From: Burkholderia cepacia ATCC 25416
GTDB taxonomy: Bacteria; Pseudomonadota; Gammaproteobacteria; Burkholderiales; Burkholderiaceae
Assembly (NCBI RefSeq): GCF_001411495.1
Contig: NZ_CP012982.1
Location: 620,001-684,000 of the forward strand
Direction of reading: 5' to 3'
DNA: 64,000 nucleotides
A program made the position numbers and the translations under genes. Within the stretch, counting starts at the first letter, position 1. The number at the start of each line of letters is the position of its first letter. The notes under the pieces were generated by a model. It was not told the origin of the DNA. It made no database searches and saw only the letters and a program-made list of their open reading frames with translations. Of the stretch, positions 1 to 64,000 are shown piece after piece.

Positions 1-2
1 TC

Positions 3-842
3 TTCATCGTGCGCGCATCGGTGTGGCTGAAGGCGATCAGCCAGCTCGAACCCGCGATCTACGCGGCCTGCGAACAGGCCGTCGCCCAGGGCAAGGCCGA
101 CGGCGATTTCTTCCGCGTCGATCGCGATGCATTCGCCGCGTCGCCGTCGAACTCGATCGACTACGCGGTGATGGAGCCGCTCGCGAGCCTGCCGCAACTG
201 TGCGAGAGCGTCGTCGTGCCGCTCGACGCGGGCTGGTCGGACGTCGGCTCGTGGGATGCGATCTGGCAGATCTCGGAGAAGGACGAAGCCGGCAACGTCG
301 GCCGCGGCCACGTGCTGCTCGAAGACGCGGAATCGACGTTCGCGCATTCGGAAAGCCGGCTCGTCGCCTGCGTCGGCACGCAGAACCTCGTCGTCGTCGA
401 AACCCCCGACGCCGTGCTCGTCGCGGACAAGTCGCGCGTGCAGGACGTGAAGAAAATCGTCGGGCGCATCAAGGCGCAACGCGGCGCGGAAGCGTCCGAT
501 CACCGCAAGGTGCATCGCCCGTGGGGCCACTACGACTCGGTCGACATGGGCGAACGCTTCCAGGTGAAACGCATCGTCGTGAAACCGGGTGCGCGACTGT
601 CGCTGCAGATGCACCACCACCGCGCCGAACACTGGATCGTCGTGCGCGGCACCGCGCGCATCACGCGCGGCGACGAAACGTTCCTGCTGTCCGAAAACGA
701 ATCGACGTACATCCCGCTCGGCGTGTCGCATCGCCTCGAGAACCCGGGCAAGATGCCGCTCGAGCTGATCGAAGTACAGTCGGGCGCGTATCTCGGCGAG
801 GACGACATCGTCCGCTTCGACGATACCTACGGCCGCCAGTAA
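3..842 (+). CDS. manC: Mannose-1-phosphate guanylyltransferase / mannose-6-phosphate isomerase, C-terminal part (5' truncated by window edge)
   Basis: The reading frame is open from the first bases, so the true start lies upstream. About the first 150 visible residues are the end of the nucleotidyltransferase domain (the stretch around PLDAGWSDVGSWDAIW is typical of GDP-mannose pyrophosphorylases). The last 110 residues are a type II phosphomannose isomerase cupin: HRPWGHYDSVD, then VKRIVVKPG and the metal-binding LQMHHHRAEHWIVV. The bifunctional family (ManC/AlgA/XanB/BceA) makes GDP-mannose from fructose-6-phosphate through mannose-6-P and mannose-1-P, for exopolysaccharide or O-antigen. 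The gene is followed by a strong GC hairpin and convergent genes, so it is the last gene of its operon. It is not followed by a glycosyltransferase, which argues against the bceA position of the cepacian cluster. The family call is secure; the cluster it belongs to is not visible. Confidence 0.93.
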   Translation, partial: FIVRASVWLKAISQLEPAIYAACEQAVAQGKADGDFFRVDRDAFAASPSNSIDYAVMEPLASLPQLCESVVVPLDAGWSDVGSWDAIWQISEKDEAGNVGRGHVLLEDAESTFAHSESRLVACVGTQNLVVVETPDAVLVADKSRVQDVKKIVGRIKAQRGAEASDHRKVHRPWGHYDSVDMGERFQVKRIVVKPGARLSLQMHHHRAEHWIVVRGTARITRGDETFLLSENESTYIPLGVSHRLENPGKMPLELIEVQSGAYLGEDDIVRFDDTYGRQ

Positions 843-850
843 TACACGTG

Positions 851-887
851 CGCCCGGGGCGCCGCTTCGACGGCGGCGCCCCGGGCG
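851..887 (+). terminator. GC-rich hairpin after manC
   Basis: Bases 851-864 (CGCCCGGGGCGCCG) pair perfectly with 874-887, and 865/873 extend the stem to 15 bp around a 7-nt loop. There is no T-run after the hairpin, so termination may need Rho or the structure may mainly protect the mRNA end. Confidence 0.5.
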
Positions 888-968
888 ATGCAGGCAGGCA
901 TGGAAAGACGAGGCTTCCGCGCGGGCGTCGTGGCACACGACGGCCCGCCCGTTTCACCGGTGCGGCGA

Positions 969-1910
969 TCAGCCTACGCGGTACACGTATTCGCGACGCT
1001 CCTGCTGCACCGGATCGTTGCGGCTTTCGGACAGCGCGCCCGTGTGACGCTCGGCGATGAAGCGCTTGATGTCCGACTCCGCACGCGCGAGCGCGGACAG
1101 GCCGGCCAGCACCTCGCCTTGCGGCGCGCGCGCCGGTTCGTCGCTCGCGCCATGGCGATCGATCCACTGACGTGCCCAATCGAGCGCGAACTGCTCGGCT
1201 TCCTCGGCATCGGTGAAGCGCGGGCCGATCAGGCCCGAACGCTCGACGCGCCGCTCGTCCTGCGAGATCTCGGCCCACGCGCGATACATCAGGTTCTGCA
1301 CGGGCTGCGCGATGCCGCGGATCGTATAGCCGCGATACTCGTCGACTTGCGGTTCGGCCGCGGCGAAGCTCGCCGACGACGCACGCGCATGGCGCAACTC
1401 CACCGACCGCGCGCCCGGCACCACGAACGACGCGTCGGACGGCCGCGCTTCGGCGTCGTCCTGCATCGACGACTGCGACGCGCCCTCGCCATCCCAAACG
1501 TTTGCGTGCGCGACCGGCAATTGCCACGACTCGGGGTTTTGCCAGAACACACCGCGCAAGCGATCGTTGTCGGGCACGGGCTCGGCACGGCGTGCGGGCA
1601 CGACCGGCACCGGCGGCGGCGGGATATACGCGAACGTGCGCCCGCTGAACTGGGTCAGCACGTCGATCATCTGCAGCAGCGTGCCGGACGCCAGCCATTC
1701 CTCGTAACGGCGACGGCACGTCGGCCCGGACGGATAACGACCGGGCAGCTTCGACCAGGCTTCACCGGTCGTCAGGATCCAGAGCACCGCGTTGGCGACG
1801 ACGCGCGGTTCGGCACGCGGACGCCCACGACGGTTCAGCCGGATGGGTTCATCGGCGATCAGCGTTGAAAGACGAAACCACTCTTCATCGGTAAGCTCAT
1901 CGAAGAACAT
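969..1910 (-). CDS. Transposase-derived N-terminal domain (DUF4096/IS5-type) fused to an unrelated C-terminal domain
   Basis: 313 residues. The ATG at 1910 is preceded by GGAG about 10 nt upstream; an open frame continues further up but has no family resemblance. Residues 1-75 (MFFDELTDEEWFRLSTLI, RRGRPRAEPR, WILTTGEAWSKLPGRY) match the helical N-terminal DNA-binding domain of IS5/IS402-type transposases. No DDE catalytic domain follows. Instead there is a proline-rich linker (IPPPPVPVVP) near residue 95, a variable region, and a C-terminal module (about 215-285) with a YRGYTIRG start and a conserved-looking FTDAEEAEQFALDWARQWID end. No terminal inverted repeats or target duplication flank it. 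It looks like a domesticated, DNA-binding protein rather than a mobile element. The role is unknown; its place beside an exopolysaccharide sugar gene suggests regulation, which is inference. Confidence 0.8.
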   Translation of the reverse strand: MFFDELTDEEWFRLSTLIADEPIRLNRRGRPRAEPRVVANAVLWILTTGEAWSKLPGRYPSGPTCRRRYEEWLASGTLLQMIDVLTQFSGRTFAYIPPPPVPVVPARRAEPVPDNDRLRGVFWQNPESWQLPVAHANVWDGEGASQSSMQDDAEARPSDASFVVPGARSVELRHARASSASFAAAEPQVDEYRGYTIRGIAQPVQNLMYRAWAEISQDERRVERSGLIGPRFTDAEEAEQFALDWARQWIDRHGASDEPARAPQGEVLAGLSALARAESDIKRFIAERHTGALSESRNDPVQQERREYVYRVG

Positions 1911-2655
1911 AGTAGATTTCTCCACGCAGCCAGGCCGGGGCTGCGATTGGCGGCGCCATCGCGACACATCGCGTCGCGGGGCGGCCAGGTTGCACATTAT
2001 GCTTATCCGGTGTTGTGCATGCCGGTGCGACACCGCACTTTCACGGTGCCGCCATTCCCGGCAATGGCGCACAAATCACGGTCTCACTCCAATGTGGGAA
2101 TTTTTGTGCACGAAGCATACCATCCCTAGGGTTTATCTCAATATGACAATGACTTAATGTTACGCACTGAAACAACCTGCCAAGGGTGCGTAATGTATTT
2201 ACGCTTGAATTTTTTTGCGGGATCTTTATGCCCGACGCTGCAAAGGCCCGTCTGGCGGGGCTCTACAGCGTATGAAGAATGCCCGCGAATGGGCATTTTC
2301 GGGTCGCTCCGACCCCTGCCGGCAACAATCCCGCGCATTGCTGCCCAACATCGGTAAATCAGGGAAAAAAGCGTAACAAGATATTCACGAATCGGTAAAT
2401 CATTCAAATTTCGCCGATTTTAATTATCTCCGTGCACAATCTTTTTATTGTTTCTCTGCGAGTGATGAAAGCCCGGTGACGTGCGATGCACGTCTTTCGC
2501 TGCATGCAAGTTCGTGACGCCTGTTACATCTTCGCGGCGGCAGGCGAGCGAAACGCGCCGCGTCGCGTGCGGAGATCGCGTTTCGGGTCGGAACGGAAAA
2601 ATGGAAGCCGGTGTGCGGGACGCACCGGACGTGCGGCTGGCGTGCGGCGGATGCG
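1911..2655. other. Long AT-rich intergenic region upstream of the transposase-derived gene
   Basis: 745 bp with no convincing gene. Bases about 2090-2470 are much richer in A+T than the flanks. Features seen: a perfect 8-bp inverted repeat TTACGCAC (2160-2167) / GTGCGTAA (2186-2193) with an 18-nt spacer, extendable to 11 bp with G-U pairs in RNA, and a small hairpin AATGCCC-GCGAAT-GGGCATT (2278-2297) followed by TTC. The region must hold the promoter of the minus-strand gene ending at 969. Short open frames here lack ribosome sites and family resemblance. Confidence 0.6.
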
Positions 2656-3237
2656 TCAGCGCAGATCGCCGGCCAGCGATGCGGTCACGTCCGCGTCCAT
2701 GCGCTGCGCCGGCATCGTGTAGGCCGGGTGATCGCAGCCGATCGACAGCGCCGCCCCGCCCTTGAGCGCCGCGCGCATCGGCGCGTCGAGCTCGAAGCGC
2801 ACGAAGTGCACGGCCGACGTCTTCTCGGCGTTGTCGCGCTCGAGATCCTCGTCGGCGATCGCGTAGATGCGCGCGTGCCCGTCGACCTGCAGGTACACGC
2901 GATCCTCGACACCGATCAGCCGCGCGAGCGCCGCGCGCCGTTCGACCTCGTGCTCGTACTCGATCTGCATCGTCGCCTTCAGGTTCGTGCCGTCGGGCAC
3001 GAGCGGCAGATACGCTTCCAGCTCCCCTTCGATGCCGGCCTGGTCGAAGATCTTCTCGATGTGCAGCATCTCCTGGATCTGATAGCGGATCGTCGTCTCG
3101 TCCTCGAACAGGAAGCGCAGGTGGTTGCCGAGGGCCACCGCGCGGCGGCGCTTGTACGCGACCAGCCGCGCATGTTCGGCCTTGCGGATCTTCGCGTACG
3201 CTTCGAGCGTCAGCAGGGAGTCGCGGGTCAACGTCAT
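2656..3237 (-). CDS. DUF3501 family protein
   Basis: 193 residues starting MTLTRDSLLTLEAYAKIR; the ATG at 3237 lies 31 bp after the stop of the upstream Fe-S gene, so the two are co-transcribed. The conserved features of the family are visible: HLRFLFEDETTIRYQIQEMLHIEKI in the first third, PLVPDGTNLKATMQIEY in the middle and VHFVRFEL near the end. The family has no known activity. It is repeatedly found with rubrerythrin and a GlpC/HdrD-like iron-sulfur protein, the arrangement seen here. The context suggests a cytoplasmic partner in peroxide or redox defence; this is inference from neighbourhood only. Length is normal for the family. Confidence 0.88.
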   Translation of the reverse strand: MTLTRDSLLTLEAYAKIRKAEHARLVAYKRRRAVALGNHLRFLFEDETTIRYQIQEMLHIEKIFDQAGIEGELEAYLPLVPDGTNLKATMQIEYEHEVERRAALARLIGVEDRVYLQVDGHARIYAIADEDLERDNAEKTSAVHFVRFELDAPMRAALKGGAALSIGCDHPAYTMPAQRMDADVTASLAGDLR

Positions 3238-3268
3238 GGGATGTCCTCGTGGGTCGGCCGGCGGCGGC

Positions 3269-4630
3269 TCAGATGCCGTACGCGCGGCGCAGCAGCGTGA
3301 GCGGATGCGCGAGCGGCGCGGACGGCAGCCCGTTGTCGTCGATGCCCTGCACGATGTGATGGCCGGCCAGCGCGCAGTCCGACGACACGAAATCCGGCTG
3401 CGGCTCGGCCATCGCCTTGAACACGGGCCCGCCGATCCGCATCGCGTCCGCATGAAACTCCTTTTTCACGCCGAACGTGCCCGCGTGGCCCGAGCAGCGC
3501 TCGACGACGTTCACGCGCGTATCGGGCACGAGCGACAGCGCGTCGGCCGTCTTGCGACCGATGTTCTGCACGCGCGCATGGCACGGCACGTGATACGACA
3601 CGGTGCCGAGGCCCGTCTTGAAATCGGTCTTCAGCAACCCGTCGCGATGCCGCGCGATCACGTATTCGAACGGATCCCAGAATGCGTCGGCCACCGCGCG
3701 CACCGCGTCGTCGCCGGGGAACATCAGCGGCAGCTCGCTCTTGTACATCAGCACGCAGCTCGGAATCGCGCCGATCAGTGCATAGCCTTCGCGCGCATAG
3801 CGTTCGAGCACGGGCAGGTTCACGTCCTTCTTCGCGGCCACGCCGGCGAGATTGCCCTGTTCGAGCAGCGGCATTCCGCAGCAGGCTTCGCGCGTGACGA
3901 GCTCGTAAGGGATGTCGTTGTGCGCGAGGATCGCGAGCAGGTCGTGGCCGATGCCCGGCTCGTTGAAATTCACGTAGCAGGTCGCGTAGATCGCGACCTT
4001 GCCGGGCGTGCGTTCGCCGTCGCGCACGGGCAGGCCGTCCGACGGTTTCGCCGCGCGCCGGAACTTGCGCGGCGCGAATTCCGGCAGCCACGCATGGCGA
4101 TCGACGCCGAGCGTCGCTTCGAGCGCATGGCGCGCGGGCGGCGTACGGTTCACCGCGTTCACCGCCTGCGTGACGATCGGAATGCCGGCAAAGTGACCGA
4201 GCGCGTCGGTGTTCGACAGCACCTTGTCGCGCAACGTCGCTTCGCCGCGCTTGTAGCGCGCGGCCTTGCCGCGCAGCATCAGGTGCGGGAAGTCGACGTT
4301 CCATGCGTGCGGCGGCACGTACGGGCATTTCGTCATGTAGCAGAGGTCGCACAGGTAGCACTGGTCGACGACCTTGCCGAACGCCGCCTTCGGCACTTCC
4401 TCGATATCGCCCATCGGCGTGTCGTCGACCAGGTCGAACAACGTCGGAAACGCGCCGCACAGCGACACGCAGCGCCGGCATCCGGCACATATGTCGAACA
4501 CGCGCGTCATTTCCGCGTCGATCGCGGCCTGGTCGTAGAACGCGTCGGACTGCCAGTCGAGCGGATGCCGGGTCGGGGCTTCGAGACTGCCTTCCTTGTG
4601 GGGCATGGGGCGCTCCAGCGTGGCGCGCAT
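3269..4630 (-). CDS. GlpC/heterodisulfide-reductase-like (Fe-S)-binding protein
   Basis: 453 residues. Two iron-sulfur clusters are predicted near the N-terminus: the motif ICAGCRRCVSLCGAFP (about residue 48) and CYLCDLCYMTKCPYVPP (about 85). Two CCG-type cysteine domains follow, one centred on TREACCGMPLLEQGN and one on PCHARVQ...ERCSGHAGTFG, where the second lacks the strict CCG. This is the layout of GlpC and HdrD-type electron carriers, but no glpA/glpB flavoprotein genes are near. It sits between rubrerythrin (upstream) and DUF3501 (downstream), so it probably feeds electrons to rubrerythrin or a partner rather than oxidising glycerol-3-phosphate. The start at 4630 could instead be the ATG eight codons later (MPHKEGSLEA). 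Function beyond electron transfer is not shown by the sequence. Confidence 0.85.
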   Translation of the reverse strand: MRATLERPMPHKEGSLEAPTRHPLDWQSDAFYDQAAIDAEMTRVFDICAGCRRCVSLCGAFPTLFDLVDDTPMGDIEEVPKAAFGKVVDQCYLCDLCYMTKCPYVPPHAWNVDFPHLMLRGKAARYKRGEATLRDKVLSNTDALGHFAGIPIVTQAVNAVNRTPPARHALEATLGVDRHAWLPEFAPRKFRRAAKPSDGLPVRDGERTPGKVAIYATCYVNFNEPGIGHDLLAILAHNDIPYELVTREACCGMPLLEQGNLAGVAAKKDVNLPVLERYAREGYALIGAIPSCVLMYKSELPLMFPGDDAVRAVADAFWDPFEYVIARHRDGLLKTDFKTGLGTVSYHVPCHARVQNIGRKTADALSLVPDTRVNVVERCSGHAGTFGVKKEFHADAMRIGGPVFKAMAEPQPDFVSSDCALAGHHIVQGIDDNGLPSAPLAHPLTLLRRAYGI

Positions 4631-4725
4631 GCGCGCCAGCGCCGCCCGCGCGATGCGGGCAGCGATGAACGAACAGCCGGCCGCTTGCCGGTCGCACGGT
4701 CTGCCGTGCGGCCCGCGGCGGCCCG

Positions 4726-5148
4726 TCAGTCGACGAGACTGTCCAGCGCCTTCGTATAGCGGTTCGCGTGGCTGCGTTCGGCCTTCGCCAGCGTCTCGAA
4801 CCAGTTCGCGATTTCGTCGAAGCCCTCGTCGCGCGCCGTCTTCGCCATGCCCGGATACATGTCCGTGTATTCGTGCGTTTCGCCGGCGATCGCCGATTCG
4901 AGATTCTGTCGCGATGAACCGAACGGCAAGCCCGTTGCCGGATCGCCGACGGCTTCCAGGTATTCGAGATGGCCGTGCGCATGGCCGGTTTCGCCTTCGG
5001 CGGTCGAGCGGAACAGCGCGGCGACGTCGTTCTGGCCTTCGACGTCAGCCTTCGAAGCGAAGTACAGATAACGCCGGTTCGCCTGCGATTCGCCCGCGAA
5101 TGCGGCCTTCAGGTTCTCTTCGGTTTTGCTGCCCTTGAGTTGAGCCAT
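4726..5148 (-). CDS. Rubrerythrin-like diiron protein
   Basis: 140 residues, starting [13 protein letters not shown] with GGAGG (gcggaggcgc region) just upstream. The four-helix diiron ligands are present in order: [10 protein letters not shown] (about residue 19), [10 protein letters not shown] (about 52), [12 protein letters not shown] (about 88) and [10 protein letters not shown] (about 122). The C-terminal rubredoxin domain of classical rubrerythrin is missing, so electrons must come from a separate protein. The gene is first in a three-gene operon with a GlpC-like Fe-S protein and DUF3501, the likely electron chain. Rubrerythrins reduce hydrogen peroxide in the cytoplasm. Family assignment is firm; the physiological substrate is inferred. 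Confidence 0.92.
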
Positions 5149-5315
5149 TTGCGCCTCCGTTCGAGTCGGCGCGGCCGCGTGCGAAGCCGGGCCGATCAGG
5201 TATGTGGGGAACGATGCGTGCGCCGCGGCGCGGCGCGCGCATCGTGCTCTTCAATCTAGGCGCTCGCGTTCGCATCCCCCAATAGGCTTTTTCAATCCGG
5301 ACGATAGTCGGCGCG

Positions 5316-5460
5316 TTGCGCGGCGGGGTGGTGCGCGGGGTGGTGCGCGGGGTACGCGTGTGCGGGGTACGGTGTGCGGGGTACGGTGTGCGGGGTACGC
5401 GTTCGCGTTCGCGTTCGCGTGTGCGTGTGCGTGTGCGTACTGCGTGTGAGTGCTGCGTGC
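5316..5460. repeat. Low-complexity tandem repeat array between two minus-strand transcription units
   Basis: The 330-bp gap 5149-5479 holds the rubrerythrin promoter on its left and, from 5316 on, nested short repeats: GTGCGCGGGGTG twice, then a 14-15-bp unit ending TGTGCGGGGTACG repeated about three times to 5400, then GCGTTC four times, then GTGTGC/GTGCGT units and CTGCGTG copies up to 5460. Copies are near-perfect and abut the stop of the sigma factor gene. The array is not in a coding region. This kind of tract varies in copy number between strains. Confidence 0.75.
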
Positions 5461-5479
5461 TGCGTGCGCGCCGTGCGCC

Positions 5480-6748
5480 TCACGCGTCGGTCGCGCGCCT
5501 GAGCAGCAATTCGCGCTCGCGCTCGTTGCGGGTCAGTTCCGCCGCACGCCGGAACTCGATCTTCGCCTCATCGGCGCGGCCGAGCTTCGCGAGCAGATCG
5601 CCGCGCACGCTCGGCAGCCAGTGATAGCGCGCAAGCGCCGGATCGTCGCGCAGCACGTCGACGAGTTCGAGCGCCGCGGCGGGCCCGAACGCCATCCCGA
5701 CGGCCACCGCGCGATTCAGTTCGACGACCGGCGACGGCGCAACCTCGGCGAGCGCGTCGTACAGCGCGACGATCTGCGCCCAGTCCGTGTCCGCCGCCTG
5801 CCGCGCACGCGCATGGCAGGCGGCGAGCGCAGCCTGCAACGCATACGGCCCGCGCACGCCGCCGAGCTTCGCCGCCTGCTCCAGCGCCGCGAGGCCGCGC
5901 CGGATCAAGAGCGGATCCCAGCGGCTGCGATCCTGGTCGAGCAGCAGGACGGGCCGGCCCTGCGCGTCGGTGCGCGCGTGCATGCGCGACGCCTGCAGTT
6001 CCATCAGCGCGACGAGCCCGAGCACTTCGCTCTCGTCCGGCGCCAGCCCGGCCAGCACGCGGCCGAGCCGCAGCGCCTCGTCGCACAGCGCCGGGCGCGT
6101 CCAGTCGTCGCCCGCGGTCGCCGCGTGGCCTTCGTTGAACACGAGATAGATCACTTCGAGCACCGACGCGAGCCGCGCGGGCCGCGCATCGGCGGCCGGC
6201 ACCTCGAACGGCACGTGCGCGGCCGCGAGCGTGCGCTTGGCGCGCACGATCCGCTGCGCGATCGTAGGCTCGGGCGTCAGGAACGCGCGCGCGATCTCGC
6301 CCGTCGTCAGCCCGCCGAGCAGCCGCAGCGTCAGCGCGACGCGCGCATCGGTCGACAGCACCGGGTGGCACGACGTGAAGATCAGCCGCAGCAGATCGTC
6401 GCCGATGTCGTCGTCGCTCGCGTCGGCGAGCGCATCCGCGATGTCGGGCACGACATGCGCTTCGAGCGCGTCCATCTCGTGGCCGAGCTGGTCGCGCTTC
6501 GCCGCGTGGAGCGACTCCTGCCGGACCCGGTCGAGCGCGCGGCGCTTCACGGCCGTCATCAGCCACGCGGCCGGGTTGTCGGGCACGCCGTCGACGGGCC
6601 AGTGCTCGAGCGCCGCGACGAGCGTGTCCTGCGCCAGCTCCTCGGCCACGCCGACGTCGCGCACCACGCGCGCGGCGCGCGCGATGATCTTGGGCGCCTC
6701 GATCCGCCAGACCGCTTCGATCGCACGGTGAGTCGCCTCGAGCGTCAC
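5480..6748 (-). CDS. ECF42-type RNA polymerase sigma factor with C-terminal TPR-like extension
   Basis: 422 residues from a GTG at 6748 that overlaps the stop of the upstream gene (GTGA), so translation is coupled. Sigma region 2 spans about residues 10-75 (VAEELAQDTLVAALEHWP, AWLMTAVKRRALDRVR) and region 4 about 125-175 (TLRLLGGLTTGEIARAFLTPEPTIAQRIVRAKR). The long C-terminal part begins SVLEVIYLVFNEGH, a hallmark of this group, and continues as helical TPR-like repeats to the end. ECF42 proteins are not controlled by a membrane anti-sigma factor; the extension is thought to regulate them. The operon contains two DGPF/YCII genes and a VOC gene, the usual partners. It probably transcribes its own operon from the site at 7675-7701. 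Confidence 0.93.
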   Translation of the reverse strand: MTLEATHRAIEAVWRIEAPKIIARAARVVRDVGVAEELAQDTLVAALEHWPVDGVPDNPAAWLMTAVKRRALDRVRQESLHAAKRDQLGHEMDALEAHVVPDIADALADASDDDIGDDLLRLIFTSCHPVLSTDARVALTLRLLGGLTTGEIARAFLTPEPTIAQRIVRAKRTLAAAHVPFEVPAADARPARLASVLEVIYLVFNEGHAATAGDDWTRPALCDEALRLGRVLAGLAPDESEVLGLVALMELQASRMHARTDAQGRPVLLLDQDRSRWDPLLIRRGLAALEQAAKLGGVRGPYALQAALAACHARARQAADTDWAQIVALYDALAEVAPSPVVELNRAVAVGMAFGPAAALELVDVLRDDPALARYHWLPSVRGDLLAKLGRADEAKIEFRRAAELTRNERERELLLRRATDA

Positions 6749-7161
6749 GACGCCTGCCCCTGGGCGGACGCATCCAGCGGCATGGCCATCAGCTCCCATG
6801 CATGGCCGTCCGGATCGTCGAACCCGTGGCCGTACATGTTCGGATACTCGCGCGGCGCCTGCGGCGCGGACCCGCCGGCCGCGAGCGCCTTCGCGACGAT
6901 CGCGTCGACCTCCGCGCGGCTGTCGCACGACAGGCAAGTCAGCGCCTGCACCTGCGTCGCCGGATCGACGATGGTCTTGGCGGTGAAGGTCTGGAAAAAC
7001 GGCCGCACGAGCAGCATCGCGAAAATCGTGTCGCTGATCTTGATGCAGGCGGCCTGTTCGTTGGTATAGGCCGGAACGACCTCGAAACCGAGTGCCTGGT
7101 AGAACGTCTTCGCGCGCGGCAGATCGGCCACGGGCAGGTTGATGAAAACCATCTTGTGCAT
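6745..7161 (-). CDS. VOC (glyoxalase/bleomycin-resistance fold) family protein
   Basis: 138 residues starting MHKMVFINLPVADLPRAKTFYQALGFE, the classic first beta-alpha unit of VOC proteins. The second half-repeat contains SRAEVDAIVAKALAAGG and the conserved YGHGFDDPDGHAWELM end, where a metal-binding Glu usually sits. The C-terminus MAMPLDAS and length fit the PhnB/YaeR-like single-domain type. The gene overlaps the sigma factor by 4 bp and follows a DGPF gene by 35 bp. Substrate cannot be predicted; in ECF42 operons such genes are accessory detoxification enzymes. Confidence 0.9.
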   Translation of the reverse strand: MHKMVFINLPVADLPRAKTFYQALGFEVVPAYTNEQAACIKISDTIFAMLLVRPFFQTFTAKTIVDPATQVQALTCLSCDSRAEVDAIVAKALAAGGSAPQAPREYPNMYGHGFDDPDGHAWELMAMPLDASAQGQAS

Positions 7162-7196
7162 GACGGATGCTCCGGTGAACTTGGATTCGGGTGGAT

Positions 7197-7616
7197 TCAG
7201 GCCTGGGTGCGGCCGACGTGGAGATCGCGGAACCGCTCGACCGCGTCGCTCGGGGTGAGGTCGTCGAGCTCGAACAGCGGCCGCACCTCGATCTCGCAGT
7301 CCATTTCGGCGCCGAACGGCGCGGGGAACCGGCGCGTCCATTCGAGCGCCTCGTCGCGCGAACGCACCTGGATCAGCGTATAGCCGGCGATCAGCTCCTT
7401 CGTTTCGGCGAACGGGCCGTCGATCACCGTGCCCTTGCCGCCCGTGTAGCGCACGCGCCAGCCGCGCGCGCTCGGCCGCAGCCCGTTCGCGTCGAGCAGC
7501 ACGCCGGCCTTGGCCAGCTCCTCGTGGTAGACGGTCATGGCTTCGACCAGACGGTTGTCCGGCAACGCGTCGGATTCGCTGACAGCGTTCGCCCGGATCA
7601 TGATCATGAATCGCAT
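7197..7616 (-). CDS. YCII/DGPF-domain protein (first DGPF partner of the ECF42 sigma factor)
   Basis: 139 residues, MRFMIMIRANAVSESD at the start and the namesake VIDGPFAETKELIAGY in the middle, which places it in the DGPF branch of the YCII family. The fold is ferredoxin-like; family members have a putative His/Asp active site but no proven reaction here. It is preceded by the candidate ECF42 promoter and followed closely by the VOC gene. A second paralogue lies upstream at 7742-8095, so DGPF proteins are made twice in this small locus. Upstream AAGGAG (aaacaaggagtaaac region) supports the ATG at 7616. Confidence 0.92.
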   Translation of the reverse strand: MRFMIMIRANAVSESDALPDNRLVEAMTVYHEELAKAGVLLDANGLRPSARGWRVRYTGGKGTVIDGPFAETKELIAGYTLIQVRSRDEALEWTRRFPAPFGAEMDCEIEVRPLFELDDLTPSDAVERFRDLHVGRTQA

Positions 7617-7674
7617 CGTTTACTCCTTGTCATCGGTGGAAGGCGGCGCCCGTTCGGCGGCGCCTTATCCGGAC

Positions 7675-7701
7675 GACGGCCGGAAGACGCCCGGATCGAC
7701 A
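7675..7701 (-). promoter_or_regulatory. Candidate ECF42 promoter (TGTCGA-N17-CGTC)
   Basis: On the minus strand TGTCGA occupies 7701-7696 and CGTC 7678-7675, separated by 17 nt and placed about 60 bp before the DGPF start at 7616. Published ECF42 work, as I recall it, gives TGTCGA as the -35 element and CGTC/CGAC-like bases as the -10 element upstream of DGPF genes. The match was found by eye; no second copy was seen in front of the other DGPF gene or the nuclease. Confidence 0.6.
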
Positions 7702-7741
7702 CGTTCCGCGACCAATCAGGGTAAATACCGAGTCGCGGCAT

Positions 7742-8095
7742 TCACAGGAAGCACGGGCCGACCGCGCGCACCTCGACCGTGCACCATTGCGCGGCCGGGC
7801 ATTGGCGCGCGATCTCGATCGCTTCCTCGCGGGTGTCGACGTCGACGAGGAAGAAGCCGCCGACCATCTCTTTCACCTCCGCGAACGGGCCGTCGAGCAG
7901 GCGCGTCTCGCCGTCGCGCACCTGCACGCGCGTGCCGCGCTCGGAACGCTCCAGCGACTCGACACCGCGCAGCACGCCGCGCGCCTTCAGCGTCTCGGCG
8001 AAATCGACCATCCGCGCGTACAGCGCCTGGCCTTCGTCGAGCGTGCGCTCGGCGCGCTGGTCGGTCGGCTCGACAATCAACAGCATGTAAGACAT
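7742..8095 (-). CDS. YCII/DGPF-domain protein (second copy)
   Basis: 117 residues from ATG 8095 (MSYMLLIVEPTDQRAERTLDEG), with AGGAGA a few bases upstream. It carries LLDGPFAEVKEMVGGFFLVDVDTREEAIEIA, the same DGPF core as its neighbour, and ends VEVRAVGPCFL. The 125-bp gap to the next gene contains the candidate ECF42 promoter, so this gene may have its own promoter within the divergent 204-bp region shared with the secreted nuclease gene. Molecular activity of the family is not established. Confidence 0.9.
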   Translation of the reverse strand: MSYMLLIVEPTDQRAERTLDEGQALYARMVDFAETLKARGVLRGVESLERSERGTRVQVRDGETRLLDGPFAEVKEMVGGFFLVDVDTREEAIEIARQCPAAQWCTVEVRAVGPCFL

Positions 8096-8299
8096 GGATT
8101 TCTCCTGTGGGAACGGGGCGCGGCAGCGTGTGCTGCGCGATCGGGATGCGCCGCCGATGCAAAAGCGTAACAGCCGTCGTGCGCCTTGCATCGTCGGCCG
8201 ATCGGCACACTGGCCGGACGGCCAATTTGGCCGCTTCCTGACATTTTGCCGTCAAGATGCTTTCCCGAATCGTCGGATTTTCTTCCTGTGGACCGCCCC

Positions 8300-10165
8300 A
8301 TGTCACGCCTGCTTTCGCCGCCTGCCGTTGCAGCGTTCGTCGTCCTCTTCGCCCTCTTCGTCCTCCTCGCCGGGCCCGCCGCGGCCGCGCCGCCGGTCAG
8401 CGCCGGCTGCGGCGGCGCAACCACGCCGATTGCCGACCTCCGCGGCGCCGGCGGCCCGTCGCCGCTGGCCGGGCAAACGACCTCGATCGAAGCGGTCGTC
8501 ACCGCGGCATTCGCCGGTGCCGACGGCCTGGGCGGCTTCTTCGTCCAGCAGGCCGACGCGCAGCGACGGCACCGGCCGGGCGTCCCGGAAGGCGTGTTCG
8601 TGTACGCACCGAACGCGCGTGCGAAGGCCGGCGATCTCGTGCATCTCACGGGCCGCGTCGACGAGCGATACGGCCGGACGCAATTCACGCTGTCGGGCGG
8701 CATGACGGTCTGCGCACGCGGGCAGACCGTCACCCCGGCGACGCTCACGCTGCCGGTCGCCACGCTATCGGTGCTGGCCGCGCATGAAGGCATGCGCGTG
8801 CGCCTGCCGCAAACGCTGACGGTCAGCGATACCCACGCACTCGGCCGCTACGGCAGCGTCGTCCTCAGCCACGGCCGGCTGCGCATCCCGACCCACATCG
8901 CACCGCCGGCCGAGGCCGCCGCGCTCGCGGCAGCCAACGCACGCAACCGCATCGTGCTCGACGACGGCTCGAACCGCCGCGACCCCGCAACCGTGCGCTA
9001 TCCGCCCCCCGCGCTCAGCGCCGCCAACACGCTGCGCGCGGGCTACACGGTGCGCGGCGTCGAGGGTGTGCTCGAACTGCGCTACGGCGCATGGCGGCTG
9101 CAACCGGTGGCCGGCGCGGCGCCGGTCTTCGATGCCGCCTCGAACCCGCGTACCGATGCGCCGGCCCGTCATCCCGATGCCGACGCGCGCATCGTGTCGT
9201 TCAACGTATTCAACTATTTCAATGGTGACGGGCACGGCGGCGGATTCGATGCCCCGGCCGGCCGAGGAGCGAAAACGCCCGCCGCGTTCGCGCGGCAGGA
9301 GGCGAAGATCGTTGCGGCATTGCGCGCGCTGCGCGCCGACGTGATCGGGCTGATGGAAATCGCGAACAACGGCCACGGCGACGCGAGCGCCGTGCGGCGT
9401 CTCGCCGCGCGGCTTGGCGAAGGCTGGCGCGCGGTCGATCCCGGCACCGCGCGGCTCGGCCGCGATGCAATCGCGGTCGCGCTGCTGTACGACAGCCGCA
9501 CGATCGAGCCGGTCGGCCGCGCCGCGACCGTCTCGCTCGGCGGCCGGCATCGCCCGCCGCTCGCGCAGACATTCCGGCGCATCGGCGGCACGCGCGCGAT
9601 GACGGTCGCGGTCAATCACCTGAAATCGAAGAACTGCCCGGACGCGACCGGCGCCGATCTCGACCGGTCGGACGGCCAGGGCTGCTGGAACGCGGCGCGC
9701 ACGCGGGCCGCCGTGCGCATCGCCGACTGGCTCGCCGGATCGCCGACCGGTGCCGCGGCCGATGGCGTACTGCTGGTCGGCGACCTGAACAGCTACGCGA
9801 AGGAAGATCCGGTTCGCGCGCTCGAGTCGCGCGGCTACGCGAACCTGGTGGCGCGCTTCGTCGGCGATGCTGCGTACAGCTACGTATTTCGCGGCGAGGC
9901 CGGCAGCCTCGATCACGCGCTCGCGACGCCGGCCCTGACCGCGCGCGTCAAAGCCGTGCACGTCTGGCACATCAACGCCGATGAACCGTTTGCACTGCAA
10001 CCCGTGCCCGATTACAAAACGGCCGCACTTCGGTCGTCCTATTACGCACCCGACGCGTATCGATCGTCGGACCATGATCCCGTCGTCGTCGACCTCGCAC
10101 TGGACAACGGCTCTCGAATGCCGGTCGCAGGCACAAACCCTGCTCGCCCGTACGGCGTCGATTAG
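8300..10165 (+). CDS. Secreted endonuclease/exonuclease/phosphatase-family nuclease (ExeM/NucH-like)
   Basis: 621 residues. The start ATG 8300 gives a signal peptide (MSRLLSPPAVAAFVVLFALFV, cleavage after AAAA), so the product is exported. A nucleic-acid-binding OB-like region covers about residues 40-150 (TSIEAVVTAAFAG, GFFVQQ, VHLTGRVDERYG). The EEP nuclease domain runs from about 297 (RIVSFNVFNYF) through LMEIANNGHGD (about 352), VAVNHLKSKNC (about 436) and GDLNSY (about 494) to SDHDPVVVDL (about 590): these hold the metal-binding Glu/Asp and catalytic His. Extracellular nucleases of this type degrade DNA for nutrient use and biofilm remodelling. It is monocistronic and divergent from the DGPF gene. 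Confidence 0.9.
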   Translation: MSRLLSPPAVAAFVVLFALFVLLAGPAAAAPPVSAGCGGATTPIADLRGAGGPSPLAGQTTSIEAVVTAAFAGADGLGGFFVQQADAQRRHRPGVPEGVFVYAPNARAKAGDLVHLTGRVDERYGRTQFTLSGGMTVCARGQTVTPATLTLPVATLSVLAAHEGMRVRLPQTLTVSDTHALGRYGSVVLSHGRLRIPTHIAPPAEAAALAAANARNRIVLDDGSNRRDPATVRYPPPALSAANTLRAGYTVRGVEGVLELRYGAWRLQPVAGAAPVFDAASNPRTDAPARHPDADARIVSFNVFNYFNGDGHGGGFDAPAGRGAKTPAAFARQEAKIVAALRALRADVIGLMEIANNGHGDASAVRRLAARLGEGWRAVDPGTARLGRDAIAVALLYDSRTIEPVGRAATVSLGGRHRPPLAQTFRRIGGTRAMTVAVNHLKSKNCPDATGADLDRSDGQGCWNAARTRAAVRIADWLAGSPTGAAADGVLLVGDLNSYAKEDPVRALESRGYANLVARFVGDAAYSYVFRGEAGSLDHALATPALTARVKAVHVWHINADEPFALQPVPDYKTAALRSSYYAPDAYRSSDHDPVVVDLALDNGSRMPVAGTNPARPYGVD

Positions 10166-10450
10166 TGCATTTGCATCAGCCCATCGCCTGCAATGGCACT
10201 ATTTACCTGGTACCCCGGGCGACGCCATATTTACCGGGCATTCACTTCGTATCGCTTCTTGTTGCACGCGTTTCGCCCATTTGAGAATTTTTTTCAATCT
10301 TCGCGCGGCCCCGCGTGGCGGGGCTTCCAGGCAATTCCGCCAACGAATTGAAAATTTGTCTCGAAACTCAACCGGGCCAAGCGAATCACATTAGTTGCTG
10401 CGATTCGTCTTATCTTCAAATTGGCCTTGAATCGAAGGAGGATAAACACC
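10166..10450. other. Intergenic region with hairpin and AT-rich leader before the DUF883 gene
   Basis: 285 bp without a gene. A short stem GCCCCGC-GTG-GCGGGGC (10308-10324) could end nuclease transcription. The next 110 bp are AT-rich and probably contain the promoter of the DUF883/SYLF pair; AAGGAGG lies at 10435-10441, a strong ribosome site for the ATG at 10451. Confidence 0.5.
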
Positions 10451-10837
10451 ATGGCGCTCACTGACTCGATCGAACACAAGCTGGACCGCGGCCTGTCCGA
10501 CATTCGTCGCACGGGCCGGCGCGTGGGACGCACGACGCGCTCGGCCGCCCGCGACCTGCATGCCGACGTCACCGACGATCTGCGCGGGCTGGTCGATGAA
10601 CTCGAAGATCTGCTGAAAAACGACGGCGACGGCGATATCGCCGCGCTGCGCAAGCGCGTGCAATCCAGGCTCGATGAAGCACGCGGCGCGCTCGACCATG
10701 CGTCGGGCAGCGCAGCCGCCCGGCTGCGCGATTCCGCCGAACGCGTGTCGCAGGTCGTGCAAGACAACCCGTGGCAAACCGCCGGCGTCGTTGCCGGCCT
10801 CGCGTTCGTTGCGGGCCTGCTCCTTGCCCGCCGTTGA
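10451..10837 (+). CDS. DUF883 family (ElaB/YqjD-like) membrane-anchored protein
   Basis: 128 residues, long amphipathic helix (TTRSAARDLHADVTDDLRGL, then KRVQSRLDEARGALDH) followed by the family signature VSQVVQDNPWQTAGVVAG and a single C-terminal transmembrane helix (about 108-126). The family (YqjD, ElaB, YgaM) are tail-anchored inner-membrane proteins induced in stress or stationary phase; YqjD binds ribosomes. A near-consensus ribosome site AAGGAGG precedes the ATG. The SYLF lipoprotein gene begins 64 bp downstream, so the pair may form an envelope-stress unit. Function here is inferred from the family. Confidence 0.9.
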   Translation: MALTDSIEHKLDRGLSDIRRTGRRVGRTTRSAARDLHADVTDDLRGLVDELEDLLKNDGDGDIAALRKRVQSRLDEARGALDHASGSAAARLRDSAERVSQVVQDNPWQTAGVVAGLAFVAGLLLARR

Positions 10838-10901
10838 ACGGAGCCGGCCGTCCCGCCGCCCGCCCCGTCCGTCATCAATCAGACAAAGAAGGAGAAACGC
10901 C

Positions 10902-11486
10902 ATGCAGAAGACCTTTGCCATGAAAGCCGCCGCCGCCGTCCTGCTCGGCAGCCTCGCGCTCGCCGGCTGCACGACCACCCCGGACAAGCCGGAAGGCGCC
11001 GCGGCCAGCGCGTCGAAGCGCCAGTCGATCGACGCCAGCGTCAACGCGACGCTTTCGCGTCTCTATTCGACGGTGCCGGGCTCGCGTGAACTCGTCGCGA
11101 AATCGCGCGGCGTGCTCGTGTTCCCGAGCGTGCTGCAGGCCGGCTTCATCGTCGGCGGCCAGTCCGGCAACGGCGCGCTGCGCGTCGGCGGCAGCACGGT
11201 CGGCTACTACAACACGTCGTCGCTGTCGGTCGGCCTGCAGGCCGGCGCGCAGTCGAAGGCGATCGTGTTCCTGTTCATGACGCAGGATGCGCTCGACTCG
11301 TTCCGCAAGTCCGAAGGCTGGTCGGCCGGCGCCGACGCGTCGGTCGCGGTCGTGAAGGTCGGCGCGAACGGCGCGGTCGACTCCAACACGGCCACCGCAC
11401 CGGTCGAGGTGCTGATCCTGACCAACGCCGGCCTGATGGGCGACCTGTCGGTGAACGGCACGAAGGTCACGAAGCTCAACATCTGA
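10902..11486 (+). CDS. SYLF (YSC84-like) lipid-binding lipoprotein
   Basis: 194 residues. The N-terminus MQKTFAMKAAAAVLLGSLALAGC is a lipoprotein signal with lipobox LAGC, so the mature protein is anchored through Cys23. The SYLF domain follows: SRELVAKSRGVLVFPSVLQAGFIVGG, then GGSTVGYYNTSSLSVGLQAGAQS and an end rich in valine (VEVLILTNAGLMGDLSVNG). SYLF proteins bind phosphoinositides in eukaryotes; the bacterial role is unknown, but localisation to the envelope is clear. AAGGAG (agaaggagaaacgcc) supports the start. Likely co-expressed with the DUF883 gene 64 bp upstream. Confidence 0.92.
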   Translation: MQKTFAMKAAAAVLLGSLALAGCTTTPDKPEGAAASASKRQSIDASVNATLSRLYSTVPGSRELVAKSRGVLVFPSVLQAGFIVGGQSGNGALRVGGSTVGYYNTSSLSVGLQAGAQSKAIVFLFMTQDALDSFRKSEGWSAGADASVAVVKVGANGAVDSNTATAPVEVLILTNAGLMGDLSVNGTKVTKLNI

Positions 11487-11528
11487 CGATGCGGCACGCG
11501 GCGTTGCGCCGCGTTTGCTTCCCGGCAG

Positions 11529-11554
11529 CGCCGCGGCCCCGGCCGCGGCGTTTT
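11529..11554 (+). terminator. Rho-independent terminator after the SYLF gene
   Basis: CGCCGCGG (11529-11536) pairs with CCGCGGCG (11543-11550) around a CCCCGG loop and is followed by TTTT. Confidence 0.7.
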
Positions 11555-11727
11555 CGCATGTGCCGCGCGTAGCCGCTATGATGGCGGCACCTTTGCGGGC
11601 ATACTCCGGTTCGGGCCGCCCGGCGGATGGCCGCCCGCAGCGCGTTGCGCCGGGAACCCGTGACGATCGCGAACCGATCGCGCACGGGGCAACGAGATTC
11701 AATCAAACCACGCATCAATCTGCGCGA

Positions 11728-12789
11728 ATGTCATCCATGGATAGCGGACACGACCACCAAAAATTCTTCTATTTCCTGCTGGCCGCGGTCACCGTCGGAC
11801 TCTGCTGGATTCTCACGCCGTTCTCCGGCGCCGTGTTCTGGGGCACCATACTCGCGATCCTCTTCCAGCCCGTGCAGCGGTGGCTCGCCGCACGCTTCGG
11901 CAAGCGGCGCAACCTGGCCGCGCTCGTGACGCTGTCGCTGATCGTGCTGATCGTGATCCTGCCGCTCGTGTTCGTCGCCGCGACGCTCGTGCAGGAAATC
12001 GCGTACGTGTACCAGGAAATCAAGACCGCGCAGCCGAACTATTCGCAGTACTTCCAGGACATCATCCACGCGCTGCCTACGTCGATCCAGCACCTGCTGC
12101 AGAAATACGGCCTGAGCAACCTCCCGGGCATCCAGAAGAAACTGACCGATGGCGCCGCGCAGATCAGCCAGCTCGCGGCAACCCAGGCGCTCAGCATCGG
12201 CCAGAACACCTTCCAGTTCGTCGTGAGCTTCGGCGTGATGCTGTACATGGTGTTCTTCCTGCTGCGCGACGGCGGCGAGATCGGCCGCCGCGTGCGCCGC
12301 GCGCTGCCGCTCGACGACGAGCACAAGAACCTGCTGCTGGCCAAGTTCACGACGGTCGTGCGCGCGACGGTGAAGGGCAACATCGCGGTCGCGCTCGTGC
12401 AGGGCGCGCTCGGCGGCCTGATCTTCTGGATCCTCGGGATCGAAGGCGTCGTGCTGTGGGGGGCGCTGATGGCGTTCCTGTCGCTGCTGCCCGCGATCGG
12501 CGCGAGCCTCGTATGGGTGCCGGCCGCGCTCTACTTCCTGATGATCGGCGCGGTGTGGAAATGCGCGATCCTCGTCGCGTTCTGCGTGGGCGTGATCGGC
12601 CTCGTCGACAACCTGCTGCGCCCGATCCTCGTCGGCAAGGACACGAAGATGCCCGACTGGGTCGTGCTGATCTCGACGCTCGGCGGGATGGCGCTGTTCG
12701 GCATCACCGGCTTCGTGATCGGGCCGCTCGTCGCCGCGCTGTTCATGGCGAGCTGGGACATCTACGCACGCGCCGAACAGGGCGAATGA
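11728..12789 (+). CDS. AI-2E family transporter (PerM/TqsA-like permease)
   Basis: 353 residues; ATG at 11728 or the second ATG nine bases later, neither with a clear ribosome site. Hydrophobic segments occur at about residues 15-50 (FFYFLLAAVTVGLCW, GAVFWGTILAILFQP), 65-90, and a block from 155 on (FVVSFGVMLYMVFFLLRDG). The C-terminal half has the family hallmarks: VALVQGALGGLIFWILG, FLSLLPAIGASLVWVP, VGVIGLVDNLLRPILVG and a DWVVLISTLGGMALFG end. The family are eight-helix inner-membrane permeases; some export autoinducer-2, others move ions or solutes, so the name does not fix the substrate. It stands alone, convergent with the next gene. Confidence 0.88.
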   Translation: MSSMDSGHDHQKFFYFLLAAVTVGLCWILTPFSGAVFWGTILAILFQPVQRWLAARFGKRRNLAALVTLSLIVLIVILPLVFVAATLVQEIAYVYQEIKTAQPNYSQYFQDIIHALPTSIQHLLQKYGLSNLPGIQKKLTDGAAQISQLAATQALSIGQNTFQFVVSFGVMLYMVFFLLRDGGEIGRRVRRALPLDDEHKNLLLAKFTTVVRATVKGNIAVALVQGALGGLIFWILGIEGVVLWGALMAFLSLLPAIGASLVWVPAALYFLMIGAVWKCAILVAFCVGVIGLVDNLLRPILVGKDTKMPDWVVLISTLGGMALFGITGFVIGPLVAALFMASWDIYARAEQGE

Positions 12790-12832
12790 CGCAACGCGTG
12801 GCCACGTGCCACGCCCCTGCGGACATTCGCCG

Positions 12833-13348
12833 TCACGGATGACGAATGCGGATCACGACGGGCGCCATGGCGCCCGTCGCGTCATCCGCCGCGAGCGTCA
12901 TCACGCCGCCATACGGACCCACGCGATACGGGCGGCCCGATACCAGCGGCACGCTTCGATCGTCGCGCGCATCGCGCCACGTTGCGCGCACACCCGACGC
13001 GGCATCCGGTACGAACGGCGCGCCGTCGGGCCCGACCAGCGCCACATGAGCCCCCGGCAAGCGCCGGCCATGTGCATCGAACCGCAGTGTGGCCACCGCA
13101 CCGCCGCTCTCCACCTCGCGTCCCGGGACCACCACGCCCGACCGCGCGTCGAGCGTCACGTCGTAGAGATCGACGAGCGCGCCGGCAAACCGCACGATAC
13201 CGCCCGGCGCGGCATGCCCGGCCGCCATTGCACTCGACATCGCAAGCGCAACACCAAGCCCGATCGCCATCCTCGGCACAGTACCGGCGCGCCGCACCGT
13301 TCGATTGCGCGTCGCCGCCGATGCCGCCCGCTTCGCGTCGTTTCGCAT
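12833..13348 (-). CDS. Exported protein with weak fimbrial-subunit resemblance
   Basis: 171 residues from ATG 13348 (MRNDAKRAASAATRNRTVRR). A long basic n-region precedes a hydrophobic stretch IGLGVALAMSSAMAAGHA, a plausible signal peptide cleaved near residue 46. The mature part begins APGGIVRFAGALVDLYDVTLD, which recalls the first strand of type 1 pilin subunits (G-x-I-x-F-x-G-x-I-V), but there is no cysteine pair and no chaperone/usher gene nearby. The C-terminus VMTLAADDATGAMAPVVIRI is beta-rich like fimbrial adhesin ends. A secreted beta-sandwich protein of unknown role is the safest reading. It ends 43 bp from the convergent AI-2E gene. Confidence 0.6.
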   Translation of the reverse strand: MRNDAKRAASAATRNRTVRRAGTVPRMAIGLGVALAMSSAMAAGHAAPGGIVRFAGALVDLYDVTLDARSGVVVPGREVESGGAVATLRFDAHGRRLPGAHVALVGPDGAPFVPDAASGVRATWRDARDDRSVPLVSGRPYRVGPYGGVMTLAADDATGAMAPVVIRIRHP

Positions 13349-13375
13349 GTTTACGCTCCTCTTCCGTGTAACCAG

Positions 13376-13410
13376 AAAAAAAGGCGACGTGACGCGTCGG
13401 TCACGCCGCC
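13376..13410 (-). terminator. Rho-independent terminator after the MDR oxidoreductase gene
   Basis: On the minus strand GGCGGCGTGAC pairs with GTCACGTCGCC (11 bp with one G-U) across a 6-nt loop and is followed by seven T residues (A-run at 13376-13382 on the + strand). Confidence 0.75.
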
Positions 13411-13555
13411 ATCTGCTGGCAATCACTTTAGGGAGACACGCCCCGACAATATATGAGACAAGTCCGAAACTTAGGCCCGGTTGATCGAACGCATCACGTT
13501 CGACACGCCCTCGCGGCAGCGTGCGAACGACATCGCACGCCGTGCCGCGGGCCGG

Positions 13556-14572
13556 TCACGCGTCCGGATCGACGCGCAGCACGAGCTTGCCGCGATGGTC
13601 GCCGTCGAACAGGCGATTCAGCACGTCGGGCGCGTTTTCGAGACCGTCGGCGACCGTCTCCTCGGCTTTGAGCCGGCCGTCGCGCAGCCAGCCCGAGAGC
13701 GTCTGCACGGCCTCGCGGCTCTTGCGATAGTCGAGGATCAGGAAGCCGCGCATCGTCAGCCGCTTCGAGATCAGCACGCCGACGTCGTCCGCCGCACGGC
13801 CGCTGTTGTAGTTCGAGATCACGCCGCACAGCGCGACGCGCCCGCCGATCACCATCCGCGACAGTACCGCGCGCATCACCTCGCCGCCGACGTTCTCGAA
13901 ATTCACGTGCACGCCGTCCGGCGTCGCGGCCTTCAGCTGCTGACGGAAATCGTCAGCCTTGTAGTCGACGGCCGCATCGAAGCCGAGCGTCTCGGTCAGG
14001 TAGCGGCACTTGTCCGCGCCGCCGGCGATACCGACCACGCGCGCGCCGTGGATCTTGCCGATCTGGCCGGCGATCGAGCCGACCGACCCGGCTGCCGCCG
14101 ATACGACGAGCGTCTCGCCCGGCTGCACCGGCGCGATGTCGGTCAACCCGTAATACGCGGTCAGTCCGCTCATCCCGCACGCACCGAGCAGCGTCGGCAG
14201 CGGCAGGCCCGACTGCGCGGGCAGCTTCACGAGCTGCGCGGCCTGGTCGGCCGGCACGACCGCGTAGTCCTGCCAGCCGACGAGCCCCTGCACGAGATCG
14301 CCTTCCGCGAAACCCGCGTTGCGCGACGCCACCACGCGCCCGATGCCGAGCGCGCGCATCACCTCGCCGATCGCCACCGGCGGCAGGTACTGCGGCACAT
14401 CGCTCATCCACACGCGGTTGGTCGGGTCCATCGACAGGTACAGCACACGCACGAGCACCTCGCCGTCCGCGAGCGCCGGCACGGGCGCTTCGACGAGCGA
14501 GAAATGTTCACGGCCGACCCGCCCTTCCGGGCGCGTCTTCAGCAGCAGTTGGCGGTTCACGGGTGTGGACAC
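13556..14572 (-). CDS. NADP-dependent zinc-independent medium-chain oxidoreductase (CurA/PTGR-like)
   Basis: 338 residues, full length for the leukotriene B4 12-hydroxydehydrogenase-like branch of MDR enzymes. Diagnostic motifs: LYLSMDPTNRVWMSD near residue 45, GIGRVVASRNAGFAEGDLV, the glycine-rich NADP loop SAAAGSVGSIAGQIGKI (about 150-165), CRYLTETLGFDAAVDYK and YFENVGGE-like VNFENVGGEVMRAVL. There are no zinc ligands. The family reduces the C=C bond of enones (curcumin, alkenals, prostaglandins) with NADPH in the cytoplasm. The SDR gene ends 37 bp upstream in the same direction, so the two form an operon. Physiological substrate unknown. Confidence 0.9.
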   Translation of the reverse strand: MSTPVNRQLLLKTRPEGRVGREHFSLVEAPVPALADGEVLVRVLYLSMDPTNRVWMSDVPQYLPPVAIGEVMRALGIGRVVASRNAGFAEGDLVQGLVGWQDYAVVPADQAAQLVKLPAQSGLPLPTLLGACGMSGLTAYYGLTDIAPVQPGETLVVSAAAGSVGSIAGQIGKIHGARVVGIAGGADKCRYLTETLGFDAAVDYKADDFRQQLKAATPDGVHVNFENVGGEVMRAVLSRMVIGGRVALCGVISNYNSGRAADDVGVLISKRLTMRGFLILDYRKSREAVQTLSGWLRDGRLKAEETVADGLENAPDVLNRLFDGDHRGKLVLRVDPDA

Positions 14573-14609
14573 GATGTACTCCTCCGGTCGTTGTTGTTCG
14601 GGATGCGCG

Positions 14610-15398
14610 TCAGACCGCGCACATGCCGCCGTCGATCACGAGTTCGGCGGCCGTCACGAAGCGGCTCTCGTCGGACGCAAGATAAACGGCCGCGTGCGCG
14701 ACGTCGTCCGGCTCGCCGAGCCGGCGCAGTGGAATGCCGCGCGCGAGCTTGCGCGTCGCGTCGCGTTCGCCGAGCGTCTGGAACAGCGGCTCGACGATGC
14801 CCGTGCGGATGAACGCCGGGTGAATCGAGTTGCAGCGCACGTCGAGCTCGCGGCGTGCGCAGTCGATCGCGACCGACTTCGTGAGCGACGCGACGGCCGC
14901 CTTCGACGCGTTGTACGCGGTGAAATCCGGCTCGACCTTGAACGCGGCGACCGACGAGATGTTGATGATCGATGCGGGATGGCTTTCGGCCAGATACGAC
15001 AGCGCATGCTTGCAGCCGAGCACGATGCTCTCGACGTTGATCGCCATCACGCGCCGCCATTCGTTCAGCTCGATTTGCGCGGGCGAGCCGATCGAGCCGA
15101 CGCCCGCGTTGTTGACGAGCACCGACAGCCCGCCCATCGCGTCGACCGCCTGCGCGAGCAGCGCCTGCCAGCGCGCCTCGTCGCGCACGTCCTGCGTCGC
15201 GGCGAACGCGACCGGCGTCGCATGGCCCGCGTTGAGTTCCTGCGCGAACGCGTCGAGCACCGCCGCGTCGGCGATGTCGGTCACGAACACGCGCGCACCC
15301 TGCTCGACCATCCGGCGCGCGATCGCGCGACCGAGGCCGCCCGCGGCGCCCGTGATGTATGCGCACTTGCCGGCAAGGCGCGAAGAAACGACTGTCAT
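14610..15398 (-). CDS. Short-chain dehydrogenase/reductase (classical SDR)
   Basis: 262 residues. Coenzyme motif TGAAGGLG at about 16-23 with an Asp at the end of strand 2 (VFVTDIA), which favours NAD(H). NNAG is at about 99-102, catalytic Ser in NISSVAAF (about 146), and YNASK holds the catalytic Tyr/Lys (about 161-165). The C-terminus [16 protein letters not shown] is standard for the family. It is the first gene of an operon with the CurA-like reductase, which may further reduce the enone/ketone handled by this enzyme. Substrate not predictable. An alternative 5' extension is open but lacks similarity. Confidence 0.9.
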
Positions 15399-15878
15399 GT
15401 GACCATCTCCTATCGTGAATCGTCGTCGCGGAACGCTGCCGCGACGGATGTTCCGTGCCGGTTCCCGCCAGCGCGGGCCGGTTGACCATGCGTCGCCATC
15501 ACGAGGCGCCGCACGGTTTCCGCGAGTATATCGAGATGAGCGTGACGCGCGCCGGACACGCCGGGCAGCCTGCCCCGGTTGAACGACAGCCAGCGTACGC
15601 GAATGCCGCCGATCGATGAAATGAATATTCGTTATGCCCGGTCATAGGCTCGACTCATGACCTTCGCGTGACGTCACGCACGCGCAAGCCGGCGCGGCCG
15701 GTCACGCAGACCGGCCGGTTCGTCGAATCGTGTCATGGCGAGGGTCGCGTTCCGCGCTTGCGAGGAAGCAATCGGGAAAACGGGCGGCGAGGAATCGCGC
15801 GACCGCCGGGCGAATGCGGAAGGAAATCGGCAGGGATGCGGCAGGAAAGCGGCGCCGGCGCACCGCGGCCGGCGACCG
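15399..15878. other. Intergenic region upstream of the SDR operon
   Basis: 480 bp without a supported gene. It must hold the SDR promoter in its left half. A perfect 14-bp palindrome GCGTGACGTCACGC lies at 15666-15679 and GAATATTC near 15624; the rest is GC-rich with arginine-coding spurious frames. The right part follows the stop of the PAP2 gene. Confidence 0.5.
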
Positions 15879-16469
15879 TCAGAAACCGTCGCCCGACGGC
15901 GCGCGCACGAACGCGCAGAGTTGCGGCGAATGCGTGTCGATCATCTGCTGGAACGGCGCGCGGTGCCCGTACGCGATGCCGGACACGAGCAGCAGGCAGA
16001 CGGCCGCGACGCGCGGCGAGAATGCGCGCTGCCGCGCGCCGTCGTAGCCGCGCAGGAACACCAGCGCGACCAGCGCGCCGAGCATCCAGCCGACGATCAC
16101 TTCAGGAACGGTATGCGAATGATCGAACACGCGCGCGACGGCCGTGACCGCGCCGATGGCCAGCCCGGCCGCGATGCCGGGCGCCTTGCCCGTCCGGAAC
16201 GCCTGCCACAGCATCGACAGCGCGACGGTCCACACCGACGTCGACAGCATCGTATGGCCGCTGATCACGCGGAAATCGAATTGCGGAAGCTCGATGCCGC
16301 ACCCGGCATACAGGATCTTCGTGGCGCCGACGACGCCCATGCCGGCGGCGAGCAGCACGCCCCAGCGGGCGGCGAGGCGCCAGTCGGTCAGCGCGAGCCA
16401 GGCCGCGCAGGTCAGCGCGATCGGCAAGGTCAGCGCGGCATCGCCGATGTTGCTGATTTCACTCCACAT
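15879..16469 (-). CDS. PAP2-family phosphatase, integral membrane
   Basis: 196 residues, five to six hydrophobic helices (for example LPIALTCAAWLAL, WGVLLAAGMGVVGA, IVGWMLGALVALVFL). The catalytic motifs are ISGHTMLS (Ser70-Gly71-His72) and the third motif R113-x5-H119, with Glu123 where the family usually has Asp (ARVFDHSHTVPEV). The first motif KxxxxxxRP is not clear, so the enzyme is divergent. PAP2 membrane enzymes dephosphorylate lipid phosphates such as phosphatidic acid or undecaprenyl pyrophosphate. No partner gene is adjacent; mntH lies 81 bp upstream in the same direction. Confidence 0.82.
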   Translation of the reverse strand: MWSEISNIGDAALTLPIALTCAAWLALTDWRLAARWGVLLAAGMGVVGATKILYAGCGIELPQFDFRVISGHTMLSTSVWTVALSMLWQAFRTGKAPGIAAGLAIGAVTAVARVFDHSHTVPEVIVGWMLGALVALVFLRGYDGARQRAFSPRVAAVCLLLVSGIAYGHRAPFQQMIDTHSPQLCAFVRAPSGDGF

Positions 16470-16550
16470 AACGGACTTCGGACGACGATCGAAAGGCCGC
16501 AGTTTACCGCATGCGCGCCGCGCGACTGTGTCAGCCTGTGACAGGCTGTA

Positions 16551-17867
16551 TCAGCCCGCGACACCGGTAATCAGCAGCAGGTTCGTGCCGGTGATGACGA
16601 CGAACAGCGCCCACGCGGCGGCCTGCATCCCGCGCCCGATCGTGTGCTCGCCCATCGTGTTGCGATCGCTGACCGAGCGGATCAGCGGCCACATCGCGAA
16701 CGGCAGCTGCAGGCTCAGCAGCACCTGGCTCCATACCAGCAGTTTCCCGACCGAGCCGTCGCCAAGCCACAGCACGCCGATCAGCGCGGGCACGAGCGCG
16801 AGCCCGCGCGTGATCAGCCGGCGCTGGTAGCACGGAATCTTCGTATGCAGGAAGCCGTCCATGATCACCTGGCCGGCGATCGTGCCGGTGAGCGTCGAAC
16901 TCTGCCCCGACGCGAGCAGCGCGATGCCGAACAGCAGCGCGGCCGCGCCGCCCGCGATCGGCGTAATCAGGTTGTAGGCCTGCTCGATGTCGGTCACGTT
17001 GTGCTGGCCCGTCGCATGGAACGCCGCGCCCGCGACGATCAGGATCGCCGCGTTGACGAGCATCGCGACGAACAGCGACACGCAGGTATCGATGCGCACC
17101 AGCGCGAGCGTGTCGCGGATCACCCCGCGCGCCCCGCCGACCACCCGCCGCGTCTGCACGACCGACGAATGCAGGTACAGGTTGTGCGGCATGATCGTCG
17201 CGCCGACGATGCCGAGCGCGAGCACGATCGCGTCCTTGCGGTCGTGCCCCGGATCGCCCGGCACCAGCCCGCCGGCCACCGCGTGCCAGTCGGGCGGCGT
17301 GATCGCGACCTGCGCGACGAAGCAGAACGCCATCGTCGCGATCAGCGCGAGCACGATCGCCTCGATCTGCCGGAACCCCTTGCCCTGCAGGCCGAGCACG
17401 ATCACCGTGTCGAGCGCGGTCAGCACGATCCCCCACGCGAGCGGCACGCCGAGCAGCAGCTTGAACGCGAGCGCGCAGCCGAGCACTTCCGCGATGTCGC
17501 ACGCGATGATCGACACTTCGGCGGTCACCCACTGCACGATGCGGCCGAACCGCCCGTAGCGGTCGTAGCTGGCCTGCGCGAGATCCCTGCCCGCCACGAG
17601 GCCGAGCCGCGCCGCGAGCATCTGCAGGAAGATCGCCGCGAGGCTCGAGAACGCGACGACCCACAGCAGCGAATAGCCGAACTGCGAGCCGGCCTGGATG
17701 TCGGTCGCCCAGTTGCCGGGATCCATGTAGCCGATCGCGACCAGCAGGCCGGGGCCGAAGAAGCGCTTGAGCTTCTGCCAGCGCGGCGCGCCGGCATCGA
17801 TCGTGATGCTGCCCTTTACTTCCGACGGGCAGAAAGGGGCGGTGGCAGTGGTGGGGAGGAAGGACAT
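16551..17867 (-). CDS. mntH: NRAMP-family divalent metal transporter (MntH-like)
   Basis: 438 residues. The signature DPGNWATD (Asp49-Asn52) in helix 1 and IMPHNLYLHSS (about 220) in helix 6 are the metal-binding motifs of NRAMP proteins; eleven hydrophobic segments are visible. The family imports Mn2+ or Fe2+ with protons across the inner membrane, supporting oxidative-stress defence. The ATG at 17867 lies inside the 3' end of the AraC gene (52-bp overlap) and has no strong ribosome site, so expression may depend on translation of the upstream gene. No MntR box or Mn riboswitch was recognised. Confidence 0.93.
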   Translation of the reverse strand: MSFLPTTATAPFCPSEVKGSITIDAGAPRWQKLKRFFGPGLLVAIGYMDPGNWATDIQAGSQFGYSLLWVVAFSSLAAIFLQMLAARLGLVAGRDLAQASYDRYGRFGRIVQWVTAEVSIIACDIAEVLGCALAFKLLLGVPLAWGIVLTALDTVIVLGLQGKGFRQIEAIVLALIATMAFCFVAQVAITPPDWHAVAGGLVPGDPGHDRKDAIVLALGIVGATIMPHNLYLHSSVVQTRRVVGGARGVIRDTLALVRIDTCVSLFVAMLVNAAILIVAGAAFHATGQHNVTDIEQAYNLITPIAGGAAALLFGIALLASGQSSTLTGTIAGQVIMDGFLHTKIPCYQRRLITRGLALVPALIGVLWLGDGSVGKLLVWSQVLLSLQLPFAMWPLIRSVSDRNTMGEHTIGRGMQAAAWALFVVITGTNLLLITGVAG

Positions 17868-18922
17868 GGAAACCGGGAATCGAAATCGCGACAGGACGAT
17901 TCTACGGGTATCCGTCCGGTTTTTTCCCGCGCGGCGGCGCACGGGGCGCATTGCCCCCCGGCGCCGTCGCAGGCCTCCCCGTGCGCATCGGCCGGCGGGG
18001 CACCGCGAGTGAGGATCCTTTCACGCTCGGAAACGCGATATTCGGTCGGCGACATCAGCATGCGCTGGCGGAACAGCTTCGCGAGCCGCTCGCCGCTGCC
18101 GAACCCGGTGCGGCGCGCGACCTTGTCGGCCGGCAGCGTCGTGTGGACCAGCATGTGGCAGGCGCGCTCGAGCCGCACGTGCTGGACGAATTCGGTCGGC
18201 GTCACGCCGATCTCCTTCTTGAAGCGCCGCAGGAAATTGCGCTCGCTCATCGCGGCGGCCTGCGCGGCGTTCGCGATCGAGATGCGGTTCACGCTCTGCG
18301 CGCGCAGCCGCTGCGCCGACATCCGGATCGAGGGGCTCGCGCTCAGCTCGCGAAAGGCCCACATCGACTGCGCATAGCGCTGCTCGACCGGCCGCAGCAT
18401 GTTGCTGGCGATCTCCTGCGCGGCGCCGTCGCCGAGATCGACGCGGAACATGTCGAGCACCGCGGCGAACACGTCGGCTTCCCCGGCCGGCAACTCGACC
18501 GTCGTGGCGACCCGGCGGCCGGCCCGGCCCGGCCGCCCTTCGATCGCCGCCGACGGTCGCTGCATGGCCGCGAGCGTCGGCAGGTCCATCGCGTCGACGA
18601 TCCAGCGCGCATGGCGGCGGATGTCGGTGAGGCGACGCTGCAATGCGTCGTCCCAGTTGACGGCCGCACGGTCGCCGTGAAGATGAAAGAACGCGAGCGC
18701 GCGGCGACCGTGCTCGTCGCCGAGCGGATCGGCCGCGATGCTCACGCCGGACGACGACTGCAACAGCCCCCCGCTTTCGGATACGTACTTCAACTGATAG
18801 TCGGCACTGTGTGCGTGCAGGCGATTCGCCAGATTGAAAGCCTCGCCGATACGCGCGGCCTGGGCCAACGAAAACCCCGTACTCAAATAGATAACGACCC
18901 ACCTCTGATCTGCTGCATTCAC
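17816..18922 (-). CDS. AraC-family transcriptional regulator (GlxA-like)
   Basis: 368 residues. The N-terminal ~200 residues (MNAADQRWVVIYLSTGFSLA, FFHLHGDRAAVNWDDALQRR) resemble the degenerate DJ-1/PfpI domain of GlxA regulators. The C-terminal double helix-turn-helix spans about 215-315: AAMSERNFLRRFKKEIGVTP, ERACHMLVHT, then VARRTGFGSGERLAKLFRQR. The last ~55 residues are low-complexity and run through the start of mntH to the next stop, so the frame probably lost its original stop. It is transcribed toward mntH, which it may control; its own ligand is unknown. Confidence 0.87.
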   Translation of the reverse strand: MNAADQRWVVIYLSTGFSLAQAARIGEAFNLANRLHAHSADYQLKYVSESGGLLQSSSGVSIAADPLGDEHGRRALAFFHLHGDRAAVNWDDALQRRLTDIRRHARWIVDAMDLPTLAAMQRPSAAIEGRPGRAGRRVATTVELPAGEADVFAAVLDMFRVDLGDGAAQEIASNMLRPVEQRYAQSMWAFRELSASPSIRMSAQRLRAQSVNRISIANAAQAAAMSERNFLRRFKKEIGVTPTEFVQHVRLERACHMLVHTTLPADKVARRTGFGSGERLAKLFRQRMLMSPTEYRVSERERILTRGAPPADAHGEACDGAGGQCAPCAAAREKTGRIPVESSCRDFDSRFPCPSSPPLPPPLSARRK

Positions 18923-19366
18923 TGGCCAAGCCCCCGACTTGTTTCGACTTCTTCTAATACCGTCGAACTGTCAGGCTTATATTTGGTTTGAATGCGTGCG
19001 ACAGGACGGCTATCCCGAAATATGAAGCGACGGCATCTTAGCCGAACGGGTCGCGGCTTTGGCGCGAAATGGCCGACATGGACAGCATGATGGCGGATTA
19101 CTACAGGCTGCCAGGGGTTGCCGGCGGGCCGGTGCGGAATTGCACGGGCCGATATCGCCAATTGTTACGATTGTGTGCATCGAAATCCGTGCATTTTCAC
19201 GACGACGAATTGCGTCGGGTATCCGGATAAATGCACAGCCGAATATCGGCGCAAACGATATCCCCATGTATTCAATACCGTCGATCGCCACGCAGGAAAG
19301 CCCGCGTATCCGTTGCCTGCGCATCCTTTAGAATCGCTCCACCATTCATCACGCCACCCGCGCCCC
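18923..19366. other. Divergent promoter region, AraC gene / LysR gene
   Basis: 444 bp without a supported gene, shared upstream of two divergent regulators. It is relatively AT-rich around 18945-19010 and 19160-19290. A spaced pair TGTGCAT (near 19171) and ATGCACA (near 19230) forms an inverted repeat with a long gap. No clear promoter was assigned. Confidence 0.45.
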
Positions 19367-20290
19367 GTGCCCGCCGACCATCGTCTCGACCTGAACCTGT
19401 TTCGCGTGCTCGACGCCGTCTACGTGCATGGCGGCATCGGCGCGGCCGCCCGCGCGCTGCATCTCACGCAGCCGGCCGTCACGCACGCGCTCAACCGGCT
19501 GCGCGCGCATTTCGACGATCCGCTGTTCGTGCGCCAGGGCAACCGTGTTGTCGCAACCGAACGCACGCGCTCGATCATCACGGACGTGCAACTGCACCTG
19601 AAGGGCCTGCAAGGCACCGCGCGCGCGCCGTCGGCATTCGATCCCGCGACGCTCGACCTGAGCATCGCGGTGGGCATTCGCGACGTGCTCGAATCGATCG
19701 CGCTGCCGCGGATCGTCGCGGCGTTCGCCGACGAAGCGCCGGGCCTGCGGCTCGTGAGCCGTCGCATCGCGGTAGCCGGGATCGAACGCGAACTTGCATC
19801 GGGCAATCTCGATCTCGCCGTCGATCGCCGCGTGCCGACCGGCCCGCGCATTGCCACCGAACACCTGCTCGACGATTCGCTCGTCGTCGCACTGCGACGC
19901 GATCATCCGCTTACTCGCGAGCCGTTGCGGCGCGGCGACTATTTCGCGGCGCAGCATGTCGCGGTGTCGTCGCTCGGCGAGCCGCAATCGCTCGACGTGC
20001 TGCTCGGCAACGACGGCCGCTTTCGCGATATCCGGCTCACCTGTCAGCACTATTTCGCCGCGTGCCAGATCGCCGCGACCGGCAACCTGCTGGTCACGCT
20101 GCCGCACACCTATGCGTTGCGGATGGCCGCGATGCTGCCGATCGTCGTGCGACCGCTGCCGTTGCGGCTCAAGCCGTTCCCGCTCCTCGCGTACTGGCAC
20201 GAATCGCGCGACGCCGATCGCGCGCACCAGTGGGTACGCGAGCGCATCGCCGCGCTCGTGCGCAGCAGTGCCGGCGGCGCGGACGCGTAG
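19367..20290 (+). CDS. LysR-family transcriptional regulator
   Basis: 307 residues from a GTG at 19367, chosen because the protein then starts VPADHRLDLNLFRVLDAV, the normal LysR beginning; upstream in-frame sequence is non-homologous. Helix-turn-helix: GIGAAARALHLTQPAVTHALNRLR (about 22-45), followed by FDDPLFVRQGN. The C-terminal ~200 residues are the periplasmic-binding-like effector domain. The LDLNLFRVLDAV form belongs to the NodD/SyrM-like branch. It lies 119 bp before an OsmC gene, a possible target. Confidence 0.9.
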   Translation: MPADHRLDLNLFRVLDAVYVHGGIGAAARALHLTQPAVTHALNRLRAHFDDPLFVRQGNRVVATERTRSIITDVQLHLKGLQGTARAPSAFDPATLDLSIAVGIRDVLESIALPRIVAAFADEAPGLRLVSRRIAVAGIERELASGNLDLAVDRRVPTGPRIATEHLLDDSLVVALRRDHPLTREPLRRGDYFAAQHVAVSSLGEPQSLDVLLGNDGRFRDIRLTCQHYFAACQIAATGNLLVTLPHTYALRMAAMLPIVVRPLPLRLKPFPLLAYWHESRDADRAHQWVRERIAALVRSSAGGADA

Positions 20291-20409
20291 CCGCATCGCC
20301 ATCGCCGTCGCCGTCGGGGCGGTATGCTGACGGCTGCGCGCCGCCGCGCGGCGCCCACTTTCCGCTTCCCGACTCCCTTTTTTCTTTTCCCGCTGACCGG
20401 AGACTTGCC

Positions 20410-20811
20410 ATGTCGCTCATCCACGCCGCCGCCGTCCTCGACGCCGATGCGCCCGATTACGTCGTCCAGCTTCAGGCCGGCACCCACGCGCTGACCGGCG
20501 ACGAAGCCCCACGCGAGGGCGGCCAGGATCGCGGGCCGGCGCCCTATGAATTCGTGCTGGCCGGCCTCGCGCAATGCACGGCCGCGACGCTGCGCATGTA
20601 CATGCAGCGCAAGGCGTGGCCCGCCGCGCGTATCGGCGTGCGCACCGAACTGCATGCCGATCGCGAAGGCACGCAGTACGTGCGCCGTGTCGTGACGCTC
20701 GACGGCCCGCTCGACGATGCGCAACGCCAGCGCCTCGCCGAAATCTGCGAGAAAACGCCGGTCACGCAGTTCATCAAGCGCGGCACGCGGATCGACACGA
20801 CGTTGAACTGA
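20410..20811 (+). CDS. OsmC-family peroxiredoxin-like protein
   Basis: 133 residues starting MSLIHAAAVLDADAPDYVVQL. The two redox cysteines of the family are present: Cys56 in VLAGLAQCTAATLRMY and Cys113 in RLAEICEKTPVTQFIKRG, with the EGGQDRGPAPYE loop before the first. OsmC/Ohr proteins reduce organic hydroperoxides in the cytoplasm using dithiols such as lipoyl groups. The sequence is closer to the YhfA/OsmC branch than to Ohr. The gene ends in a strong bidirectional terminator shared with the convergent DyP peroxidase, placing two peroxidases side by side. Confidence 0.9.
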   Translation: MSLIHAAAVLDADAPDYVVQLQAGTHALTGDEAPREGGQDRGPAPYEFVLAGLAQCTAATLRMYMQRKAWPAARIGVRTELHADREGTQYVRRVVTLDGPLDDAQRQRLAEICEKTPVTQFIKRGTRIDTTLN

Positions 20812-20850
20812 TACGCAACGCACACGACACACGATCACCGCGCAAAAGGA

Positions 20851-20885
20851 AACGGGGGGCCGCGCACGATGCGCGGCCCCCCGTT
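20851..20885. terminator. Bidirectional terminator between osmC-like and DyP genes
   Basis: A perfect 16-bp stem (20851-20866 / 20870-20885, AACGGGGGGCCGCGCA left arm) with a 3-nt loop. On the minus strand it is followed by TTTCCTTTT; on the plus strand there is no T-run, though the hairpin itself is very stable. Confidence 0.75.
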
Positions 20886-20904
20886 CGTCGATCCCGTCAG
20901 GCGC

Positions 20905-21786
20905 TTACAGTCCGAGCGCGGACAGGTCGAGCTTGCCGTCCTGCATCGGCGGGCACCAGAAATACGCGCCCGTCAGCGGCCGCGTGAAGCGGAACAGGCC
21001 GTCGACGATCCCGTCTTCCGCGCCGCTCATCCGGCGCATCTGCACGTCGAACGCGCGGAACGAGCAGCCGAACGCCACGAAGTAGAGGCCCGCGCGGCGC
21101 GCGTCCGACCACGGCGACGAACGGCGCAGCATGAACGCTTCGGGCTCGAAGCTTTCCTGCGCGGTGCGCTTCACGTGCGCGAACTCGGGTGCGTCGTCGA
21201 GTTCTTCGTTGTCCGAGCGGCGGCGCCCGATGATGTTGTCCATGTCGCCCGACGGAATGCGCTCCATCTGCTCGAAGTCGTGCAGCCATTGCTGGACCGC
21301 GACGAAGCTCGCACCGTCGAGCCCCGCGCCCTGCCCGGTCACGATCGCCGCGGCCACGGCTTCGTCGCCTTCGGGGTTCTCGGTGCCGTCCTCGTAGCCG
21401 GACAGGTCACGATCGTTCGAATAGCGGAAACCGTCGACCGCATCCTGCAACGCGAACGCCGGCGCCAGCGCGCGTTCGATCGCCCGCGCGCGCAGCACGA
21501 TCTCGCCGCGATCGTCGCCGCGCAGCCAGACCCACACGTCGGCCGGCGTCGCCGGCAGCGTGCGGTCCTTCACCGCGAACGCCGGGAATCCGGTCAGGCC
21601 CGGCACCGGGTGCCCGAGGTGCGCCGCCAGCGCATGTCCGAACCCGACGACCGTGTCGCGTCCGTCGACGATCTCGCGCAGCGCGGCCAGCGCCGCCGCC
21701 ACATTGCCGTCGTTCGACATCGTGAAAGTGAGGTATCGGGCCACCGTATCGATCGGGGTCAGGATGCCTTGCTGAACGTCGCTCAT
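20905..21786 (-). CDS. Dye-decolorizing (DyP-type) heme peroxidase, YfeX-like
   Basis: 293 residues from ATG 21786 (MSDVQQGILTPIDTVARYLTF). The DyP motif GYEDGTENP is at 130-138 with catalytic Asp133; the proximal heme ligand is probably His204 in APEFAHVKRT. The C-terminal LYFVAFGCSFRAFDVQMRRM and FTRPLTGAYFWCPP complete the family pattern. There is no signal peptide or Tat motif, so this is the cytoplasmic YfeX-type. The enzymes oxidise porphyrinogens and dyes with hydrogen peroxide. Monocistronic, convergent with the OsmC gene. Confidence 0.93.
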   Translation of the reverse strand: MSDVQQGILTPIDTVARYLTFTMSNDGNVAAALAALREIVDGRDTVVGFGHALAAHLGHPVPGLTGFPAFAVKDRTLPATPADVWVWLRGDDRGEIVLRARAIERALAPAFALQDAVDGFRYSNDRDLSGYEDGTENPEGDEAVAAAIVTGQGAGLDGASFVAVQQWLHDFEQMERIPSGDMDNIIGRRRSDNEELDDAPEFAHVKRTAQESFEPEAFMLRRSSPWSDARRAGLYFVAFGCSFRAFDVQMRRMSGAEDGIVDGLFRFTRPLTGAYFWCPPMQDGKLDLSALGL

Positions 21787-22053
21787 CGTTTCCTCAGGAA
21801 TGTATCGTGGTGAATCTGCGAGGGCCGCGGCGCGGTGCGCCGCAAACGTCGAAGTGTAATCGATGCGTGTGCCGGCCCCTGCGCTGCCGCACTGTGGAAG
21901 GCCCGCAAAAGAAGGGCCGAAGCCCTGAATACTAACCGTATCGACGCTGCAACGCCGCATTCGTCAGACGTTGCGGGGCGCGCGGCACTGCTGATAGAAT
22001 CTTTCCACGTCTTTTCGGCGTCCTTTCAACCGTTCACTTCAGGGGAGGTGCAG

Positions 22054-22104
22054 ATGTTCCGAATGCCAGCAACCTTCCCGAACGTGGTCCCACGGCGCAG
22101 CTGA
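22054..22104 (+). CDS. Possible 16-residue leader peptide
   Basis: ATG 22054 is preceded by an unusually strong ribosome site, GGGGAGGTG (22042-22050), at good spacing, and encodes MFRMPATFPNVVPRRS before TGA. It lies in the 489-bp gap 21787-22275 between the divergent DyP gene and the ABC exporter, 171 bp before the exporter. It has no recognised family. It may be a regulatory leader, a small protein, or chance; the rest of the gap contains nothing else I could assign apart from both promoters. Confidence 0.3.
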   Translation: MFRMPATFPNVVPRRS

Positions 22105-22275
22105 TCCAGCCCGCCGTCCGCGCCGGCTCCCGAGTTTTCCGCTAACCCGTCAGCCGCGCCGTTTCCCGACAGCCCGTTTCGTTTCGCCGCACGGTTTCCG
22201 CGCGGCCCGGCTGTTGCGTTTTCGATGTTCGCCCAACCGGAAAGCCCCGTCGCGCGATGCGCCGGGCAACGATAA

Positions 22276-24138
22276 ATGACCAGAAAAACCACCCATCTGG
22301 GCGGCCAGGCATTCCAGGCCGTCTTCGGCTTCACCTTCCGTTACTGGCGCAAGCAGCCGGCCCGCACCGCCACGGTCGCGAGCCTCGCGCTGCTCGCCGC
22401 GCTCGCCGACGTGCTCACGCCGCTGTTCGCCGGCCGCCTCGTCGACGCGCTGTCGACCGGCCTGACCGACCGCGCCGCCGCGTGGCATGCGGCCCTCGTC
22501 GCGTTCGGCACACTCGCCGCGCTCGGCCTCGGCGCGACGGTGCTGCGACAAGGCGTCTACCTGAACATCATCACGCTCACGCTGAAGATGATGAGCGAGA
22601 TCGCGGCCGCATCGTTCCATCGCGTGCAGCGCTTCTCGACCGACTGGCACGCGAACAGCTTCGCGGGCTCGACCGTGCGCAAGATCACGCGCGGCATCTG
22701 GGCGCTCGACCTGCTGAACGACACGGTCCTGATCGCGCTGTTGCCGTCGATCACGATGCTCGTCGGCGCAACCGTGCTGCTCGGCACGCACTGGCCCGTG
22801 ATGGGGCTCGTCGTCGGCGCGGGTTCGCTGCTGTACATCACGGTGACGGTTGCGGTGTCGCTCGGCATCGTCGCGCCGGCCGCCCGGCTCGGCAACCTGT
22901 GGGATACGCGCATGGGCGGCGCGCTCGCCGATGCCGTGAGCTGCAACGCGGTCGTGAAGGCGTTCGGCGCGGAAACGCGCGAGGAAGCGCGGCTCGCCCG
23001 CGTGATCGGCAAGTGGCGGCAACGCACGCGCCGCACGTGGGTGCGCGGCACGCTCAACGGCGGGTTGCAGGGCGCGATGCTCGTCGCGATGCAGGCCGCG
23101 ATGATCGGCGTCGCGCTGCGGCTGTGGGCGAACGACGAGGCGAGCGTCGGCGACATCGCGTTCGCGCTGACGATGTTCTTCATGCTGCAGGGCTACCTGC
23201 GCGACGTCGGCATGCACATCCGCAACCTGCAGCGCTCGGTCAACGACATGGAGGAACTCGTCGCACTCGAACGCCAGCCGCTCGGCATCGACGATCGTCC
23301 CGGCGCGCCCGCCATCCGGATCGGGCAAGGCGAGATCCGCTTCGAGCACGTGACGTTCCGCTACGGCAACCATCCGGTGCCGCTGTACGACGATTTCTCG
23401 ATGCGCATCGCGCCGGGCGAGCGGGTGGGCCTCGTCGGCCACTCGGGGTCGGGCAAGACGACGTTCATCAAGCTGATCCAGCGCCTGTACGACGTGTCGG
23501 GCGGCCGCATCACGATCGACGGCCAGGACATCGCGCAGGTCCGGCAGGATTCGCTGCGCAGCCAGATCGCGATCGTCCAGCAGGAGCCTGTGCTGTTCCA
23601 CCGCACGCTCGCCGAGAACATCGCGTATGCACGCCCCGACGCGAGCCGGGCCGACATCGAGCGCGCCGCGCGGCTGGCCAGCGCGCACGACTTCATCGCC
23701 GCGCTGCCGGACGGCTATGACACGCTGGTCGGCGAACGCGGGATCAAGCTGTCGGGCGGCGAACGCCAGCGGGTCGCGATCGCGCGCGCGTTCCTCGCCG
23801 ATGCGCCGATCCTGATCCTCGACGAAGCCACGTCGAGCCTCGACAGCGAAAGCGAGCTGCTGATCCAGCAAGCGATGGAGCGGCTGATGGTCGGTCGCAC
23901 GACGCTCGTGGTCGCACACCGGCTGTCGACCGTGCGCGCGCTCGACCGGCTGCTGGTGCTCGACCGCGGCAAGGTGATCGAGGAAGGCAGCCACGACGCG
24001 CTGATCCGCATCGACGGCGGCATCTATCGCCGGCTGTTCGAGCGGCAGGCGCTCGAACTCGCGAAGGGGCTCGCCGATTCGCCGCGGCGCACGGCGGACA
24101 ATCGTGCCGGGCCGCTCGGCGAGCCGGCCGAGGCTTGA
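22276..24138 (+). CDS. ABC exporter, fused permease-ATPase
   Basis: 620 residues in the normal MsbA/LmrA-type order. Six hydrophobic helices lie between about residues 30 and 310 (TVASLALLAALADVLTPLFAG, LIALLPSITMLVGATVLLG, GLVVGAGSLLYITVTVAVS, IAFALTMFFMLQGYL). The nucleotide-binding domain has Walker A GHSGSGKTT at about 388, the Q-loop in IVQQEPVLFHRTL, signature LSGGERQR at about 492, Walker B ILILDEATSSLD at about 512 and the switch His in VVAHRLSTV. As a half-transporter it should act as a homodimer in the inner membrane. Substrate is unknown. A clear terminator follows. Confidence 0.92.
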   Translation: MTRKTTHLGGQAFQAVFGFTFRYWRKQPARTATVASLALLAALADVLTPLFAGRLVDALSTGLTDRAAAWHAALVAFGTLAALGLGATVLRQGVYLNIITLTLKMMSEIAAASFHRVQRFSTDWHANSFAGSTVRKITRGIWALDLLNDTVLIALLPSITMLVGATVLLGTHWPVMGLVVGAGSLLYITVTVAVSLGIVAPAARLGNLWDTRMGGALADAVSCNAVVKAFGAETREEARLARVIGKWRQRTRRTWVRGTLNGGLQGAMLVAMQAAMIGVALRLWANDEASVGDIAFALTMFFMLQGYLRDVGMHIRNLQRSVNDMEELVALERQPLGIDDRPGAPAIRIGQGEIRFEHVTFRYGNHPVPLYDDFSMRIAPGERVGLVGHSGSGKTTFIKLIQRLYDVSGGRITIDGQDIAQVRQDSLRSQIAIVQQEPVLFHRTLAENIAYARPDASRADIERAARLASAHDFIAALPDGYDTLVGERGIKLSGGERQRVAIARAFLADAPILILDEATSSLDSESELLIQQAMERLMVGRTTLVVAHRLSTVRALDRLLVLDRGKVIEEGSHDALIRIDGGIYRRLFERQALELAKGLADSPRRTADNRAGPLGEPAEA

Positions 24139-24213
24139 CGCAAGAAAGGCGCGACGCGCGCCGGTGGTGCGGTCATCACCGCCGGCACGCGTCGACAAAT
24201 GGATCCGGATCGA

Positions 24214-24241
24214 GGCCGTGCCAGGTGCACGGCCTTTTTTT
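24214..24241 (+). terminator. Rho-independent terminator after the ABC exporter
   Basis: GGCCGTGC (24214-24221) pairs perfectly with GCACGGCC (24227-24234) across CAGGT and is followed by seven T residues. Confidence 0.9.
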
Positions 24242-24346
24242 CGGCCGCGAATTCCGCCCGCCCCTCCGCAAGCCGCGCGCCGCCAGGCCGCCTCTTCCGG
24301 TATCCCTTATCATGTGGGCCAGCAAGTTTGCGACAAGGGATCGACC

Positions 24347-25060
24347 ATGTTTACAGGAATTGTCCAGGGCGTTGCCACCATCAAGACCATCGCCGACCAC
24401 GGGGAACTGAGAACCTTCAGCATCGAATTCCCGGAACGGTTTACCGACGACATCGAGATCGGCGCCAGCGTCTCGGTCGACGGCGTCTGCCTGACGGTGA
24501 CGACCATCCATTCGCCGGAACTGATCGACTTCGACGTGATGCTGCCGAGCCTGAAAATCACCACGCTGGCCGACCTCACGACAGGCGCGCGGATCAACGT
24601 GGAGCGGGCCGCGAAGGACGGCGCGGAGATCGGCGGGCATCCGCTGTCCGGCCATGTCGACTTCACCGGGACCATCCGGCACATCGCATCGTCCGAGCAT
24701 AACCGGATGGTGCGCATCGGCGTGCCGGACGCATTCAAGCGGTACGTGTTCGCGAAGGGCTATATCGCGATCAACGGCTGCAGCCTGACGGTGTCCGACG
24801 TCAACCGCGACGAAGGCTGGTTCGATGTCTGGCTGATTCCCGAAACGCGTCGCGCGACGACCTTCGATGCGAAGGGCGTCAACGACACGGTCAACATCGA
24901 GATCGAGCGCAGCACGCAGGTGGTCGTGGACACGATCCGGGAATCGGTCAAGGAAACGCTCGGCGAACTGAACGGTGTCGTCACGGCGTTGCTGGCCGAA
25001 AAAGGCATCGATATCGAGGAATTGCTGGCGCGCCATGTCGCGCGCCTGCCGAAGCAGTAA
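24347..25060 (+). CDS. ribE: Riboflavin synthase alpha chain (E. coli RibC type)
   Basis: 237 residues from ATG 24347 (MFTGIVQGVATIKTI). Both lumazine-binding repeats are present: GASVSVDGVCLTVT (Ser41, Cys48) and GGHPLSGHVDFTGTI (His98, His103) in the first, INGCSLTVSDVN and LIPETRRATTF in the second. Phe2, Ser41, Cys48 and the histidine pair match catalytic residues of E. coli riboflavin synthase, so it should dismutate 6,7-dimethyl-8-ribityllumazine to riboflavin. The C-terminal VNIEIERSTQVVVDTIRESV is the enterobacterial-type end plus an extension of about 25 residues. The gene stands alone; ribBA/ribH are not adjacent and no FMN riboswitch was recognised upstream, so it is likely a second copy. 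Confidence 0.9.
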   Translation: MFTGIVQGVATIKTIADHGELRTFSIEFPERFTDDIEIGASVSVDGVCLTVTTIHSPELIDFDVMLPSLKITTLADLTTGARINVERAAKDGAEIGGHPLSGHVDFTGTIRHIASSEHNRMVRIGVPDAFKRYVFAKGYIAINGCSLTVSDVNRDEGWFDVWLIPETRRATTFDAKGVNDTVNIEIERSTQVVVDTIRESVKETLGELNGVVTALLAEKGIDIEELLARHVARLPKQ

Positions 25061-25074
25061 CGGATGCCGGCGCG

Positions 25075-25653
25075 CTAGGTGATCCGCTGGATCACCGAGT
25101 ACCGGCCGCCGTCGCAAAACACCTCGACCCACGGCTCCGCTTCCTCGAACGTCCAGAGGACGAGATCGAGATCGACCGGTTCGTCGTCGTCGGGCCAGCG
25201 CATGTTCCACCCGCCCGCGACGGCGACCGCCCCGCCCGTGTAGAGCGGGCATTGCGCCATCCACTCACGCTCGTAGTCGTGTGCCGCGATGCCCTTGAAG
25301 TTGCTGTTGAATCCCCAGTCGCGTTGCCAGCCGTGCGCGTCGAGATAGGCGTCGATCGCGGCTGAGCCGAAGCGGAACACCGCTTCGACCGGCGGGAGCG
25401 ACGTAGCGTCGGACCGGCACAGCGGGCGGTCCGACCGGGCGGGTTGCGCGGCGGTTTCCACGCGGCCCGATGTCCCGCCCTCGTCGAGATACACGTTCAG
25501 CCAAGTGCCGTCCCGCTCGACCGAGACGCACGGCGCGCCTGCTTCAACGCCATGCCAGTAGCCGGTGACGGGTTCACCGCCACTCGCGAAGCGGTATTGA
25601 CGGCATGGCCTGGCGAGGCGCCGCGCTTCGATCAGAAAGTCTTCCAGCGTCAT
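25075..25653 (-). CDS. Conserved-looking hypothetical protein
   Basis: 192 residues from ATG 25653, overlapping the stop of the kinase-like gene by 4 bp (ATGA), so the two are translationally coupled. No domain recognised. It starts MTLEDFLIEARRLARPCRQYRF and is rich in Trp/Asp/Gly: YWHGVEAGAPCVSVERDGTW, GWQRDWGFNSNFKGIAAHDYEREW, WNMRWPDDDEPVDLDLVLWTFEEAEPWVEVF. There are no membrane segments or signal peptide, so it is probably a soluble cytoplasmic protein. The two halves with repeated W-D-L patterns suggest an immunity or SMI1-like all-alpha/beta fold, but this is a guess. Confidence 0.7.
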   Translation of the reverse strand: MTLEDFLIEARRLARPCRQYRFASGGEPVTGYWHGVEAGAPCVSVERDGTWLNVYLDEGGTSGRVETAAQPARSDRPLCRSDATSLPPVEAVFRFGSAAIDAYLDAHGWQRDWGFNSNFKGIAAHDYEREWMAQCPLYTGGAVAVAGGWNMRWPDDDEPVDLDLVLWTFEEAEPWVEVFCDGGRYSVIQRIT

Positions 25654-26288
25654 TGAATGTCGTGCTCCCGGTTTCCGGCACCGCGGGTGCCGCCTGGATG
25701 CGTCGGGCCGCCGCCCGCGACCGGACACGGATCGTGTTCACTCGACGGCATCGACGCCACGATGAAGCGTTCGATGTCGCCCGCCACGCGGTCGGGCGTG
25801 CCGTCACTCGAGAACCGCCTGCAGTTCAGGCGCATGAAGGCGGGAAACCGGTCGCGGATCTTGCGCATCTCGTCGGCTTCGTTCGCGTTCAGATAAGGCC
25901 GGGACATTTGCCGGGCCACGACCGTTTTCGCGCAGCGTTCGAGATCGAACGAAGGCAACAGGAGCGCGGTCAAGCCGTCCTCCTCGATGTCACGGCGAAG
26001 TGCCGGATAGGCCGGCGCGACATCGTCCGGATACAGCATGAACCCGGACGACACCGCGCAGATCGCAGGCGCCGACAGGTCACGCTTGAGTTGCTCGTAC
26101 AGCCGGACGTTGTGCGACGCATATTCGGCATAACCGCGCTCCCGGATGAAATCGGCAATGTTCCCGTGCTCCGCCAGGAAACATCGATCCACATCGACGA
26201 ACCGCCAGTTCAGGCGCTCCGCGACGATCGCGCCGACCGTGGTCTTGCCGGCGCCGCCCGGGCCGATCAGATGTACCAGCAACGACAC
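25650..26288 (-). CDS. P-loop small-molecule kinase-like protein (shikimate-kinase fold)
   Basis: 212 residues from GTG 26288, chosen because GGAGG lies 7 nt upstream and the protein then begins VSLLVHLIGPGGAGKTTVGAIVAERL. The Walker A loop is GPGGAGKTT (9-17). FVDVDRCFLAEHGNIADFIRERGYAEYASHNVRLYEQL matches the substrate-binding region of shikimate/gluconate kinases, including the DxD motif. The second half (MSRPYLNANEADEMRKIRDRFPAF) looks like a lid segment. It is not a canonical aroK, which is elsewhere in Burkholderia genomes beside aroB. Coupled to the hypothetical gene downstream. Substrate unknown. Confidence 0.75.
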   Translation of the reverse strand: MSLLVHLIGPGGAGKTTVGAIVAERLNWRFVDVDRCFLAEHGNIADFIRERGYAEYASHNVRLYEQLKRDLSAPAICAVSSGFMLYPDDVAPAYPALRRDIEEDGLTALLLPSFDLERCAKTVVARQMSRPYLNANEADEMRKIRDRFPAFMRLNCRRFSSDGTPDRVAGDIERFIVASMPSSEHDPCPVAGGGPTHPGGTRGAGNREHDIQ

Positions 26289-26331
26289 CTTCCCCCTCCC
26301 GCAAGCACCGCGACGCATTGCCTCGCCCGCA

Positions 26332-27573
26332 TCATTCGGCTTCGGCCTGCGCGCCCTTGCCCACCGCCACGCGCTGCGCGCGATAAATCCCCGCGTGCCC
26401 CGAGAACAGATACGCAACGACACACGCGACGATCGCATACACGCCGATATCCGCCCCGAACAGTTCGATCGCCATGATCGTCGACGCGATCGGCGTGTTG
26501 GCCGCGCCCGCGAACACCGCGACGAAGCCGAGCCCCGCGAGCACGGGCACCGGCAGCGCCAGCACCTGGCCGAGCGCGTTGCCGAGCGTCGCGCCTATGT
26601 AGAACAGCGGCGTCACTTCGCCGCCCTTGAACCCCGACGCGAGCGTGACGACGGTGAACGCGAACTTGCCCGCGAAGTCGTAGAGCGGCAACGGGCCGTG
26701 AAACGCGGCCTCGATCGTCGGGATGCCGAGGCCGAGATACTGCGGCACGTTCAACGCGGTGGCAGCCGCGGCGACCAGCAGGCCGCCGAGCACCGGCTGC
26801 AGCGGCGCATAACGGATGACGCGGCGGAACCACGCGGTCAGCGCATGCGTCGCAAACGCGAACAGCCGCCCGACCACGCCGAACGCCACGCCCGCGACGA
26901 CCGTCACGGCCAGCCCCGTCGCCGACACGGCCGGCACGAACGGAATCGCATAGGCCGTGTGATGCACGCCCCACGCGCGGCAGACGACATCCGCGACGAT
27001 CGCGGATGCGACACAGGTCAGCAGCGCGTCGTACCGCACGCGCCCGATCGCCAGCACCTCGAGCCCGAACACGGCGCCCGCGAGCGGCGTGCCGAACACC
27101 GATGCGAAACCGGCCGCGATGCCGCCCATCAGCAGCACGCGGCGATGTTCGCGATCGAGGCGGAACACGTGCGTGACGCGATCGGCGAGCGCGCCGCCCA
27201 TCTGCACGGCCGTGCCCTCGCGGCCGGCCGAGCCGCCGAACAGGTGCGTGACGACGGTCGCGACGAGCACGAGCGGCGCCATCCGTTTCGGCACGAGCGC
27301 CTTCGGGTCGTGGATTTCGTCGATCAGCAGGTTGTTGCCGCGCGCGACGGACTGGCCGAAGCGATGGTAGATCCAGCCGGTCGCGAAACCGGCTGCCGGC
27401 AGCCCCCACAGCAGCCACGGATGCGCGACGCGCGTGCCGGTCGCCCAGTCGAGCGCGATCAGGAACAAGGCGGAAGCCGTGCCGGCCAGTGCGCCAAGCA
27501 GGGCCGAGAGCGCGAGCCAGCGGCACACGTAGCGCACGGTCGCGAGAAGATCGGCAGAAGTCGTGAAGAACAT
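26332..27573 (-). CDS. ClC-family chloride channel / H+-Cl- exchanger-like protein
   Basis: 413 residues from ATG 27573 (MFFTTSADLLATVRYVCRWL). Ten or more hydrophobic helices. ClC motifs are present: GGSAGREGTAVQMGG (about 114-128, with Thr where most ClCs have Pro after GREG), GGIAAGFASVFGTPLAGAVFGLE, and GFKGGEVTPLFYIGATLG. The first GSGIP motif of selectivity helix D is not obvious, which fits the YfbK/fluoride-distant, short bacterial subgroup. Inner-membrane protein. It is 43 bp after the kinase-like gene start region, on the same strand but probably separately transcribed. Confidence 0.88.
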   Translation of the reverse strand: MFFTTSADLLATVRYVCRWLALSALLGALAGTASALFLIALDWATGTRVAHPWLLWGLPAAGFATGWIYHRFGQSVARGNNLLIDEIHDPKALVPKRMAPLVLVATVVTHLFGGSAGREGTAVQMGGALADRVTHVFRLDREHRRVLLMGGIAAGFASVFGTPLAGAVFGLEVLAIGRVRYDALLTCVASAIVADVVCRAWGVHHTAYAIPFVPAVSATGLAVTVVAGVAFGVVGRLFAFATHALTAWFRRVIRYAPLQPVLGGLLVAAAATALNVPQYLGLGIPTIEAAFHGPLPLYDFAGKFAFTVVTLASGFKGGEVTPLFYIGATLGNALGQVLALPVPVLAGLGFVAVFAGAANTPIASTIMAIELFGADIGVYAIVACVVAYLFSGHAGIYRAQRVAVGKGAQAEAE

Positions 27574-27838
27574 GATTTCCAGATTCGACGGAACATCAAA
27601 ACCTGGGCGGCAGAATACCGCATCGACGGCCTGCGACCTCCTGACGACCCAGGAACACGCAGGCATCATCAGCCGGGCTTACCGGCGGTTGAGGGCCGCA
27701 CCGTGCGCAACGCGCCGCATACGACCGCAGGGAGGCATGCCATCTCCGCAGGCCGCCATTGTACGCGAGTGCGCGCCGCCCGCAATGCGGCCGACGGCGC
27801 AGCGCAACGGGACGGCGTCGCCGGCCCGTCGAGCGCCG

Positions 27839-28858
27839 TCAGTCGCGCAGCGGACGCGTGATGCGCGAGATCAGCTGGGGCGCGATCCGTTCGAGCGGCA
27901 GGATCGCCGACGCCGCCCCGATCGCGGCGGCCGCCTTCGGCATTCCGTACACGGCGCTCGTCGCTTCGTCCTGCGCGATCGTGTGGCAGCCCTTCGCGCG
28001 CATCGCCTTCAGGCCGAGCGCGCCGTCGCGCCCCATGCCCGTCAGCAGCACGCCGAACGCTTCGCCCTGCCAGCCGTCGGCGACGCTGTTGAAGAACACG
28101 TCGATCGACGGCCGGTACGGTGTCTCGACCGGATGCCGCGTATAGCCGAGCACGCCGCGCGGCGACAGGTAAAGGTGATCGTTGGTCGCCGCGAGCAGCA
28201 CCTCGCCGGCCTGCGGCACACTGCCCTGCCGCGCGACGCGCACCGGCAGCCGCGTATAGCCGTCGAGCCACTCGGCCATCCCGAGCGCGAACGCCTGGTC
28301 GACATGCTGGACGATCACGATCGCCGCCGGAAAGTCGGCCGGCAGCGCGCGCAGCAGCGCGGTCAGCGCGGTCGGCCCGCCCGCCGACGCGCCGATCGCG
28401 ACGAGCGTCGGCTGGCCGCGCTCGGGCGCCGGCCCCGGCGGCACGAGCGCCGCGGAACGGCTTTCGAGCAGCCGGCCGATCTGGTCGATCTTCGCGAGCA
28501 GCGCCTGCGGCGACGCGTCGGCCGACAGCCCGAGCGCGAGCGTCGGTGTGTCGACCGCATCGAGCGCACCCGCGCCCATCGCCTCGTAGACCGACGACGT
28601 GTTCGCGCTGACGCTCGCCGTCACGATCAGGATCGCGCAGGGCGCGCGCGCCATGATCCGGCGCGTCGCCGCGACCCCGTCGACCTTCGGCATCACGAGA
28701 TCCATCAGCACGAGATCGGGCGGATGCGCGACGCAGAAATCCACCGCCTCGTCGCCGTCGGTGGCGACCCACAGCACGCGATGGTCGGTGCGCAGCGCGA
28801 TCACGCGGCGCAGCGCCTCCACGGCCAGCGGCAAGTCGTTGACGATGCCGATGTTCAT
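27839..28858 (-). CDS. wspF: WspF: CheB-type methylesterase of the Wsp surface-sensing system
   Basis: 339 residues. N-terminal receiver domain with phospho-acceptor Asp53 (LVLMDLVMPKVDG); CheB methylesterase domain with catalytic Ser158 (VAIGASAGGPT), His185 (IVIVQHVD) and Asp278 (LTGMGRDG). WspF removes methyl groups from WspA and resets the pathway; loss-of-function mutants in Pseudomonas and Burkholderia show wrinkly colonies. The start overlaps the wspE stop by 4 bp (ATGA). It is the last gene of the operon. Assignment rests on the full wsp gene order. Confidence 0.93.
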   Translation of the reverse strand: MNIGIVNDLPLAVEALRRVIALRTDHRVLWVATDGDEAVDFCVAHPPDLVLMDLVMPKVDGVAATRRIMARAPCAILIVTASVSANTSSVYEAMGAGALDAVDTPTLALGLSADASPQALLAKIDQIGRLLESRSAALVPPGPAPERGQPTLVAIGASAGGPTALTALLRALPADFPAAIVIVQHVDQAFALGMAEWLDGYTRLPVRVARQGSVPQAGEVLLAATNDHLYLSPRGVLGYTRHPVETPYRPSIDVFFNSVADGWQGEAFGVLLTGMGRDGALGLKAMRAKGCHTIAQDEATSAVYGMPKAAAAIGAASAILPLERIAPQLISRITRPLRD

Positions 28859-31164
28859 CCTCGCGCGTCCCCGATCAGGTCGTGCACGGCGTCGAGCAGC
28901 GCCTCGTCGTGGAAGCTGCTCTTCGCGAGGTAGTAGTCGGCGCCCGCATCGAGCCCGCGACGGCGATCCTCGTCGCGATCCTTGTACGACACGATCATCA
29001 CCGGCACGCGCTTGAGCATCGGATCGCCCTTGATCAGCGTGACGAGTTCGATGCCGTCCATGCGCGGCATGTCGACGTCGGTGACGACGAGATCGAACGC
29101 ATCGCTGCGCACCGCGTTCCAGCCCTCCATCCCGTCGACCGCGACCGTCACGTCGTAGCCGCGCTTTTCCAGCAGCTTGCGTTCGAGCTCGCGCACCGTC
29201 AGCGAATCGTCGACGACGAGCACGCGGCGGCGCCGGTCGGCCAGCGCCAGTTGCGGGTCGCGCGTGAGCCGCGCGAGCTGCCCGCCGCGCACGAGCTTGT
29301 CGACCGAGCGGATCAGGTCCTCGACGTCGACGATCAGCACCGGATCGCCGTTCTCGAGCAGCGCGCCGGCCGCGATGTTCTGGATCTTGTGCAGGCGGCT
29401 GTCGAGCGGCTGCACGACGAGCATCCGCTCGCCGAGGAAGCGGTCGACCGCGACGCCGTACAGCTCGGGTTCCCCGCCGACGACCACGACCGCCGTGCTC
29501 GTGCGCGCGACGTCGGGCTCACCCGCGTCGAGCAGCTGATGCGCGGCGACGAGGCCCGCGCGCCGGCCGTCGAACGGGAAATGCGGCTGCCCTTCGAGCA
29601 CGTCGATATCGTCATGCGAGAGTTCGAGCGTGCGGCGCACGTGCGCGAGCGGGAACGCATACGGCTCGCCACCGACCTCGACGAGCAGGCTACGGATCAC
29701 CGACAGCGTGAGCGGCAGCTGCAGCACGAAACGCATGCCCGCGCCCGGCTCGTTGAAGATCCGCACCGCGCCGCGCACGCCGCGCACCATCTCCTGCACC
29801 GCGTCGAGGCCGACGCCGCGGCCGGACACGTCGGTCACCGCATCGCGCATCGAGAAACCCGGCAGCAGCAGGAATTCGAGCAGTTCGGGATCGGACAGCC
29901 GCGCGGCCGTCTCGTCGTCGGTCAGGCGCTGGCGCACGACGGCCGCGCGCAGCGCGTCCATGTCGACGCCCGGGCCGTCGTCGATCACGCTGACCAGCAG
30001 CGAGCCGGCACTGTGGCGCGCCTCCAGCGTCACGCTCGCCTCGGCCGGCTTGCCGCGCGCGCGCCGCGCCTCCGGCGAATCGACGCCGTGGTCGATCGCG
30101 TTGCGCAGCAGGTGGCCGAGCGGCGCGTCGAGCAGGTCGAGGATGTCGCGGTCGACCTGCGTGCCCTCGCCGACGATCGAGAAACGCACCTGCTTGCCGA
30201 GCGAGCGCGCGAGATCGCGGACGATGCGCGGATACGCACGCGTCGCGTCGCCGAACGGCCGCATCCGGCATTGCAGCGCCTCGTCGTACAGCTGCTCGGC
30301 GATATGCGTGCTGCGCCGCTCGAAGCGGTCGAATTCGTCCATGCGCTCGGCGAGCGAGCGCTGCAGGTCGTTCAGCATGTGCCGCACTTCGTTCATCGAC
30401 GCGAGCATGCCCGCGTCGAGATCGTCGGCGAATTGTTCATACATCAAATCGAGCGAGCGGGCTGCGTCGCGCTGGGCGCGCTTCACGCGCAGCATCGATT
30501 CGGCGAACGGCTTGAGCCAGCGCGATTCGACCAGCGATTCGCCGGACAGGCTCAGCAGCCGGTTCAGCGTATCCGCGCGCACGCGGCGCATCGCGCCGGC
30601 GCCGGCCACGCGGCCGGCCTGGGCCGGATCGGGCACCGCGCTCGAGACCGCAAGCGGCGGCACCGCGGCACTCGCCCCGACAGGCTCGTTCGCGGCACCG
30701 TCGTGCTCGCGATACGGCACGACCGTCGGCGGCGCCTGCGGCGGGACGACGCCCGACACCTGCATCGTCTGCGCGCCGTCGGCACCCGTGAGCGCCGCCG
30801 CGAACACGTCGATCTCCGTCTGCGTCACGGGCTGCGCCTGCGGATCGCCGACGCGCACCAGCAAATCGACGCCCGCCAGCAGCACGTCGACGTGCGTGGC
30901 CGTCAGCGCGATCGTGCCGGCCTGCGCGGCGACGAAGCACTCCTCCATCCGCCCCGCGATGTCGACGCCGAGCGGCACGCCGACGATGCGCGCGGCCCCC
31001 TTCAGCGAATGCGCGGCGCGCATGCATGCCTCGAGCGCGACGGAATCGGGCTCGCCCGATTCGAGCGCGAGCAGCCGTTCGGACAGCGCCTGGGTCTGCG
31101 TGCGCGTCTCCTCGCGATACAGCTCGAGCAGCGACAGGTGGCTCAGGTCGTCATCGCCGCTCAT
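28855..31164 (-). CDS. wspE: WspE: hybrid CheA histidine kinase with C-terminal receiver
   Basis: 769 residues. HPt domain with phospho-acceptor His52 (RAAHSLKGAARI); variable linker (about 130-230); dimerisation/ATPase core with N-box NAIDHGVDSPEARR and G boxes (DDGPGVD, GRGVGLD); CheW-like domain; and a C-terminal receiver whose acceptor Asp is in VVTDVDMPRMDG (about 695). WspE phosphorylates WspF and, in Pseudomonas, the diguanylate cyclase WspR. Here wspR is absent, so the output partner is likely WspHRR encoded first in the operon. ATG 31164 overlaps the wspD stop (ATGA). Confidence 0.95.
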   Translation of the reverse strand: MSGDDDLSHLSLLELYREETRTQTQALSERLLALESGEPDSVALEACMRAAHSLKGAARIVGVPLGVDIAGRMEECFVAAQAGTIALTATHVDVLLAGVDLLVRVGDPQAQPVTQTEIDVFAAALTGADGAQTMQVSGVVPPQAPPTVVPYREHDGAANEPVGASAAVPPLAVSSAVPDPAQAGRVAGAGAMRRVRADTLNRLLSLSGESLVESRWLKPFAESMLRVKRAQRDAARSLDLMYEQFADDLDAGMLASMNEVRHMLNDLQRSLAERMDEFDRFERRSTHIAEQLYDEALQCRMRPFGDATRAYPRIVRDLARSLGKQVRFSIVGEGTQVDRDILDLLDAPLGHLLRNAIDHGVDSPEARRARGKPAEASVTLEARHSAGSLLVSVIDDGPGVDMDALRAAVVRQRLTDDETAARLSDPELLEFLLLPGFSMRDAVTDVSGRGVGLDAVQEMVRGVRGAVRIFNEPGAGMRFVLQLPLTLSVIRSLLVEVGGEPYAFPLAHVRRTLELSHDDIDVLEGQPHFPFDGRRAGLVAAHQLLDAGEPDVARTSTAVVVVGGEPELYGVAVDRFLGERMLVVQPLDSRLHKIQNIAAGALLENGDPVLIVDVEDLIRSVDKLVRGGQLARLTRDPQLALADRRRRVLVVDDSLTVRELERKLLEKRGYDVTVAVDGMEGWNAVRSDAFDLVVTDVDMPRMDGIELVTLIKGDPMLKRVPVMIVSYKDRDEDRRRGLDAGADYYLAKSSFHDEALLDAVHDLIGDARG

Positions 31165-31868
31165 CGCATGCTCCGTGTGACTGCGTCGAACAGGCGGTCG
31201 TCGTCGAGCAGGCCCACCGACTTCCCGCGCCACGACAGCACGCCGCGCGACAGGCCGGCGCTCGCGCGCCCGACCGTGGCCGGCACGGGCACCCAGTCGG
31301 ATGCGCCGAAGCGCAGCACGCCCTCGACTTCGTCGACCGGAAACACGACCGGCTCGCCCTGGTGCGCGGCGACCAGCAGCCGCGTGAAGCGGCCGTCGTC
31401 ACCGCCCTTGCCGCCCTTGCCGACATCGAGTCCGAGCAGCGCGCCGATCGAGATCGCGATGCGCAGCGTGCCGCGGATGTTGACCACGCCGCGCACGGCC
31501 GAATTGCGGCGATGCGGCAGCGAATGGATCGGGCGCGTGCCGGCGATCTCGCGCAGCACGCCGATCGGCAGCGCGAGCCATTCGTCGGCCACGCGGAACG
31601 CCAGCGCCGCATGGCGCGTATCGGCGTCGGCGTCGCGCACGTGCGGCGTGCCGGGCGCGCTCATCCGGCGCGTGGCGTCGGCCATCTCCGCCCCGTCGAG
31701 CGGGCGCTCGAGCAGCTTCGCCGCGTGATACGCGTACACCGGGCAGTTCAGGCAGCGCAGGCACTCGTTCAGCCGCTCGCACGTGCGGTCGCCGCGCGTG
31801 CCGATCCGGTTCCAGCAATCGTCGACGTCGATCGTCGTCTCGTCAATGGCAGCGGCGGCGCGGTTCAT
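31161..31868 (-). CDS. wspD: WspD: CheW-type coupling protein with N-terminal cysteine motif
   Basis: 235 residues. The CheW domain covers about 85-230 (AALAFRVADEWLALPIGVLREIAG, VRGVVNIRGTLRIAISIGALLG). The first 60 residues hold a cysteine cluster, CERLNECLRCLNCPVYAYHAAKLL, also seen in WspD-type proteins of pseudomonads as I recall them, and possibly a metal site. It links WspA receptors to WspE at the inner membrane. Overlaps wspE by 4 bp; wspC lies 46 bp upstream. Confidence 0.92.
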   Translation of the reverse strand: MNRAAAAIDETTIDVDDCWNRIGTRGDRTCERLNECLRCLNCPVYAYHAAKLLERPLDGAEMADATRRMSAPGTPHVRDADADTRHAALAFRVADEWLALPIGVLREIAGTRPIHSLPHRRNSAVRGVVNIRGTLRIAISIGALLGLDVGKGGKGGDDGRFTRLLVAAHQGEPVVFPVDEVEGVLRFGASDWVPVPATVGRASAGLSRGVLSWRGKSVGLLDDDRLFDAVTRSMR

Positions 31869-31914
31869 GAATTCCTCTGGTCATCGCGGTGTCGGTCCCC
31901 AACCCGTAGTCTTG

Positions 31915-33336
31915 TCAGCCGGCCGAGCGCCGTGCACGCTCGAGCAGCCATTGCGCGCCCGCGCGATCGCCGCCGACGTCGAGCAGCGTCGCGAGATGGG
32001 TCAGCGCTTCGTGATGCGTGGGCCGCAGGTACAGCGCCTTCCTGTAGAAGTCGCCGGCTTCCGATGCGCGCCCGCGCGCATCCGCGATCAGCCCGTTCAG
32101 GTAGAACGCATCGGCGTGCGGCCCGACGCGCGCCGAGAACTGCGCGAGCACGCGCTCGGCCTCGTCGAACGCGCCGGCATTCGCCAGCGCCTGTGCGTCT
32201 TCCAGCGTCGGCGCGGGGCCTTCGGCCACCGGTGCGACCGTTGCAACGGGCGCAACCGGTTCGGCCGCCGCTGCCGGCAGATCGGCCCGCGCGTCGAACG
32301 CGGCCGCGTGCATGGCCGGCGGCGCTGCCGCGAACGGCTCGCGTGCGTCGCCGAGCCAGGCCGGCGGCGCGACCGCCAGCACCGGGCGTGTCGCCGCGGG
32401 CGGCGCGACCGTGAAGCGCTCCGCGCGCCGGTACGGCGCCGCCGCCACGGACAGCGGCGCCGCCGGCCGGGCCGCGTAGGCATCGGGCGCCGCGCCGGCG
32501 GGCTCGCGATGAAACGCGAATGCGAGCGGCACGCGCGCCGAGCGCATCCCGTGCCGCATCGCGACCCCCGTCTCGGCCGGCCCGACGAACAGCACGCCGT
32601 CGTCGGCAAGACGCTCGCCGAGCGCGCGGATCACGCGATCCTGCGCGTCGCGATCGAAGTAGATCAGCACGTTGCGGCAGAACACGAAATCGTAGCGAAG
32701 GCCCGTGTCCGCCGCCGGTTCGACGAGGTTCGCCTGACTGAACTGCACACAGGCGCGCACGCGCTCGTCGAGCAGCCAGCCCTCGCGGGTCGGCGTGAAG
32801 TGCCGCGCGCGAAATTCCGTCGCGGTGCCGCGAAACGCGTTGCGCCCGTAACAGCCGAGCCGCGCCTGCTCGATCGCGCGCGTGCTGAGGTCGATCGCGT
32901 CGATCGTGAAACTGGCCGGGTCGAGCCCCGCGTCGAGCAGCGCCATCGCCGCCGAAAACGGCTCCTCGCCCGTCGAGCACGGCGCGCTCAGCACGCGGAT
33001 CACGCGGCCGGGCAGCGCCGCGAGCCGGTCGGCCGCGAGCCGCGCGAGCGTCGCGAAGGCCTCGCGGTCGCGGAAAAACCAGGTCTCGGGCACGACGAAC
33101 AGCTCGATCAGCGCACGCCGTTCGTCGGCCGACGCGTTGAGCTGCTGCCAGTAGGCGTCGAGCGCGTCCTGCGTCACGGGCGGCCGCGCCGCCGACGACA
33201 GGCGCTCGCCGTCCGCCTGCAGCGCGTGCACGCGCTCCGTCAGCGCGCGGGTCAGGAAATCGTTGCCGAGCGAATCGGGGTCGATGCCGGTCTCGCGCAG
33301 CAGCCAGCCGCGAAATCGCGATTCGGACTCTTTCAT
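31915..33336 (-). CDS. wspC: WspC: CheR-type methyltransferase with TPR C-terminus
   Basis: 473 residues from ATG 33336 ([24 protein letters not shown]). CheR N-terminal domain, then SAM-binding LSAPCSTGEEPFSAAMAL (about 115) and FVFCRNVLIYFDRDAQDRVI. An alanine/proline-rich linker follows (about 275-385), then TPR repeats (EDAQALANAGAFDEAERVL, ADAFYLNGLIADARGRASEAGDFYRKAL) to the end, as in Pseudomonas WspC. It methylates WspA glutamates, which activates signalling. Start overlaps the wspB stop by 4 bp. Confidence 0.94.
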   Translation of the reverse strand: MKESESRFRGWLLRETGIDPDSLGNDFLTRALTERVHALQADGERLSSAARPPVTQDALDAYWQQLNASADERRALIELFVVPETWFFRDREAFATLARLAADRLAALPGRVIRVLSAPCSTGEEPFSAAMALLDAGLDPASFTIDAIDLSTRAIEQARLGCYGRNAFRGTATEFRARHFTPTREGWLLDERVRACVQFSQANLVEPAADTGLRYDFVFCRNVLIYFDRDAQDRVIRALGERLADDGVLFVGPAETGVAMRHGMRSARVPLAFAFHREPAGAAPDAYAARPAAPLSVAAAPYRRAERFTVAPPAATRPVLAVAPPAWLGDAREPFAAAPPAMHAAAFDARADLPAAAAEPVAPVATVAPVAEGPAPTLEDAQALANAGAFDEAERVLAQFSARVGPHADAFYLNGLIADARGRASEAGDFYRKALYLRPTHHEALTHLATLLDVGGDRAGAQWLLERARRSAG

Positions 33337-33848
33337 GCGGACTCTCCCCCGTGGCCCGGCAGGCCGTCGTCGAACAGATACAGGCGTGCAACGTCGTCGA
33401 TCAGGTCGGCAACCGATACCTGCTGCACGACGCCGTCGGGCGTATTCGCGACGGGCCCGAGCCAGCGCGTGCGCGCGGTCGAGATGCCGCTCGCGCGAAA
33501 CGCCGCGCGGTCGATCCGCATCGTCTGCGTCGCACGCTCGACGATCAGCCCGATCGTGCGCTCGCCGCCCGCCTCGCGCGCCCGGTAGCGAACCATCACG
33601 AGCCGCGTCGAGCGCAGCGCATGCGCGCGGCGCCCGAGCGCCAGCATCGGCACGTCGATCACCGGCACCGGCTGGCCGCCGCGCATCAGCAGCCCGGCAA
33701 TCCATTCGGGTGCGCCGGGCACGGCTTTCGTGACCGCGAGCGGCAGCACCTCGTCGATGCCGGCCGCGTCGAGCGCATAGCGTTCGCCGTCGAGCTCGAA
33801 CATCAGGAACAGCGCATGCGCGCCGTTTTGCGTGTCCGCGCGCATCAC
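33333..33848 (-). CDS. wspB: WspB: CheW-type coupling protein
   Basis: 171 residues, a single CheW domain: [26 protein letters not shown], the conserved [23 protein letters not shown] and [15 protein letters not shown]. It couples the WspA receptor to the WspE kinase. The start ATG overlaps the wspA stop (ATGA) and its own stop overlaps wspC, so translation of the block is coupled throughout. A second ATG immediately follows the first. Confidence 0.93.
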
Positions 33849-35521
33849 GCGTCGACCTTGAAGCGCGACACGCTGGTGCGCAACTGGTTCGCGACGAGCG
33901 TCAGGTCGTCGATCGCCTGCGACGACTGGCGCAGCGACTCGGCCGTCTGCTGCGCGGCCTCCGACAGCTGCGACAGCGCCTGCGTGATCTGCTCCGCGCC
34001 GTTCGCCTGCGTCTGCATCCCTTCGTTGACCATCTGGAAGCGCGGCGAGAGCGTCTGCACCTCGGCGATGATCTGCGACAGCTGCCCGCCGACCTGCTGC
34101 ACGTCGAGCATCCCCCTGCGCACTTCCTCGGAGAACTTGTCCATTCCCATCACGCCCGCCGATACCGCCGACTGGATCTCCTTCACCGTCTGCTCGATAT
34201 CGTAGGTCGCGACCGCCGTCTGGTCGGCGAGGCGGCGGATCTCGGTCGCGACGACCGCGAAGCCGCGGCCGTATTCGCCGGCCTTCTCGGCCTCGATCGC
34301 GGCGTTCAGCGACAGCAGGTTGGTCTGGTCGGCCACCTTGGTGATGGTCGCGACCACCTGGTTGATGTTCAGCGCCTTCTCGTTGAGGATCGCGAGCTTC
34401 GCGTTCACCGAGCCGGCCGCGTCCATCACGCTGCGCATCGTCTCGCCCATCCGCGTGAGCCCGCTCTGGCTCACGCCCGCGAGTGTGGCCGACTGCTCCG
34501 CCACGCCGGCCACTTCGTTCATCGTGCGCACCAGGTCGCGCGACGTCGCGAAGATTTCGCGCGAGGTCGCGCCGATCTCGGTCGTCGTCGCCGCGGTTTC
34601 GTTCGCGGTCGCCTGCTGCTCGCGCGACGTCGCCGCGATCTCGGCGACCGACGTCGTCACCTGCAGCGACGACTGCTGCGCACGCGCGACGAGCTCGGTC
34701 AGTTCGTCGGCCATCCGGTTGAAGCCCGTCTCGAGCGTGCCGAATTCGTCGCGACGGCGCAGGTCGAGGCGGCGCGTCAGGTTGCCGGTACGCATCACGT
34801 CGTGCACCTCGACGAGCCGCGCCATCGGGACGGTGACCGAACGGTACAGCATGTAGCCGAACCCGAGCGCCGACAGCAGCATGATCGCCAGTGCGGTCGC
34901 GAGCACCACCTCGGTGTCCTGCACGGATTCACGGATCAGCTTCGCCGACTGATCGGCGAACTTGCGGTTTTCCTGCACGAGAATATTCGCATTGCGCACG
35001 ACCTCGGCCCATGCGGGCTGCACCTTCACATACCCGGCGACCGCGTCGTCGTGCGATTGACGGTGCCGCTGCACCGCTTCGTTCAGCAGCGGCAGGTAGT
35101 GGTCGTAGGTGCCCCGGAAGGTCGCGAAGCGCTGCCGGTCGTCATCGCGAAATATCGAGTTCTGGTACTCGACCGACAACGAATCGATGTCCTTCGCCGC
35201 TTCGGCGATCTTCGCGAGATCGCGCTGGACGCTTTCGGGATCGGTCTCGACGAACGTCGCCTGCTGCAGCAGCATGAACGATTCATTCACTGCGCCGCGC
35301 AGCGACGACGCGAGGTAGACGCCGGGCAGCGAATCGCGCTCGATGCTGACGGCTTCGCTGTTGATCGCACGCAATCGCTCGTAGGACACGCCGGCTGTCA
35401 CCAGCATCAGCACGAACAGCACGCCGAAGCTGAGCAGGATGCGATTGCCGAGCGTCAGCCGGGCAGCGCCGATCGTCGGATGCAGGCTTTCATTGGTCGC
35501 GCGGGGCGTCACGGTGGCCAT
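33845..35521 (-). CDS. wspA: WspA: methyl-accepting chemotaxis-type surface-sensing receptor
   Basis: 558 residues. TM1 at about 24-45 ([21 protein letters not shown]), a periplasmic helical sensor (about 46-205), TM2 at about 206-228 ([20 protein letters not shown]), HAMP to about 283, and a cytoplasmic coiled coil with the conserved hairpin [15 protein letters not shown] [28 protein letters not shown] at about 391. Gln/Glu methylation sites flank it. In Pseudomonas WspA senses surface contact and is distributed along the cell. The gene lies 123 bp after the wspHRR stop, the largest gap in the operon. Confidence 0.95.
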
Positions 35522-35644
35522 GTTCGTTATGGGCTTTCTAATATCAGCGTTGAAAAAATCCGCGCCCGCCTGCGCGCCGGACGGCGCGCCACGAGCGCAT
35601 CAGGGCTTGCAGGCGGCGCGGCGCCGGCAGGCCGCGCCGCGAAA

Positions 35645-36778
35645 TCACCGCTCTGCTTGCGCCGGCAGCCGAAGCGCGACCATGAAGCCGCGCGCCGTAT
35701 TGCGCATCAGGATCTGGCCGCGATGCCGCGCCGCCGTCGCGCGGACGAACGCGAGCCCGAGGCCGAAGCCGCCGCGCGCCGCGCCATGCGCGGTCTCGAG
35801 CTGCACGAACGACTCGGTCGCGGCCGTGCGCTGCTCCGGCGCGATTCCCGCGCCGGTATCCTCGACGCCGATCAGCCATGCACCGTCCTCGCCGCTCAGC
35901 GTGCAGTGCACGTCCGTGCCGGCCGGGCCGTACTTCAGCCCGTTGTCGATCAGGTTCGCGACCGCGCGCGTCAGCATCATGCGGTCGCCCATCGTCACGC
36001 ACTCGGTATCGGGCACGTGCGCGGTGACCCGGCTGCCGAGCCCGGCGGCCTTCTCCCACAGCTGGTCGACGGCGTCGAGCACGATCTCGTTGAGGCTCAC
36101 GACCTCGTGCGCGCGGCGCTCGGACCGCGCGCGGGTCAGGTGGATGAAGCCGTCGGCAAGCGCGAGCGCGCGCCGCGCATGGCCGGCAATGCGTTCCATG
36201 ATCGCCGGCATCTCGCCGTGCTCGGCGCGGTAGACGTCGAGCAGCGCGAGGATCGACGTCTGCGGCGAACGCATGTCGTGCGACAGGAAGTCGAGCGCCT
36301 CGTCGCGCTGCCGGGACATCAGGTACGAATTCGAGTGATAGCGGATCCGTGCGGCCAGCTCCATCGCGTCGGGGAGCTTCACCAGATAGTCGTTCGCGCC
36401 GGCGATGAACGCCTCGCGCTTGACGATCGGCTCCTCCTTCGCGGACAGCACGATGATCGGCACGCGAGCCGTGCCGGCGTCCGCGCGCCACGCACGGACG
36501 AGATCGAGGCCGTCGATCTCCGGCATCACGAGATCCTGCAGGATGACCGTCGGCTTCACGTCGCGCGCGACCGCCATCGCCCGGTGCGCGTCGGTGCACA
36601 CGTGCAGGTCGATGTCGTGTTCGCTGCGCAGCGCGCGGCGGATCACCTCGCCGACGAACGGTTGATCGTCGACGAGAAGGACCGATAACCCCGATTCAAG
36701 ACAATCCGAGGCATTATCAACGCTCGATTCTTTCATAAATACAGTTTCAAACGCCGATTCTCCAATCGATTCTTTCAT
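35645..36778 (-). CDS. WspHRR: receiver domain fused to a histidine kinase, in place of WspR
   Basis: 377 residues. Receiver domain at about 32-150 with Asp82 (ILQDLVMPEIDG), then HisKA with phospho-His167 (FLSHDMRSPQTSI) and a HATPase domain (NLIDNGLKYGP, GVEDTGAGIAP, GGFGLGLAFV). No GGDEF domain. In Burkholderia cenocepacia the published wsp operon has a hybrid kinase (wspHRR) here rather than the diguanylate cyclase wspR, which this matches. It is presumably phosphorylated by WspE and passes the signal on by phosphotransfer to an unlinked regulator; that partner is not in the window. Start: ATG 36778, or ATG at residue 15, where the MKES motif recurs. First gene of the operon. Confidence 0.88.
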   Translation of the reverse strand: MKESIGESAFETVFMKESSVDNASDCLESGLSVLLVDDQPFVGEVIRRALRSEHDIDLHVCTDAHRAMAVARDVKPTVILQDLVMPEIDGLDLVRAWRADAGTARVPIIVLSAKEEPIVKREAFIAGANDYLVKLPDAMELAARIRYHSNSYLMSRQRDEALDFLSHDMRSPQTSILALLDVYRAEHGEMPAIMERIAGHARRALALADGFIHLTRARSERRAHEVVSLNEIVLDAVDQLWEKAAGLGSRVTAHVPDTECVTMGDRMMLTRAVANLIDNGLKYGPAGTDVHCTLSGEDGAWLIGVEDTGAGIAPEQRTAATESFVQLETAHGAARGGFGLGLAFVRATAARHRGQILMRNTARGFMVALRLPAQAER

Positions 36779-37262
36779 AGGAGTTGTTTATCAGACTTGG
36801 GACGCTATCTTAATTCGGCGGTTGAAAAAACCGCCCGATTCCGCCGATTTGGCCTGTCGGCATTGGCCTTGCAGGGCTCCGGACGCCGATTTCTCCCCGT
36901 TGGCGGCCGCATTACCTCCGCATCCTTTCTCTCAATAAACATAACCGGCTGATTCTAAATGAAATTAGAACACAGCATCTATCTCCTTCCGGTTTAGTTT
37001 TGCCAAATATGCAGAAAGAGACGGAATCAGTTAAATCAGATCATTTCCGGATTCGAAAGACGATAACGTTTGCGAGACCGGCGCCATAAGGTTTGCATGC
37101 GCTGCAAGGCTGGTTGTCCGCTTCATTTGGGGCCGGATGGAAATGCGCCGAATCGGCGGGCGCGAGGAAGAAAAAAAGCGCGCCGGACAACGATCTGCCC
37201 ATGCGCGCTTCCGGTCGGCCGGCAGCGGCCGCTGGATGACGGCATGACGGTGCCGTGCAGCC
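36779..37262. other. AT-rich promoter region of the wsp operon
   Basis: 484 bp without a supported gene; the part 36840-37110 is clearly richer in A+T than its surroundings. Inverted repeats: GGCGGTT-GAAAA-AACCGCC (36817-36835) close to the wspHRR start, and TTCTAA-N6-TTAGAA (36953-36970). The right end is the terminator of the antiporter gene. Confidence 0.55.
37171..37210 (-). terminator. Rho-independent terminator of the Na+/H+ antiporter gene
   Basis: On the minus strand AAGCGCGC pairs with GCGCGCTT (37203-37210 / 37176-37183) across a 19-nt loop and is followed by a run of T (A-run 37171-37177). Confidence 0.75.
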
Positions 37263-38846
37263 TTATCCGCGCGCGTGCTGCGCGGACACTTCCTGCAGGT
37301 CGAGGTCGCGTTCGAGCGCATGCAGCATTTCGTCGTGGATGCGGCCCGAACGGTGCAGGCGCAACAATTCGGCGCGCCCGGCCCTGATCGCGGCCAGCAC
37401 GACGTCGTAGTGCGCGGTGCGCACTTCCGCCGGGTACGCCGGTTCGTCCTTCGCCCGTTCGGTCAATTCCGCGCGATACGTGTACTGCTCGAGCAGGCGC
37501 GGATGGATCACGACCCCGTTCTCGTCGCGCACGAGCGGCTGGATCGCCGCGAGTTGCGCGGCCTCGACGTACGCCCACGTCTGCGGCTCGGTCAGGTGGT
37601 GCGCCGCGCGCTCTTCGCGCTGCGGCAGGCGCAGCAGCCGGATCAGCGGCCCGATCGTCGTGCCCTGCAGCAGCACGGTGACGAGGATCACCGCGAACGA
37701 CGCGACCAGGATCACGTCGCGGCCGGGCATCGCCTCGGGCAGCGACAGCGCGATCGCCAGCGTGACGACGCCGCGCATCCCGGCCCAGCTCATGATCGTC
37801 GCGGCCTTCCAGTCCGGCGCCTCGCCGCGCCGCGCGATCCCGCGCACCGGCCATTTCAGCGCCTCGACCGCGTAGATCCACACGAAGCGCGACACGATCA
37901 CCGCCGCCAGCACCGCGAACATCGGCGGCACCATCGTGGCGAGCACCTGCTCGAAGCCGCCGAGCCGGTGGATCGCGCCGCGCAGCGACAGCCCGATCAA
38001 CACGAACACCATCGCTTCGAGCAGGAACACGATGACCTGCCAGAACGCGGTGCCGCGCGTGCGCACGGCCGCCGAGAACACCTCGTGCTGATGCCAGCCG
38101 ACGATCATGCCGGCCGTGACGGTGGCGATCACGCCGGATACCTCGACCATTTCACCCGCGATATAGGCGATCCAGCCGGTGATCACCGCGACGGTGATCA
38201 CGAGATAGTCGTCGTCGAGCTGCTTCAGGAACCACACGACGAGCTTGCCGACCACGAAGCCGATCGCCACGCCGCCGAGCCCGAGCTCCGCGAAGCGCAC
38301 GACCGCGTGCTCGAGGCTGAATGCGCCGGTGAGCGCGGCCGCGACCGCGAAGCGGAACAGCACGAGGCCGGCCGCATCGTTCAGCAGGCTCTCGCCTTCG
38401 AGCAGCACCATTAGCCGGCGCGGCAGCGCGACGCGTTCGAGCACGGCCTTCGCCGCAACGGCGTCGGGCGGCGACACGATCGCGCCGAGCGCGAAGCACG
38501 CGGCCCACGGCAGCGACGGCGCCACCCAGTGCACGGCGAAGCCGACCGCGAACGTCGTGAACACGACCGCGCCGATCGCCAGCAGCAGGATGCCGCCGAC
38601 GTTGCGCTTGAACTCCTCCCACACCGAGAAGTACGCGCCGTCCATCAGCAGCGGCGGAAGGAACACCAGCAGCACCAGTTCTGGATCGAGATCGATCGGC
38701 GGCAGGCCGGGGATGAACGCGATGCCGATGCCGCCGATCAGCAGCGCGGCCGCGGGCGGCAGCCGCAGCCGCTTGGCGACGCATTCGAGCGCGACGATCG
38801 CGAGAAATGACAACAAAACCAGCTTGAATGCCGAGACGGGAGACAT
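37263..38846 (-). CDS. Na+/H+ antiporter of the CPA1 (NhaP/NHE) family
   Basis: 527 residues, about twelve hydrophobic helices. Family motifs: LGAIVSPPDAVAAKAVLER (about 120), VLLEGESLLNDAAGLVLFRFA (about 150-170, the GESLxND motif with the ion-binding Asp), and a polar C-terminal cytoplasmic tail from about 400 (EERAAHHLTEPQTWAYVEAAQL) that may regulate activity. Exchanges sodium for protons across the inner membrane. It has its own terminator and lies upstream of nothing related. Confidence 0.92.
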   Translation of the reverse strand: MSPVSAFKLVLLSFLAIVALECVAKRLRLPPAAALLIGGIGIAFIPGLPPIDLDPELVLLVFLPPLLMDGAYFSVWEEFKRNVGGILLLAIGAVVFTTFAVGFAVHWVAPSLPWAACFALGAIVSPPDAVAAKAVLERVALPRRLMVLLEGESLLNDAAGLVLFRFAVAAALTGAFSLEHAVVRFAELGLGGVAIGFVVGKLVVWFLKQLDDDYLVITVAVITGWIAYIAGEMVEVSGVIATVTAGMIVGWHQHEVFSAAVRTRGTAFWQVIVFLLEAMVFVLIGLSLRGAIHRLGGFEQVLATMVPPMFAVLAAVIVSRFVWIYAVEALKWPVRGIARRGEAPDWKAATIMSWAGMRGVVTLAIALSLPEAMPGRDVILVASFAVILVTVLLQGTTIGPLIRLLRLPQREERAAHHLTEPQTWAYVEAAQLAAIQPLVRDENGVVIHPRLLEQYTYRAELTERAKDEPAYPAEVRTAHYDVVLAAIRAGRAELLRLHRSGRIHDEMLHALERDLDLQEVSAQHARG

Positions 38847-39032
38847 GAATCGACCTCGTGAAGAATGAATTCGCGCTTCCCGGCGTCGTACCCCGGTCGG
38901 CAGTTTCGCGCGATTACATCACGAGGCGAGTCCCGTAGTCGAGCGCGTTCCGGCAGCCCGCCACGCGACGCCACGCGGGCACGATACGGGCCCGGCGGGG
39001 CCCGGCGCCGGCCCGCTGCGCGCGACGCCATG

Positions 39033-39076
39033 AAAAACGGCACGCGGGCCGGCCTTGTCGCCCACCCGCGTGCCGT
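39033..39076 (-). terminator. Rho-independent terminator of the alsS-aldehyde dehydrogenase operon
   Basis: ACGGCACGCGGG (39037-39048) pairs with CCCGCGTGCCGT (39065-39076); on the minus strand the hairpin is followed by TTTT. Confidence 0.75.
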
Positions 39077-39102
39077 CGCGGCACCGCGCATCCCGCCCCG
39101 CG

Positions 39103-40536
39103 TTACCGGCGCCGCACGACCATCAGCCGCGGCTCGGTCATGTCCTCGATCGCGTAGCGGATCCCTTCGCGGCCGAGGCCCGAATCCTTCACGCCGCCGT
39201 ACGGCATGTTGTCGACGCGGAACGACGGCACGTCGTTGATCACGACGCCGCCGACCTCCAGCTCGTCCCACGCGCGCTGCGCATGCGTGAGCGAATCGGT
39301 GAACACGCCGGCCTGCAGCCCGAAGTCGCTGTCGTTCACGCGGGCAAGCGCATCGTCGAACCGGTCAAACTTCTCGAGGATCGCGACGGGGCCGAACGCC
39401 TCCTTCCGGTACAGGTCCTGCTCGTGCCCGACGTTTTCCAGCAGCGTCGCTTCGAACATCGCGCCGTCGACCTTGCCGCCCGCGACGATCTTCGCGCCCG
39501 CCGCGACGGCCGCGTCCATCCATCCCGACAGCCGGCGCGATTCGGATTCGGAAATCATCGGCCCGACGAACGTCGACGGATCCTTCGGATCGCCCATCTT
39601 CAGCGAACGCGTCTTCGCGATCAGCTTCTCGCGCAGCGCGTCATACAGATCGGCATGGACGAGGATCCGCTGCACGCCGATGCAGCTCTGGCCCGACTGG
39701 TAGTACGCGCCGAACGCGAGGCGCTCGACCACGTAGTCGAGCCGGTCGCGTTGATCCGCATCGACGATCGCGGCCGCGTTGCCGCCGAGCTCCAGCACGA
39801 CTTTCTTCTTGCCGGCCTTCTCCTTCAGCGCCCAGCCGACGGCCGGCGACCCCGTGAACGACAACAGCTTGAAACGCTCGTCGGTCGTGAACAGGTCGGC
39901 GCCGTCGCGATGCGCGGGCAGCACCGAGAATGCGCCCTTCGGCAAGTCGGTTTCGGCGAGTACCTCGCCGATGATCAGCGCGCCGATCGGCGTGCGGCTC
40001 GCGGGCTTCAGCACGAACGGACAGCCGGCCGCGAGCGCGGGCGCGACCTTGTGCGCGGCGAGGTTCAGCGGGAAGTTGAACGGCGAGATGAACGAGCACG
40101 GGCCGACCGGCACGCGCTTCGTGTAGCCCGTATAGCCCTGCGCGCGCGCGGAGATCTCGAGGTTGATGATCTCGCCGTCGATGCGCACCGACTCCTCGGA
40201 CGCCACGCGGAACGTGTCGATCAGCCGCGTCACTTCGCCCTTCGAATCGTTGATCGGCTTGCCGGCCTCGATGCACAACGCCTCGGCCAGCTCGTCGAAG
40301 CGCTCGCGAAAACGCGCGACGCAATGGTCGAGCACGGCCTGCCGCTTGTAGGCCGGCAGCTCGCGCATCGGCTTCGCGGCGTCGACCGCCGCGCCGATCG
40401 CCGCGTCGATGGCCTTCGCGTCGGCCAGCGCGACGCGCGTCGCGACCTTGCCGCTGAACTTGTCCGTCACGTCCAGATCGGTGTTCGCGTAGACGGCTTC
40501 GTTGGCGAGGTAGTACGGATAGGTTTCCTTCAACAT
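39103..40536 (-). CDS. NAD(P)-dependent aldehyde dehydrogenase
   Basis: 477 residues from ATG 40536 (MLKETYPYYLANEAVYANTDL). Catalytic residues: Glu in VVLELGGNAAAIV (about 246) and Cys in YQSGQSCIGVQRI (about 283); cofactor site NFPLNLAAHKVAPALAAGCPFVLKPAS and FTGSPAVGW. The C-terminus SFRVDNMPYGGVKDSGLGREG is typical of the superfamily, and the IGVQRI and RVDNMPYGG forms fit the lactaldehyde/phosphonoacetaldehyde/GAPN-like branch. It lies 29 bp after the acetolactate synthase-like gene, so the two are one operon; the aldehyde it oxidises is unknown. Confidence 0.92.
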   Translation of the reverse strand: MLKETYPYYLANEAVYANTDLDVTDKFSGKVATRVALADAKAIDAAIGAAVDAAKPMRELPAYKRQAVLDHCVARFRERFDELAEALCIEAGKPINDSKGEVTRLIDTFRVASEESVRIDGEIINLEISARAQGYTGYTKRVPVGPCSFISPFNFPLNLAAHKVAPALAAGCPFVLKPASRTPIGALIIGEVLAETDLPKGAFSVLPAHRDGADLFTTDERFKLLSFTGSPAVGWALKEKAGKKKVVLELGGNAAAIVDADQRDRLDYVVERLAFGAYYQSGQSCIGVQRILVHADLYDALREKLIAKTRSLKMGDPKDPSTFVGPMISESESRRLSGWMDAAVAAGAKIVAGGKVDGAMFEATLLENVGHEQDLYRKEAFGPVAILEKFDRFDDALARVNDSDFGLQAGVFTDSLTHAQRAWDELEVGGVVINDVPSFRVDNMPYGGVKDSGLGREGIRYAIEDMTEPRLMVVRRR

Positions 40537-40565
40537 GGAACGACTCCTTCCTGTGGACGGGACAT

Positions 40566-42206
40566 TCAGAGTTGCGCCGACAGGCGCTTGATCTCGCGGT
40601 TCAGCACGCGCTCGTTGTCCGAATAGTCGATCGGCACGTCGATCACGTGCACGCCCGGCGTCGAGAAACACTCGCGCAGCAGCGGCTCGAGATCGTCGGC
40701 CGATTCGACGCGGTGCCCGTGCGCGCCGTAGCTTTGCGCATACGACACGAAATCGGGGTTCTGCAGCGTCATCGCGAAATCGGGGAAATTCATGTTCTCC
40801 TGCTTCCAGCGGATCATCCCGAAGGCGTCGTCGCGCAGGATCATCACGACGAGGTCGAGCTTCAGCCGCACCGCCGTTTCGAGCTCCTGCGAATTCATCA
40901 TGAAGCCGCCGTCGCCGCACACGGCGATCACCTTGCGCTGCGGGTGCACGATCTTCGTCGCGATCGCCGACGGCAGGCCGGCGCCCATCGACGCGAGTGC
41001 GTTGTCGAGCAGCAGGGAATTCGGCTCGTGCGCGCGCCAGTAGCGCGCGAACCAGATCTTGTACATCCCGTTGTCGAGACAGACGATGCCGTCGACCGGC
41101 AGCGCGTTGTAAAGATCGTTGACGATCCGCACCGGGTACATCGGGAAGCGCGGATCGTGCTGGCCCTTCTCCAGATGGGCGTCGAAATGCGCCTTGATCA
41201 TCGTGAAGCGCGAGAAATCCCAGTGCGGCTGCGGCGCGAGCGCCTCCTTCATCTGCCACACCGCGTTCGCGATGTCGCCGACCACCTCGATCTGCGGGAA
41301 GTAGACGGGATCGACCTGCGCGCCGAGAAAGTTCACGTGGATCACGGTCTTGTCGTCGGTACGCATGAAGAACGGCGGCTTCTCGATCACGTCGTGGCCG
41401 ACGTTGATGATGCAGTCCGCATGCTCGATCGCGCGGTGGACGAAGTCGCCGTCGGACAGCGTCGCGTTGCCGAGCCACAGCGGGTGCGTCTCGTCGATCA
41501 CGCCCTTGCCCATCTGCGTCGTGAAGAACGGGATGCCCGTCTTGTCGACGAATTCGAGCAGCATCTTGCAGGTGGTCTTGCGGTTGCCGCCCGCACCGAT
41601 CATCAGCAGCGGATGGCGCGCGGCCTGGATCGCGTCGACCGCATGCGCGATCGCCTTTTCCTCCGCCACCGGCCGCCGGCTGTAGCTGCGCGGGATCGGC
41701 TTGCCGTCGCCCTCCTCGTGCGCGATGTCTTCCGGCAGCTCGAGGTGCGCGGCGCCCGGACGCTCCTCCTCCGCGCGGCGGAACGCCTCGCGCACGGCCG
41801 ACGGGATGTTGCCGATCGACACGATCTGCCGCGTGAACTTCGTGAGCGGCTGCATCATGTCGACCACGTCGACGATCTGGAAGTGGCCCTGCTTGCTGGA
41901 CTTGATCGGCTTCTGCCCGGTGATCATCAGCATCGGCATGCCGCCGAGCTGCGCATACGCGGCGGCCGTCACGAAGTTCGTCGCGCCGGGCCCGAGCGTG
42001 GCGATACACACGCCGGTACGGCCCGTCAGGCGGCCGTAGGTGGCGGCCATGAACCCGGCCGCCTGCTCGTGCCGGGTCAGCACGAGCTTGATCTTCGATC
42101 GCCGCAGCGATTCGAGCAGATCGAGGTTTTCTTCGCCGGGAATGCCGAACACGTACTCGACGCCTTCGGCTTCCAGCGCCTTCACGAACAGATCCGATGC
42201 TTTCAT
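40566..42206 (-). CDS. ThDP-dependent acetolactate synthase large subunit-like enzyme (catabolic AlsS type)
   Basis: 546 residues from ATG 42206. N-terminal ThDP-pyrimidine domain with catalytic Glu47 (LVLTRHEQAAGFMA) after the GIPGEENLDLL motif; central domain; C-terminal diphosphate domain with CGDGGFMMNSQELETAVRLKLDLVVMIL (about 430). There is no ilvN/ilvH small subunit gene beside it, which fits catabolic AlsS rather than the biosynthetic enzyme. It condenses two pyruvates to acetolactate (acetoin/2,3-butanediol route) or acts as a related decarboxylase. No alsD decarboxylase is adjacent; the partner is an aldehyde dehydrogenase. Confidence 0.85.
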   Translation of the reverse strand: MKASDLFVKALEAEGVEYVFGIPGEENLDLLESLRRSKIKLVLTRHEQAAGFMAATYGRLTGRTGVCIATLGPGATNFVTAAAYAQLGGMPMLMITGQKPIKSSKQGHFQIVDVVDMMQPLTKFTRQIVSIGNIPSAVREAFRRAEEERPGAAHLELPEDIAHEEGDGKPIPRSYSRRPVAEEKAIAHAVDAIQAARHPLLMIGAGGNRKTTCKMLLEFVDKTGIPFFTTQMGKGVIDETHPLWLGNATLSDGDFVHRAIEHADCIINVGHDVIEKPPFFMRTDDKTVIHVNFLGAQVDPVYFPQIEVVGDIANAVWQMKEALAPQPHWDFSRFTMIKAHFDAHLEKGQHDPRFPMYPVRIVNDLYNALPVDGIVCLDNGMYKIWFARYWRAHEPNSLLLDNALASMGAGLPSAIATKIVHPQRKVIAVCGDGGFMMNSQELETAVRLKLDLVVMILRDDAFGMIRWKQENMNFPDFAMTLQNPDFVSYAQSYGAHGHRVESADDLEPLLRECFSTPGVHVIDVPIDYSDNERVLNREIKRLSAQL

Positions 42207-42545
42207 GGGGGACTCTCGGTTGATGCCGCCTGCCCGGCCTACGGACACGCAGCGTTCAGAACGCGCGCCGGCCTACGGCACGCGGACGCTTTACCTACTG
42301 GACACAAACCACGGCACTGCCCGCCGCGCAACGAGCGATGCGCGGCGGCGCCTCCGGATAGCGGAGGACAAACGGATCCGCCCGCGCGCGGCAAGCGCGC
42401 ACGGGCGGCAAAGACGTGATTGATTGTAGACGGATTCGCAGAACTCCGACTTCGGCCGAACGGCCATTTGGCACGCAAACGAAGCGGGCAGCCCTAATGT
42501 AGCGGCTACCGAATAACCCGACCCAGCCCGACCCATCTGTGAACC
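42207..42545. other. Divergent promoter region, alsS-like gene / toxin-antitoxin pair
   Basis: 339 bp without a supported gene between divergent units. Nothing distinctive apart from the start of the TTGACA box at its right end. No repeats or mobile remnants seen. Confidence 0.45.
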
Positions 42546-42549
42546 ATGG

Positions 42550-42578
42550 TTGACATACCGCAATCAATGCCCTACAGT
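42550..42578 (+). promoter_or_regulatory. Consensus-like sigma-70 promoter overlapping the toxin start
   Basis: TTGACA (42550-42555, perfect) and TACAGT (42573-42578, 4 of 6) are 17 bp apart. If used, transcription would begin near 42585, downstream of both plausible toxin start codons (42546 and 42567). Either the element is fortuitous or the toxin starts at a non-ATG codon. Confidence 0.45.
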
Positions 42579-42884
42579 GCGCCTACGTTCAGCATCCGGA
42601 CCACCGACGTCTTCGACGCATGGTTTGCCGGCCTGCGCGATCGCGTCGCGAAGCGCCGCATCCAGGCACGCATCGACCGCCTGTCGATGGGCAATCCGGG
42701 CGACTGGAAATCCGCGGGCTCGCCGGTCGTCGAAATGCGGATCGACCACGGCCCCGGCTATCGCGTCTACTACGTCCGGCGCGGAACGATCTGGGTCATC
42801 CTGCTCGGCGGCGGCGATAAATCGACGCAACAGGCCGACATACGCGCCGCGCACGCGATGCTCGCGCACCTCGACATGGAGTAA
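42567..42884 (+). CDS. RelE/HigB-like toxin (type II toxin-antitoxin, killer protein family)
   Basis: 105 residues from ATG 42567 (MPYSAPTFSIRTTDVFDAWF); ATG 42546 would add seven. The family pattern is clear: DVFDAWFAGLRDRVAKRRIQARIDRLSMGNPGDWKSAG, then RIDHGPGYRVYYVRRGTIWVILLGGGDKSTQQADI. This is the short RelE-superfamily group annotated as addiction-module killer proteins; RelE-type toxins cut mRNA at the ribosome. It is followed after 3 bp by an XRE antitoxin, the reversed (HigBA-like) order. Chromosomal copy, likely stress-related. Confidence 0.9.
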   Translation: MPYSAPTFSIRTTDVFDAWFAGLRDRVAKRRIQARIDRLSMGNPGDWKSAGSPVVEMRIDHGPGYRVYYVRRGTIWVILLGGGDKSTQQADIRAAHAMLAHLDME

Positions 42885-42887
42885 TCG

Positions 42888-43187
42888 ATGGACAAGATCA
42901 GCACCCGGCCGTGGGATTCGGCCGACCATCTGAAGACCGAAGACGACATGGCCGACTACTTCGAAGCGTGCCTGCAGGAAGCCGGCGACGATCCGGCCTT
43001 CATCGCGCACGCGCTCGGCGTGATCGCACGCGCACGCGGCATGTCGCAGGTCGCGCGCGACGCGGGCCTGTCGCGCGAAGGGCTGTACAAGGCGCTGTCG
43101 CACGACGGCAACCCGAGCTTCGGCACCATCCTGAAGGTCATCAAGGCGCTCGGCCTGCAACTGCACGGCGCGAAAGCGCATGCATGA
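42888..43187 (+). CDS. XRE-family antitoxin (HigA-like)
   Basis: 99 residues. N-terminal segment TRPWDSADHLKTEDDMADYFEACLQEAG is the antitoxin family signature, then a helix-turn-helix at about 45-85: GVIARARGMSQVARDAGLSREGLYKALS. The C-terminus FGTILKVIKALGLQLHG completes the HTH fold. It binds and neutralises the adjacent toxin and represses the operon. Starts 3 bp after the toxin stop. Confidence 0.92.
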   Translation: MDKISTRPWDSADHLKTEDDMADYFEACLQEAGDDPAFIAHALGVIARARGMSQVARDAGLSREGLYKALSHDGNPSFGTILKVIKALGLQLHGAKAHA

Positions 43188-43243
43188 CTCGCGGGCGCGG
43201 CCCGTCGCTCACTCCGCGCCCTCCCGCGATATCCGTGGCCGCG

Positions 43244-44530
43244 TCAGTGCAGCCAGCCGGCTGCCCAGCGCGGCACCAGCGACACCAGATACAACCCGAG
43301 CCCGATCAGCCCGCCGACCAGCGTGCCGTTGATGCGGATGTATTGCAGGTCCTTGCCGATGTTCAGCTCGATCTGCCGCGACATCTCGCGCGCATCCCAG
43401 TTGCGCACCGTATCGCGGATATGGCGCATCAGGAAATCCGCGAAATCCGGCGCCATCTCGTGCACGGCCCTCTCGACATGCTCGTTCAGCGATGCACGCA
43501 ATGCCGGACTCTCCGCCAGCCGCGCACCGAGCCAGCCGCCGAGCGTCGCCGCCTGCCGGTGCAGCGCCGAATCGGGGCGCGCGAGATCGGCCTTCAGCCA
43601 CGCGCGCAACTGATCCCACAAGTCGCGGACATACTCGTTGAACGCGGCGCCGTCGCGAACGTAACGCTTGATCTCCTCGCCCTTCGCGATGAACGCGGGA
43701 TCGTGCTTCAACCGCTCGGTCAGCCGCACGACCGTTCGGTCGAAACGCTGCCGCAGCTCGTGCTCGGGGTCCGCCGCCACGCCTTCCAGCACGCGGCTCA
43801 CCGCACTCGCGAGCATCCGCGCGCCGTTCTCGCCGAACCACTGCGTCGGCATGATCTTCTCGACCTTCGGGTACTGCGTCTTCAGCCATTCGACGATGAA
43901 GCCCGCGATCACCTCGCGGTTTTCTTCCTTGTCGAGCACGTCGACCACCTGTTCGATCGCGTCGTCGAGCAGCACCTGGTGGCGGCCGTCCTTCGTCAGC
44001 GTGTCGAGGATCGCGCCGGCCGATTGCGACAGGTCGACCCGGTCGATCACCGCGCGAAACGCATCGTGGACGAACGACTGGATCCGCGCGTCGTCGGTCA
44101 TGTCGAGCGCGAAACTCATCAGCTTCGTCACATAGCCGCCGAGCGCGTCAGTGTTTGCCGGCTCGCCGAGCCACGCGCCGAGTTTCTGCGCGGGATCGTG
44201 CTGGCGGATCTGCGCGGCGAGCGCGTCGGGGCCGAGGAACTTCTCGCGCACGAACACCGCGAGGTTGTCGGCGATCTTGTCCTTGTTCTTCGGAATGATC
44301 TCGGTATGACGCGATACGAACGGGATCGGTACACGGCGGAACAGCGCGACGACCGCGAACCAGTCGGCGAGCGCGCCGACCATCGCGGCTTCGGACACGG
44401 CCTTGAAGCCGTCGACCCACGGGCCACGCGGCAGCAGGATCGTCGTGACGAACACCGCGACGGCGGCCAGCAGCAGCCACAGCGCGCGGCGCTTGCTGCG
44501 TTTCAGTTCGAGGGCTTTGTCTGGCGTCAT
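43244..44530 (-). CDS. DUF445 family membrane protein
   Basis: 428 residues from ATG 44530 (MTPDKALELKRSKRRALWLL). One N-terminal hydrophobic helix (LLLAAVAVFVTTILLP), the conserved SEAAMVGALADWFAVVALFRRVPIPFVSRHTEIIPKNKDKIADNL segment, a long helical middle, and a C-terminal membrane helix (RINGTLVGGLIGLGLYLVSL). Members are inner-membrane proteins of unknown function, some linked to uncharacterised envelope traits (YjiN family). It is monocistronic between the toxin pair and andAa. Length is normal for the family. Confidence 0.9.
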   Translation of the reverse strand: MTPDKALELKRSKRRALWLLLAAVAVFVTTILLPRGPWVDGFKAVSEAAMVGALADWFAVVALFRRVPIPFVSRHTEIIPKNKDKIADNLAVFVREKFLGPDALAAQIRQHDPAQKLGAWLGEPANTDALGGYVTKLMSFALDMTDDARIQSFVHDAFRAVIDRVDLSQSAGAILDTLTKDGRHQVLLDDAIEQVVDVLDKEENREVIAGFIVEWLKTQYPKVEKIMPTQWFGENGARMLASAVSRVLEGVAADPEHELRQRFDRTVVRLTERLKHDPAFIAKGEEIKRYVRDGAAFNEYVRDLWDQLRAWLKADLARPDSALHRQAATLGGWLGARLAESPALRASLNEHVERAVHEMAPDFADFLMRHIRDTVRNWDAREMSRQIELNIGKDLQYIRINGTLVGGLIGLGLYLVSLVPRWAAGWLH

Positions 44531-44741
44531 GGCGGCAGGCGAATCGGCGATGCCGCTAATATCCCCGATTTCGCACCGGCCGACAAACGCGCGGCATGAA
44601 ACGCAACGGCCCCGCGCGATCGCCGCCGAGCATGACGTCACCCGCCACGTCGCGCAATCGTCCGGCAAACGCGCGGCCGGCGACGTCGTCGCCGACGCCA
44701 TCCGTCCACCGCGCCCGCCATACTCGCCGCGCCTGCCGCCG

Positions 44742-45962
44742 TTACAGGAACGTCTTCAGATTCACCGTCGGATCGGCGAGCTTCACCGGATCGGGCACCG
44801 CCCCCGCCGCGATCAGCCGGCGCGATGCGCCGATGTCGCGCCCCTGGTTCGCCGCGGCCGCCGCGACGATCCTGCCGTCGTCCCCCAGCCCGAACACGGT
44901 GAACGGCCCGTTCGCCGGATCGCCGCGCACGACGATCGTGCGTTCGCTGCCGAACAACCCGAGCATCTGCAGGTTGCAGTCGTACTGATCGGACCACAAC
45001 CACGGCAGCTCGGCATAGGTTTCGTCGGCACCGAGCAGGTTCGCCGCCGCGACAGCCGGCTGGTTTTCGGCCACCTGCCACGATTCGATCCGCACGTGAC
45101 GCCCGAGCAACGGATTGAAGTGCATCGTCACCTCGCCCGCCGCGAAGATCGCGGGATCGACCGTACGGCAGCCCGCGTCGACGCGTATCCCGTTGTCGAC
45201 ATCGAGCCCCGCTGCGTGCGCGAGCTCGACATTCGGCACCACCCCGATACCGACCACGACGAGATCGGCCGGCACGTCGCCACGATCGGTCTCGACGATC
45301 GCGCCGCCACCCGGCGCGCGACGGATCGCGCGCGGCAGCGTCGCCATCCGGAAGACCACGCCGCGTGCGTCGTGCAGCCGATGCGCATACGCGCCGACGA
45401 CTTCCGGCAACGCGCGCTGCAGCAGGCGCGGCGCCGGATCGATCACCGTCACGTCGCAACCGAGCTGGCGCGCCGCCGCCGCGACCTCGAGGCCGATGAA
45501 ACCGCCCCCGAGCACCGCCACGCGGCGCCCCGGCGCGAGCTGTGCGCGCAACGCACGCGCATCGTCGACCGTGCGGACGTAATGCGGCGTGACGCCTTCG
45601 TCGATCTCACCGCCGAACGTACGCACCCGCGAGCCCGTCGCCAGCACGAGCCGCGCATAAGGCAGCGTCGTGCCGTCGTCGAGCCGCACGCGCAACGCGT
45701 CGCGCTCGATCGCCTCGACGCGCGTGCCGAGCCGCAGCTCGATGCGCTGCGCGTCGTACCACGCGGCATCGCGCACGAACGCACGCTGCTCGCCGCCGTC
45801 GCTCAGCAGCGCATCCTTCGACAGCGCGGGCCGGTCGTACGGCAGCTCGCGTTCCGCGCCGATCATCACGATGCGCGCCGCGGCGTCGCGCTCGCGCACC
45901 GCTTCGGCCGTGCGCCGCGCCGCGTGGCCGGCGCCGACGATCACGAACGGATCAGCCGACAT
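44742..45962 (-). CDS. andAa: Anthranilate dioxygenase reductase component (AndAa)
   Basis: 406 residues, FAD/NAD-dependent ferredoxin reductase of the BphA4/AndAa type. FAD fold VIVGAGHAARRTAEAV (residues 7-22), NAD fold VAVLGGGFIGLEVAAAA (about 148), and the second FAD motif DPAIFAAGEVTMHFNP. It passes electrons from NADH to the Rieske ferredoxin AndAb. It overlaps andAb by 11 bp and is last in the andAc-Ad-Ab-Aa operon, the order reported for B. cepacia DBO1. Assigned by gene order as well as family. Confidence 0.95.
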   Translation of the reverse strand: MSADPFVIVGAGHAARRTAEAVRERDAAARIVMIGAERELPYDRPALSKDALLSDGGEQRAFVRDAAWYDAQRIELRLGTRVEAIERDALRVRLDDGTTLPYARLVLATGSRVRTFGGEIDEGVTPHYVRTVDDARALRAQLAPGRRVAVLGGGFIGLEVAAAARQLGCDVTVIDPAPRLLQRALPEVVGAYAHRLHDARGVVFRMATLPRAIRRAPGGGAIVETDRGDVPADLVVVGIGVVPNVELAHAAGLDVDNGIRVDAGCRTVDPAIFAAGEVTMHFNPLLGRHVRIESWQVAENQPAVAAANLLGADETYAELPWLWSDQYDCNLQMLGLFGSERTIVVRGDPANGPFTVFGLGDDGRIVAAAAANQGRDIGASRRLIAAGAVPDPVKLADPTVNLKTFL

Positions 45963-46278
45963 TGACTTCCACCTGCCCGTCGACGATCCGGATCGGATAG
46001 GTGCGCACCGGCTCCGTGATCGGCGCGCATTTCGGCGCGCCCGTGCGAATGTCGATCAGCCCCTGGTGCAGCGGGCATTCGACGCAGCCGTCCTCCACAT
46101 ACCCCTCGGACAGCCGCGCATGGCCGTGCGTGCAGAGGTCGTGCATCGCGAACAGTTCGTCGCCGATCCGGAACACGGCGATCGGCTTCTGGCCGGCGAC
46201 GCGCGCCGCCGGTTCGTCTTCGGAGAATTCGTCGAAAGCGCCGAGCGGATGCCACTCGGCGAGCGTTGCTTCAGTCAT
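45952..46278 (-). CDS. andAb: Anthranilate dioxygenase Rieske ferredoxin (AndAb)
   Basis: 108 residues. [2Fe-2S] Rieske ligands Cys49-X-His51 (DLCTHGHARL) and Cys68-X2-His71 (VECPLHQGLID). Small soluble electron carrier between reductase AndAa and the oxygenase. Embedded in the andA operon, overlapping andAa by 11 bp and 20 bp after andAd. Confidence 0.95.
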   Translation of the reverse strand: MTEATLAEWHPLGAFDEFSEDEPAARVAGQKPIAVFRIGDELFAMHDLCTHGHARLSEGYVEDGCVECPLHQGLIDIRTGAPKCAPITEPVRTYPIRIVDGQVEVNVG

Positions 46279-46298
46279 GACTGTTCCTTGCTTCCGTA

Positions 46299-46784
46299 TC
46301 AGATCGGGGTCGCGAGCAGCGTCTGCACGCGCGACGTGTCGTAGATCACCCGCTTGGTCTTGTAGCGCAGCCCGTCCGGCGTGCGCACGACCGTGTCGTA
46401 GTACTTGCCGGCCTGGTACACGTTCGATTCGCCGTTGCTGCGCGTCTGCACGACGACGTAGTTGCTCTCAGTGTCGATCTCGCCGTCACGTTCCGCGACG
46501 ATCGTCAGGCCCGACGTCATGTGCCGGTACGTATGCTCTTCGTAGATGTTCGCGTGCCGCAGCGACACCACGCGGTCGCGCAGCATCCGCTGGTTCGTGC
46601 AGTGGACGATCCCGACCGGCAGCCCGAGGTCGGCGTTTTCCTTCGGCACGATTTCGTACGTGCAGTCCTCGGTGAACATCGTCGGCCATTCCTCGAGCCG
46701 GTTGTTGTCGAGGTGCCCGATATAGCGGTTCTGGAGCATGTAAATCTCGAACCACGTCTTCATGTCTTCCGTCAGGTTTTCCAT
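46299..46784 (-). CDS. andAd: Anthranilate dioxygenase small subunit (AndAd)
   Basis: 161 residues, ring-hydroxylating dioxygenase beta-subunit fold: MENLTEDMKTWFEIYMLQNRYIGHLDNNRLEEW, then VSLRHANIYEEHTYRHMTSGLTI and a C-terminal YKTKRVIYDTSRVQTLL. No cofactor; structural partner of AndAc in an alpha3beta3 oxygenase. Starts 17 bp after andAc. Confidence 0.95.
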   Translation of the reverse strand: MENLTEDMKTWFEIYMLQNRYIGHLDNNRLEEWPTMFTEDCTYEIVPKENADLGLPVGIVHCTNQRMLRDRVVSLRHANIYEEHTYRHMTSGLTIVAERDGEIDTESNYVVVQTRSNGESNVYQAGKYYDTVVRTPDGLRYKTKRVIYDTSRVQTLLATPI

Positions 46785-46801
46785 CGTTCCGCGCTCCCGC
46801 T

Positions 46802-48073
46802 TCAATAGCCCATCAGCTTCTGGTAGCCGACCCAGAACTTGCGGATCAGGCTTTCGGTGATCACCGTGTCCTGCTGGTCCGGATTGCCGCGCGACATCTC
46901 GATCACCGACGTCGCGTCGCCGTCGCGCACCGTGCCGCGCTGCACGAGCTCGGTCGCCTCCGTGTCCTCCATCGAGATGTAGCCGGCCGGCCCGACGAGG
47001 TTCGCCTGCTTGATTCGCAGCGCGCGCAGCTCGGGCGTATCGTCCGCGTAGCCGAAGAAGTGGAAGATCAGCTCGAAGTTGTCGGGGCCCTTCGGCAGGA
47101 TCTGGCGGGCGACCAGCGTGTTGTGGATCTGCTGGATCACGAGCTGCGGGAAGATCGGCTGGATATGGTTCGTGCAGTCCTCGTCGTATTCCGACACGAG
47201 ATCGAGAATCGATTCGTCTTCCAGATGGAAACCTTCGTCGAACGAGCGAATGTTCTGCTGCTTGTACGCGGCCGACGTATCGTCGCCCGTCTTCGTCACC
47301 GTGATGATGCTGTGCAGCCCGTGGTTCGCATCCGGAATCGAGCGCGCCTTCATCCCGACGCGGAAGATGTTGAAGGTCGTATGGAACAGGTGCAGCATGC
47401 TCGCGTGATACGGGTCCTTCACGTTCTCCATGTACAGCTTCCAGTTCGACTTCGAATACTGGCGCGTGCAGCCGAGATACTCGATCGGCTTGTGGAAGAT
47501 CCGGTCGATCCACGGGCGCATCTGCTCGCCGAGATAGTCGGGCAGCGGCATCACGTCGTCGCTGAAGGTGGCGAACACGAGCCCGCGATAGCTGTCGACA
47601 CGCAGCTTGCGCAGCCCGTGCTGCTTCGGGTCGAAGTCGGCCGGCATCCCGGACATCCCCTTCTGGCCGCGCCGGAACGGCACACCCAGCAGGTTGCCCG
47701 TATTGTCGAAGCTCCACTGGTGATACACGCACGTATGCGAGCTCGCGTTGCCGCGCGACTTGCGGCACACCTGCGCGCCGCGGTGCGCGCAGCGGTTCAC
47801 CCACGCGGAAAGCGCGCCGTCCTCCGTGCGCGTGACGACCACCGGTGTATCGCCGACGAACGTGCTCTTGAAATCGCCGGCGTTCGGGATTTCCGCTTCC
47901 AGCGCGACGAAGTTCCACGTCGGGCCGCGAAAGATGCGTTCCTGCTCGCGTTCGTAGACGGCCTGCGAGCTGAACACCTTGTACGGCACGCGCGAGCCGT
48001 CGTCGTGCGGAAAGCTCACGTCGGACGCGTCGTCGCGCGAGGCGAACACGACGGGCGATTCTGTCTGCTCCAT
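46802..48073 (-). CDS. andAc: Anthranilate dioxygenase large subunit (AndAc)
   Basis: 423 residues from ATG 48073 with AAGGAG upstream. Rieske ligands Cys95-X-His97 and Cys115-X2-His118 (CAHRG, CVYHQWSF); mononuclear iron site His223 and His228 with bridging Asp220 in KDPYHASMLHLFH. With AndAd it deoxygenates and decarboxylates anthranilate to catechol, which feeds the catBAC genes 4 kb away. First gene of the operon, divergent from andR. Confidence 0.95.
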   Translation of the reverse strand: MEQTESPVVFASRDDASDVSFPHDDGSRVPYKVFSSQAVYEREQERIFRGPTWNFVALEAEIPNAGDFKSTFVGDTPVVVTRTEDGALSAWVNRCAHRGAQVCRKSRGNASSHTCVYHQWSFDNTGNLLGVPFRRGQKGMSGMPADFDPKQHGLRKLRVDSYRGLVFATFSDDVMPLPDYLGEQMRPWIDRIFHKPIEYLGCTRQYSKSNWKLYMENVKDPYHASMLHLFHTTFNIFRVGMKARSIPDANHGLHSIITVTKTGDDTSAAYKQQNIRSFDEGFHLEDESILDLVSEYDEDCTNHIQPIFPQLVIQQIHNTLVARQILPKGPDNFELIFHFFGYADDTPELRALRIKQANLVGPAGYISMEDTEATELVQRGTVRDGDATSVIEMSRGNPDQQDTVITESLIRKFWVGYQKLMGY

Positions 48074-48149
48074 GTCGGACTCCTTGTGGTTCCGTTTCAT
48101 TAACAAGATGGAGTCCATTTTTGAAAGGCTAATATTCCCCGTCTATCCG

Positions 48150-48184
48150 GAAAGTGCGATTGCGGCGGCGCAATATCCACTTTC
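48150..48184. promoter_or_regulatory. Nested inverted repeat between andAc and andR
   Basis: GAAAGTG (48150-48156) / CACTTTC (48178-48184) encloses ATTGC (48159-48163) / GCAAT (48170-48174). It sits midway in the 213-bp divergent region and is a candidate site for AndR or for a shared promoter. AraC proteins usually bind direct repeats, so the role is uncertain. Confidence 0.4.
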
Positions 48185-48286
48185 GGCGGATTTCTGAGCT
48201 AGCATGACGGCACACACGACCCTGCGCACGATCGCGACCCATTCATCGGATCGAAGCGCGCGTCGCTCATACAAAGGCTGAGGCCC

Positions 48287-49246
48287 ATGTCCCCAACGTC
48301 GTTCGAGCCGCTCGCGCTGCGCGCGCACCGGCTGTTCGAATCCCGCGATCTCGACGAGACGCGCGAGCGGATCTCGCGCGTGATGCAGCCGCATGCGCTG
48401 CTGCCGAACGGCCGCACGCATGGCGCGTCGCACATGGATTTCGTCCGGCTCGGCGGGCTCGGGATCGGCACGATCGCATTCGGCGACGCGATGCGCGTGC
48501 AGGTCGACGCGGTCGACGGCTACTACCTTCTGATGTTCTGCCTGTCCGGCCAGGCCGAGGTGCGCGCGATGGGGCGGCAGCTCGGCGTCGACGGCCAGAC
48601 CGGCGTGCTGTGCGCGCCCGGCGAGCGCTTCGACGCGGTGCTGTCGGCCGATTGCGAGCAGTTCGTGCTGCGCATCGACGCGGCCACGGTCGGCTCGCTG
48701 ACGGGCGACCCGCGCGCGACGCTCGACCCGGTGCTGCATGTCAGCGACGCCGCGCTCACCGCGTGGCGCCAGCAACTGATGCTCGTCGCCCGCTCGCCCG
48801 AGCTGCTCGAGCGCGCGAACGCGAACCCGCGCGTCGCGTCGCAGCTCGAGCACCTGCTGATCGACCTGCTGATCGAAGGCCACCCGCCGTCCGTGCTGCA
48901 CGCCTCGCACCGCGACCCCGCGCCGGGCTTCCTGCGGCGCGCGCAGGAGTTCGTGGACGCGCACTACGCGCAGCCGCTGCAACTCGCCGATATCGTCCAG
49001 GCCGCCAACGTGCCGGAACGGACGCTGCGCGACGCGTTCCTGCAGTTCCGGGGAATGAGCCCGATGCAATACCTGCGCGCGACGCGGCTCGACCATGCGC
49101 GCGAGCTGCTGCGCGGCGCGGCGTCCGACCGGCGGATCGCCGATGTCGCGCTCGATTGCGGGTTTACGCACCTTGGCCGGTTCGCGATCGCCTATCGGGA
49201 AAAATTCGGCGAGTCTCCGTCTGAAACGCTCGACGTGAAGCGATAG
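48287..49246 (+). CDS. andR: AndR: AraC/XylS-family activator of the andA operon
   Basis: 319 residues. N-terminal effector domain ([45 protein letters not shown]) of the AraC-binding-like type; C-terminal double HTH at about 225-310 ([75 protein letters not shown]). Divergent from andAc, the position described in B. cepacia DBO1, where AndR activates andA with anthranilate. Confidence 0.92.
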
Positions 49247-49277
49247 CGACGCGCACGCTGGCGCGGCCGGTGGCATG

Positions 49278-49332
49278 CGGCTTGTGCTTGTGGCTTGTGG
49301 CTTGTGGCTTGTGGCTTGTGGCTTGTGGCTTG
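49278..49332. repeat. Heptanucleotide tandem repeat (TGGCTTG)n
   Basis: Six perfect copies of TGGCTTG at 49291-49332, preceded by two degenerate ones from 49278. Lies in the 208-bp gap between the convergent andR and catR genes, outside coding sequence. Confidence 0.9.
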
Positions 49333-49454
49333 CGACCCGCAAAACCAGCGCGGCACTTGCATCGACGCGCGTGACATTACGACACCCCCTCCGCATCCAC
49401 CGGCGCACGCCAAAACAGACCGTTAGTTGCACTGCTTGAAGGCGGCGACGCCCG

Positions 49455-50345
49455 TCAGGCCGACGCCCCGATCATCTCCCGCGCAATCGCGCAGAACGCG
49501 GCCGTGGCGGCGCTTTCGCCGTGCAGCCGGCGGCTCATGATGATCGGCGACGTCGCGGCCGGCTCCGGCAACCGCCGATAGACCACGCCCTTCACGCGCA
49601 CGCCCTCCACGCTCTCCGGCACCAGCGACACGCCGACCTGCGCGGCCACGAGCCCGAGCGCCGTCTGCAGCTCGCGCACCTCGTGCACGGCCGCCGGCAC
49701 CAGCGCGCCGTCGCGCAGCGCCGACAGCTGCTGATCGGCGAAGCTCGGCCGCGGCGTGCTCGGATAGACGATCAGCGTCTCGTTCGCGATATCCGCGAGC
49801 GCGAGCGGCCGATCGGGATCGGCGAGCGGATGCCCGACCGGCAGCGCGGCGATCAGCTTTTCCTCGATCAGCGCCTCGCGCACCAGCTGGTCGTCGTCGA
49901 ACCGCAGGCGGCCGAACCCGACGTCGATCCGCCCGCCCTTCAGCGCGCCGAGCTGTTCGAGCGTGAACATTTCGATCAGCGACAGTTCGACGTCCGGCTG
50001 CGCCTCGCGAAACGCGCGGATCACGTCCGGCAGCGCGCCGTACAGCGTCGACGGCACGAAGCCGATCACGATCCGCTCCGACAGCTGCGCGAGCCGCCGC
50101 GTCAGCGGGCCGAGCTCGTCGGCCTGGTCGACGAGGCGCTTCGCCTGCGCGTAGAACACGCGCCCCGCATCCGTCAGCTTCAGCGGCCGCGCGCCGCGCT
50201 CGAACAGCGGCAGCCCGATCTCGTCCTCGATCGCCTGGAGCTGGCGGCTCAGCGGCGGCTGCGTCATGTGCAACCGCTCGGCCGCCCGCGTGATGTTCAT
50301 TTCCTCGGCGACGGCGATGAAGTAGCGGAGCTGGCGCAATTCCAT
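49455..50345 (-). CDS. catR: CatR: LysR-family regulator of catechol degradation
   Basis: 296 residues from ATG 50345 (MELRQLRYFIAVAEEMNITRAAERLHMTQPPLSRQLQAIEDEIGLPLFERG). The HTH and effector domain (VIGFVPSTLYGALPDVIRAF, DVGFGRLRFDDDQLVREAL) match the CatR/BenM group that responds to cis,cis-muconate. It is divergent from catB across 91 bp, the normal catR-catB arrangement. Confidence 0.94.
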   Translation of the reverse strand: MELRQLRYFIAVAEEMNITRAAERLHMTQPPLSRQLQAIEDEIGLPLFERGARPLKLTDAGRVFYAQAKRLVDQADELGPLTRRLAQLSERIVIGFVPSTLYGALPDVIRAFREAQPDVELSLIEMFTLEQLGALKGGRIDVGFGRLRFDDDQLVREALIEEKLIAALPVGHPLADPDRPLALADIANETLIVYPSTPRPSFADQQLSALRDGALVPAAVHEVRELQTALGLVAAQVGVSLVPESVEGVRVKGVVYRRLPEPAATSPIIMSRRLHGESAATAAFCAIAREMIGASA

Positions 50346-50436
50346 TTCATGCCTCAAAGGTATGGAAGTAGTCGGAAAGAGTGTTGGACGACGCGGGGCG
50401 GGAATTCCTACCATGTGCACCAACAGGAGGAATCGC

Positions 50437-51570
50437 ATGATAGCAACTGCCGCCACCATCGAACGCATCGAGACTTTGCTGGTCGACGTGCCGACGATCA
50501 GGCCCCACAAATTGTCGGTCGCCACGATGAATTGCCAGACCCTCGTACTGGTTCGCGTTCGATGCACGGACGGTATCGAAGGCGTCGGCGAGGCGACGAC
50601 CATCGGCGGCCTCGCCTACGGCGAGGAAAGCCCCGAAAGCATCAAGGTCAACATCGACACCTATTTCGCGCCGCTGCTGCAGGGCATGGACGCGACCCGC
50701 CCGGGCGCCGCGATGGCGCGCGCCCGCAAGCTGTTCCAGGGCAACCGCTTCGCGAAGTGCGCGATCGAGACCGCGTTGTTCGACGCGCAGGCGCGCCGCC
50801 TCGGCGTGCCGCTGTCGGAACTGTTCGGCGGCCGCCGGGCCGACGCGGTGGACGTCGCATGGACGCTCGCGAGCGGCGACACGCAGCGCGACATCGCAGA
50901 AGCGGAAGCGATGCTCGACGCGCGCCGCCACCGCGCGTTCAAGCTGAAGATCGGCTCGAACGCGGTCGCCAGCGACGTCGCACACGTCGTCGCGATCAAG
51001 CGCGCGCTCGGCGAGCGCGGTGACGTGCGTGTCGACGTGAACCAGGCATGGAGCGAAACCGACGCGATCTGGGCCGGCGCACGGCTCGCGGAAGCGGGCG
51101 TGAGCCTCGTCGAGCAGCCGATCGCCGCGACCAACCGCGCGGGGCTGAAACGCCTCACGCAGCTCGCGCAGGTGCCGATCATGGCCGACGAGGCGCTGCA
51201 CGGCCCCGTCGATGCGTTCGCGCTCGCGCAGGATCGCGCGGCCGACGTGTTCGCGGTGAAGATCGCGCAATCGGGCGGCCTGCAGGGTGCGGCGAGCGTC
51301 GCGTCGATCGCGGCGGCGGCCGGCATCGAGCTATACGGCGGCACGATGCTCGAGGGCGCGGCCGGCACGATGGCGTCCGCGCAACTGTTCAGCACGTTCG
51401 ACTCGCTGAAATGGGGCACCGAGCTGTTCGGCCCACTGCTGCTCACCGAGGAAATCCTCGTCGAGCCGCTGCGCTACGAGGATTTCAAGCTGCACCTGCC
51501 GGCGACGCCCGGCCTCGGCATCACCTTCGACTGGGCCCGCATCGAACGCATGAAGCGCGACGCCCGCTGA
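50437..51570 (+). CDS. catB: Muconate cycloisomerase (CatB)
   Basis: 377 residues from ATG 50437 with AGGAGG at 50426-50431. Enolase-superfamily catalytic set: Lys169-x-Lys171 (FKLKIG), metal ligands Asp200 (VDVNQAW), Glu226 (LVEQP), Asp251 (MADEAL) and Lys275 (AVKIAQSGG), in register with P. putida CatB. Converts cis,cis-muconate to (+)-muconolactone. First gene of catBAC. Confidence 0.95.
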   Translation: MIATAATIERIETLLVDVPTIRPHKLSVATMNCQTLVLVRVRCTDGIEGVGEATTIGGLAYGEESPESIKVNIDTYFAPLLQGMDATRPGAAMARARKLFQGNRFAKCAIETALFDAQARRLGVPLSELFGGRRADAVDVAWTLASGDTQRDIAEAEAMLDARRHRAFKLKIGSNAVASDVAHVVAIKRALGERGDVRVDVNQAWSETDAIWAGARLAEAGVSLVEQPIAATNRAGLKRLTQLAQVPIMADEALHGPVDAFALAQDRAADVFAVKIAQSGGLQGAASVASIAAAAGIELYGGTMLEGAAGTMASAQLFSTFDSLKWGTELFGPLLLTEEILVEPLRYEDFKLHLPATPGLGITFDWARIERMKRDAR

Positions 51571-51602
51571 TCCCCACACGACAACCGAAACCGGAGACAC
51601 AC

Positions 51603-52505
51603 ATGGACAAGCAAGCCATCGACGCCCTGCTGAAGACGTTCGACGACGCCGCGGAGAAGCCCGGCAACCCGCGCGTGCGCGCGATCGTCAACCGGATCAT
51701 GAAGGACCTGTGCTACACGATCGAGGATTTCGACGTGCAGCCGAGCGAATTCTGGACCGCGCTCAACTACCTGAACGAAGCGGGCAAGGAGCTCGGCCTG
51801 ATCGCCGCGGGCCTCGGCCTCGAGCGCTTCCTCGACGTGCGGATGGACGAAGCCGAAGCGAAGGCCGGCATCGAGGGCGGCACGCCGCGCACGATCGAGG
51901 GGCCGCTGTACGTTGCCGGCGCGCCGGAATCGGTCGGCCATGCGCGCCTCGACGACGGCACCGATCCGGGCCAGACGCTCGTGATGCGCGGCAAGGTGCT
52001 CGGCCAAGACGGTGCGCCGATCGCGAACGCGCTCGTCGAGGTGTGGCATGCGAACCATCTCGGCAACTACTCGTACTTCGACCAGTCGCAGCCCGCGTTC
52101 AACCTGCGCCGTTCGATCCGCACCGACGCGGAAGGCCGCTACAGCTTCCGCAGCGTGGTGCCGGTCGGCTACAGCGTGCCGCCGGGCGGCAAGACCGAGC
52201 AACTGCTCGACCAGCTCGGCCGCCACGGCCATCGTCCGGCGCACATTCACTTCTTCGTTTCGGCGGACGGTTATCGTAAGCTGACGACGCAGATCAACAT
52301 CGAAGGCGATCCGCACCTGTGGGACGACTTCGCATTTGCAACGCGCGACGGGCTGATCCCGGCAGTGAAGCAGGCCGAAGGCGCGGAAGGCAAGCCGTAC
52401 GGCGTCGACGGGCAGTTCGCGCTGATCGACTTCGATTTCTCGCTGCTCAAGGAAAAGCAGGACGTGCCGGCAAGCGAAGTCGAGCGAGCCCGCGCGCAGG
52501 CGTGA
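51603..52505 (+). CDS. catA: Catechol 1,2-dioxygenase (CatA)
   Basis: 300 residues from ATG 51603 (33 bp after catB). Fe(III) ligands Tyr156 (NYSYFD), Tyr190 (VPVGYSVPPGG), His214 and His216 (RPAHIHFFV). The N-terminal helical domain (residues 1-100) is the intradiol dimerisation region. Cleaves catechol from the anthranilate pathway to cis,cis-muconate. Confidence 0.95.
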   Translation: MDKQAIDALLKTFDDAAEKPGNPRVRAIVNRIMKDLCYTIEDFDVQPSEFWTALNYLNEAGKELGLIAAGLGLERFLDVRMDEAEAKAGIEGGTPRTIEGPLYVAGAPESVGHARLDDGTDPGQTLVMRGKVLGQDGAPIANALVEVWHANHLGNYSYFDQSQPAFNLRRSIRTDAEGRYSFRSVVPVGYSVPPGGKTEQLLDQLGRHGHRPAHIHFFVSADGYRKLTTQINIEGDPHLWDDFAFATRDGLIPAVKQAEGAEGKPYGVDGQFALIDFDFSLLKEKQDVPASEVERARAQA

Positions 52506-52548
52506 GCGGCCTTCCCGTTCGACGAATCGACAACGCAAGGAGTGCAGG

Positions 52549-52839
52549 ATGCTGTTTCATGTGGAAATGACCGTCCGTCTGCCGACGGACATGGATCCGG
52601 TCAAGGCGGCCACGCTGAAGGCGGAAGAAAAGGCGATGTGCCAGCGGCTGATGAACGAAGGTGTCTGGCGTCATCTGTGGCGGATCGCCGGGCAGTATGC
52701 GAACGTCAGCATCTTCGACGTCGAGAGCGTGCAGCAACTGCATGACCTGCTGAGCCAGTTGCCGCTGTTCCCGTATATGGAGATGGAAGTGCGCGCGCTG
52801 TGCCGGCATCCGTCTTCGGTGCGGGAAGACGATCGGTAA
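52549..52839 (+). CDS. catC: Muconolactone delta-isomerase (CatC)
   Basis: 96 residues: MLFHVEMTVRLPTDMD, then EEKAMCQRLMNEGVWRHLWRIAGQYANVSIFDVES and LFPYMEMEVRALCRHPSS, the full CatC pattern. Forms a decamer; converts muconolactone to 3-oxoadipate enol-lactone. Last gene of catBAC, followed by a strong terminator. No pcaD/pcaIJ follow, so the lower pathway is elsewhere. Confidence 0.95.
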   Translation: MLFHVEMTVRLPTDMDPVKAATLKAEEKAMCQRLMNEGVWRHLWRIAGQYANVSIFDVESVQQLHDLLSQLPLFPYMEMEVRALCRHPSSVREDDR

Positions 52840-52862
52840 GCAGGCGATCGAGTTCCGGCAAG

Positions 52863-52903
52863 ACGGGCGGCCCGCGATTGCATCGCGGGCCGCCCGTTTC
52901 GTT
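52863..52903 (+). terminator. Terminator of the catBAC operon
   Basis: Perfect 16-bp stem (52863-52878 / 52882-52897, left arm ACGGGCGGCCCGCGAT) with a TGC loop, followed by TTCGTTT. Confidence 0.8.
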
Positions 52904-53045
52904 TCGTCATCCGCCGGGGTGGATCGGGTTGCCGCGCGGCCGGCTTCCGCGCATCCGTCGCGCCGATCTCCGGAAACGGCGCGATTCGCGCGCAGGTGTC
53001 GATATGCCCGCGCGTCGCTTTCCCGAGCAGGCCCGCCATGCGTCA

Positions 53046-53831
53046 TCAATACGCGTGCGCCAGATGCGCGGCAAACCCCACCGTCCCCGGCACGATCTCC
53101 TCCTTCAGCGTCAACGCCGGAATCTCGTAATCGCCCGCGTTCTGTCGCCGGAACGGAATCGGCTGCGCGGTCCACAACGCATCGAGACGCTTGCCGAGCG
53201 CCGCACGCGTTTCGTCGAAGCGCGCGTCGTTCATCTTGCCCGTCCGGTAGATCACGAACGGCGGCAGCACGTCGAACCCCGGGTAATACAAGATCCCGTG
53301 CTGGATCGGAAACAGCACGTCGTCGATCGGCCCGTTGATGCCGCGCGGGCTGTAGTGCGATTCCCACCCGCCTGCCGTGACGATCAGCATCGCCCGCTTG
53401 CCGGCCAGCGCCCCTTCGCCGTAGCGGTTGCCCCAGCGCGTCTCCGAATGCTCGCCGACGCCGTAAGCAAAACCGTACGCATACACACGCTCGACCCAGC
53501 CCTTCATGATCGCCGGCATCGAGAACCACCACAGCGGAAACTGCAGGATCACCGCGTCGGCCCACTTCAGCTTCTCCTGCTCGCGCGCGATATCTTCACT
53601 TTGCGTGCCGGCCGCGAATGCGTGCTTCGAGTCGAGCGACGGATCGAACCGCGCGTCGGGTGCGCGACCGGTCACGTCGTTCGCATCGAACGCCGCCTTC
53701 CAGTTCATCGCATACAGATCCGTCACCTGCACCGCGTGGCCGGCCGCTTCGAGATGCTCGACGGCAAAGTCGCGCAGCGCGCCGTTCAGCGAGCGCGGTT
53801 CGGGATGGGCATAAACGATCAGCACATTCAT
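53046..53831 (-). CDS. NAD(P)H:quinone oxidoreductase-like flavoprotein
   Basis: 261 residues from ATG 53831 (MNVLIVYAHPEPRSLNGAL) with AAAGGAG 8 nt upstream; GTG nine bases earlier is possible. Flavodoxin-like fold with VILQFPLWWFSMPAIMKGWVERVYAYGFAYG and MLIVTAGGWESHYSPRGINGPIDDVLFPIQHG, the NQO1/MdaB/KefF pattern for two-electron quinone reduction with FMN or FAD. Divergent from a LysR gene that probably controls it. Confidence 0.9.
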   Translation of the reverse strand: MNVLIVYAHPEPRSLNGALRDFAVEHLEAAGHAVQVTDLYAMNWKAAFDANDVTGRAPDARFDPSLDSKHAFAAGTQSEDIAREQEKLKWADAVILQFPLWWFSMPAIMKGWVERVYAYGFAYGVGEHSETRWGNRYGEGALAGKRAMLIVTAGGWESHYSPRGINGPIDDVLFPIQHGILYYPGFDVLPPFVIYRTGKMNDARFDETRAALGKRLDALWTAQPIPFRRQNAGDYEIPALTLKEEIVPGTVGFAAHLAHAY

Positions 53832-53917
53832 GTTCGTCACTCCTTTGATTGAATGACTACAGGATGCCGCCGTCGAAGGTATATTTGAAATGAATTCCTG
53901 ATATTCCAGGTATAGCC

Positions 53918-54811
53918 ATGAATAATCTCAGACGACTCGACCTGAACCTGCTCGTCACGCTGGACGTGCTGCTCGCCGAGCACAACGTCACGCGCGCGGC
54001 CGAGAAACTGAACATGTCGCAGCCGTCGGTGAGCGTGCAGTTGCAAAAACTGCGCGACCTGTTCGGCGATCCGCTGCTGTTGCCGGGGCCGCGCGGGATG
54101 CGGCCGACCGCGCGCGCGGAAACGCTGCGCGAGCCGTTGCGCGATGCGCTCGAAGCCGTCGAGCGCGCGGTGGTTCCGGCCACACCGTTCGATCCGGCGA
54201 CCGCGACGAACACGTGGCGCGTGGCCGCGACCGACTACGGCGAATCGACGATCGTGCTGCCCGCGCTGCACACGCTGCGCTCGGCCGCGCCCGGTACGCG
54301 GCTCGCCGTCGTCGAACTCGCGCCGCCGCGCATCGAGCAGGACGCCGAACGAAACGGCATCGACCTCGCCTTTCATACGACGGAAGGGTCGCCGGCCGGC
54401 ATGCGGCGCCTGCCGCTGTTCGTCGAGCGTTATGTGCTCATCGGCCGCGCCGGGCATCCGAAGCTGAAGCGGCGCCCCACGCTCGCGCAGTTCGGCACGC
54501 TCGAACACGTGATCGTGTCGCCCGATGGCGGCGGCTTCTTCGGCGTGACGGACGAAGCGCTCGCGAAGGTCGGTGCCGTGCGGCGCGTCGTGCTGTCCGT
54601 GCCGCACTTCCTGTTCGTGATGTCGGCGGTCGCGAGCACCGATCTCGTCGCGATGCTGCCCGAGCGACTGGTGCGCGACGTGCCTGCGTTGCGTGTGGTG
54701 GACGCACCGGTCGAGGTGCCCGGCTATGAAATGTCGATGCTGTGGCACGAGCGCGTGCATCGCGACCCGGCGCACCGGTGGCTGCGGGAGACCATCGCGG
54801 CGGCGGTCTGA
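53918..54811 (+). CDS. LysR-family regulator (PcpR/NodD-like), divergent from the quinone reductase
   Basis: 297 residues. MNNLRRLDLNLLVTLDVLLAEHNVTRAAEKLNMSQPSVSVQLQKLRDLFGDPLLLPGPRGMRPT is a complete LysR DNA-binding region; the C-terminal half is the effector-binding domain (TDYGESTIVLPALHTLRSAAP). The 86-bp gap to the divergent reductase gene makes it the obvious regulator of that gene. Ligand unknown, possibly a quinone. Confidence 0.91.
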   Translation: MNNLRRLDLNLLVTLDVLLAEHNVTRAAEKLNMSQPSVSVQLQKLRDLFGDPLLLPGPRGMRPTARAETLREPLRDALEAVERAVVPATPFDPATATNTWRVAATDYGESTIVLPALHTLRSAAPGTRLAVVELAPPRIEQDAERNGIDLAFHTTEGSPAGMRRLPLFVERYVLIGRAGHPKLKRRPTLAQFGTLEHVIVSPDGGGFFGVTDEALAKVGAVRRVVLSVPHFLFVMSAVASTDLVAMLPERLVRDVPALRVVDAPVEVPGYEMSMLWHERVHRDPAHRWLRETIAAAV

Positions 54812-54856
54812 CACGGCCCGGTTGCCGGACGGCTGCCATCTGCTGTCATCGGGGGC

Positions 54857-54892
54857 TTGAAAGTGCGCCGATCACTGTATATATTTACAGTG
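54857..54892 (+). promoter_or_regulatory. LexA (SOS) operator overlapping a sigma-70 promoter
   Basis: TTGAAA (54857-54862) and TATATT (54880-54885) are 17 bp apart. The -10 lies inside CACTGTATATATTTACAGTG (54873-54892), a near-perfect match to the LexA consensus CTG(TA)5CAG, which holds in beta-proteobacteria. LexA binding would block this promoter, so the downstream gene at 54949 should be SOS-induced. Confidence 0.82.
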
Positions 54893-54948
54893 TTTCTGCG
54901 TCATTTGACCCGAATTCCGTCCCCGAGGCGGTCTTTAGTGAGGCGACC

Positions 54949-55359
54949 ATGTTTCAGTCATCCGCATTCGATCCCGAGCAACCCGGCTTCAATCCCGTCC
55001 ACTTCGAGCGCGCCGCGCGGCAGGCGGTCGTCGATCTTCAGCGTGTCGTCGGCGGCCCCGCGCAGCGGGCGCTCGGCTTGCGGCGCCGCAGCCACCCGGC
55101 CGCCGTCCGCACGATGAGCTGGCAGGCGCTGCTGAATGTCGAGGAGCTGGCGTTCTCGAACTCCGGCTTCCTGAACCGCAACGATCCGACGGTCGTCGAC
55201 GCCTTCATCCGGCTGCGCGACAGCCGGATGGTCGCCGCGGACGTCGAGGAAGCCGTCGACTGGAAGCGCGACGACGACGATTTGCCCGCCGTTTATCTGA
55301 TCGTCAAGGCGATGCTGGAAGCGGAAGAGCGCGAGACGCAACACGCCGAGATGGAGTGA
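54949..55359 (+). CDS. Uncharacterised protein under an SOS-type promoter
   Basis: 136 residues from ATG 54949, with AGTGAGG (54937-54943) before it. No domain recognised. MFQSSAFDPEQPGFNPVHFERAARQAVVDLQRVVGG, then MSWQALLNVEELAFSNSGFLNRNDPTVVDAFIRLRDSRMVAADVEEAVDWKRDDDDLPAVYLIVKAMLEAEERE: largely helical, acidic C-terminal half, no signal or membrane segment. It is alone, not next to imuA, imuB or dnaE2 genes. The LexA box upstream implies DNA-damage induction; its activity is unknown and could be repair, cell-division control or toxin-like. Confidence 0.82.
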   Translation: MFQSSAFDPEQPGFNPVHFERAARQAVVDLQRVVGGPAQRALGLRRRSHPAAVRTMSWQALLNVEELAFSNSGFLNRNDPTVVDAFIRLRDSRMVAADVEEAVDWKRDDDDLPAVYLIVKAMLEAEERETQHAEME

Positions 55360-55383
55360 CGGCGGCGACGCGCGGCCGTCCCG

Positions 55384-58575
<3,192 letters not shown>

Positions 58576-58672
58576 TGCAGGGCCGCGACCGGCACGAGGT
58601 GCCGGCCCGTGATTTCATCGGTATGATCAATCCCACGCCCAAGCGGCGCCGACCGGCGCACTCTCCCGCCCC

Positions 58673-59218
58673 ATGCCCAATCACACCACGCTGATCGAGT
58701 CGACGATCGACCGTATCGATACGAACCTCGTCCGGATCAAGGCCGACATCAGGAAAGCGCCGCTTTATCGCCTGACGATGCAGAACGCCTGCTACTTCAT
58801 CGCCGCCGACGATTTCGACGCAGAGGCGTTCAAGCAGATCGATCGATTGAAGCCCGGGATGGCCGTGCGCGCGTGCATCTTCAACGATCGCGGCCGTCAC
58901 CGGATCGCGTGGCTCAGAAGCAGCGACCTGGCGATCGCGCCTTACGATGCGCTCGGACAAAGGGACGGCAACCTGACGCTGCTCACATGGGCGTCGATCG
59001 TCTTCGTGCTGAGCCTGCTGATCGGTGCCGCCGTGTTCAGATCGGGCTGGGCGTTCGTCGGCGCCCTGGCCTTGCTCGCGAGCATCATCAGCCTGCTGGG
59101 TATCCTGCTCGCGATCGCGGGGCTGTCCGATCTGGTATTCCGGCCTCAGCGTCGCGAGGCGCAGGAAAAGTGGCGGTACGAACCCGCCGGGTTCACGACG
59201 GAACGGAGCAACGGATGA
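58673..59218 (+). CDS. Small membrane protein, first of a coupled pair
   Basis: 181 residues. A soluble N-terminal half (TLIESTIDRIDTNLVRIKADIRKAPLYRLTMQNACYFIAADDFDAEAFKQIDRLKPGMAVRACIFNDRGR) precedes two closely spaced hydrophobic helices (about 105-150: WASIVFVLSLLIGAAVF, AFVGALALLASIISLLGIL). No known family recognised. The N-terminal part resembles small OB-like/SH3 domains in having alternating hydrophobic strands. Its stop overlaps the next start by 4 bp (ATGA), so the two proteins are probably made together and may interact. Confidence 0.7.
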   Translation: MPNHTTLIESTIDRIDTNLVRIKADIRKAPLYRLTMQNACYFIAADDFDAEAFKQIDRLKPGMAVRACIFNDRGRHRIAWLRSSDLAIAPYDALGQRDGNLTLLTWASIVFVLSLLIGAAVFRSGWAFVGALALLASIISLLGILLAIAGLSDLVFRPQRREAQEKWRYEPAGFTTERSNG

Positions 59219-59817
59219 CCGGTCGCACCATGCAAATCGCATCCGGCCGCGTGACGTCCGTCAGCCAGAAGACGATCACTACGCAGGTCTGGAGCAACAA
59301 TCTCGGCTGGACGACGCAAGGCATCGAGGAGATCGCGCTGCAGCTCGACACGTTCGACGCGCCGCTCACGCTCGTGACCGGCGCCACGCGCAGCCTGTTC
59401 ATCGTCGCGGGCGATCGGCTGGAGGTGGCATACGCTGAAGGCCCGGATCGCCCGGCCATCTACGGCATCCGCAACGCGACCGACGCCTCGGTGTATCTGG
59501 TTCGACCCGCGAAAGTCGCCGGGGCCCGCATCGATGTGTTCGCGACGCTATTCCTGCTGGTCGTCGTCGTCTTCGTTCTCGGCATCATGTCCGCGGTGTC
59601 GCGCAGCCTCGACGGGATGCTCGACACGTTCGCGTGGTTCGCAGGGGGCGCGATCGGGTTCTTCCTGCTGAGCACGATCCTGCGCACCGTGTTCGGCGTG
59701 ATCGTGTGGCCCGAGATCCGGCGGCTCAGGCAGCCCGGCGGCAAGCGCGAGATGAACGCCGCAAGGCAGGCGCTGTCGATCGCGAACGACGATACGCCGA
59801 ACATCCGTTTTCTCTGA
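59215..59817 (+). CDS. Small membrane protein, second of a coupled pair
   Basis: 200 residues from ATG 59215, overlapping the previous stop. A soluble beta-rich N-terminal half (ASGRVTSVSQKTITTQVWSNNLGWTTQGIEEIALQLDTFDAPLTLVTGATRSLFIVAGDRLEVAYAEG) precedes two helices (VFATLFLLVVVVFVLGIMSAV, FAWFAGGAIGFFLLSTIL). The two neighbours share this soluble-then-two-helix layout, which suggests they are distant paralogues; no domain is recognised. Possibly a small envelope complex of unknown role. Confidence 0.7.
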   Translation: MTGRTMQIASGRVTSVSQKTITTQVWSNNLGWTTQGIEEIALQLDTFDAPLTLVTGATRSLFIVAGDRLEVAYAEGPDRPAIYGIRNATDASVYLVRPAKVAGARIDVFATLFLLVVVVFVLGIMSAVSRSLDGMLDTFAWFAGGAIGFFLLSTILRTVFGVIVWPEIRRLRQPGGKREMNAARQALSIANDDTPNIRFL

Positions 59818-59837
59818 CGCGATACGCACGCGACGCG

Positions 59838-60287
59838 TCAGCAACCGACGACGATCCGCGCCCCACCGTCCCCCTCGCCCGCCTCGATCCGCACCTCGCC
59901 AGTCGCGGCGACGATCGCGTCGTACACGTCATCGGTCACGCACACCACCGGCACCGCGATCGCATACAGCTCGGCCGCCACGATCGCGCCGATCGAGATG
60001 ATCAGGTCGCGCTCCTTCAGCACGATCCCGACCGGCCCCGTGCCGTTGCGCACGGCTTCCGCGAGCACGCTGCTGCTCGAACTCGAGCCCTTCGCGTGCG
60101 GCATCACCATCACCTTGCCGGCGAGGCTCGCACCGGCCTGCGGATGCCCGCGATCGACGATCTTTCCCGCGCCCGAATCGTAGCCGCCCCAGAAACTGAG
60201 CGGCTTGTCGAGCACGAACGCGCGCGCGCATGCGCTGCCCGGCACGAGCGTGTCGCCCGTCAAGCCCTTGCCCGTCGTTTCAGTCAT
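59838..60287 (-). CDS. Aconitase X swivelling (small) subunit
   Basis: 149 residues, DUF126 family: ACARAFVLDKPLSFWGGYDSGAGKIVDRGHPQAGASLAGKVMVMPHAKGSSSSSSVLAEAVRNGTGPVGIVLKERDLIISIGAIVAAELYAIAVPVV. The GSSSSS loop is the conserved active-site serine region. With the large subunit it forms aconitase X, which in bacteria has been shown to be cis-3-hydroxy-L-proline dehydratase. Overlaps the large subunit by 8 bp. Confidence 0.93.
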   Translation of the reverse strand: MTETTGKGLTGDTLVPGSACARAFVLDKPLSFWGGYDSGAGKIVDRGHPQAGASLAGKVMVMPHAKGSSSSSSVLAEAVRNGTGPVGIVLKERDLIISIGAIVAAELYAIAVPVVCVTDDVYDAIVAATGEVRIEAGEGDGGARIVVGC

Positions 60288-61527
60288 CGAATCGCACCTT
60301 TCCTTCGAACGCCGACCGCACGCATTCGCGCATGCTGCCGTACGCGACCGTCACGCCGATGTTCGCGGGCGCATACGACGCCCATTTCCCCGAATTGGTC
60401 ATCACCAGCCCTGACAGTTGCTTCATCACCGGCGTGATGTACGTGCAGGTGTCGACGACGATCTGAATGCCGCGCGCGGCGAATTTTTCCGCGAGGCCGG
60501 CTTCCTCCAGCTCCCACAAGATGAAGCGGCTCGTGTTCACGTAGAAATCGCAGGCCGGCTTGCCGTCGAACGCGTCGAGCAAGGTGCCGAGCGTGCGGAA
60601 TTCGGCCAGCGAGAAATGCGGCGTGCCGAGCGCCACCGCGACGAGTGCGTCGCCGGCCGCGCCGTGGTTCAGCGTGCGGCGAATCTCGTCGAGATCGGCC
60701 ATCGCGACGTCGACCGTGCGTTGCGCCGCCTGCCCGTGCAACGCCGCGTCGAGCGTCGGCGCCTCGGGTGTGATGCCCACCGCATGGAACAGCGCGACGG
60801 CGCCGCTCGAGGCGGCCGCCGCGCCCAGCGCCTTGAGTTCGTCTTCGGTGGTATCCGCCGGCAGCCCGACGATCGCGGGCACGATCGCGCCCGCGATCCT
60901 GCCGATCAGCAGCCCGAGCGCGGCGAAATAAATGTCGCGCGACGGCAGGCGGCTGAAGTCCGGCGCGTTGAACACGATCCGCGCGGCGCGGTTCGCTTCG
61001 ACATGCAGCCCCGCATACGGCGCGCGCCCGGTGATCGCGGCAGCCAGGTCGAGAAAATCGCCATACCGGCTGGTGCGCGCGCCGAGCACCGAGTTCGCGA
61101 ACACGATCGCGTTCGATTCGGCCCACGCGATCTGCTCGCCTTTCGCGGGACGGTTCTTCAGTTGATACGGCGCGCACGTGAAGCTCGATTCGCAGCCGAG
61201 TTGCAGATGCGCGTCCATCAGGCGCTGCGCGTCGCGCTGGATCGTGCGGTCGCCGTGGTACAGCTCGGGATGGATCAGGTCGAGCGACCCGACGTTCAGC
61301 GTGGTCGGCACCGCGACCTTCGCGCCGGTGTCGACGAAATATTCGACGAAGTCGAGGCTCGTCCGGCCGTGGTAAAGGCAGCCGTCGATATGCGCGGACG
61401 TGATGTCGATCAGGTGCGGCGCGGACATCACCTGCGCCGTGCGTGCGACGATCCGCATCGCGCGCGCGACGCCATCGCCGTAATCCCCGCGCAGCATGGC
61501 GCTGTCGCGGTCACTCAACTGCAGCAT
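60280..61527 (-). CDS. Aconitase X catalytic (large) subunit
   Basis: 415 residues, DUF521 family: HIDGCLYHGRTSLDFVEYFVDTGAKVAVPTTLNVGSLDL, then the metal/Fe-S cysteines in MDAHLQLGCESSFTCAPYQL, CDFYVNTSR and VDTCTYITP. The separate large and small subunits match the heteromeric bacterial enzyme LhpI. Substrate probably cis-3-hydroxy-L-proline; no proline racemase, reductase or transporter genes are adjacent, so the pathway context is missing. The upstream terminator isolates it from marR. Confidence 0.93.
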   Translation of the reverse strand: MLQLSDRDSAMLRGDYGDGVARAMRIVARTAQVMSAPHLIDITSAHIDGCLYHGRTSLDFVEYFVDTGAKVAVPTTLNVGSLDLIHPELYHGDRTIQRDAQRLMDAHLQLGCESSFTCAPYQLKNRPAKGEQIAWAESNAIVFANSVLGARTSRYGDFLDLAAAITGRAPYAGLHVEANRAARIVFNAPDFSRLPSRDIYFAALGLLIGRIAGAIVPAIVGLPADTTEDELKALGAAAASSGAVALFHAVGITPEAPTLDAALHGQAAQRTVDVAMADLDEIRRTLNHGAAGDALVAVALGTPHFSLAEFRTLGTLLDAFDGKPACDFYVNTSRFILWELEEAGLAEKFAARGIQIVVDTCTYITPVMKQLSGLVMTNSGKWASYAPANIGVTVAYGSMRECVRSAFEGKVRFDD

Positions 61528-61595
61528 CGGTTGCTCCTCTGACGCGTGCCGGCGGCGCCGGCCCGTGAAATCCGTCAGGGGACTCTACAACTGGG

Positions 61596-61634
61596 AATAA
61601 AAACTGTCCAGATCCGCGTCGATCTGGACAGTTT
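61596..61634 (-). terminator. Terminator of the first marR gene
   Basis: AAACTGTCCAGATC (61601-61614) pairs perfectly with 61621-61634 (14 bp, 6-nt loop); on the minus strand the stem is followed by TTT then A TT (A-run 61598-61602 on +). Confidence 0.75.
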
Positions 61635-61712
61635 AAAAAACCAATTTCAGCCATATAGCGTCACCGAAGTGGGCAATGGCTCGAATTCCGCTCCAGTTTG
61701 CCGCCGGTTCGT

Positions 61713-62141
61713 CTAGCGTTCCGCGGTCACGCTGAACAGCTCGTCGCGCAGCGCCTTCGCGCGGTCGCGTCCGAACTGCGTCTCGAATTCGTCCTGCGCG
61801 GCCTGCCACGCAACCAGCGCCCGCGCGAACGTGCGCTCGCCCGGCTTCGTGAGGCTCAACGCATGCGCACGCGCATCGTGCTCGGACGCGGCCGTCGCGA
61901 CGAAGCCGTCGCGCTGCAGCGGCTTCAGCGCACGCAGCAGCGTCGTGCGGTCCATCACGAGGCTATCGGCGAGTTCGCTCATCAGCAGGCCGGGCCTGCG
62001 CGTCAGGTTCGACATGATCGAGAACTGGGCGGGCGTGACGCCAACCGGGGCCAGATGGCGTTCGTACAGTTGCGTGACGAAGCGCGCCGCCTGACGCAGC
62101 GCGAGACAGTTGCACGCCTGGGCAATCGAGGTGTCGTTCAT
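61713..62141 (-). CDS. MarR-family transcriptional regulator (copy 1)
   Basis: 142 residues. Winged-helix: ALRQAARFVTQLYERHLAPVGVTPAQFSIMSNLTRRPGLLMSELADSLVMDRTTLLRALKPLQRDGFV, then the wing SEHDARAHALSLTKPGERTF. Strongly similar to the second copy at 63235-63666, so the two are paralogues. The operator at 62151-62172 lies 10 bp upstream of its start, suggesting autorepression; it is divergent from a LysR gene. Confidence 0.92.
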   Translation of the reverse strand: MNDTSIAQACNCLALRQAARFVTQLYERHLAPVGVTPAQFSIMSNLTRRPGLLMSELADSLVMDRTTLLRALKPLQRDGFVATAASEHDARAHALSLTKPGERTFARALVAWQAAQDEFETQFGRDRAKALRDELFSVTAER

Positions 62142-62150
62142 GCCTCGCAA

Positions 62151-62172
62151 TTTATATGTGCATATGCATAAA
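62151..62172. promoter_or_regulatory. MarR-type operator, site 1
   Basis: TTTATATGTGCATATGCATAAA: perfect core palindrome TGCATATGCA (62159-62168) flanked by TTTAT/ATAAA. Between marR copy 1 (starts at 62141, minus) and the LysR gene (62233, plus). Shares 14 of 17 positions with site 2 and 13 of 17 with site 3. Confidence 0.75.
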
Positions 62173-62232
62173 GTCAATGTACACTCCGCCGTAACCAGGC
62201 CGGCGGCCGGCCCTCGCGTCAAGGAGACGAAC

Positions 62233-63153
62233 ATGGACTACATCGACAAGCTGCGGATCTTCCGGTCGGTGGTGGAGCTGCGCAGCTTCACGCGCGCAGC
62301 CGACATGCTCGGCCTCGCCCGGCCTGTCGTGTCGCGCGCGGTCGCGGATCTCGAAGCGCGCTTCGGCAGCCGGCTGCTGCACCGGACCACGCGCCAGGTG
62401 TCGCTGACCGAAACCGCCGAGCGCATCTATGAGCGCTGCGCGGCCGTGCTGGACGAGCTCGACTCGCTCGAAGCGGAAGCGCAGTCGCCGACGCGCGAGC
62501 CCGAAGGCCTGTTGCGGCTCGTCGCGCACACGACGGCCGCGCTGAACCGGCTGGTGCCGCTGATCGCCGGCTTCAAGGCCGCGCACCCGAAGGTGCGCCT
62601 CGACGTGACGCTGACCGAGCGCCCGGTCGATCTCGTCGGCGAAGGCTACGACATCGGCATCGTCGTGCCGTACATGCTGACGAGCGAAACGACCGTCGTG
62701 CGGCTGGTCGAACGCATTCCGGTCGTGATCGTCGCGACACCCGCGTACCTGCGCGCGCATTCGCATCCCCAAGCGCCGGCCGATCTGGCCGACCATCCGT
62801 TCGTGCCGATGTCGCCGTCGCTGCGGCGGCCCGCCTTGTCGTTCCGCATCGACGGCGACACGCTGACCGTGCCGTTCCGCTTCGACATCTCGTCGAACAG
62901 CCCCGTCTTCAACCGCGAAATGGTGATGCACGACTTCGGCATCGGCGTCGTGCCGAAAACGCTCGTCGGGGACGAACTCGCGTCGGGCGCGCTCGTGCAA
63001 CTGCTGCCGGACGCCGATCTCGTCGATGCCTTCGTCGAGATCAAGCTCGCGTACGCGAACCGCGCGCTGCTGCCCGCGAAGGTCAAGGCGTTCATCGACT
63101 ACACGGCCGCCTACTGCGACCGCGAAGGCTGGATCGTTCCGGCGGCCGCCTGA
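62233..63153 (+). CDS. LysR-family regulator (CrgA/DsdC-like)
   Basis: 306 residues from ATG 62233, AAGGAG at 62221-62226. DNA-binding region MDYIDKLRIFRSVVELRSFTRAADMLGLARPVVSRAVADLEARFGSRLLHRTTRQVSLT; effector domain with DIGIVVPYMLTSETTVVRL. Typical of regulators of aldehyde/efflux genes. Divergent from marR copy 1 and probably sharing operator site 1. Confidence 0.9.
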   Translation: MDYIDKLRIFRSVVELRSFTRAADMLGLARPVVSRAVADLEARFGSRLLHRTTRQVSLTETAERIYERCAAVLDELDSLEAEAQSPTREPEGLLRLVAHTTAALNRLVPLIAGFKAAHPKVRLDVTLTERPVDLVGEGYDIGIVVPYMLTSETTVVRLVERIPVVIVATPAYLRAHSHPQAPADLADHPFVPMSPSLRRPALSFRIDGDTLTVPFRFDISSNSPVFNREMVMHDFGIGVVPKTLVGDELASGALVQLLPDADLVDAFVEIKLAYANRALLPAKVKAFIDYTAAYCDREGWIVPAAA

Positions 63154-63223
63154 CGCCGATTGGTACAGCCGTGACAACAATCTGATCCCGCGCCTCCGCT
63201 CGCTTCACGCCGTATTGCCACCT

Positions 63224-63240
63224 AACATGTGCACATGCAC
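63224..63240. promoter_or_regulatory. MarR-type operator, site 2
   Basis: ATGTGCACATGCACAAG around the core palindrome CATGTGCACATG (63226-63237). It overlaps the start of marR copy 2 (GTG 63229 or ATG 63235), so binding would block transcription start or translation initiation of that gene. Confidence 0.7.
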
Positions 63241-63666
63241 AAGACAACGCTCACCGATGACGATTGCTTCGCGGTCCGGCAAGCCGCCCGGCGAATCTCG
63301 CAGTTCTACGAGCGCTATCTGTCGCGCGCGGGCGTCACGCCATCGCAATACAGCATTCTCGCGCTGCTGCGCGACCGGCCCGGCCTGACGATGGCGACCT
63401 TGTCGAGCGTGCTGGTGATCGAACGCACCGCGCTGCTGCGCGCGCTCAAGCCGCTCGTCGGCGCGGCGCTGGTGGCGGGCCGGATCGAGCCGCCGTGCCG
63501 CGGCCAGACGTTCGCACTCACCGAGCACGGCGAAACCAAGGTCGCCGATGCGCACGTGCACTGGCTCGCCGCGCAGGAGGCATTCGAGCGGTGTTTCGGG
63601 TCGGCGCAGGCGGCCCGCCTCAGAGACGAATTGTTCCGGATCACGCACAACCTGCCGGAACGCTGA
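63235..63666 (+). CDS. MarR-family transcriptional regulator (copy 2)
   Basis: 143 residues from ATG 63235 (MHKTTLTDDDCFAVRQAARRISQFYERYLSRAGVTPSQYSILALLRDRPGL); a GTG six bases earlier is possible. Winged helix TMATLSSVLVIERTALLRALKPLVGAALVAGRIEPPCRGQTFAL; note the second position of the wing lacks the usual Asp/Arg and shows PPCRGQ. About half identical to copy 1. There is no ribosome site before the start, which overlaps operator site 2. Confidence 0.9.
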   Translation: MHKTTLTDDDCFAVRQAARRISQFYERYLSRAGVTPSQYSILALLRDRPGLTMATLSSVLVIERTALLRALKPLVGAALVAGRIEPPCRGQTFALTEHGETKVADAHVHWLAAQEAFERCFGSAQAARLRDELFRITHNLPER

Positions 63667-63708
63667 TTGACGACTTCCCCGACGGACGGCACGCCGTCTT
63701 TCGTTTTG

Positions 63709-63727
63709 ATACGTGCATATACATAGG
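63709..63727 (+). promoter_or_regulatory. MarR-type operator, site 3
   Basis: TACGTGCATATACATAGG (63710-63727), matching the site 1 core at 9 of 10 positions. Eight base pairs before the HlyD/EmrA start (63735), so repression of the pump operon is expected. Confidence 0.7.
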
Positions 63728-63734
63728 TGAATCG

Positions 63735-64000
63735 ATGGAAACGACCCAAGGCGCTGCCGCGTCACGCGAAGCAGCCACAACCGACCAACCCGCGAAGCAA
63801 CAGCGCCGCGTGCCGTGGATGCGCATCGCGGTGGGTGCCGTCGTCGTCGTCGTGGCCGCCGCCGCGCTCGACTGGCTGTTCGTGCTGCGCTTCCAGGAAA
63901 GCACCGACGATGCCTATGTCGGCGGCGACGTGACGGTGCTCGCGCCGAAGGTCAACGGCTTCGTCGACAAGATCCTCGTGACCGACAACCAGCGCGTGAA
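63735..64000 (+). CDS. HlyD/EmrA-type membrane fusion protein (3' truncated by window edge)
   Basis: 88 residues visible from ATG 63735 with AGGTGA upstream. METTQGAAASREAATTDQPAK, a basic segment RVPWMRIAVGAVVVVVAAAALDWLFVLRF forming the single N-terminal membrane helix, then DDAYVGGDVTVLAPKVNGFVDKILVTDNQRV, the biotinyl-lipoyl-like beginning typical of EmrA/HlyD. Works with an inner-membrane MFS or RND pump and an outer-membrane factor. Likely followed by an emrB-like gene outside the window. Confidence 0.92.
   Translation, partial: METTQGAAASREAATTDQPAKQQRRVPWMRIAVGAVVVVVAAAALDWLFVLRFQESTDDAYVGGDVTVLAPKVNGFVDKILVTDNQRV

Follow-up and report, generated by a model that had tools for sequence, protein, structure and literature searches.

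The DNA analysed here, a stretch of 64,000 nucleotides of Burkholderia cepacia (the window), contains a gene for a small protein that is very probably under LexA regulation, to judge from its sequence and those of its relatives. An exact LexA box overlies the promoter of this gene and is kept in front of its orthologs, and the protein itself is related to the DUF2471 family, most examined members of which turn out to stand behind a box of the same kind. We favor, as the probable reading, a stand-alone SOS gene, repressed by LexA and induced by DNA damage, whose small, acidic, helical product would act as a partner of DNA-binding or repair proteins. Comparison gives the regulatory half of this assignment strong support; the biochemical role we infer from the neighborhoods of related genes.

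Promoter, operator and gene

The 20-bp palindrome CACTGTATATATTTACAGTG spans the -10 element of a promoter of the form TTGAAA-N17-TATATT (Table 1). This overlap had been claimed in a sequence-only reading of the window, and both motif and promoter scans bear it out. The promoter match, at 54857-54885, is the single promoter-like site in 54780-55420, where 0.1 are expected, and the CTGT-N8-ACAG core of the palindrome, CTGTATATATTTACAG at 54875-54890, is the sole such motif in the 64 kb. The palindrome ends 56 bp, and its core 58 bp, 5' of the ATG at 54949. The bare CTGT-N8-ACAG motif is expected 0.24 times per window, occurs at least once in 22 of 100 shuffled windows, and has 46 sites in the whole genome, as compared to 33 for a reversed control motif. 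Given such a frequency in the shuffles, the match alone is weak, and it is conservation that constitutes the real evidence (see below).

The leader between the box and the ATG (54893-54948) includes a conserved stretch, ATTTGACCCGAATTCCGTC, and two competing short stems can be drawn in it, with little support from RNAalifold. Instead of the hairpin listed in Table 1, this program favored another weak stem of four pairs, with an unconvincing consensus energy of -1.74, and Rfam has no match within 54700-55500. Positions 54939-54948 show 99% identity to the window across 34 aligned rows.

The 136-residue gene directly 3' of the promoter is confirmed in full. The adjacent genes, named by inspection, code for a LysR-type regulator and a FadH-like reductase (the longest ORF of the latter reaches 57792), so that the earlier remark about the lack of SOS genes nearby is true of the adjacent genes.

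Table 1. Features of the window around the DUF2471-family gene
Feature	Position	Strand	Evidence
LysR-type regulator gene, upstream neighbor, outside the unit (name by inspection)	53918..54811	+	ORF list
-35 hexamer TTGAAA	54857..54862	+	Promoter scan; 5/6 columns invariant in 34 rows
Predicted LexA operator, 20-bp palindrome CACTGTATATATTTACAGTG	54873..54892	+	Core 15/16 columns invariant, 34 rows
-10 hexamer TATATT, within the operator	54880..54885	+	Promoter scan
Possible small leader hairpin CCGTC-CCCGA-GGCGG, weak	54917..54931	+	Terminator-like scan, 0.5 expected
Ribosome-binding-like GTGAGG (by inspection)	54938..54943	+	Conserved in alignment
DUF2471-family gene, 136 aa, pI 5.0	54949 (ATG)..55359 (stop)	+	ORF, PF10616 match, homolog annotation, alignment
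FadH-like reductase gene, convergent downstream neighbor (name and start MTTPFPHLL by inspection)	55384..57417	-	ORF list

Conservation of the operator in Burkholderia

We retrieved 34 related loci, 33 from Burkholderia and one from Paraburkholderia xenovorans, and the box counts in this paragraph refer to these fetched loci. A motif search upstream of the Burkholderia homologs, suggested as a check by the sequence-only reading, finds the exact box at the same place in 33/33 ortholog loci. The 16-mer is identical to the letter in 32 of them; the locus of B. guangdongensis (L051), the ortholog in which has 71% protein identity, has one substitution in the N8 part. In each of the 33 loci this box is the sole exact one (33 in 337,590 bp). 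When the window and 33 loci are aligned, nearly all columns of the core and of the -35 hexamer are invariant (Table 1), while mean identity to the window is 57% in the 10 bp between the -35 hexamer and the box, and 51% in the upstream flank. The LysR-type neighbor is present in 31/33 loci, and one of the other two is truncated at its contig start; the FadH-like neighbor is present in 32/33. Neither neighbor was found in the B. guangdongensis locus, and the box is still there, indicating that the box travels with the gene. In P. xenovorans (L052, 42% identity), there is no box within 160 bp of the gene, and two tandem boxes precede the upstream gene of the same operon.

A protein search in 65 genomes of the genus detects matches of at least 70% identity over approximately 130 residues in 54 genomes; among the remaining 11, counted by hand, four have only distant relatives and seven have none. 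In a larger, overlapping set of loci, the exact box is found at all 37 distinct loci of the same type as the window gene (type B, see below). With the box upstream in 33/33 and 37/37 loci, membership of the gene in the SOS regulon is well supported by comparison.

The LexA motif elsewhere in the genome

The same motif is located in the same genome upstream of recA (one site), lexA (two sites), the DNA polymerase IV gene dinB, imuA, and uvrA, of which the start alone lies within the stretch examined. It also precedes genes for an SRAP protein and a PA0069-type radical SAM protein, as well as a FAN1-like gene with FAN1_HTH and SAP domains (L126:2-1261, minus strand). A score matrix was trained on eight such sites, with the site in the window excluded, and applied to 40 of the 46 genomic sites, six repeats of listed sites being left out. 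The window box, at 25.5 bits, is twelfth of the 40; the training sites include those of recA (26.0 bits), imuA (25.6), dinB (22.2) and the first site of lexA (21.6). Three sites that outscore the window box (L014, L007 and L116) are without a confidently assigned gene, and therefore the matrix score alone is no proof.

The DUF2471 family

The sequence-only reading had seen no recognizable domain in the protein, and in this it was wrong: homology search gives a match to DUF2471 (PF10616) over residues 25-131, with a score of 22.2 bits and E-value of 0.00017. The score is below the curated Pfam cut-off of 25 bits, so sequence comparison places the protein on a divergent branch related to DUF2471, short of model-certified membership. 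PF10616 is listed in the precomputed annotation of 18/19 homologs, several close homologs are called "DUF2471 family protein" at NCBI, and a profile built from eight sequences, including the window protein, matched 500 proteins, all 120 among the matches listed carrying PF10616. The predicted structure of the window protein is all helical (pLDDT 86.5, pTM 0.81); a structure search with this fold yielded no informative match, and NCBIfam has no match for the protein. A lone match among solved structures in a sequence search (7drg, E = 0.034) and two matches in PHROGs (E = 0.13 and 0.18) were ignored. Likewise, some relatives bear the name "serine/threonine protein kinase", and no kinase family was matched by the DUF2471 proteins scanned. 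Residues L30, W58, R88 and P113 are invariant across 84 aligned DUF2471 sequences, and the three members tested are all acidic, with pI of 5.0, 5.5 and 4.5.

DUF2471 is present in 65/65 genomes of the genus, and, within the family Burkholderiaceae, in 164/299 genomes and 10/25 genera. A sample of the whole order, consisting mostly of other families, has it in 5/399 genomes, with one match (G007) outside the family of the window; elsewhere in the order, one genome from a different family has a boxed DUF2471 gene (L056). In the genome of the window, a stronger paralog of type A (175 bits) lies on a chromosome, and one of type C on a plasmid; the latter turned up twice, as the two ends of contig C4 duplicate each other. 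With 209,807 bp and these duplicated ends (L017 = L018), the contig would fit a circular plasmid of some 204 kb, and an identical type C protein is encoded by a B. cepacia ATCC 25416 plasmid of 204,170 bp.

Each gene was assigned to a type by its best BLAST hit; type A accordingly includes the remote members L112, L165-L172 and L178-L180. Loci whose gene regions were identical over their last 350 bases were merged, and the loci used for the box count comprise type A from 52/65 genomes of the same genus and a selection from other genera. In 123 of the 136 distinct DUF2471 loci, an exact LexA box lies upstream, at most 450 bp from where the domain begins: 74/77 of type A, all of type B, 8/8 of type D, where the box sits before the gene for a small basic protein that we call X (see below), 2/10 of type C, and 2/4 of the remaining ones (type E). 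The exact box was not found in type A loci L086, L178 and L180, nor in two type E loci. Eight of the ten type C genes were found to have no exact box of their own; L091 and L106 have a one-mismatch box, and for L089 the search covered only about 150 bp upstream. Outside the window type, then, the exact box precedes 86/99 DUF2471 loci. The idea of a self-standing, uncharacterized SOS member is thereby upheld as far as the SOS regulon is concerned, and abandoned as far as it made the gene an isolated case.

Recombinase-like neighbors of DUF2471

A gene similar to tyrosine recombinases is found downstream of DUF2471 in 63/77 type A loci (for two of the other 14 loci, only 456 bp downstream were covered) and in 9/10 type C loci. 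Three examples match PF00589 above its cut-off, and the XerD and XerC profiles below theirs. We aligned 73 of 74 such ORFs with the XerC and XerD of the genome, leaving out L149 (<200 aa); the 73 are not deduplicated, and include 63 sequences of type A and 10 of type C, with L110 repeating L091. In all 73, three catalytic columns are replaced: the first arginine, R-I (K in 63, T in 10), the histidine of H-x-x-R, H-II (Q in 63, R in 10), and the next histidine, H-III (F or L). The nucleophile column has H in 57, Y in 6 and R in 10 sequences, i.e., the tyrosine is replaced in 67/73, and the second arginine (R-II) is the sole one of the five catalytic columns examined that is kept throughout. None of the 73 aligned neighbors has the full residue set of an active tyrosine recombinase (R-I, H-II, R-II, H/W-III, Tyr), and the proteins are most likely, judging by these columns, DNA-binding without recombinase activity. 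Two recombinase-like genes that adjoin DUF2471, L016:318-1340 (minus strand) and L017:2040-2966 (plus strand), are conserved, with most catalytic residues replaced.

Protein X, the plasmid cassette and other company

X is a small basic protein (91 aa, pI 11.4), which has no match in the Pfam scan and owes its PF25860 label to precomputed annotation. It occurs in 133/299 genomes of the family. In the genome of the window, X stands alone behind a LexA box (C2:190398-190697, or L119:1299-1598; C2:190,425); a second box, with one mismatch, lies 18 bp upstream, and in other genera, too, X is preceded by tandem boxes. At eight loci, namely in P. xenovorans and seven genomes of one other genus, one or two boxes are followed by X and, immediately downstream of it, DUF2471. 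Among 21 distinct X loci, counted by hand, the exact box lies within 160 bp in 17; two others show a one-mismatch box, and the last two have no box of either kind. X is likely to be a second uncharacterized SOS gene, as suggested by these boxes. One locus (L149) links X, DUF2471 and the recombinase-like genes: box, X and DUF2471 come in this order, and a type C recombinase-like gene begins about 840 bp further on.

In two annotated plasmids, the type C gene follows an imuA-imuB-dnaE2 cassette and an H-NS gene, and in two others it follows the H-NS gene, the cassette being absent; in the plasmid of the window's own genome, a LexA box stands before imuA of the cassette. Two further arrangements are single cases: box, DUF2471 and a gene for an AlkB-like 2OG-Fe(II) oxygenase in L165 (797-1405, minus strand), and box, DUF2471 and an exonuclease/GIY-YIG gene in L179 (2008-3300, plus strand), where the GIY-YIG match is just under its cut-off.

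Proposed role and competing explanations

Established LexA biology and the anatomy of the promoter suggest that, in the undamaged cell, LexA on the 20-bp operator would cover the -10 element and block RNA polymerase, and that, upon DNA damage, RecA-stimulated cleavage of LexA would free the promoter. The window copy, without an operon partner, would act in trans. From the neighbors of its relatives, DUF2471 may, as a tentative proposal, serve as an adaptor or partner to proteins of the same response that bind or repair DNA; the candidates are the catalytically degenerate recombinase-like proteins, the basic X, and, in one instance each, the AlkB-like oxygenase and the exonuclease/GIY-YIG protein. 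A bolder and rather doubtful possibility is that Burkholderiaceae possess an SOS-induced, DNA-binding complex, so far undescribed, of DUF2471, X and the recombinase-fold proteins devoid of their catalytic site; the window gene would encode a free-standing subunit of it. Such a complex would act on damaged or recombining DNA not by cutting, and might, for instance, occupy Xer-like sites or damaged forks.

Small, lineage-restricted genes that have LexA boxes and lack homology often code for division inhibitors, such as SulA, SidA and YneA, which favors the idea of an SOS-induced checkpoint or toxin-like protein that halts division or growth and does not aid repair; an acidic DUF2471 and a very basic X could also resemble a neutralizing pair. 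We consider this unlikely, as the informative neighbors are SOS and repair genes, not division genes, and no membrane segment is apparent by eye in the protein; PADLOC, too, recognized neither the window protein nor X, which says little. It is a little harder still to see in the protein a directionality or accessory factor of a tyrosine recombinase from a mobile element, with the window copy as a leftover. Such an origin would fit the frequency of recombinase-like neighbors at type A and type C loci and the occurrence of type C in plasmid records, but replacement of the catalytic columns makes excision or integration by these neighbors unlikely, the type C protein (the one query used) is unmatched in 50,697 phage records, and presence in every genome of the genus is unlike a passing mobile element.

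Two other explanations concern the palindrome itself. It could be the site of another repressor, of phage type or a LexA paralog, which would place the gene outside the host SOS regulon; this is very improbable, since the matrix score of the site is near that of the recA and imuA sites in the same genome, and since it lies, in 31/33 loci, between ordinary chromosomal LysR and FadH-like genes. A chance palindrome in an AT-rich promoter might be suspected from the shuffled windows, but is hardly credible when the box is kept in every Burkholderia locus beside a drifting spacer, including the one in which neither neighbor was found, and when 46 sites in 8.6 Mb amount to about 0.0009 per given 160-bp stretch.

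Comparison with known systems

SOS regulons are already well known; what we add to them, in the predicted LexA-regulated gene of the window, is a member with an unusual family context. A comparative study of the SOS response from 2012 (PMC3323433) predicts LexA regulation for two hypothetical genes, hypA and hypB, of beta-proteobacteria with multiple chromosomes; hypB is called exclusive to Burkholderia and hypA more widely spread in the group, and the main text names each of them once, without function, family or neighbors. By described distribution only, hypB may suit DUF2471, and hypA may suit X. For B. cenocepacia, induction of recA and lexA is described (PMC10944698), in passages where the window gene is absent. 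No mention of DUF2471, PF10616 or PF25860 was found in the literature searched. For DUF2471, a family of unknown function, the regulatory assignment now has a sound basis, and there is a defined list of candidate partners. If the complex exists, a recombinase fold with a degenerate catalytic site would be the basis of a damage-induced module in Burkholderiaceae; this would be unusual for the SOS response, and would bear on the survival of DNA damage by large multi-replicon genomes.

Compared with the type A members of its own family, the window type has 25-28% identity to three copies and scores under the curated PF10616 cut-off, and, unlike types A and C, it has a recombinase-like neighbor in 0/37 loci. 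With recA, lexA, uvrA, dinB and imuA of the LexA regulon the window gene shares the operator motif, at a comparable score; unlike them, it codes for a protein in which scans of Pfam, NCBIfam and PHROGs found no known repair-enzyme domain. The type A and type C neighbors, in turn, have PF00589 in common with the tyrosine recombinases of the Xer type, and differ from them in the replacement of R-I, H-II and H-III in every aligned sequence, and of the tyrosine in most.
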